A stretch of 33,284 nt of DNA, taken from assembly GCF_003601925.1 (NCBI RefSeq), contig NZ_QZWH01000062.1:1-33284 (forward strand), read 5' to 3'. Below, piece by piece: positions 1 through 33,284 of this stretch (the first letter of the stretch is position 1; each line of letters opens with the position of its first letter). Below the pieces are notes generated by a model, which saw nothing but the letters and a program-made list of their open reading frames with translations, ran no database searches and was not told the origin of the DNA. Both the position numbers and the translations under genes were made by a program. The stretch comes from Buttiauxella izardii. GTDB taxonomy: Bacteria; Pseudomonadota; Gammaproteobacteria; Enterobacterales; Enterobacteriaceae.

Positions 1-20
1 GAGGGGGAATACCGTACAGT

Positions 21-54
21 TCCCTCTCCTGGGGGAGAGGGTTAGGGTGAGGGC
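21..54 (+). repeat. REP-like palindromic repeat, copy 1
   Basis: An 8-bp perfect stem (CCCTCTCC at 22-29, GGAGAGGG at 34-41) has a TGGG loop and is followed by a purine-rich arm ending GGGTGAGGGC. The 34-nt unit differs at two bases from the copy at 32991-33024 and is related to the inverted pair at 9805-9894. It overlaps the last codons and the stop of epmB. The shape and the position at gene ends fit short interspersed palindromes of the REP type. Family assignment is inference. Confidence 0.7.
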
Positions 55-1079
55 GTTTGCCGTAACTGCAAATCTATCGGCGTTTTACTCGGCTCACCGC
101 CAATCTCTCGCGCCAGCTTCGGCACCATATAGCCGGAAACCATCGTCAGCAACTCACGCATAATCTTGCGCGCTTCATCGTCACTGACCATGAAATGCGC
201 CGCGCCCTGCACTTTATCCAGCACATGCAGGTAATACGGCATCACGCTCGCGTCAAACAGCGCATTGCTCAGATCGGCGAGGGTTTGCGCATTGTCATTC
301 ACATCGCGCAGCAACACGCTTTGGTTAAGCAGCGTGACGCCCGCCTGGCGTAAATTCGCCATCACCGCTCTGAACTCGTCACCGATTTCTTGTGCGTGGT
401 TAATATGATTAACCAGAATCACCTGCAAGCGAGTGCGGGCAAGGCGTGCGACGAATGTTTCGGTGATACGAGCCGGGATCACAATCGGCAAACGGCTGTG
501 AATGCGCAGGCGCTTAATATGCGGGATCGCTTCCAGTTCGCCGATCAACCAATCCAGTTCATGATCTTTTGCCATCAGCGGATCGCCGCCGGAGAAAATG
601 ATCTCGTCCAGTTCCGGATGTTCACTGATGTAGGCAATGGCCGCCTGCCAGTTGCGCTTGTTTCCCTGGTTATCGGAATACGGGAAATGGCGACGGAAAC
701 AATAACGGCAGTTCACCGCACAACCACCTTTCACCAGCAACAACGCACGGTTGCGATATTTGTGTAGCAGGCCTGGCACCACGCTGTGCTGCTCTTCGAG
801 CGGGTCGGTACTAAAACCGGGAGCGGCAATAAATTCTTCTTTCGCGGTTAACACCTGGCGTAAGAGTGGGTCATGCGGATTGCCTTTTTCCATGCGAGCG
901 ACGAACGCTCGCGGCACGCGTAAGGCAAAAAGTCGACGTGCATCACGTCCCGCCAACAACTCTTCGTCAGCGTTCAGGTCTAAAATATGCAGCAGTTCAT
1001 CCGGATCGGTTATAACATCGGCAAGTTGCGTCAACCAATCTTCTCTGCGGGGGGGATTTAGGGTTACAATGTGTGCCAT
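42..1079 (-). CDS. epmB: EF-P (R)-beta-lysine formation enzyme, lysine 2,3-aminomutase EpmB
   Basis: EpmB (YjeK) is a cytosolic radical-SAM, PLP-dependent 2,3-aminomutase. It turns (S)-alpha-lysine into (R)-beta-lysine, which EpmA attaches to EF-P. The 345-residue protein has the radical-SAM cysteines C120, C124 and C127 in the CxxxCxxC arrangement, followed by FRRHFPY, and an N-terminal sequence (MAHIVTLN) like the E. coli enzyme. It is divergent from its target gene efp, with 40 bases between the start codons. The C-terminus is odd: the last residues, PSP, and the TAA stop are encoded by a REP-like repeat. This makes the protein about three residues longer than the E. coli protein as I recall it. 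Function is secure from sequence similarity. Confidence 0.97.
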
Positions 1080-1119
1080 TTTTTGGCTAAGCTACCAATT
1101 AACAATTTCAGAGGGCCTT

Positions 1120-1686
1120 ATGGCGACTTATTCTAGCAACGATTTCCGTGCCGGTCTTAAAATCATGTTCGAAGGCGAACCTTACGCAGTCGAATCAAGT
1201 GAGTTCGTGAAACCAGGTAAAGGCCAGGCCTTTGCTCGCGTTAAAATGCGCCGCCTGCTGACAGGCACCCGCGTAGAAAAAACCTTCAAATCTACCGACT
1301 CCGCTGAAGGCGCAGACGTTATCGATATGAACCTGACTTACCTGTACAACGACGGTGAGTTCTACCACTTCATGAATAACGAAACTTTCGAGCAACTGGC
1401 CGCTGACGAAAAAGCAGTTGGCGAGAATGCTAAGTGGATGCTGGATCAGGCCGAGTGTATCGTGACCCTGTGGAACGGCCGTCCAATCGCCGTACAGCCA
1501 CCAAACTTCGTAGAGCTGGAAATCGTTGAAACCGATCCAGGTCTGAAAGGTGATACTGCTGGTACTGGCGGTAAACCTGCAAAACTGTCTACGGGTGCTG
1601 TAGTTAAAGTACCTTTGTTCGTACAGACTGGCGAAGTCATCAAAGTTGACACCCGCTCTGGCGAATACGTTTCTCGCGTTAAGTAA
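1120..1686 (+). CDS. efp: Translation elongation factor P
   Basis: EF-P binds between the ribosomal P and E sites and relieves stalling at polyproline stretches. The 188-residue protein has the usual three beta-barrel architecture. The loop KPGKG places the modified lysine at residue 34, the substrate of EpmA/EpmB (and of the EpmC hydroxylase, encoded elsewhere). The ATG at 1120 is preceded by GAGGG and gives the standard N-terminus MATYSSNDF. An in-frame extension upstream to 751 exists but runs through epmB on the other strand and is rejected. The promoter must lie in the short epmB-efp gap or inside the epmB 5' end. I see no clear one. Confidence 0.98.
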
Positions 1687-1698
1687 TACGTGAAGGTT

Positions 1699-1719
1699 GG
1701 CGGTGGAGCTTCCACCGCC
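1699..1719 (+). terminator. Hairpin between efp and ecnA
   Basis: A perfect 9-bp inverted repeat (GGCGGTGGA/TCCACCGCC, 3-nt loop) starts 12 bases after the efp stop. No T-run follows, so it may be a weak or factor-assisted terminator, or an RNA-processing or stability hairpin that still lets transcription reach ecnA 20 bases later. Confidence 0.45.
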
Positions 1720-1739
1720 GCTTGCTAAGGGCAGGGAAG

Positions 1740-1874
1740 ATGAACCGTTTGATTAAACATTTACTTTTCATCACGTTGTTAACCACGATTTTGTCTGGCT
1801 GTAACACCACTCGCGGCTTTGGCGAAGACCTCAAGCATCTGGGCGGTTCAATCGAACGCGCTGCAAACAAGTAA
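1740..1874 (+). CDS. ecnA: Entericidin A lipoprotein (antidote)
   Basis: This 44-codon gene encodes a small envelope lipoprotein. A charged start (MNRLIKH) and hydrophobic stretch (LLFITLLTTIL) lead to the lipobox LSGC, so Cys21 is the lipidated residue of a mature peptide of about 24 residues. The mature part opens CNTTRGFGEDL, a motif shared with EcnB directly downstream, so the two look like paralogs. In E. coli and C. freundii the entericidin pair is described as an antidote (EcnA) and a membrane-toxic partner (EcnB). AGGGAAG lies close to the ATG. ecnA directly follows efp and may be partly co-transcribed with it. Confidence 0.93.
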   Translation: MNRLIKHLLFITLLTTILSGCNTTRGFGEDLKHLGGSIERAANK

Positions 1875-1939
1875 TTTCCAACACTCCTAAAAATCCGCTT
1901 TTTCCTTCAGTCTGCCAATTTTTGTCTATGCTTTAACTG

Positions 1940-1946
1940 CTATACA
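1940..1946 (+). promoter_or_regulatory. Putative sigma-S-type -10 element for ecnB
   Basis: CTATACA, with a C just before the -10 hexamer TATACA (1941-1946) and no good -35 at 17-bp spacing, resembles the sigma-S extended -10 (CTAYACT). It lies 31 bases before the ecnB start. ecnB is known to be stationary-phase, RpoS-dependent in E. coli. The match itself is short. Confidence 0.5.
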
Positions 1947-1976
1947 CAAACAATATGGTCAAAAAAGGAAACGGTC

Positions 1977-2123
1977 ATGATTAAGAAAACTATTGCAGCG
2001 TTCTTTTCTCTCGTAGTGCTTTCGTCGTTACTCACCGCGTGTAATACCACCAAAGGCGTGGGTGAAGATATTCAGGATGGCGGCCAGGCGATTTCCGGTG
2101 CCGCAACTAAAGCGCAGAATTAA
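1977..2123 (+). CDS. ecnB: Entericidin B lipoprotein (bacteriolytic partner)
   Basis: This 48-residue prolipoprotein begins MIKKTIAAF, has a hydrophobic signal and the lipobox LTAC, with Cys22 as the lipid-anchored residue. The mature part begins [10 protein letters not shown], like EcnA, and is predicted to form an amphipathic helix rich in small residues. In the literature EcnB promotes lysis in stationary phase under high osmolarity and is opposed by EcnA. AAAGGAAACG provides the ribosome binding site 6-8 bases before the ATG. It has its own sigma-S-like promoter upstream and a terminator directly after, so it can be expressed separately from ecnA. Confidence 0.94.
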
Positions 2124-2134
2124 TGTTTTAGCGG

Positions 2135-2165
2135 ACGGTACGGTATCAACACCGTACCGTTGTTT
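2135..2165. terminator. Terminator between convergent ecnB and ecnR
   Basis: A perfect 10-bp stem (ACGGTACGGT at 2135-2144, ACCGTACCGT at 2151-2160) has a 6-nt loop and a T-rich tail (TGTTTATTT). It lies 11 bases past the ecnB stop and 10 bases before the ecnR stop, so it could serve both genes. The T-run is better on the ecnB side. Confidence 0.7.
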
Positions 2166-2174
2166 ATTTCGTGG

Positions 2175-2759
2175 TTATTGATGTTGTTCGATAAATAATG
2201 AAAAGCGATTGCTAATGCCGAGCTTCATACGGATATTCCGCTTATAGGTATATACCGTTTTCGTGCTAATCCCCATCATGTTGGCAATAAAGTCATTATT
2301 GGCTTTGTCGGTCCATAATTTTAATATACGTTCTTCACGCAGCGTGAGTAATGGCGATGTGAGCTGCCAGCCGGGATTAAAAGGAGGGCGGGCGCTGAGC
2401 TGTTTATAAATTGCGGCATAAAGCTCATCTAGCGGTACTGTTTTGCTATACAAGGCGCGCGAGCCTTGTGACAGGCAATACTCTTCAATCATTTCATGCC
2501 GCATGCTGTTCAGGAGCATCAGACGAATAGATGTGCCACAGGCGGAGTAAATTGACGAAAGCTGTTGGATATTATGTAGCGAACTGGCAAAGCTGGTAAA
2601 GTCTGCAATAACAAGATTGGGCCGCCACTGAATTATTTTCTCACGGGCTAATAATAAATTATCCGTTTCAGAAATAGAAAATACATTATTTTGATTAAGC
2701 CAATTCTTGAATCCCTGCCGGGTATAATGGCAGCGGTCAATTAACAATATCTTATGCAT
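2175..2759 (-). CDS. ecnR: LuxR/FixJ-type transcription regulator next to the entericidin locus
   Basis: A 194-residue response-regulator-like protein. The N-terminal half has the pattern of a receiver domain, with D8 after the first strand, a candidate phospho-acceptor D53 (VIADF) and K106 (YSK). The usual acidic pair is reduced to D8-R9, so phosphorylation may be weak or absent. The C-terminal half (about 136-190) is a LuxR-type helix-turn-helix (LTLREERILKLW, then NMMGISTKTVYTYKRNI). Its position, convergent with ecnAB, matches ecnR of C. freundii, reported to regulate the entericidins. The symbol rests on position and domain type. E. coli K-12 lacks this gene here as far as I recall. The DNA target is unknown. 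Confidence 0.78.
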   Translation of the reverse strand: MHKILLIDRCHYTRQGFKNWLNQNNVFSISETDNLLLAREKIIQWRPNLVIADFTSFASSLHNIQQLSSIYSACGTSIRLMLLNSMRHEMIEEYCLSQGSRALYSKTVPLDELYAAIYKQLSARPPFNPGWQLTSPLLTLREERILKLWTDKANNDFIANMMGISTKTVYTYKRNIRMKLGISNRFSLFIEQHQ

Positions 2760-2880
2760 ACTTACCGTTCACGAGACTCACTGATACAGCCTTTTTTGAA
2801 TTTTGATGAGTACTCATAATATGGAAGAATACTGAAAACGAATTGTGGATATACGCGTCGTTTTACAGCTAATTCCTGGC

Positions 2881-2909
2881 TTAACAATCCTGCTCCCAAT
2901 TGTTAAAAT
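2881..2909 (+). promoter_or_regulatory. Probable sigma-70 promoter of gdx, with an inverted repeat
   Basis: TTAACA (2881-2886) and TAAAAT (2904-2909) each match the sigma-70 consensus at five of six bases, with an exact 17-bp spacer. Transcription would start near 2916, just ahead of the first riboswitch hairpin. The same segment holds an 8-bp inverted repeat (TTAACAAT at 2881-2888, ATTGTTAA at 2899-2906) that could be an operator or a chance result of the promoter sequence. Confidence 0.6.
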
Positions 2910-2924
2910 AGCGCCTTCAGCCGC

Positions 2925-2979
2925 CTTATGGGACGACCCATAAGCGTTTCTTATACCGGGGACGGCCCCATACAAAGGA
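2925..2979 (+). promoter_or_regulatory. Guanidine-II (mini-ykkC) riboswitch
   Basis: Two small hairpins each carry the diagnostic ACGR tetraloop. P1 is CTTATGGG-ACGA-CCCATAAG (2925-2944) and P2 is GGGG-ACGG-CCCC (2958-2969). The AAAGGAG ribosome binding site (2974-2980) follows directly after P2. This is the architecture of the guanidine-II class, known to switch on expression of SugE/Gdx exporters when guanidinium binds the paired loops. The short distance between P2 and the Shine-Dalgarno fits translational control. Confidence 0.92.
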
Positions 2980-2986
2980 GTTGTAT

Positions 2987-3304
2987 ATGGCCTGGTTTAT
3001 TCTTGTAATCGCCGGTCTGCTGGAAGTTGTTTGGGCTGTCGGCCTGAAATATACCCACGGTTTTACCCGCCTATGGCCGAGCGTTATCACCGTCGTGGCG
3101 ATGGTGGTCAGCGTTGCGCTGCTGTCGTGGTCGATGAAAACGCTGCCAACGGGTACGGCTTATGCCGTCTGGACCGGGATTGGTGCCGTTGGCGCCGCAA
3201 CCACCGGCATTATACTGTTAGGCGAATCAGCAAGCCTGGCCCGCATCGCGAGCCTGGCATTGATCGTCATCGGTATTATCGGCCTCAAACTCAGCACCCA
3301 CTAA
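2987..3304 (+). CDS. gdx: Guanidinium/H+ antiporter, SMR family (Gdx/SugE)
   Basis: A 105-residue inner-membrane protein of the small multidrug resistance family, with four predicted transmembrane helices. It works as an antiparallel dimer that exports guanidinium in exchange for protons. The essential glutamate is E13 in [12 protein letters not shown], and the family signature [16 protein letters not shown] is intact. The ATG at 2987 gives the standard [10 protein letters not shown] start. A TTG at 2981 would add only two residues and lies too close to the Shine-Dalgarno. Control is by the guanidine-II riboswitch upstream. The stop overlaps the blc stop on the other strand. The older name is sugE. 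Confidence 0.97.
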
Positions 3305-3834
3305 CGGGCGGGCTGCTTAACCCACAGGAGCTTCTCAACCGGGAAGCCCTGTCGTTTGGCGGTTTCAAGCATCTGCTGTTTCACCTCATCGCTGATGGTT
3401 GGCGTGCGTGACAAAATCCACAGATAATCTTTATCCGGCCCGCAAACCAGTGCGTGACGATAATCTTTATCAATCGCTATGACGTTATAGCCGCCATAAA
3501 ACGGCCCAAAGAATGACACTTTCAGGGCGGCCCGGCTTGGGTCGCCAGTGAAATACGCCTTGCCGACACTCTGCTGCCACATTTGCCTGTCAGGATTAAA
3601 ACCTCGGTTGATTACCCGAATACCGCCGTCATCCATGGTGCTGTAAGTCGCCGTGACTTGTTCCAGCCCTTTTTCAAAACTGTGGTCCAGGCGTGCAATT
3701 TCATACCATTTTCCCAGGTACCGTTTCGCTTCAAAATTATTAACTACCGTGGTGCCAGGTGGAGGAGTGGGTGAACTGCAGGCCACAAGGAAAAACGCAA
3801 CTGCAAGGGCAGGGATAATCGGCCAGATGCGCAT
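3301..3834 (-). CDS. blc: Outer-membrane lipoprotein lipocalin Blc
   Basis: A bacterial lipocalin of 177 residues anchored to the outer membrane by lipid. The signal ends in the lipobox LVAC, with Cys19 lipidated. The lipocalin signature [10 protein letters not shown] follows at about residues 41-50, and the barrel strands fill the rest. In E. coli Blc is reported to bind lysophospholipids and fatty acids and to be induced in stationary phase. The gene ends convergently with gdx, and the two stop codons share bases (CTAA at 3301-3304). Upstream, a sigma-S-like -10 sits about 28 bases before the ATG. Confidence 0.96.
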
Positions 3835-3858
3835 AGCAAATTCCTTCTCGGTTTTTTG

Positions 3859-3868
3859 CTAAGTGTAG
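3859..3868 (-). promoter_or_regulatory. Putative sigma-S promoter -10 of blc
   Basis: On the minus strand the segment reads CTACACTTAG, nearly identical to the sigma-S extended -10 (CTAYACTTAA). The -10 hexamer TACACT is at 3862-3867, so transcription would start near 3855, about 20 bases before the blc ATG. The known stationary-phase, RpoS-dependent expression of E. coli blc agrees. Confidence 0.65.
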
Positions 3869-3895
3869 ATTGCGGCTGGAAAAACGGTGGGTCAG

Positions 3896-3938
3896 GAAAG
3901 AAATAAAACGGCGGGTCAGCGATAACGCCACCCGCCGT
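3896..3938 (-). terminator. Intrinsic terminator of ampC
   Basis: On the minus strand a 9-bp stem (ACGGCGGGT/ACCCGCCGT, 3930-3938 with 3908-3916) has a 13-nt loop that can pair further inside. It is followed by TTTATTTCTTT. It starts nine bases after the ampC stop codon and separates ampC from blc. Confidence 0.88.
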
Positions 3939-3946
3939 AATACGGG

Positions 3947-5137
<1,191 letters not shown>

Positions 5138-5175
5138 CTAAAAATAAAAAGGCCTGCACATGGAATGGCAGGCCT
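5138..5175 (-). terminator. frdABCD terminator / ampC attenuator
   Basis: On the minus strand the stem AGGCCTGC (5168-5175) pairs with GCAGGCCT (5150-5157) across a 10-nt loop, followed by a T-rich tract (TTTTATTTTTA). It lies 20 bases past the frdD stop and 40 bases before the ampC start. In E. coli the equivalent hairpin ends frd transcription and also attenuates ampC transcripts that start inside frdD. The same double role is inferred here. Confidence 0.88.
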
Positions 5176-5195
5176 CGTTCAAGCAATCAGCGTTA

Positions 5196-5555
5196 TTACA
5201 AAGTGATGACGCCAATAAATGTCACAACAGTCAGAATCGCGGCCAGACCGTAAAACACCCATTTGCCAGACGGCACATGAATCTTCAGGTCATGCATGGC
5301 ATGGTGGATACGGTGTAACCCGCACCAGAGTGGCAGCACAATCATCAGGAAGATGAACAGGCGGCCAATCAGGCTCTGCGAGAACGCCAGCACACGGTCA
5401 TAGCCTAACGCATCGCCCGGGAACAGACCCAGCGGCAGCATAATGCCAACCAGCAGCACGATGACTGGCGCGATGATGGCGCCCCACATGCCGCCTGCGC
5501 CAAACAGACCCCAGAATACCGGCTCGTCGGAGCGTTTTGGATTTGGATTAATCAT
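5196..5555 (-). CDS. frdD: Fumarate reductase membrane anchor subunit D
   Basis: A 119-residue inner-membrane subunit with three predicted helices. Together with FrdC it anchors the FrdAB catalytic pair and forms the menaquinol sites of anaerobic fumarate reductase. The start [19 protein letters not shown] matches the E. coli protein. The 18-residue upstream extension in frame overlaps the end of frdC and is rejected. GGGGGACGTC before the ATG carries the ribosome binding site. It lies ten bases after frdC as the last gene of the operon. Its 3' end probably also contains the ampC promoter. Confidence 0.97.
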
Positions 5556-5565
5556 GACGTCCCCC

Positions 5566-5961
5566 TTACCAGAACAGTGCAATAAACAGAATGACGACCG
5601 TGGCGACAATCGTCACCGCCCACAAGCCTTTAATCACCGGCTCAGGCCCCATTTTTTCATCTTTGATGATGATGTTGGCGGCCTTCGGTGCCAGTTCAAA
5701 CCAGGTTTTGGTATGCAGTAAAGCGGCTGCCAGCGTGATTAAATTCAGGATAATCACGATTGGGTTTTGCAGAAATGAAACAAATCCCGCCCAGCTTTCT
5801 GGCCCACTTTTCAGTGAGAACAGGCCGCAGATCAGCAAAATGCTGAACCAAACCGTTGGCACTGAAGTCCCTTCGCGAATCATATAAAAACGGTAGAAGC
5901 CCAGCTTTTGCCACCAGGTCGGCGTCATCGTCCGTACATAAGGCTTACGTTTCGTAGTCAT
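5566..5961 (-). CDS. frdC: Fumarate reductase membrane anchor subunit C
   Basis: A 131-residue hydrophobic subunit ([18 protein letters not shown]) with three predicted transmembrane helices. It pairs with FrdD to bind menaquinol and hold FrdAB on the cytoplasmic face of the inner membrane. Length equals that of E. coli FrdC. It starts ten bases after the frdB stop, with AAGGAGTG as the ribosome binding site, third in the frdABCD operon. Confidence 0.97.
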
Positions 5962-5971
5962 TTTGCACTCC

Positions 5972-6709
5972 TTAGCGTGGTTTCAGGGTGGCAATCAAAA
6001 AGTCTTTCGAGCTTTCGACTTTACCCTGCTGGATGGCTGCGGCTGGATCGACGTGTTTCGGGCACACTTCGGAGCAGAAGCCCACGAAAGTACAGCTCCA
6101 GACGCCATTCTTGCCGTTTAACTGCGCCATACGCTCTTTCTTGCCGTGGTCGCGGTTATCCAGGTTGTAACGGTGTGCCAGCGTAATTGCCGCCGGGCCA
6201 ATAAACTCAGGATTCAAACCAAACTGCGGGCAGGCGGAGTAGCACAGGCCACAGTTGATGCAGCCTGAGAACTGATGGTATTTCGCCATCTGTGCCGGAG
6301 TCTGGTTGTTCGGCCCCTGATCTGGCGTGCGCGGGTTGCCAATGATGTACGGCTTAATCGCTTCCAGGCTTTCGATAAAGTGAGTCATATCGACGACTAA
6401 ATCGCGCTCGATAGGGAAGTTCGCCAGCGCTTCAACCTTCATGCCTTGCGTGTATTCGCGCAGGAAGGTTTTACAGGCCAGTTTTGGCACGCGGTTGACC
6501 ATCATGCCGCAAGAGCCGCAGATAGCCATACGGCACGACCAGCGGTAAGTCAGGTCGGGTGCCAGATTGTCTTTGATGTAACCCAGCGCATCCAGCAGCG
6601 AGGTTTGTTCATCGTAAGGCACTTCGTAGATTGCGCTGTGCGGCTCGTTATCCGTTTCCGGATTGTAGCGCACGATTTCAATCTTCAGGGTTTTCATCAC
6701 TTCAGCCAT
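5972..6709 (-). CDS. frdB: Fumarate reductase iron-sulfur subunit
   Basis: A 245-residue electron-transfer subunit carrying three Fe-S centres between menaquinol and the FrdA flavin. The [2Fe-2S] ligands are C59, C64, C67 and C79. The C-terminal ferredoxin-like domain has C150-x2-C153-x2-C156-x3-C160 and C206, C212, C216 for the [4Fe-4S] and [3Fe-4S] clusters. The chosen start [10 protein letters not shown] gives nearly the E. coli length of 244. A 14-residue Arg-rich extension in frame (to 6751) lies inside frdA and is rejected. The first bases overlap the frdA stop by eight bases, which suggests translational coupling. Confidence 0.97.
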
Positions 6710-8495
6710 TCGACGTCTCCTTCTTCTTGTCGGCCGCTTCTGATTCCGCACCGTAGACGCGTTTAGCCGGTGGCAAAGTCGTGATTTTCACATCGCTGTA
6801 TTCCAGACGCGTGGTTCCATTTTCGTCGCGGAAAGCGAGGGTATGTTTCAGGAAGTTCACGTCATCACGCTCGGTGCAGCCTTCGTCCAGACGCTGGTGC
6901 GCGCCGCGTGATTCTTTACGTGCCATCGCTGAGTGCGCCATACATTCGGCAACGTTCAGGCCGTGGCCCAACTCGATGGTGTACAGCAAATCGGTATTGA
7001 ACACGCTGGATGTGTCAGTAATGCGAACGCGTTTAAAGCGCTCTTGCAGCTCAGCCAGCTTATCAATGGTTTTCTGCATCAGTTCAGGGGTGCGATAAAT
7101 CCCGCAACCTTCTTCCATCGACAGACCCATTTCGTCGCGGATCTTCGACCAGTTTTCCGAACCTTCCTGATTCACCAGTTTCTTGAGGCGGGTTTCGACG
7201 TCAGCGGCTTGCGCATTCAGTGCCGCGTCGTTGGCTGGCTGTGCTTCGTTTGCACGACGCATAGCACCTTCACCGGCCAGGCGGCCAAACACCACCAGCT
7301 CTGCCAGTGAGTTGGAACCTAAACGGTTGGCACCGTGCAGGCCAACGGAAGAACATTCGCCGACGGCGAACAAGCCTTTAATGCGGGATTCGCACTGGCT
7401 GTCGGTTTCGATACCGCCCATGGTGTAGTGCGCGGTAGGGCGAACCGGAATCGGCTCTTTCACCGGATCAACGCCGACATAGGCTTTCGACAGCTCGCAG
7501 ATAAACGGCAGGCGCTCGAGGAGTTTCTTCTCGCCCAAATGACGCAGGTCGAGATAAACCACATCGCCACGTGGAGTTGGAACGGTGCGGCCTGCGCGCC
7601 ATTCGTGCCAGAAGGCCTGAGAAACTTTGTCGCGCGGACCGAGTTCCATATATTTGTTGCGCGGCTCGCCCAGCGGAGTTTCTGGCCCCATGCCGTAATC
7701 TTGCAGATAACGATAGCCGTCTTTGTTGACCAGAATACCGCCTTCACCACGGCAGCCTTCCGTCATCAGAATGCCGGAACCCGGCAGGCCGGTTGGGTGA
7801 TACTGCACAAATTCCATGTCGCGTAGCGGTACGCCGTGGCTTAACGCCATGCCCATACCATCGCCGGTTACGATGCCGCCGTTGGTGTTGTAGCGATAAA
7901 CGCGACCCGCACCACCGGTTGCCATCACAACGGCATTCGCGCGGATTTGCACCAGCGTGCCTTCCATCATGTTCATGGCGACTACGCCACGCGCAGCGCC
8001 GTCATCAACCAGAATGTCGAGCACGAAATGCTCGTCAAAACGCTGGATTTGCGGGAACTGTAAGGAGGTCTGGAACAGGGTATGCAGCATATGGAAGCCG
8101 GTTTTATCCGCGGCAAACCAGGTGCGCTCAATCTTCATACCACCGAAGCGGCGCACGTTGACGGAACCGTCAGGACGACGACTCCATGGGCAACCCCATT
8201 GCTCAAGCTGTGTCATTTCTGTTGGGCAGTTATGGACGAAGTAGTCGACCACATCCTGCTCGCACAGCCAGTCGCCACCGGAAACGGTGTCGTTAAAATG
8301 ATATTCGAAGCTGTCGTGATCCTGCGTAACGGCAGCAGAACCCCCTTCGGCGGCCACGGTGTGGCTACGCATCGGGTAGACTTTGGAGATCAGAGCGATT
8401 TTAGCTTGTGGATTGGCTTGCGCTGCCGCAATGGCTGCTCGTAAGCCCGCTCCGCCAGCGCCAATTATGGCGAGATCGGCTTGAAAGGTTTGCAC
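6702..8495 (-). CDS. frdA: Fumarate reductase flavoprotein subunit
   Basis: The catalytic subunit (597 residues), which reduces fumarate to succinate in anaerobic respiration. The N-terminal FAD fold has the GAGGAG loop at 12-17, and H45 in [10 protein letters not shown] is the covalent FAD attachment site. Active-site residues are visible at H233 (HPTGLPGSG), E246, R249 and R288, one higher than the usual E. coli numbering. Translation starts at GTG (8495) behind GGAGGAATGTC, as in E. coli. The C-terminal tail is charged and slightly shorter than the 602-residue E. coli protein. First gene of frdABCD, divergent from epmA. Confidence 0.98.
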
Positions 8496-8607
8496 GACAT
8501 TCCTCCAGATTTTAGTTATTTCGCATAGCTAATTTAACCAAAGGTAGTTCACCGATACGGCGACAGCTATTGCGAAAGGGTTTTCCCTGCTCCTTTGTAG
8601 GTAGCGG

Positions 8608-8649
8608 ATTATAGCCGCAGGCTTTTTAAGGAAATTTGACGCGTTCGAT
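8608..8649 (-). promoter_or_regulatory. frdABCD promoter with FNR-like half site
   Basis: On the minus strand a perfect -10 TATAAT lies at 8608-8613, with no usable -35 hexamer 17 bp upstream. A 14-base window at 8636-8649 contains the good FNR half site GTCAA (TTGAC on plus) and a poor second half. Its centre falls at -41.5 from the predicted start near 8601, the class II activator position. E. coli frd is FNR-activated in anaerobiosis and shows a similar imperfect box, from memory. Confidence 0.55.
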
Positions 8650-8763
8650 TTTTTTGCTGTTCAGTTCAGCAATTAATTAATTCTGGTGATGATTTGTGTC
8701 ACGAAATTGGGATTCGTCACGCTTTGATGGCCTGACAGAAGGTGAAAATTTACTGCGCAAAAT

Positions 8764-8792
8764 TTGTCTCGCTTATGCGTTGCGGGTAGACT
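8764..8792 (+). promoter_or_regulatory. Possible epmA promoter
   Basis: TTGTCT (8764-8769) and TAGACT (8787-8792) each match four of six consensus bases and are separated by exactly 17 bp, about 32 bases ahead of the epmA start. The match is modest and other promoters in the frdA-epmA gap are possible. Confidence 0.3.
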
Positions 8793-8824
8793 TCTCGGCC
8801 TTGTATGAATACGGAGACTCCACC

Positions 8825-9802
8825 ATGAGCGAAACGGCCACCTGGCAGCCGAGCGCATCCATCCCCAACCTGTTGAAACGCGCCGCGATCATGACGGTTA
8901 TTCGGCGCTTTTTTGCCGACCGCGGTGTACTGGAGGTGGAAACCCCCTGCATGAGCCAGGCGACGGTAACGGACATTAATCTGTTCCCGTTTGAGACCCG
9001 TTTTGTTGGCCCAGGCCACGCTCAGGGCGTCAATTTGTACCTGATGACCAGCCCGGAATACCACATGAAACGCCTGCTGGCGGCGGGCATCGGCCCGGTA
9101 TTCCAGCTGTGCCGCAGCTTCCGTAATGAAGAAATGGGGCGCCACCATAATCCAGAATTCACCATGCTGGAGTGGTATCGCCCTTGCTACGATATGTATC
9201 GTCTGATGAATGAAGTTGATGATTTGCTGCAACAGGTTCTGGAAACCGATGCCGCAGAAACGCTCTCTTATCAGCAAGCTTTCCAACGCCACCTGGAAAT
9301 TGACCCGCTTTCTGCGGACAAAAACCAGTTGCGTGAAGTGGCGAAAAAACTCGATTTAAGCAACATTGCCGATCAAGAAGAAGACCGCGATACCTTGCTG
9401 CAACTGCTTTTCAGCATGGGTGTCGAGCCGCATATCGGTAAAGAAAAACCGACGTTTGTGTACCACTTCCCGGCAAGCCAGGCGGCCCTGGCGCAAATCA
9501 GTACCGAAGACCATCGTGTCGCCGAGCGCTTCGAGGTGTATTTCCGAGGTATTGAGCTGGCGAATGGTTTCCACGAACTGACTGATGCGCGTGAACAGCA
9601 GCAGCGTTTCGAACAGGAGAACCGCAAACGTGCCGCTCGCGGTTTGCCGCAGCAGCCGATTGACGTGAATTTGCTGGAAGCATTGAAAGCCGGTTTACCG
9701 GATTGTTCCGGCGTGGCGTTAGGTGTGGATCGTTTGATTATGTTGGCATTGAAGGCCGAGAGCCTGGCCGATGTGTTGGCGTTCCCGGTGGATAGGGCTT
9801 AA
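8825..9802 (+). CDS. epmA: EF-P (R)-beta-lysine ligase EpmA
   Basis: EpmA (PoxA/GenX/YjeA) is a truncated class II lysyl-tRNA synthetase paralog that adenylates (R)-beta-lysine and transfers it to Lys34 of EF-P. The 325-residue protein contains only a synthetase catalytic core with no anticodon-binding domain. Class II motif 2 is seen in [20 protein letters not shown] and motif 3 in [12 protein letters not shown]. The ATG at 8825 follows GGAGACTCCACC and gives the exact E. coli length. A GTG at 8696 would add 43 non-conserved residues and is rejected. The gene is convergent with mscM and lies about 7.7 kb from its substrate gene efp. Confidence 0.97.
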
Positions 9803-9804
9803 AT

Positions 9805-9894
9805 CCCCTCACCCTCACCCTTGCCCTCTCCCTGAGGGAGAGGGTATTGTCCGGTTTTCTCCTTCTCCTGGGGGAGAAGGCCGGGATGAGGGGA
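9805..9894. repeat. Inverted pair of REP-like palindromes (BIME-like), copies 2 and 3
   Basis: Two units face each other between the convergent genes epmA and mscM. Unit one has the stem CCCTCTCCC (9824-9832)/GGGAGAGGG (9836-9844), preceded by the reverse-complement arm CCCTCACCCT. Unit two has CCTTCTCC (9861-9868)/GGAGAAGG (9873-9880), followed by the arm GGGATGAGGGG. In unit two a C-G pair of the stem is replaced by T-A on both sides, so pairing is kept. The pair probably also ends or protects both transcripts; no separate terminator is visible here. Confidence 0.75.
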
Positions 9895-9900
9895 GTTGGC

Positions 9901-12900
9901 TTACAAACTCCCCGGCGTCCGTCCTGCTTTCCCCGAAGAAGTCACCGTCTTAGCACTACGTTGCCCGCCCAGACTATCCAGACGCATCTGGAATGGTGGG
10001 AATGGCAGTTCGATATCGTGTTCGCGGAAGCCTTGCAGAATCAACTGGTGAATCTCGTGACGCAGCGGCATACGATGGTTCATCTCAGCGGCATAAATTC
10101 GCAACTCAAAGATTTGAATACCCGCCTGTAAATCGACCAGGAAGGCTTCTGGTGCCGGGTTATCAATCACCAGAGAGCAGCGCTCTGCCGCCTGCAACAA
10201 TACCTTTGTCACCTCTTCGCTATTAGCATCTGACGGCGCTGGCACGGTGAGCACCACACGTGTGACCGAATCCGACAGCGACCAGTTGATAAACTGCTCG
10301 GTGATAAACGCTTTGTTCGGCACGATGATCTCTTTACGGTCCCAGTCGCTGATGGTGGTGGCGCGGGTATTGATTTTGGTGACGCTGCCGGTCAAATCGC
10401 GGATGGTCACGGTGTCGCCAATACGAATCGGCTTCTCGAACAGAATGATCAGGCCAGAGATAAAGTTGGCGAAAATCTCCTGCAAACCAAAACCTAACCC
10501 CACACCAAGTGCGGCGACCAGCCACTGCAACTTCGACCACTCAATGCCAATCATCGAGAAGCCAACCAGCGTGCCCACCAGTAGCAGCAGATATTTGGTG
10601 ACGGTAGTGATGGCGTAACCAGTGCCAGGTGCTAAATCCAGATGCTGTAGCAGCGCGAGTTCCAGCAGCGCAGGGAGATTACGCACCAGCTGCATGGTGA
10701 TAATCAGCACCAGAATTGCTATCAAAACTGCGCCGAGCGTAATCGGCTCCAAGCTTTCCACACCTTGCACCGTGGAAGTCACATCCCACAACGTGATGTT
10801 CTCCAGGAAGCCAAAGGCGGAATGGATTTCTGACCACAGCACAATCACCGACAGCAGTGCGATCAGCATCAAAATGGAACGCACCAGGCGCAGAGACTGT
10901 ACGCTGATAGTATCCAGATCGATTTCTGGCTCTTCGATCGTTTCAGCTGAACCTTCGGTGCTATGGCTGTGAGCCGCTTCTTCTTCGCCGCGAGCGCGCT
11001 GGGCGAGGATTTCCGCGCGGCGATGTTTAGCGCGGTCAAACGCCAGGCGACGACGCTGAATCAGCATCCAGCGGCGGAAGATATGATAAACCACCAGTAA
11101 CAAGAACCAGATGGCGACCGAGGTTTCAAGCCTTGCCAGCAGTGCTTGCGCGGTTGCCAGATAACCGACTACGGCAGCTAAAATCGCCAGTAGCGGAGCG
11201 GCCAGCAGCAGGTTCCACAAAATCGTGTTGGCGATGTTTTCACTGTTGCCTTGTTTATCCAGATACAGCGGAATACCGGCGCGTTTCAGGCTTAACGTCA
11301 CCAGAGCCATCGCACCGCAAATCAAAATAAAGCACAGCCGCCCAAGTGAGCCGGAGAACTCCCGGTCACTAAGATTATCGAACATAATCAAAGCCATAAT
11401 CAGCGGCACGATTAGCCCGATGCTCATCAGATAATAACGCATGGCGCGAGCAACACGTTGCGGCGGCCAGCCGAAATGCACGATGAACAAACCGTTTGAA
11501 CGGGCGAACGTCGCGCAAATCATGACTGCCCAAAGCAGTGGAACCGTGGCTGTTACGCCATCACCAATCGCCACCGCGAGCGGATATGGCCAGGCGGCTT
11601 GCAGCCCGAAACCGAGCGTTGCCCACAACACCGGCAAAGGCAATGCCACCAGAATCGACCAGAACACAGTGCGCAGCGTTAAGCTGAAATGATCCTGCGT
11701 CACTTTCCCCACTTTGGCGCTGGAACGTTCCAGGAAAGCGGTAAAGTGGCGGCGTGAACTGATACTGAAACCCACCAAAATTAACGCAGCAAACAGCGGC
11801 AACAGCGTCTCTTTGCTGGTCAGCATCATGACGGTGGCGCTGCCAAGCTGACTAAAGGTGTCCATCGACACCAGGCGGCGTAAATCCTGCACGATTTCAA
11901 CCGGCCAGGCGAAGCCAATCGGGCTGACGTCGGATGTCCAGAACAGGTAGCGGTGCGTGGCTTCGTTCACCTCTTTGAGCGCGTCTTCCAGTTGGCTGTT
12001 TGCTACTTTCAGTTTGGTTAGCTCAAGAATCAGGTTGTCGCCGCCTTGCAGCAGGGAATTGAGCAATTCGCGCTGGGTGCGGAGTTGCGCCTCCAGAATA
12101 CGGTTTTGCTCAGCGGTGAGCGGCTGACCATCGAGTTGACGAATCTGGCGCAGTTGCTGTTGTTTACTGAGTAGATCTTCGTAATGCAGGCGCTGAACAC
12201 GCAACTGGCCGAGTTCGGTATCAAGCTGTTGCGGCTTGGGCATTTCAGGCAAACGTGAAACCTGGGCGCGCAAGGCTTCGCCGAGCACGTTGGACACGCC
12301 AAGCCATTGTGACTGTTCGCGCAGCGTGTTGAGCGCCTGACGCACTTGTAAGGTCTGGCTGCTCGCCTGACGTTGCTGTGAGGCGACTAAATCCATGCGC
12401 TGAGCCTGCTGGTTCAACGCCTGAGAAAGCTGACGGTTGTTTTTAAACTGGTCAACGATATCTGGCGGCAGGTTAGCGCTGCTTTCAGCCAGCAGTTCAG
12501 TGCTTTCCAGCGCTTTTTCTGCTTCGCGCTGGCGCTGGTTGTTCAACTGGTTACGCAGTGCTTGCAGATAGGCATCCAGTTGCGCGCTCTGTTTTTGAGC
12601 CAGTTCTGCGCGCAGACGCGAAAGCTCCTGGCGGTTGCTGGCGGATAGCTGCGCCAGTTCTAATTCGTCGACCAGGGCTTTCAGGCGTGAAGATTCGGCC
12701 TGCAAAGAGAGATTTTGTGCTTGTGATAACGGCGTGCTGGTGGCCGGTTGGGTGCCCATCCGCCGTTCGACTTCGTTCAACTGGCGGCGAGCGTCGGTCT
12801 GTTGCTGCGGCAACTGGCTGAGGGAATCGGTGATTTCTCGGGTGCGTTCTTGTTCCTGTTGCGCCAGGCGGCTTTTATCCAGTAACTGGCTGCTAACTTG

Positions 12901-13239
12901 CAGGATTTCCTGATTTAACGCATCGGTCGACATGCCATCCGGCACTTTCTGCGGCTCGTCGCGCAGAGTGCTTATCTGGCGGCGTAATGTTTCAGAAAGC
13001 TTGGGGAAGTTATCAATAACTTGTTGGTATTGCGTGGCTCGTTCGAGCGAAACTTTGCGCTCATCCAGCGCGTTGAGCGCGGCCTGAAGGGCTTCCACCG
13101 TTTCCGCACTGCCTGGTTTATCTTTTGCGGATTTAGCTTGTTCCAGTTCCTGGGAGATTTGTTTAGCGTCTGGAGCCGTGGCGGCGTACAGCGGTAGGCT
13201 TAGGCACCAGGCCATCAGAAAAGTGAGTATCAGGCGCAC
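9901..13239 (-). CDS. mscM: Miniconductance mechanosensitive channel MscM (YjeP)
   Basis: A large inner-membrane channel of the MscS superfamily (1112 residues) that opens on membrane tension in hypo-osmotic shock. A signal peptide (MRLILTFLMAWCLSLPLYA) precedes a long periplasmic, Gln- and Leu-rich coiled-coil region to about residue 480. A series of membrane helices follows. The MscS core at the C-terminal end has the Gly-rich pore helix (LGVGLGFGLQEIFANFISG, about 910-929), then FEKPIRIGD and the beta domain. Length and layout match E. coli YjeP (about 1107). It is downstream of psd, 60 bases apart, and probably co-transcribed with it. In E. coli psd-mscM is driven by sigma-E and CpxR promoters; I did not identify these here. 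Confidence 0.95.
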   Translation of the reverse strand: MRLILTFLMAWCLSLPLYAATAPDAKQISQELEQAKSAKDKPGSAETVEALQAALNALDERKVSLERATQYQQVIDNFPKLSETLRRQISTLRDEPQKVPDGMSTDALNQEILQVSSQLLDKSRLAQQEQERTREITDSLSQLPQQQTDARRQLNEVERRMGTQPATSTPLSQAQNLSLQAESSRLKALVDELELAQLSASNRQELSRLRAELAQKQSAQLDAYLQALRNQLNNQRQREAEKALESTELLAESSANLPPDIVDQFKNNRQLSQALNQQAQRMDLVASQQRQASSQTLQVRQALNTLREQSQWLGVSNVLGEALRAQVSRLPEMPKPQQLDTELGQLRVQRLHYEDLLSKQQQLRQIRQLDGQPLTAEQNRILEAQLRTQRELLNSLLQGGDNLILELTKLKVANSQLEDALKEVNEATHRYLFWTSDVSPIGFAWPVEIVQDLRRLVSMDTFSQLGSATVMMLTSKETLLPLFAALILVGFSISSRRHFTAFLERSSAKVGKVTQDHFSLTLRTVFWSILVALPLPVLWATLGFGLQAAWPYPLAVAIGDGVTATVPLLWAVMICATFARSNGLFIVHFGWPPQRVARAMRYYLMSIGLIVPLIMALIMFDNLSDREFSGSLGRLCFILICGAMALVTLSLKRAGIPLYLDKQGNSENIANTILWNLLLAAPLLAILAAVVGYLATAQALLARLETSVAIWFLLLVVYHIFRRWMLIQRRRLAFDRAKHRRAEILAQRARGEEEAAHSHSTEGSAETIEEPEIDLDTISVQSLRLVRSILMLIALLSVIVLWSEIHSAFGFLENITLWDVTSTVQGVESLEPITLGAVLIAILVLIITMQLVRNLPALLELALLQHLDLAPGTGYAITTVTKYLLLLVGTLVGFSMIGIEWSKLQWLVAALGVGLGFGLQEIFANFISGLIILFEKPIRIGDTVTIRDLTGSVTKINTRATTISDWDRKEIIVPNKAFITEQFINWSLSDSVTRVVLTVPAPSDANSEEVTKVLLQAAERCSLVIDNPAPEAFLVDLQAGIQIFELRIYAAEMNHRMPLRHEIHQLILQGFREHDIELPFPPFQMRLDSLGGQRSAKTVTSSGKAGRTPGSL

Positions 13240-13260
13240 GTAAATACCTATAGGTGAGTC

Positions 13261-13287
13261 AGCCCTCGCCGCGATGTCGCGAGGGCT
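13261..13287 (-). other. Hairpin in the psd-mscM spacer
   Basis: A perfect 9-bp inverted repeat (AGCCCTCGC/GCGAGGGCT) with a 9-nt loop lies between psd and mscM. No T-run follows on the minus strand, so it is not a typical intrinsic terminator. It may reduce read-through into mscM or mark an RNA-processing point. Confidence 0.4.
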
Positions 13288-13299
13288 GGGTAGGGAGAT

Positions 13300-14247
13300 T
13301 TAAACGTCTGGTTTGGTTTCCTGATCGGCGGCAACTTCTGCTTCAGTAATCTCACTGACAGGCACTTCAGGTTCGCCCATGGGTTCGGTAGAAACGGCCA
13401 GCGGCTCACCAATCTTAGTGACAGACAGGCTTTGCAGTTGCTCGGCCAGGTTTACTTTGCCTGGTGCGAACAAGTTAATCACTGTTGAACCCAGTTTAAA
13501 GCGGCCCATTTCCTGGCCTTTTAACAGCGCAACAGAGCCTTCGCTTTCACCCGCAGGCCACGTCCAGCGCTTGATAACGCCTTCACGCGGAGGCGTGATG
13601 GTGCCAGCCCAGACGGTTTCGATGCTGCCAACAATGGTGGCACCCACCAGAATTTGTGCCATCGGGCCAAACTCGGTATCGAACAGGCAAATAACGCGTT
13701 CGTTACGGGCAAACAGGTTCGGCACGTTTTGCGCTGTTAAATGGTTCACAGAGAACAAATCGCCCGGCACGTAAATCATTTCACGCAAAATACCGTTACA
13801 CGGCATATGTACGCGGTGGTAATCACGCGGTGACAGATATGTGGTCACGAAGCTGCCGTTACGGAACAGGTCGGCCATTAAGTAGTTACCGGCAAGCAGG
13901 GCTTCGAGGCTGTAGTTATGGCCTTTGGCTTGCAGGATTTTGTCTTCTTCGATTGGGCCTAACTGGCTCACCACGCCGTCTGCTGGCATCACCAGCACGT
14001 TTGGATCGGTGTTGATTGGGCGCACATCGTCACGCAGTGGGCGCACGAAGAATTCGTTGAAGGTGCGATAGCTGGCGGTGTCCGGCTTCTGTGCTTCCTT
14101 CATGTCGACTTTGTAGTATTTGACGAACAGGTCGATCACCAGTTTGGTCAACCAGCCCGCTCGTTTGCTTGCACCCCAGCCTGCCAGGCGGGTCAGCCAG
14201 AGTTTAGGCAGGATGTACTGGAGCGAAAGTTTAAAGTTGTCTAACAA
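13300..14247 (-). CDS. psd: Phosphatidylserine decarboxylase proenzyme
   Basis: Converts phosphatidylserine to phosphatidylethanolamine at the inner membrane, the last step for the main membrane phospholipid. The 315-residue proenzyme cuts itself at the LGST motif between G253 and S254. Ser254 becomes the pyruvoyl group of the short alpha chain, and residues 1-253 form the beta chain. The charge-relay histidine is likely in YHRVHMP (about 143-149). The C-terminal tail after about residue 290 is acidic and low in complexity, which accounts for the small length difference from E. coli (322). It is 79 bases downstream of rsgA on the same strand. Confidence 0.97.
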
Positions 14248-14326
14248 GATAGCCTCCTGGCTAATTACCCATGTTAGCGGGCATACACAAAAAGGAGCGC
14301 GATTTTAGCGATGCCCAGCTTAATTG

Positions 14327-15382
14327 TCAGCGGTCAGTATCGGAAAAGGTTTTACGCGATTTTACCTCGGACATGCTTTCCAGTATGCGATGGTAGTTTT
14401 CGAAACGCGATTGGGCGATATCCCCACGCTCAACGGCTTCGCGCAGTGCGCAGCCTGGATCGTTGGTGTGGCTGCAATCACGATATTTACAACGGCCTAA
14501 GTAGTCATGGAATTCAGTGAAGCCATGAGTGACTTGATCCGGTTCTAAGTGCCACAAACCAAATTCGCGCACGCCCGGGGAGTCGATAACATCGCCGCCG
14601 CCTGGGAAGTGGTAAAGGCGTGAAGCCGTCGTGGTGTGCTGGCCTAAACCGGAGTTGTCAGAAACGTCATTCACCAGAATCTGGACTTCTTTAAATCCGA
14701 GAAGGTTGTTCAGCAGGCTGGATTTACCCACACCTGATTGCCCGGCAAAGATACTCACGCGGCCAATCAGCGCTTCTTCCAGTTCTTTCAGACCTTCAAC
14801 TTTGTGGCTGGAGACGAACAGAACGCGATAACCAATCTTGCGATAGATATCCATTTGCTCATTGACGAACTTCAGGCCCGCTTCGTCGAGCAGGTCGGTT
14901 TTGTTCAATACCAGCAACGGTTCTACTTCGAGGGTTTCGCACGCCACCAGATAACGGTCAATAATATTCAGTGACAGCTCGGGCAGAATCGCGGAAACCA
15001 CGATGATCTGGTCAATGTTGGCGGCAATGGGTTTTACGCCGTCGTAAAAATCAGGGCGCGTCAGAACGGTGGTGCGCTCGTGTACCGCATCCACAATGCC
15101 TTTAATGGTGACGCCTGCCGCGGCTTCTTTAGCCGGACGCCAGACCACGTTATCGCCGGTAACTAGCGAACGAATGGTACGACGAATATTGCAGCGGTGA
15201 ATTTCACCACCGGGTGATTCAACATCGGCATGTTGGCCGAAACGGCTGATCACGCGTCCATCGCGTGGTTCACCAAACTGAGAGTCGTCAGGATCGGCTT
15301 TCTCCACAGTCTGTTTAAGCCGACGCTGGTGGTTTGCTGAAACCCGGCGCTGCTGTCCTTTGGAGAGTTTATTTTTGCTCAA
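14327..15382 (-). CDS. rsgA: Small-subunit ribosome biogenesis GTPase RsgA
   Basis: A circularly permuted GTPase that acts late in 30S maturation. Domains in order: basic N-terminal tail, OB fold (about 40-105), GTPase with the G4 motif first (NKTD, 160-163), then G1 (GQSGVGKS, 214-221) and G3 (DSPG, 267-270), and a C-terminal zinc finger (C298, C303, H305, C311). I chose the TTG at 15380-15382, which gives [10 protein letters not shown] after AGGAGCC and a 351-residue protein like E. coli RsgA. An ATG further upstream (15478) would add 32 unrelated residues. The start region is divergent from orn. Confidence 0.95.
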
Positions 15383-15495
15383 TCTTACTGGCTCCTGGTC
15401 GCCCGTGGTGGGCAAAACCTCTATGATACACACTATTTTATACGAGTTAACCCATCGACAAGGGTGGGCGACGCACAAGAAGGGTGGAAAATAGC

Positions 15496-16041
15496 ATGAG
15501 TGGAAATGAAAACAATCTGATTTGGATTGATTTAGAAATGACCGGCCTGGACCCCGAGCGGGATCGCATAATTGAAATCGCCACTCTGGTTACTGACGCC
15601 AATTTGAATATCCTCGCCGAAGGGCCAACGATTGCGGTTCATCAGTCTGACGAACAACTGGCGCTGATGGATGACTGGAATGTGCGTACCCATACCGGAA
15701 GTGGTCTGGTTGAGCGCGTTAAGGCAAGCCAGCAGGACGACCGCGCGGCTGAACTGGCAACGATTGAGTTCCTGAAGCAGTGGGTGCCAGCTAATAGTTC
15801 GCCGATTTGTGGTAACAGCATAGGTCAGGATCGCCGTTTCCTGTTTAAGTACATGCCAGAACTGGAAGCTTACTTCCATTATCGTTATCTGGATGTCAGC
15901 ACGCTGAAAGAGTTGGCGCGTCGCTGGAAACCAGAAATCCTGGCTGACTTCAAAAAGCAGGGTACTCACCAGGCGATGGACGATATTCGTGAGTCTGTGG
16001 CAGAACTTGCGTTCTATCGCGAGAATTTTATTAAGCTTTGA
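15496..16041 (+). CDS. orn: Oligoribonuclease
   Basis: An essential 3'-5' exonuclease of the DEDDh family that degrades RNA fragments of two to five nucleotides, including pGpG from cyclic-di-GMP turnover. The 181-residue protein has all five catalytic residues at the expected positions: D12 and E14 (WIDLEMTG), D112, H158 and D163 ([12 protein letters not shown]). The ATG at 15496 gives the E. coli length. A GTG four codons earlier is less likely. It is divergent from rsgA, with about 113 bases between the starts, and is followed by a hairpin before the tRNA genes. Confidence 0.98.
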
Positions 16042-16051
16042 CAGGCGTTCG

Positions 16052-16072
16052 GGAGGAGCTAAACTCCTCCTT
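16052..16072 (+). terminator. Hairpin after orn, probable terminator
   Basis: A perfect 7-bp stem (GGAGGAG/CTCCTCC) with loop CTAAA starts ten bases after the orn stop. The following tail (TTCGCTGAG) has few T residues, so termination may be partial. Confidence 0.5.
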
Positions 16073-16146
16073 CGCTGAGAAATTAATCATTTTGCCGTTT
16101 AAATCGCCATTCGAACTAATTTTATGAAAAAAACCTTTTGAGGGGC

Positions 16147-16183
16147 TTGCGACTAAAACGATTTCTCGTATAATGCGCCTCCC
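16147..16183 (+). promoter_or_regulatory. Promoter of the tRNA-Gly operon with GC-rich discriminator
   Basis: TTGCGA (16147-16152), a 16-bp spacer and a perfect TATAAT (16169-16174) are followed at once by GCGCCTCCC. That discriminator matches the GCGCCNCC pattern of stable-RNA promoters under stringent (ppGpp/DksA) control. The first mature tRNA begins 42 bases after the -10. Confidence 0.8.
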
Positions 16184-16215
16184 GTACCGATGCAGAATTT
16201 GCAGCGTTACACAGA

Positions 16216-16291
<76 letters not shown>

Positions 16292-16358
16292 AATTTGATT
16301 TAAGCAGTACCACCAAATTCGATGGCTTTTAAGCATCAGCTTGAAAGACGAAGAATAT

Positions 16359-16434
<76 letters not shown>

Positions 16435-16470
16435 AAATTTGATTTGGCTTTTAAAGCCAGCACCACCCAA

Positions 16471-16546
<76 letters not shown>

Positions 16547-16816
16547 AATTCTAATCTTCAGTACAAATTATCCACAACGCTAAGTCGCGTCGGTGGTGGT
16601 TTTTACGTTCCTCATAAACTCTTGTAAACAGACTTATCCACAGCTTCTGTCTATTCACTTAGATCGCTAATTATTTATTAACTTTTACATGATTAATTTA
16701 AATAATTGATTTTGTTGATTTTTTAAATGTTTAGAAGTGTTAACTGGATCGCTTGCAGAATTTATTTTGCTGATGGGATAAGGCTTTCAAAATTTTATTC
16801 ACATCCTGTGGACATG
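16547..16816. promoter_or_regulatory. datA: datA-like DnaA-binding locus
   Basis: This gene-free AT-rich stretch between tRNA-Gly and queG has three full DnaA boxes on the plus strand: TTATCCACA at 16568-16576 and 16634-16642, and TTATTCACA at 16795-16803. A weaker one with two mismatches lies on the minus strand at 16807-16815. Between the second and third boxes is a perfect IHF consensus (TAA-N4-TTGATT, 16699-16711). E. coli datA, which promotes hydrolysis of DnaA-bound ATP with help of IHF, lies in the same place beside the glycine tRNA genes. Sequence motifs are seen directly; function is inferred from synteny. Confidence 0.82.
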
Positions 16817-17956
16817 TTACGCGTCCCGTTTCAGCCCCTTTTCAATGACTCTAACCAGACGTTGCTTTTGCGGTAACTGAACTTCCGTTGCGTTAGCGCT
16901 TCGCTTGCTTAATTGTTGCGCAATCGCCCAATCAATATGCTCATCAAGAAGTGGGTGCTCACCTTTTCGCTGTTGCAGCGCTTCCAGAATCGCTTCATCC
17001 CACGGTGCATTTCCTAATGCGACGGCAATATTTCGCAGCCAGCGTAAATGACCAATGCGGCGAATCGCTGAACCTTCGGTCACGCGCAGGAAATATTCTT
17101 CATTCCACGCAAACAGTGCCACCAGCTCCGGCGCATGCAACTTGCTGCGCGGGCTAAAGTCATCTTCTGTGGTTAGTTGTGAGAAACGGTTCCACGGGCA
17201 AATCAGCTGGCAATCGTCACAGCCGTAAATTCGGTTGCCGATGAGCGGCCTGAATTCTTCCGGGATAGCGCCTTCAAGCTCGATAGTGAGATAGGAAATA
17301 CAACGACGGGCGTCGACCGTGTAGGGTTCGACTATCGCGCCGGTCGGGCAAATAGTCATGCAGGCCACGCAGCGCCCGCACTTTTCCTCAACCGGCTTAT
17401 CAACCGGCAACGGAATATCGACTAATAATTCTCCGAGGAAAAAGAACGATCCCGCTTCTTGATTCAAGATAAGTGAGTGCTTACCTGTCCAACCAAGGCC
17501 CGCTTTCTCAGCCAGTGGGCGCTCAAGAATCGGCGCTGAATCCACAAAAGGTCTAAAATTCAGCGTGGAACAGTGGGACTGGATCATTTCACCCAGTTTT
17601 TTGAGCCGGTTACGCAGCAGTTTGTGGTAATCGCGCCCGAGGGCGTAACGGCTGATATAACCGATTTTGGGATTTTTAAGCGTCGAGGCAAAGGCCGCGT
17701 TTGCCGGGAGATAGTTCATCCGCACGCTAATCACGCGCAGTGTGCCCGGCAGCAATTCGTGTGGGCGCGCGCGCATCATGCCATGACGAGCCATCCAGTC
17801 CATCTCGCCGTGGTATTGTTTATCCAGCCACAACTGGAGCGCAGGTTCACTGGCGGTGAGATCGGTATCGGCAATTCCCACTTGCTGGAAGCCGAGTTCG
17901 ATTCCCCACTGTTTGATATTTTGCGCTAATTGATTGAGATCGAGGGGCTGTGACAT
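16817..17956 (-). CDS. queG: Epoxyqueuosine reductase QueG
   Basis: Catalyses the last step of queuosine synthesis, reduction of epoxyqueuosine in tRNA to queuosine, using cobalamin and two [4Fe-4S] clusters. The 379-residue protein shows the ferredoxin-like cysteines C193, C196, C199, C203 (CGRCVACMTIC) and C219, C246, C249, C253 (CDDCQLICPWN). A HEAT-like C-terminal region (HLRWLRNIAVALGN) follows. The start MSQPLDLNQLAQ gives the E. coli length; a 24-residue extension is rejected. Its ATG and the nnr ATG share two bases on opposite strands. Its 3' end borders the DnaA-box region. Confidence 0.97.
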   Translation of the reverse strand: MSQPLDLNQLAQNIKQWGIELGFQQVGIADTDLTASEPALQLWLDKQYHGEMDWMARHGMMRARPHELLPGTLRVISVRMNYLPANAAFASTLKNPKIGYISRYALGRDYHKLLRNRLKKLGEMIQSHCSTLNFRPFVDSAPILERPLAEKAGLGWTGKHSLILNQEAGSFFFLGELLVDIPLPVDKPVEEKCGRCVACMTICPTGAIVEPYTVDARRCISYLTIELEGAIPEEFRPLIGNRIYGCDDCQLICPWNRFSQLTTEDDFSPRSKLHAPELVALFAWNEEYFLRVTEGSAIRRIGHLRWLRNIAVALGNAPWDEAILEALQQRKGEHPLLDEHIDWAIAQQLSKRSANATEVQLPQKQRLVRVIEKGLKRDA

Positions 17957-19469
17957 GACGGACCTGAGCCTAAAAATAACCGCCAAAAGTATACCACATT
18001 CAGTCTGGTCAGCAGACTGGTTGCGCACCGCAGAAAAGCAGGCGGCGGATGAATTAGGGTTAACGCTTTATGAATTAATGCAACGGGCGGGCGCTGCTGC
18101 GTTTAATCTCGCCCGTGAGCTTTATCCGCAAAGCCAGCACTGGTTGGTCGCATGCGGGCATGGCAATAACGGCGGCGATGGTTATGTGGTGGCGCGTCTG
18201 GCGCAGGCTGCTGGCGTGCGCGTTACGCTTGTCGCGCTGGAAAGCGATAAACCGTTACCCGAAGAAGCGGCCACTGCGCGTGATGCCTGGCTGGACGCCG
18301 CAGGTCTGATTCATGCGCCGGAACATCCATGGCCTGCTGATATTGATCTAGTGGTTGACGCTATTCTTGGCACCGGCCTTACACAAGCGCCACGAGATAA
18401 TGCCGCAAATCTTATCGAGAAATGTAATCAGCATCCTTCTCCTGTGATTGCGCTGGATATTCCTTCGGGCTTGCTCGCAGAAACGGGTGCAATTCCCGGC
18501 GTTGCAATTAACGCCGCTCACACTATTACGTTTATTGCCCTGAAACCGGGGCTACTCACCGGCAAAGCACGTGATGTGGTCGGAAAGTTACATTTCCATG
18601 CGCTCGGGCTTGAAGAGTGGCTGAAAGGGCAGACTGCGCCGATTATCCGCGTGGACAGCGCACAATTATCGGGCTGGTTGCCGCCGCGCAAACCCACGTC
18701 ACACAAAGGCAGTAACGGGCGATTGGTGATCATCGGTGGCGATCACGGTACGGCGGGTGCGATTCGCATGACGGGCGAAGCGGCGCTGCGAACCGGAGCA
18801 GGTTTAGTCAGAGTTTTGACGCGTTCAGAAAATATTGCGCCACTGCTGACGGCTCGGCCTGAATTAATGGTTCAGGAACTCACGCCACAAACGCTGGATG
18901 AAAGTCTTGAATGGGCCGATGTCGTCGTGATTGGCCCAGGATTAGGGCAGCAAGAATGGGGCAAAAAAGCCCTACAAAAAGTAGAGAACAGCCGTAAACC
19001 GATGCTGTGGGATGCAGATGCGCTTAACCTTCTGGCAATCAATCCCGATAAACGTCAGAATCGCGTGATTACGCCGCATCCTGGCGAGGCCGCACGGTTG
19101 TTAAATTGCACCGTGTCACAAATTGAGAGTGACCGCTTACTTGCCGCAGACCGCCTGGTAAAACGTTATGGCGGAATTGTGGTCTTAAAAGGTGCCGGTA
19201 CGGTTGTTGCCAGCCAAAATGGCGAATGCTCCATTATTGATGTGGGCAATGCCGGAATGGGCAGCGGCGGGATGGGGGATGTGCTCTCCGGAATCATCGG
19301 GGCATTGCTGGCACAGAAGCTAACCCCGTATGATGCAGCAAGTGCCGGATGTGTGGTTCATGGCGCAGCCGCTGATGTGCTGGCTCATCGCTTCGGCACG
19401 CGTGGCATGCTGGCGAGCGATTTATTATCGACGTTGTACCCTTTTGTTAACCCGGATTTGAATAGCTAA
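17955..19469 (+). CDS. nnr: Bifunctional NAD(P)HX epimerase / dehydratase
   Basis: Repairs hydrated NADH and NADPH. The N-terminal YjeF domain (about 1-215, with GHGNNGGDGYVVARL) epimerises NAD(P)HX. The C-terminal ribokinase-like domain (about 225-504) uses ADP to dehydrate it, with GGDHGTAGA, the phosphate region NAGMGSGGMGD and a preceding GPGLG. The 504-residue length is close to the E. coli protein (515), and the tail is shorter. GAGGGG lies seven bases before the ATG. It is the first gene of the nnr-tsaE-amiB-mutL-miaA-hfq-hflXKC cluster, and its promoter probably lies inside queG. Confidence 0.96.
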   Translation: MTDLSLKITAKSIPHSVWSADWLRTAEKQAADELGLTLYELMQRAGAAAFNLARELYPQSQHWLVACGHGNNGGDGYVVARLAQAAGVRVTLVALESDKPLPEEAATARDAWLDAAGLIHAPEHPWPADIDLVVDAILGTGLTQAPRDNAANLIEKCNQHPSPVIALDIPSGLLAETGAIPGVAINAAHTITFIALKPGLLTGKARDVVGKLHFHALGLEEWLKGQTAPIIRVDSAQLSGWLPPRKPTSHKGSNGRLVIIGGDHGTAGAIRMTGEAALRTGAGLVRVLTRSENIAPLLTARPELMVQELTPQTLDESLEWADVVVIGPGLGQQEWGKKALQKVENSRKPMLWDADALNLLAINPDKRQNRVITPHPGEAARLLNCTVSQIESDRLLAADRLVKRYGGIVVLKGAGTVVASQNGECSIIDVGNAGMGSGGMGDVLSGIIGALLAQKLTPYDAASAGCVVHGAAADVLAHRFGTRGMLASDLLSTLYPFVNPDLNS

Positions 19470-19472
19470 AAA

Positions 19473-19934
19473 ATGATTAATCGAGTTATCGCATTACCTG
19501 ATGAAGCCGCGACCTTAGAACTGGGCGCACGTCTGGCGAAAGCCTGTGAAGGGGCAACCGTTATTCATCTGTATGGTGATCTTGGTGCCGGGAAAACAAC
19601 GTTTAGTCGTGGTTTTGTGCAGGCGCTAGGGCATAAAGGCAACGTGAAAAGCCCAACTTATACGTTGGTCGAACCGTATGAACTCGGTGATTTGATGGTG
19701 TATCACTTTGATCTCTATCGTCTCGCCGATCCAGAAGAACTCGAGTTTATGGGAATTCGTGACTATTTCACCAATGACGCAATCAGTCTGGTGGAATGGC
19801 CGCAAAAAGGTCAGGGTGTGCTTCCAGAACCGGATGTCGAAATCCACCTAAGTTACCAGGCTGAAGGGCGCGAGGCGTGCCTGAAAGCAGTTTCCCCATC
19901 TGGTGAATCGTTACTGGCGCGGTTGGCCAAATAA
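19473..19934 (+). CDS. tsaE: tRNA t6A synthesis ATPase TsaE
   Basis: The ATPase of the TsaBCDE system that makes N6-threonylcarbamoyladenosine at A37 of ANN-decoding tRNAs. The 153-residue protein has a Walker A loop GDLGAGKTT (35-43, K41), the [11 protein letters not shown] segment and the DLYRL motif typical of the family. It starts three bases after the nnr stop and ends 13 bases before amiB, so it is surely co-transcribed. Confidence 0.97.
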
Positions 19935-19947
19935 CAAGGATGACGGG

Positions 19948-21273
19948 ATGATTTTTCGTGCGAAAAGTTGGTTGATGGCGGCATGTTTACTGGTGCTCAC
20001 GGCACAGGTGAACGCCGCGAGTTTGGCAGATATACAGGTGTCGAACGGGGATTCTCAGGCGCGGATCACCTTTAGTTTTATTGGCGACCCTGAATATGCG
20101 TTTTCTCAGGATGACAAGAAAAGCGTTGCGCTGGATATCAAGCAAACCGGTGTGATTCGTGGTTTACCGCTGCTTTTCAGCGGCAATAATCTGGTGAAAA
20201 GTATTCGTTCCGGCCAGCCGAAAGACAGCGATTCTTTACGTCTGGTGGTTGACCTTACCGAGCCTGGGAAAACCCGCGCGGTAAAACAGCAAAACGGTAG
20301 CAACTACACGGTAGTGTTTACCATTAACGCCGATGCACCGCCGCCACCTCCGCCAGTTGTCGCGAAACGGGTGGAAGCTCCGCCTGTGACTCGCTCGTCA
20401 GAACCGGCAAAAAATCCGTTTAATTCGCAAACCGTGACCGGTGCAATCAGTTCTAATACGGCGATGCATCCTGCACGAACAGAACGTGCAACGACGCAAT
20501 CCGATACTGTGGTTGTGGCGATAGATGCCGGACATGGCGGGCAAGATCCGGGCGCGATTGGCCCTGGCGGCACGAAAGAGAAAAACGTCACCATTTCCAT
20601 TGCCCGTAAACTTCGTTCATTGCTCAATGACGACCCGATGTTCAAAGGCGTGTTGACCCGTGATGGCGACTATTTTATTTCGGTAATGGGGCGCTCAGAC
20701 GTGGCGCGTAAACAGAACGCCAATATTCTGGTGTCGATTCATGCGGATGCCGCGCCAAATCGTGATGCCACGGGAGCATCCGTTTGGGTGTTGTCGAATC
20801 GCCGCGCGAACAGCGAAATGGCGGGCTGGCTTGAGCAGCACGAAAAACAATCCGAGCTGTTGGGCGGTGCGGGTGATGTTCTTGCAAACAGCCAGGCTGA
20901 CCCGTATTTGAGCCAGGCGGTACTGGATTTGCAATTCGGCCATTCCCAGCGCGTCGGGTATGATGTGGCAACCAAAGTGCTGGCCCAAATGCAACGCGTA
21001 GGTTCATTGCATAAACGTCGTCCTGAGCACGCCAGCCTTGGCGTACTGCGTTCGCCGGATATTCCTTCGGTGCTGGTGGAAACCGGGTTTATCAGTAACA
21101 ACTCGGAAGAGCGCCTGTTGGATAGCGATGACTATCAGCAAAAAATCGCCCAGGCGATTTATCAAGGGCTGAGAGATTATTTCCTGACGCATCCGTTACA
21201 ATCTGCACCCGCAACTGGTCAAACTGCACGTTCGCAAGGCGCGAGTCTCGACCAGGTCGCGATTACTCAATAA
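19948..21273 (+). CDS. amiB: N-acetylmuramoyl-L-alanine amidase AmiB
   Basis: A periplasmic zinc amidase that splits septal peptidoglycan during cell separation and is activated by EnvC. Domains in 441 residues: signal peptide ending near VNA (23), AMIN domain (about 25-125), a proline-rich linker with six prolines in a row, and an Amidase_3 domain (about 187-410). Zinc and catalytic residues are visible as H196 (DAGHGG), E211 (KEKN), H265 (SIHAD) and E378 (VETGF). The ATG at 19948 follows AAGGATGACGGG. The 15-residue in-frame extension overlaps tsaE and would spoil the signal peptide. mutL follows nine bases later. Confidence 0.97.
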
Positions 21274-21282
21274 GGAGATTTC

Positions 21283-23160
21283 ATGCCGATTCAGGTTCTG
21301 CCGCCGCAACTTGCCAACCAGATTGCTGCTGGCGAAGTGGTAGAGCGCCCCGCATCGGTGGTGAAAGAACTGGTTGAGAACAGTCTTGATGCAGGCGCTA
21401 CGCGGATTGATATTGATATCGAACGCGGTGGCGCCAAGCTCATTCGTATTCGTGACAACGGCTGCGGTATCAAAAAAGATGAGCTGGCATTAGCGCTGGC
21501 TCGTCATGCCACCAGTAAAATCGCGACGCTTGATGACCTTGAGGCGATTATCAGCCTCGGTTTTCGTGGCGAAGCGCTCGCCAGTATTAGCTCGGTGGCC
21601 CGCCTGACGTTAACCTCTCGCACAGAAGAACAAAGTGAAGCGTGGCAGGCCTACGCCGAAGGGCGCGAGCAGGATGTAACGGTAAAACCCGCTGCACACC
21701 CGGTCGGGACCACGCTCGAAGTGCTGGATTTGTTCTACAACACGCCCGCACGTCGCAAGTTCATGCGCACCGAAAAAACCGAATTTAACCACATTGATGA
21801 AATCGTCAGGCGTATTGCGTTGGCGCGTTTTGATGTGTCGATAAACCTGACGCATAACGGCAAAGTGATTCGCCAGTATCGCGCGGTGGCAGAAGGTGCA
21901 CCGCGTGAACGTCGCCTGGGTTCGATTTGCGGCACGCCGTTCCTCGAACAAGCGCTGGCGATTGAATGGCAACATGGCGACCTGGCATTACGTGGCTGGG
22001 TGGCGGAGCCAACGGGCACGACTTCCGCGCTGGCAGAGATTCAATATTGCTACGTGAACGGGCGCATGATGCGCGACCGCTTGATTAATCACGCAATTCG
22101 TCAGGCTTGCGAAGATAAACTTGGAGCCGATCAGCAACCGGCGTTTGTGCTGTATCTGGAAATCGACCCGCATCAGGTGGATGTGAATGTGCATCCTGCC
22201 AAACATGAAGTGCGTTTTCATCAGTCGCGCCTGGTGCATGATTTTATCTACCAGGGCGTGTTGAGCGTACTGCAACAGCAGAGCGAAAACCGTTTGCCGC
22301 TGGAAGAAACGGCGGAAGACGCGACACCGCGCTGGCAGCCAGAAAACCGCGTTGCGTCCGGGCGAAACCAGTTTGCTACACCAGCGCCCGTTGCTTCACC
22401 GCGCGAGTCTGCTCCTGCTTCTGGCGGATATAGCGGAGGCAGTGCGAGCAAAAATAGCACTCCGTTATGGCCACATGCCGCACCTGGTTTCCAGAAGAAA
22501 GAAGGGGCGGTATACCGCGAGTTGCTGAATACCCCAACGTCTTCTGTTTCCAGGAATCGCGTTGCCGAACCAGAACCAGAGTCTTATGAAGCGTTAGACG
22601 CGCACGCGCAGAGTTTTGGCCGCGTGCTGACGGTTATTGCTCCAGACCTCGCGTTACTCGAGCGTGATGGGAAAATCATGCTGCTTTCATTAAGCGTGGC
22701 TGAACGTTGGTTGAAAATGGCGCAATTAGTGCCAGGGGCTAGCGGAGCCTGTGCGCAACCGTTGCTGATCCCCATTCGTTTGAAAGTGACGAAGGAAGAA
22801 CAAGACGTTCTGGTTAAATATCAGCCGCTTCTACTCGAAATGGGCATCGAATTCGCCGTTGAGTCGCGTCAAATCACAATTCGCACCGTACCTTTACCTT
22901 TACGTAAACAAAATTTACAAATCTTGATTCACGAACTGCCAGGATACCTGGCGCAACAGACAGAGGTTAACGCAACACAGATTGCTCAGTGGTTTGCTCG
23001 TCAAATGGACGGCAATCATGAACAATGGAATCAGGCGCAGGCAATTGCCCTGCTGGCTGATGTGGAGCGCCTCTGTCCGCAACTGGTGAAATCACCACCT
23101 GGCGGTTTGTTACAACCTGTTGATTTACAATTGGCGATGAACGCCCTGAAACATGACTGA
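21283..23160 (+). CDS. mutL: DNA mismatch repair protein MutL
   Basis: Couples MutS recognition to MutH incision and UvrD loading in methyl-directed mismatch repair. The N-terminal GHKL ATPase is intact: E29 and N33 ([12 protein letters not shown]), D58 (RDNGCGI), ATSKI and GFRGEAL (93-99). A transducer domain runs to about 330, a poorly conserved Pro/Ser/Gly linker spans about 345-430, and the C-terminal dimerisation domain follows. No DQHA(x)2E(x)4E endonuclease motif is seen, as expected where MutH exists. The 625-residue length is about ten longer than E. coli, probably in the linker. Its last eight bases overlap miaA. Confidence 0.98.
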
Positions 23161-24100
23161 AGTTAAGCAAAGCCTGCCACAGGCAATTTTTTTGATGGGG
23201 CCGACGGCCTCAGGTAAGACAGCGTTAGCCATTAATTTGCGTAAAACGTTGCCGGTAGAGTTGATAAGCGTCGATTCGGCCCTTATCTATCAAGGGATGG
23301 ATATTGGTACTGCGAAGCCCACGGCTGAAGAACTGGCCCAGGCTCCACATCGGTTACTTGATATTCTCGACCCGGCACAAGCTTATTCCGCCGCAGATTT
23401 CCGGCGTGATGCATTGGCTGAAATGGCTGAGATTACCGCCGCCGGGCGTATTCCCTTGTTAGTCGGGGGTACGATGCTCTACTTCAAGGCATTGTTAGAA
23501 GGTTTATCGCCGTTGCCATCCGCTGACCTGGACGTTCGGGAACGGATAGAGAAGCAGGCTGCAGAGCAAGGATGGGAAGCGTTGCACCGTGAGTTAGCAC
23601 AGGTTGATCCTGTCGCCGCTGCACGTATTCATCCAAATGATCCACAAAGGCTTTCCCGTGCACTGGAAGTTTTTTTCATTTCGGGTAAAACTTTAACGGA
23701 ACTGACGAAAACGTCAGGAGAAGCTCTGCCTTACCAGGTGCATCAGTTCGCCATCGCCCCGGCGAGCCGTGAACTGCTCCATCAAAGAATTGAGCAGCGT
23801 TTTCATCAGATGTTAGCTTCTGGATTTGAAGCTGAAGTTCGGGCTCTTTTTGCCCGTGGTGATTTGCATACGGACATGCCTTCCATTCGTTGTGTGGGAT
23901 ACCGACAGATGTGGTCTTATCTGGAGGGCGAAATTTCACATGATGAAATGGTTTATCGTGGTATTTGCGCGACGAGACAATTGGCTAAGCGACAGATGAC
24001 CTGGTTGCGAGGTTGGGAGGGAGTTCACTGGTTAGATAGTGAGAATCCGTCTCAATCTTACAACGATGTACTACAGGTTGTTAGTGCGAAGCACCAATGA
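23153..24100 (+). CDS. miaA: tRNA dimethylallyltransferase MiaA
   Basis: Adds a dimethylallyl group to A37 of tRNAs that read UNN codons, the first step to ms2i6A. The 315-residue protein has the P-loop GPTASGKT (16-23), the D-S-A segment ISVDSALIY, the [14 protein letters not shown] motif and the C-terminal [20 protein letters not shown] tRNA-binding segment. It begins inside the end of mutL (8-base overlap), which suggests translational coupling. In E. coli several hfq promoters lie in and after miaA. The 102 bases between miaA and hfq contain no other gene. Confidence 0.97.
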
Positions 24101-24202
24101 ATGTGTACAATTGAATCGTTATGGTGCGCAATATTTTACGCAGTTTTTCAGAGCCTCAGGGTTCTTGAGTTACAAACAACAAGCATATAAGGAAAAGATA
24201 GA

Positions 24203-24511
24203 ATGGCTAAGGGGCAATCATTACAAGATCCGTTCTTGAACGCACTGCGTCGCGAACGTGTTCCAGTTTCTATTTATTTGGTGAATGGTATTAAGCTGCA
24301 AGGTCAGATTGAGTCTTTTGATCAGTTTGTAATCCTGTTGAAAAACACGGTTAGCCAGATGGTCTATAAGCACGCGATTTCAACTGTTGTTCCGTCACGT
24401 CCGGTATCTCATCACAGCAATAACACCGGTACTAGCGGTTCTGGCAGCTACCACCATGGTGGAAGCGCGCAAGGTTCTGCGCCACAACAAGACAACGAAG
24501 ACGCTGAATAA
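24203..24511 (+). CDS. hfq: RNA chaperone Hfq
   Basis: A ring-shaped hexameric Sm-like protein that pairs small RNAs with mRNAs. The 102-residue protein has the proximal-face residues Q8 and D9, the basic rim R16-R17-E18-R19 and the Sm2 Y55-K56-H57. After residue 70 comes a disordered tail rich in His, Ser, Gly and Asn that ends in an acidic tip (DNEDAE). ATAAGGAAAAG gives the ribosome binding site. A terminator follows, which probably lets some transcripts continue into hflX. Confidence 0.99.
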
Positions 24512-24535
24512 GGCGTAACGTTGTTTTTCCAAGCC

Positions 24536-24573
24536 GGGGAACCAGGGATGCAGGGTTCCCCGCTGGTCTTTTT
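24536..24573 (+). terminator. Intrinsic terminator after hfq
   Basis: The stem GGGGAACC (24536-24543) pairs with GGTTCCCC (24554-24561) over a 10-nt loop. A TTTTT run follows after an eight-base spacer, so the structure may extend or be partly leaky. It lies 24 bases past hfq and 15 bases before hflX. Confidence 0.75.
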
Positions 24574-24587
24574 GAGAGGTTATACGC

Positions 24588-25889
24588 TTGTTTGACCGTT
24601 ATGATGCCGGTGAGCAGGCGGTGCTGGTACACATCTATTTTACGCAAGACAAAAACATGGAAGATCTAGAGGAGTTTGAATCTCTGGTTTCTTCAGCTGG
24701 CGTCGAAGCATTACAGGTGGTTACTGGTAGCCGTAAAGCTCCTCACCCAAAGTATTTTGTTGGTGAAGGTAAGGCAATTGAAATTGCCGATGCAGTGAAA
24801 GCCACTGGGGCATCGGTCATTTTATTTGATCACGCGTTGTCTCCAGCTCAGGAGCGTAACCTCGAAGCGCTGTGTGAATGTCGCGTCGTCGACAGAACCG
24901 GCCTGATTTTAGATATTTTTGCTCAACGTGCGCGTACCCATGAAGGTAAGTTGCAGGTTGAACTGGCTCAGTTACGTCACATGGCTACTCGCCTGGTGCG
25001 CGGCTGGACCCACCTTGAGCGTCAGGGAGGGGGGATTGGTTCACGAGGCCCTGGGGAAACTCAGCTCGAAACTGACCGCCGTTTACTGCGCAACCGGATT
25101 ATGCAGATCCTTGGTCGCTTAGAACGAGTTGAAAAACAACGTGAGCAAGGTCGGCGATCGCGTGCCAAGGCTGATATCCCAACCGTTTCTCTGGTGGGCT
25201 ACACCAACGCCGGTAAATCCACCCTGTTTAACCAAATAACAACGGCTGACGTTTATGCCGCTGATCAGTTGTTTGCCACGCTTGATCCTACATTGCGCCG
25301 TATTAACGTCGTGGATGTGGGCGAAACGATACTGGCTGACACCGTAGGTTTTATTCGTCACTTGCCACACGATTTAGTGGCAGCGTTTAAAGCGACCTTG
25401 CAGGAGACGCGTCAGGCGACACTGTTATTACATGTCATTGATGCCAGCGACCTCAGGATTCAGGAAAACATTGCCGCGGTAGATACCGTTCTCGAAGAGA
25501 TTGAGGCTAATGAAATCCCAACGCTGATGGTGATGAATAAGATAGATATGTTGGAAGATTTCGTTCCACGTATCGACAGAGACGATGAAAACATGCCGAT
25601 TCGGGTCTGGCTTTCTGCCCAGACCGGTGACGGTATTCCACTGCTTTTCCAGGCTTTGACGGAACGTTTATCTGGTGAAATTGCACAGCATACGTTGTGC
25701 TTGCCCCCCCAGGCTGGGCGACTTCGGAGCCGTTTTTATCAGCTTCAGGCAATAGAAAAAGAGTGGATGGAGGAAGACGGCAGTGTTGGCTTACAAATTC
25801 GTATGCCTATTGTTGACTGGCGTCGCCTCTGTAAACAAGAACCGGCACTCGCTGACTACATTGTCGAGCAAGTCAAGGGAATGTCCTGA
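24588..25889 (+). CDS. hflX: Ribosome-dissociating GTPase HflX
   Basis: A conserved GTPase that splits stalled or heat-damaged 70S ribosomes. The 433-residue protein has an N-terminal HflX domain (about 1-190, with a Gly-rich loop [17 protein letters not shown]) and a Ras-like GTPase with G1 GYTNAGKS (204-211), G3 DTVGF (251-255) and G4 NKID. It is read from TTG at 24588, since [18 protein letters not shown] matches the E. coli N-terminus and GAGAGG lies about eight bases upstream. An ATG later in frame would remove conserved residues. Seventh gene of the nnr-hflC cluster. Confidence 0.96.
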
Positions 25890-25897
25890 AGACTTTT

Positions 25898-25911
25898 TCC
25901 CCTTCGGGGGA
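25898..25911 (+). other. UUCG-capped hairpin in the hflX-hflK spacer
   Basis: TCCCC and GGGGA form a 5-bp stem closed by the extra-stable tetraloop C(TTCG)G, nine bases past the hflX stop. No T-run follows on the plus strand. It could slow 3'-5' decay and separate the expression levels of hflX and hflKC. Confidence 0.4.
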
Positions 25912-25942
25912 TATCACCGCACAACAAATATGGAGCATAAAC

Positions 25943-27205
25943 ATGGCGTGGAATCAGCCCGGTAATAACGGACAGGACCGCGACCCGTGGGGAAGCAGCA
26001 AACCAGGCGGCGACTCTGGGGAGAAGAAAGGAGGGCGGGATCAGGGGCCACCTGATCTGGATGATATCTTCCGAAAATTAAGTAAAAAACTGGGTGGCCT
26101 GGGTGGCGGTAAAAGTGGTGGCGGTGGTTCGGGTGGCGGTTCTTCACAGCTTCCGCGTCCGCACATTGGCGGTCGTATGGTCGGCATTGTTGCCGCCGTC
26201 GCTGTCGTTATTTGGGCTGCTACTGGGTTCTACACCATCAAGGAAGCTGAACGTGGTGTGGTCACCCGTTTTGGTCAATTCAGCCACTTGGTTGAGCCGG
26301 GCCTGAACTGGAAACCAACATTCATTGATAGCGTCCGAGCGGTAAACGTTGAAGCCGTGCGTGAATTGGCGGCATCCGGTGTGATGCTGACTTCCGATGA
26401 GAACGTGGTTCGCGTCGAAATGAACGTGCAGTATCGCGTTACCGATCCGCGTCGTTATCTGTTTAGCGTGACCAGCGCGGACGATAGCCTGCGTCAGGCA
26501 ACCGACAGCGCATTGCGTGGTGTTATTGGTAAATACACCATGGACAAGATCCTCACCGAGGGTCGTACCATTATTCGTAATGATACTCAGCGCGAACTGG
26601 AAGAAACCATTCGTCCGTACAACATGGGTATCACCTTGCTGGACGTCAACTTCCAGGCTGCTCGTCCGCCGGAAGAAGTGAAAGCTGCATTTGATGATGC
26701 GATTTCTGCGCGTGAAAACGAACAGCAATACATCCGTGAAGCTGAAGCTTACACCAACGAAGTTCAGCCGCGTGCGAACGGTCAGGCACAACGTATTCTT
26801 GAAGAAGCTCGCGCTTATAAAACACAGACCGTGTTAGAAGCGCAGGGTGAAGTGGCTCGCTTTGCGAAGATGCTGCCGGAATACAAAGCTGCACCGGAAA
26901 TTACCCGTGAGCGTCTGTATATCGAAACCATGGAAAAAGTGCTTAGCCATACCCGTAAGGTTCTGGTTAACGACAAAGGTGGCAACCTGATGGTTCTGCC
27001 TCTGGATCAGATGCTGAAAGGCGGTTCACAGCCTGCGGCTAAGACTGACACCAGTGGCGCGAACAACTTGTTGCGTCTGCCGCCTGCATCCAGCTCAAGC
27101 AGCGGTAGCGCCAGCACACAGTCCTCGTCAAGCCGGGGCGATATCATGGATCAGCGCCGCGTGAACGCGCAGCGCACTGATAACCAGCGCGTAGGGAGTG
27201 AATAA
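25943..27205 (+). CDS. hflK: FtsH-associated membrane protease modulator HflK
   Basis: An SPFH/prohibitin-type protein that forms the large HflKC cage around the membrane protease FtsH. In 420 residues it has a polar Gly-rich N-terminal tail (about 1-78), one transmembrane segment (about 79-98), the SPFH domain starting at IKEAERGVVTRFG, a long helical region with AYTNEVQPRANGQAQRILEEA, and a Ser-rich C-terminal tail (SSSSSGSASTQSSSS). TATGGAGC provides the ribosome binding site. hflC follows after two bases. Partner and function are from the family. Confidence 0.97.
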   Translation: MAWNQPGNNGQDRDPWGSSKPGGDSGEKKGGRDQGPPDLDDIFRKLSKKLGGLGGGKSGGGGSGGGSSQLPRPHIGGRMVGIVAAVAVVIWAATGFYTIKEAERGVVTRFGQFSHLVEPGLNWKPTFIDSVRAVNVEAVRELAASGVMLTSDENVVRVEMNVQYRVTDPRRYLFSVTSADDSLRQATDSALRGVIGKYTMDKILTEGRTIIRNDTQRELEETIRPYNMGITLLDVNFQAARPPEEVKAAFDDAISARENEQQYIREAEAYTNEVQPRANGQAQRILEEARAYKTQTVLEAQGEVARFAKMLPEYKAAPEITRERLYIETMEKVLSHTRKVLVNDKGGNLMVLPLDQMLKGGSQPAAKTDTSGANNLLRLPPASSSSSGSASTQSSSSRGDIMDQRRVNAQRTDNQRVGSE

Positions 27206-27207
27206 CG

Positions 27208-28212
27208 ATGCGTAAGTCAGTCATTGCTTTAATTATCATCGTGCTGGTTGTGCTGTTTACCTCGATCTTCGTGGTACAGGAAGGCGAGCGCGGGATTACG
27301 TTACGCTTCGGTAAAGTGTTGCGTGATGATGAAAACAAGCCGGTGGTCTACGAACCAGGTCTGCATTTCAAAGTACCGTTTATCGAGTCGGTGAAAACTC
27401 TCGATGCGCGTATTCAGACCATGGACAACCAGGCCGATCGTTTCGTCACCAAAGAGAAGAAAGACCTGATCGTCGATTCTTATATCAAATGGCGTATCAG
27501 CGATTTCAGCCGCTACTACCTGGCAACCGGTGGTGGTGACGTTTCTCAGGCTGAAGTGCTGTTAAAACGTAAATTCAGTGACCGTCTGCGTTCTGAAATT
27601 GGTCGTCTTGATGTGAAAGACATCGTGACCGATTCTCGTGGCCGTTTGACTCTGGATGTACGTGACGCGCTGAACTCAGGTACTGCGGGCACTGACGATG
27701 AAGTGGCAACCCCTGCTGCGGATGACGCGATTGCCTCTGCTGCTGCGCGTGTGACTGCGGAAACCAAAGGCAAAGTGCCAGTGGTTAACCCGAACAGTAT
27801 GGCGGCATTGGGTATCGAAGTGGTCGATGTGCGTATCAAGCAGATCAACCTGCCAGCTGAGGTTTCTGAAGCTATCTACAACCGTATGCGTGCCGAGCGT
27901 GAAGCTGTTGCTCGTCGTCACCGTTCACAAGGTCAGGAAGAAGCTGAGAAGCTGCGTGCTACCGCAGATTACGAAGTGACTCGTACTCTGGCAGAAGCCG
28001 AGCGTCAGGGCCGAATCAGCCGTGGTGAAGGTGATGCAGAAGCGGCCAAACTGTTTGCAGATGCATTCAGCCAGGATCCAGACTTCTATGCATTCATTCG
28101 TAGCCTGCGTGCTTACGAGGCGAGCTTCAATTCTGGACAGGACGTTATGGTGTTAAGCCCGGATAGCGATTTCTTCCGCTACATGAAAACACCAGCGAAT
28201 AGCGCACGTTAA
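27208..28212 (+). CDS. hflC: FtsH-associated membrane protease modulator HflC
   Basis: Second SPFH subunit of the HflKC complex, 334 residues as in E. coli. An N-terminal membrane anchor (VIALIIIVLVVLFTSIFVV, about 4-22) is followed by the SPFH domain (EGERGITLRFGKV), then a long helix (AEREAVARRHRSQGQEEAEK) and the C-terminal part. It starts two bases after hflK, so both subunits are made from one message. The gene cluster ends here in a strong terminator. Confidence 0.97.
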   Translation: MRKSVIALIIIVLVVLFTSIFVVQEGERGITLRFGKVLRDDENKPVVYEPGLHFKVPFIESVKTLDARIQTMDNQADRFVTKEKKDLIVDSYIKWRISDFSRYYLATGGGDVSQAEVLLKRKFSDRLRSEIGRLDVKDIVTDSRGRLTLDVRDALNSGTAGTDDEVATPAADDAIASAAARVTAETKGKVPVVNPNSMAALGIEVVDVRIKQINLPAEVSEAIYNRMRAEREAVARRHRSQGQEEAEKLRATADYEVTRTLAEAERQGRISRGEGDAEAAKLFADAFSQDPDFYAFIRSLRAYEASFNSGQDVMVLSPDSDFFRYMKTPANSAR

Positions 28213-28233
28213 TATTTGCGAAAAACGTATCAA

Positions 28234-28259
28234 GAGCCGGTCTGACCGGCTCTTTTTTT
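28234..28259 (+). terminator. Strong intrinsic terminator after hflC
   Basis: GAGCCGGT (28234-28241), loop CTG, ACCGGCTC (28245-28252) and seven T residues make a textbook terminator. It ends the nnr-to-hflC transcription unit. Confidence 0.95.
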
Positions 28260-28278
28260 ATTGGTGCTAGAGGGAATT

Positions 28279-28476
28279 ATGAATTCGACTATCTGGATGG
28301 CATTGGCGCTAGTTTTGGTGCTCGAAGGTCTCGGACCGATGCTTTATCCGCGCATGTGGCGTCGTATGATTGCCGCTTTAACGCAGCTTCCTGATAATAC
28401 GCTGCGTCGTTTTGGTGGCGGACTAGTGGTTGCGGGTGTCGTTGTCTACTACATGTTGAGTCGAGCCGCTGGCTGA
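28279..28476 (+). CDS. yjeT: DUF2065 inner-membrane protein YjeT
   Basis: A 65-residue hydrophobic protein of unknown function. Two membrane segments are visible (WMALALVLVLEGLGPML and FGGGLVVAGVVVYYML), joined by a basic, Pro-containing loop (YPRMWRRM). The ATG at 28279 behind AGAGGGAATT gives the same length as E. coli YjeT; six more in-frame codons upstream are unlikely. It lies between the hflC terminator and purA and is very well conserved. No function should be assigned beyond membrane location. Confidence 0.92.
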   Translation: MNSTIWMALALVLVLEGLGPMLYPRMWRRMIAALTQLPDNTLRRFGGGLVVAGVVVYYMLSRAAG

Positions 28477-28506
28477 ACCGCATTAAGGTGGACGATTACC
28501 ATTTTG

Positions 28507-28572
28507 TATACTAAAAGGGCTGATCATCGAGGAAACCGATGGTAGAATCCTTTTTTAAGCAAACGGTGATTT
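28507..28572 (+). promoter_or_regulatory. purA promoter region with PurR-like operator
   Basis: A -10-like TATACT (28507-28512) has only a weak -35 upstream (TTAAGG, 18-bp spacing). Further down, AAGCAAACGGTGATTT (28557-28572) has a good left half of the PurR palindrome (GCAAACG) and a poor right half, just before the purA start. E. coli purA is known to be weakly PurR-repressed. Confidence 0.42.
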
Positions 28573-28575
28573 TGA

Positions 28576-29877
<1,302 letters not shown>

Positions 29878-29886
29878 TGATGTGAT

Positions 29887-29907
29887 GGGGTGTGCTTAGC
29901 ACGCCCC
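29887..29907 (+). terminator. Hairpin after purA
   Basis: GGGGTGTGC and GCACGCCCC form a 9-bp stem (one G-T pair) with a TTA loop, nine bases past the purA stop. The tail (AACTGCTTTAT) is not T-rich, so it is a weak terminator at best. Confidence 0.45.
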
Positions 29908-30037
29908 AACTGCTTTATCCTGCCGTTTAATACCCCTTCTCCGTTAAATAAATTAGCTGGCAACCATATGGCTGGTTTATCATCAATATATCGCCTTGAT
30001 GGCGAGAAGCGTTTCCCCTCCCACCCTAGAGGTTGAT

Positions 30038-30463
30038 GTGCAGTTAACGAGTTTTACTGATTACGGTTTACGTGCTTTGATTTATATGGCGTCTTTGCCA
30101 GAAGGTAAAATGACGAGCATTTCTGAGGTAACAGAAGTGTACGGCGTGTCACGTAATCATATGGTGAAAATCATCAATCAACTCAGTCGCGCAGGCTATG
30201 TGACGGCAGTGCGTGGCAAAAACGGTGGCATTCGCCTCGGCAAGCCGGCGGTCTCTATCCGTGTCGGCGATGTGGTGCGCGAGCTGGAACCGCTTTCTTT
30301 GGTGAACTGTAGCAGTGAGTTTTGTCATATTACCCCCGCGTGTCGCCTGAAACAGGCGCTGGCCCAGGCAGTACAAAGCTTTCTGACAGAGTTGGATAAG
30401 CACACGCTGGCCGATTTGGTGGACCAAAACCAACCGCTCTACAAATTATTGCTGGTGGAGTAA
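30038..30463 (+). CDS. nsrR: Nitric-oxide-sensing repressor NsrR
   Basis: An Rrf2-family repressor that senses nitric oxide through an Fe-S cluster and controls nitrosative-stress genes such as hmp. The 141-residue protein has a winged helix-turn-helix (about 1-80) and the three cluster cysteines C91, C96 and C102 ([12 protein letters not shown]). I chose GTG at 30038, preceded by AGAGGTTGAT, which gives [14 protein letters not shown] as in E. coli. An upstream ATG at 29996 would add 14 unconserved residues. It is 160 bases after purA and 39 bases before rnr, with which it is probably co-transcribed. Confidence 0.97.
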
Positions 30464-30502
30464 ATCACTATTTCCTCAGCAAATGACAACGGAGGAACCG
30501 CA

Positions 30503-32965
30503 ATGTCAAAAGATCCTTTTCAGGAACGAGAAGCCGAAAAATACGAAAACCCGATCCCAAGCCGGGAGTTTATTCTCGCTCATCTGACCAAACGTGAAAA
30601 ACCAGCCAATCGTGACGAACTGGCTGAAGAACTGAATATTACCGGTGAAGAACAACTTGAAGCGCTGCGCCGCCGTCTGCGTGCCATGGAACGCGATGGG
30701 CAGCTCGTCTTTACCCGCCGCCAGTGTTACGCCCTGCCAGAACGTCTTGATTTGCTAAAAGGCAAAGTCATTGGTCATCGCGATGGCTTTGGTTTCCTGC
30801 GCGTTGAAGGCCGCAAAGACGATCTCTATCTTTCATCTGAGCAGATGAAAATGTGCATGCATGGCGACATCGTGCTGGCGCAACCATTAGGCGCTGACCG
30901 TAAAGGCCGGCGCGAAGCGCGCATTGTGCGCGTGCTGGAACCGAGAACCGGGCAAATCGTTGGTCGTTACTTTACCGAGGCGGGCATCAGCTTCGTCGTC
31001 CCGGACGACAGCCGTCTGAGCTTTGATATCCTTATCCCACCAGAAGGTGTGATGGGCGCTCGCATGGGCTTTGTGGTGGTGGTTGAACTCACCCAACGCC
31101 CGACTCGCCGCACTAAAGCCGTCGGCAAAATTGTTGAAATTCTTGGCGATAACATGGGAACCGGGATGGCTGTTGATATGGCCCTGCGTACCCATGAAAT
31201 CCCATACGTCTGGCCGCCAGAAGTCGAAGCACAAGTTGCTTCGCTGAAAGAGCAGGTCCCGGAAGAAGCGAAAGTTGGCCGTGTTGATTTACGTGACCTC
31301 CCGCTCGTCACCATCGATGGTGAAGATGCGCGTGACTTCGATGATGCCGTATTCTGTGAGAAGAAACGCGGCGGCGGCTGGCGTTTATATGTCGCTATCG
31401 CCGACGTAAGTTATTACGTTCGTCCGCCAACTGCGTTGGACAAAGAAGCGCGCAACCGTGGCACCTCTGTGTACTTCCCGTCGCAAGTGATCCCGATGCT
31501 GCCGGAAGTGCTGTCCAATGGTTTGTGCTCGCTGAACCCACAAGTTGACCGTCTGTGCATGGTCTGCGAAATGACCATCTCTTCGACTGGCCGCCTGACC
31601 GGCTCCAAATTCTACGAAGCGGTGATGAGTTCCCACGCGCGTCTGACCTACACCAAAGTGTGGCATATGCTGGAAGGCGATCAGGAACTGCGCGAGCAGT
31701 ATGCGCCGCTGGTTCCGCACATCGAAGAGCTGCATAACCTCTACAAAGTGTTGGATGTATCTCGTGCTCAGCGCGGTGGCATCTCGTTTGAAAGCGAAGA
31801 AGCGAAGTTCATCTTCAACGCGGAACGCCGCATTGAACGCGTCGAGCAAACTGTACGTAACGATGCGCACAAACTTATCGAAGAGTGCATGATCCTCGCG
31901 AATATCGCGGCGGCACGCTTTGTTGAGAAGAACAACGAGCCGTCACTGTTCCGTGACCACGATCGTCCAACCAACGAGGCGATCACGTCATTCCGTTCGG
32001 TGTTAGCCGAGTTGGGTCTGGAACTGCCTGGCGGGCAGAAACCAGAACCGCGTGATTATGCTGAATTGCTGAACTCGATTGCCGATCGTCCGGATCATGA
32101 AATGCTGCAAACTATGCTGCTGCGCTCCATGAAACAGGCGGTTTACGATCCAGAAAACCGTGGTCACTTCGGCCTTGCGTTGCAATCTTATGCGCACTTT
32201 ACTTCGCCGATTCGTCGTTACCCGGATCTGTTGCTGCACCGTGCCATTAAGTATTTGCTGGCAAAAGAGCAGGGTCATAAAGGCAACAGCACCGAGTCGG
32301 GTGGCTGGCACTATGAAATGGACGAAATGCTGCAGCTTGGTCAGCATTGTTCCATGGCAGAACGCCGCGCCGACGAAGCGACACGCGATGTGGCTGACTG
32401 GCTGAAATGCGACTTTATGCAGGATCAGGTTGGGCAGACCTTTAAAGGTATTATCGCCAGCGTGACCGGCTTCGGCTTCTTTGTTCGCCTGGACGATCTG
32501 TTTATCGACGGTCTGGTCCACGTTTCAACGCTGGATAACGACTACTACCGTTTCGACCAGGTTGGCCAGCGTCTGATTGGTGAATCTGGCGGGCAAACTT
32601 ATCGTTTGGGCGACCGTGTCGAGGTGCGCGTTGAAGCTGTCCACATGGATGAGCGCAAGATTGATTTTGCTTTGATCTCCAGTACTCGCGCCCCTCGTGG
32701 TGTGGGCAAAACTGAGAAAGACCGGGCGAAAAAAGGTGCAAACGGTAACGGGCCAAAACGTCGTCAGGGCGGCAAACGCACCAACTTCGAGCCGGACAGC
32801 ACTTTCCGTAAAGAGAAAGGGCCAGCCAAGCCGAAGAAAGCGAAAGTCGACAAGACGGAAAAGACGGAAAAGAAAGAGAAGAAAGCAAAAACTCCTTCTG
32901 ATAAAACCCGTAAAATAGCCGCAGCCACGAAAGCGAAGCGCGCAGCTAAAAAGCAGCCGAGCTAA
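30503..32965 (+). CDS. rnr: Ribonuclease R
   Basis: A processive 3'-5' exoribonuclease that degrades structured RNA and helps tmRNA-mediated decay. Domains in 820 residues: N-terminal helix-turn-helix (about 20-80), two cold-shock domains (about 85-230), the RNB catalytic domain with D272, D278, D280 and D281 ([11 protein letters not shown]), an S1 domain (about 640-730), and a basic tail of about 85 residues with repeated KTEK/KKEKK units. E. coli RNase R has 813 residues; the difference is likely in the tail. GGAGG stands nine bases before the ATG. Confidence 0.98.
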
Positions 32966-32990
32966 TTTAAACCACCTCGCTCTGGCTTTC

Positions 32991-33024
32991 TCCCTCTCCT
33001 GGGGGAGAGGGCTGGGGTGAGGGC
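32991..33024 (+). repeat. REP-like palindromic repeat, copy 4
   Basis: The stem CCCTCTCC/GGAGAGGG with a TGGG loop and the arm ending GGGTGAGGGC is identical to copy 1 except for two arm bases (GCTGG against GTTAG). It lies 25 bases after the rnr stop, in the rnr-rlmB spacer. Confidence 0.72.
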
Positions 33025-33078
33025 GACCATCTTAAGCATTAAACACCGTCGCATCTGCGGCTGAAACGAGTGACACCA

Positions 33079-33284
33079 ATGAGTGAAATGATTTACGGCA
33101 TCCACGCCGTCCAGGCGCTACTTGATAACGCCCCCCAGCGTTTTCGGGAAGTCTTTATTCTTAAAGGCCGTGAAGACAAACGTCTGATGCCTTTAATCCA
33201 TGCGCTGGAAGCCCAGGGTGTGCCGGTTCAAATGGCAAACCGCCAGTGGCTGGATGAAAAATCTGAAGGCGCTGTGCACCAGGG
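33079..33284 (+). CDS. rlmB: 23S rRNA Gm2251 2'-O-methyltransferase RlmB (5' part)
   Basis: The first 68 codons are visible, then the window ends. RlmB is a SpoU/TrmH-type SPOUT enzyme that methylates the ribose of G2251 in the 23S rRNA P loop. The visible part (MSEMIYGIHAVQALLDNAP, then EVFILKGREDKRL) is the N-terminal substrate-binding domain and matches the E. coli protein closely. The catalytic domain lies beyond the window. The ATG is 113 bases after rnr, downstream of a REP-like repeat. Confidence 0.96.
   Translation, partial: MSEMIYGIHAVQALLDNAPQRFREVFILKGREDKRLMPLIHALEAQGVPVQMANRQWLDEKSEGAVHQ

Follow-up and report, generated by a model that had tools for sequence, protein, structure and literature searches.

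What is the 270-bp gap that separates the glycine tRNA genes from queG in Buttiauxella izardii, and does it contain datA, the E. coli site that promotes hydrolysis of the ATP bound to DnaA, as an earlier note on this DNA had proposed? Judging from sequence comparison, we consider it very probable (about 0.9) that the interval is the Buttiauxella ortholog of datA, acting by IHF-assisted DnaA-ATP hydrolysis. A datA locus by itself is expected in Enterobacteriaceae; the value added here lies in a map of constant versus lineage-specific parts and in a Vibrionaceae variant, which is the novel lead of the comparison.

The interval (positions 16547-16816, 32% GC) lies in what we call the window, the whole 33,284-bp stretch of DNA that was analysed, a contig of the 4.77-Mb Buttiauxella genome. 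It is bounded by the end of the last tRNA-Gly gene (16546) and by the queG stop codon (16817-16819, minus strand). Three tRNA-Gly(GCC) genes, the counterpart of glyV-glyX-glyY, were identified by ARAGORN and Rfam on the plus strand at 16216-16291, 16359-16434 and 16471-16546. They are preceded by a putative sigma-70-type promoter (TTGCGA, 16 bp, TATAAT; 16147-16174, plus strand), found in a consensus scan that returned 4 such sites versus 1.6 expected. Convergent with them, on the minus strand, is the frame of queG, epoxyqueuosine reductase (16817-18028), assigned from the open reading frame, the annotation of the syntenic E. coli region and its relatives; the protein is 95-96% identical to those of Buttiauxella sp. 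B2, A111 and B. brennerae, and the true start is probably inside the open frame. The layout rsgA-orn-tRNA-Gly x3-queG-nnr is common to the window and E. coli, the window names other than queG coming from ORF reading and synteny, and the interval therefore occupies the same place as E. coli datA, as had been claimed. Elsewhere in the window, positions 2925-2969 match the guanidine-II riboswitch (Rfam RF01068, 43.5 bits).

Could the DnaA boxes of the interval be nothing but a chance cluster of AT-rich words beside tRNA genes? Exact matches to TTATNCACA start at 16568, 16634 and 16795, all on the plus strand, and matches without mismatch occur nowhere else in the window; the three full-consensus boxes in one direction, and their spacings of 66 and 161 bp, had thus been read correctly in the earlier note. 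With one mismatch allowed the window contains 22 matches versus 21.4 expected, and therefore only exact matches are informative. Across the whole genome exact TTATCCACA occurs 52 times versus 14 for the reversed control pattern. The perfect IHF consensus that had been placed at 16699-16711 is likewise a true match to WATCAANNNNTTR, on the minus strand. The window holds 4 matches to this consensus versus 1.04 expected, so that the IHF match is weak by itself and needs support from conservation. Chance can thus appeal to the low GC content and to the presence of the IHF consensus, on either strand, in 4.9% of the 20,000 dinucleotide-shuffled versions of the interval. Against this, none of 20,000 shuffles of the 270 bp contained even two exact same-strand boxes and 410 contained one, which argues that the box cluster is not due to chance, and the arrangement is moreover conserved across loci. 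Given these results, the probability of a chance cluster is negligible.

The syntenic region of E. coli strain QDFD216 aligns across the whole interval, and box order, strand, IHF orientation and spacing all match, in line with the proposed likeness to E. coli datA. Two of the three consensus boxes correspond to those essential in E. coli: box 2 (TTATCCACA, 16634-16642) and box 3 (TTATTCACA, 16795-16803, 161 bp after box 2), both on the plus strand and identical in the E. coli alignment. The remaining one (16568-16576, plus strand), which had been counted with them as part of the datA set, is box 1, reported to be dispensable for DnaA-ATP hydrolysis in E. coli (PMC10950094); it has the full consensus in the window (TTATCCACA) and one mismatch in QDFD216 (ATATCCACA). 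The earlier inventory was right in the boxes that it listed, but it missed box 7 (TTGTAAACA, 16622-16630, plus strand), which lies 3 bp before box 2 and is identical in E. coli, where it is of low affinity and essential for the hydrolysis, termed DDAH (PMC5742627, PMC5835720). Also unlisted was the degenerate box 4 (ATGTCCACA, 16807-16815, minus strand), recognized in the E. coli alignment and the locus comparison. Boxes 7, 2 and 3 (16622, 16634 and 16795) all run in one direction, as in datA. The box 7/box 2 stretch matches the datA double box cTTGTAAACAgagTTATCCACAg listed by DnaA ChIP-seq in E. coli (PMC11317965), and the third base of the spacer is the sole difference between the window's CTTGTAAACAGAcTTATCCACAG, which contains box 7, and E. 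coli.

Between boxes 2 and 3 lies a single predicted IHF-binding site (AATCAATTATTTA, 16699-16711, minus strand), assigned from the consensus. It starts 65 bp after the start of box 2 in both Buttiauxella and E. coli and is on the same strand in both, whereas box 2 to box 3 measures 161 bp versus 162 in E. coli and IHF site to box 3, start to start, 96 bp versus 97. This site is exact in all 11 congeners. Box 4 differs from that of E. coli datA, having two mismatches where E. coli (TCATCCACA) has one, and the same sequence is found in 11 of 11 congeners; in E. coli it stimulates DDAH in vitro and is not essential in vivo, and it is not a required feature (PMC5742627). Searching 5,426 E. coli genomes with a 601-bp query identified, in 5,374, a place covering at least 80% of the query at 60-80% identity. 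A further difference concerns an annotated 17-aa E. coli reading frame over box 3 (MRFYFYSQAVDESGVTR, L002:2880-2933), presumably yjeV. Its ATG aligns with AGG at window positions 16781-16783, leaving no start codon in Buttiauxella, and for this reason the frame may not be a real gene in E. coli.

Other DnaA-box clusters resemble the interval in part. E. coli oriC likewise has a low-affinity box followed 3 bp on by a consensus box (cTTCCTGACAgagTTATCCACAg, PMC11317965) and an IHF site between boxes, yet the stretch between boxes that includes the IHF site is shorter there than at datA, and DnaA-ATP hydrolysis is not observed at oriC (PMC5742627, PMC10380432). DARS2 is also an intergenic DnaA-box cluster with IHF; however, its core boxes are opposed, it contains Fis sites, and it reactivates DnaA rather than inactivating it (PMC13036160, PMC10380432). 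On contig C4 of the same genome a DARS2-like double box adjoins a mutH-like ORF, named by eye.

How would such an element work? From the E. coli work we infer DnaA and IHF binding, looping, hydrolysis and control by read-through as follows. IHF on 16699-16711 would sharply bend the DNA, so that the DnaA molecules bound to boxes 7 and 2 meet those bound to box 3 some 160 bp further on; a head-to-tail oligomer of ATP-DnaA would then hydrolyse its ATP and release ADP-DnaA, lowering the initiation potential once the locus, about a tenth of the chromosome from dnaA, is duplicated. Box 1 and the tRNA attenuator hairpin, sharing sequence, would limit read-through into the IHF site. The protein partners are encoded by the same genome. 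IhfA and IhfB are both over the cut-off, and DnaA carries the motifs RLKSRFGWGL and NVREL, which we take to hold Arg281, Arg285, Leu290 and Arg334 of the E. coli numbering. Roles of these residues in E. coli DnaA are described in PMC5742627. Because the assembly of the window is in 91 contigs, the near-origin position was read from two congeners (G008 and G011), in which 0.52 Mb (contig of 5.14 Mb) and 0.53 Mb (contig of 5.22 Mb) separate datA from dnaA, the second value assuming a circular contig. This distance of about 10% of the chromosome is like that in E. coli, where datA is at 94.7 and dnaA/oriC at 84.6 min (PMC5742627).

A question remains, which of these parts are under selection? We compared 45 loci having an exact box 2: the window, one E. 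coli record and 43 Enterobacterales queG loci, the latter a selection, as they were taken from the best 80 of at least 597 queG relatives. The spacing between boxes 2 and 3 is 159-165 bp in all 45, and so in 43 of the 43 queG loci, extending to other Enterobacterales the geometry noted earlier for Buttiauxella; it is 161 bp in 29 loci, and 159, 160, 162, 163, 164 and 165 bp in 2, 2, 3, 3, 5 and 1, respectively. Box 3 is an exact TTATNCACA in 42 loci and has one mismatch in three, and box 1 is exact in 23. Box 7 is within one mismatch of TTGTNAACA in 34 loci; in eight loci of Xenorhabdus, Photorhabdus, Morganella and Proteus it has 3-4 mismatches, other words ending in CACA being found there. 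At 64-67 bp after the start of box 2, 36 of the 45 loci match the IHF consensus with no more than one mismatch (0.53 expected from shuffles), and 18 of these match it exactly (0.01 expected). The other nine, three Enterobacter, Silvania, Kluyvera, AwEntero, Pragia, Limnobaculum and Sodalis, have 2-3 mismatches at this place; in Proteus the match at this place has one mismatch, and an exact one is located at +46.

Information content, calculated from 17 representatives that all have the 161-bp spacing (one for each genus or unclassified isolate, E. coli thus left out), follows the same parts: 2.0 bits per base for box 2, 1.78 for box 3, 1.61 for box 7 and 1.19 for the IHF site, with 0.78 for box 1, 0.55 for box 4 and 0.74 for the 173 other columns; as these genera are related, the values do not count as independent evidence. 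The 9-mers with the highest conservation fall on boxes 7, 2 and 3 and on the bases that immediately precede box 3.

This pattern bears on whether the locus is purely a titration site, whose boxes sequester DnaA and whose IHF geometry goes unused for hydrolysis. Titration was the role first ascribed to E. coli datA (PMC5835720), and three consensus boxes would bind DnaA anyway; the degenerate box 4 and the full-consensus box 1 of the window also suit titration. Yet titration needs neither a fixed spacing nor an IHF site, and distant genera keep both the 159-165 bp and the IHF match at +64 to +67, with the low-affinity box 7 among the best-conserved 9-mers. We consider pure titration improbable and favour a datA ortholog active in DnaA-ATP hydrolysis. 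The dissection of datA in the accessible literature is that of E. coli, and the natural variants, with 159-165 bp spacing and with or without box 1, box 4 and the tRNA operon, or with the enlarged loop of Vibrionaceae, now suggest which parts are under selection. They also make it testable whether the geometry of the IHF loop or the number of boxes sets the rate of hydrolysis.

The locus comparison revealed, in addition, a conserved block between the IHF site and box 3, GTTA....GATCGCTTG in the window (16739-16755, plus strand). Lying between box 7 and box 3, it falls inside the minimal datA of 183-187 bp. The block GTTA....GATCRCTTG ends 39 bp before box 3, and GATCRCTTG is placed 48 bp before box 3. 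In the 17 representatives GATCRCTTG averages 1.56 bits and GTTA 2.0; the informative positions of the IHF site average 1.47 and the 173 other columns 0.74, and the block is about as conserved as the IHF site. Over the 45 loci GATCRCTTG is exact in 24 and has two or more mismatches in 19; the block as a whole has at least four mismatches in loci of Pantoea, Xenorhabdus, Photorhabdus, Pectobacterium, Pragia, Morganella, Proteus, Limnobaculum and Tenebrionibacter. The accessible portion of the datA literature yielded no protein or RNA role for this block and no alignment of datA beyond E. coli, which does not prove absence in print.

When 394 genomes of the order were searched for the box 2-box 3 pattern, 30 of 34 members of the window's family had one copy each, and the other four are genomes of at most 1.2 Mb; control matches numbered 6, in 5 genomes, all outside this family. 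With a stricter pattern, 122 of 198 family genomes were positive, one of them with two copies, and reversed-pattern controls gave none. By eye, the stricter pattern is present in 118 of 124 genomes of at least 3 Mb versus 4 of 74 smaller ones. Six genomes below 3 Mb that were examined also gave no queG match, and for this reason absence from small genomes says little. Among the six larger misses, two (genus g175) have the box pair, with a mismatch in box 3 and a spacing of 164 bp. In another, G490 (L188), queG is broken into three frames and a datA-like box pair is kept beside it at 154-bp spacing, which is consistent with selection acting on the site as such. The element seems to be lacking from two larger genomes: in G456 queG is present and the box pair is not, and in G423 (L187) queG is cut and 0.9 kb of sequence shows no boxes. 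Behind orn, G423 has a tRNA-operon-like promoter followed by a queG match ending at residue 286; a deletion or a collapsed assembly seems to have removed the tRNA genes, datA and the 3' end of queG. G534 gave no queG match.

At the level of the order, 23 queG loci were inspected, and the AACAGA-TTATCCACA pair was found only in families f5 (161 bp), f11 (165 bp) and f21; 7 of the 30 genomes of the order examined gave no queG match. A pair of TTATCCACA boxes 146-176 bp apart in family f8 (L133-L146), in some cases with an IHF-like word between, is not at queG and was rejected as datA. TRAP-type permease ORFs lie on one side of it; on the other, some genomes have a polA-like ORF and the remainder different ORFs (all named by eye). 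Since a DnaA double box is listed for E. coli polA too (PMC11317965), we read the f8 pair as a polA-linked DnaA site, perhaps related to the one upstream of E. coli polA. Other order-level matches, for example those of family f6, look like oriC or coding matches.

Is the tRNA operon a part of the element? For IHF to leave datA in E. coli, transcription reading through from glyV-X-Y is reportedly necessary, and the terminator/attenuator overlaps box 1 (PMC10950094). The window has the same layout: a terminator/attenuator-like hairpin follows the last tRNA gene at 16561-16606 (plus strand; RNA fold of -15.8 kcal/mol, z -2.46), with a T run and with box 1 in its 5' arm. A ten-pair stem was aligned over 18 of the 26 near-tRNA loci, those left out, two Serratia, two Rahnella, Rouxiella, Yersinia, AwEntero and Edwardsiella, folding differently. 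In it 81% of cells are paired versus 35-58% in slid controls, and four pairs show changes on both sides; the stem was drawn from single-sequence folds of the same sequences, and its lower part fits Buttiauxella less well, being shifted by one. One of five measures, that of pair types, is not above shuffles (116 of 500), and RNAalifold alone proposes only the four upper pairs. Only 29 of the 45 loci have a same-strand tRNA-Gly gene no more than 145 bp from box 2. It lies at 240-506 bp in four, two contigs are too short to tell, and in ten loci (Pectobacterium, Brenneria, Sodalis, Pragia, Limnobaculum, two Photorhabdus and three Xenorhabdus) it is absent from the 1.2 kb searched. Given this distribution, and provided that datA is active in those species, its control is unlikely to depend in general on tRNA-Gly read-through, and whether such read-through is a general or a lineage-specific timer has become testable.

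The hairpin also raises the thought that boxes and stem serve mainly in transcription, DnaA and IHF forming roadblocks at which tRNA-Gly transcripts stop and which protect queG from convergent transcription. Box 1 does sit in a terminator-like stem with some covariation, and in E. coli IHF and box 2 attenuate read-through (PMC10950094). Such a role, however, does not fit a box 2-box 3 core present in all 45 loci when the tRNA genes are near in only 29, nor the box pair still present beside the broken queG of G490. We hold a mainly transcriptional role to be still less probable than pure titration, and the ortholog of datA remains the preferred reading.

Does datA extend beyond Enterobacterales? 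Among the best 80 of at least 597 queG relatives are 19 loci of Vibrio, Photobacterium and Enterovibrio (L076, L077, L079, L082, L084, L085, L087-L091, L095, L096, L098, L100, L103, L105, L110 and L112), in which the region downstream of queG was inspected. In all 19, on the corresponding side of queG, there is a box 7/2-like pair in which a word that ends in ACA precedes TTATCCACA by 12 bp. A TTTTCCACA-type box in the same direction follows at 273-281 bp; it is exact in 17 loci and has one mismatch in two. An exact opposed box is present in 17, at +18/19 or +55, and an IHF match with at most one mismatch at +121 to +125 in 13 (0.18 expected), the other six lacking one. The spacing is larger than in E. 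coli datA: in place of 65 and 162 bp, the distances are about 121-125 bp to the IHF match and 273-281 bp to the second box, the latter falling to about 262 bp in part of genus g45. Both arms are about 57-60 bp longer than in Enterobacterales. In the same set of relatives, 18 of the 37 more distant queG loci (Pseudidiomarina, Shewanella, Alteromonas, Pseudoalteromonas, Oceanimonas, Moritella and others) showed neither a datA-like box pair nor the Vibrionaceae-like arrangement.

The Vibrionaceae element may be a long-loop datA, or else another kind of DnaA site that occupies the same place. The chances seem to us evenly balanced that datA predates the split of Enterobacterales and Vibrionaceae, in which case the long-loop variant (box 7/2 pair, opposed box, IHF site at 121-125 bp and TTTTCCACA at 273-281 bp, by queG) would inactivate DnaA through an IHF loop with arms about 57-60 bp longer, and several Enterobacterales datA would work without an adjacent tRNA-Gly promoter evicting IHF. 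No report of a DnaA-type datA in Vibrionaceae was found in the accessible literature, which is no proof of absence in print; two Vibrio-related papers use datA as an analogy for RctB sites (PMC3937223, PMC6090056). The variant makes it testable whether the two-chromosome Vibrionaceae employ DDAH for chromosome 1. In the matching family, a genome-wide search for the double box together with TTTTCCACA gave no control matches and identified the pattern in 110 of 121 genomes, as one copy in 109 and as two in one.
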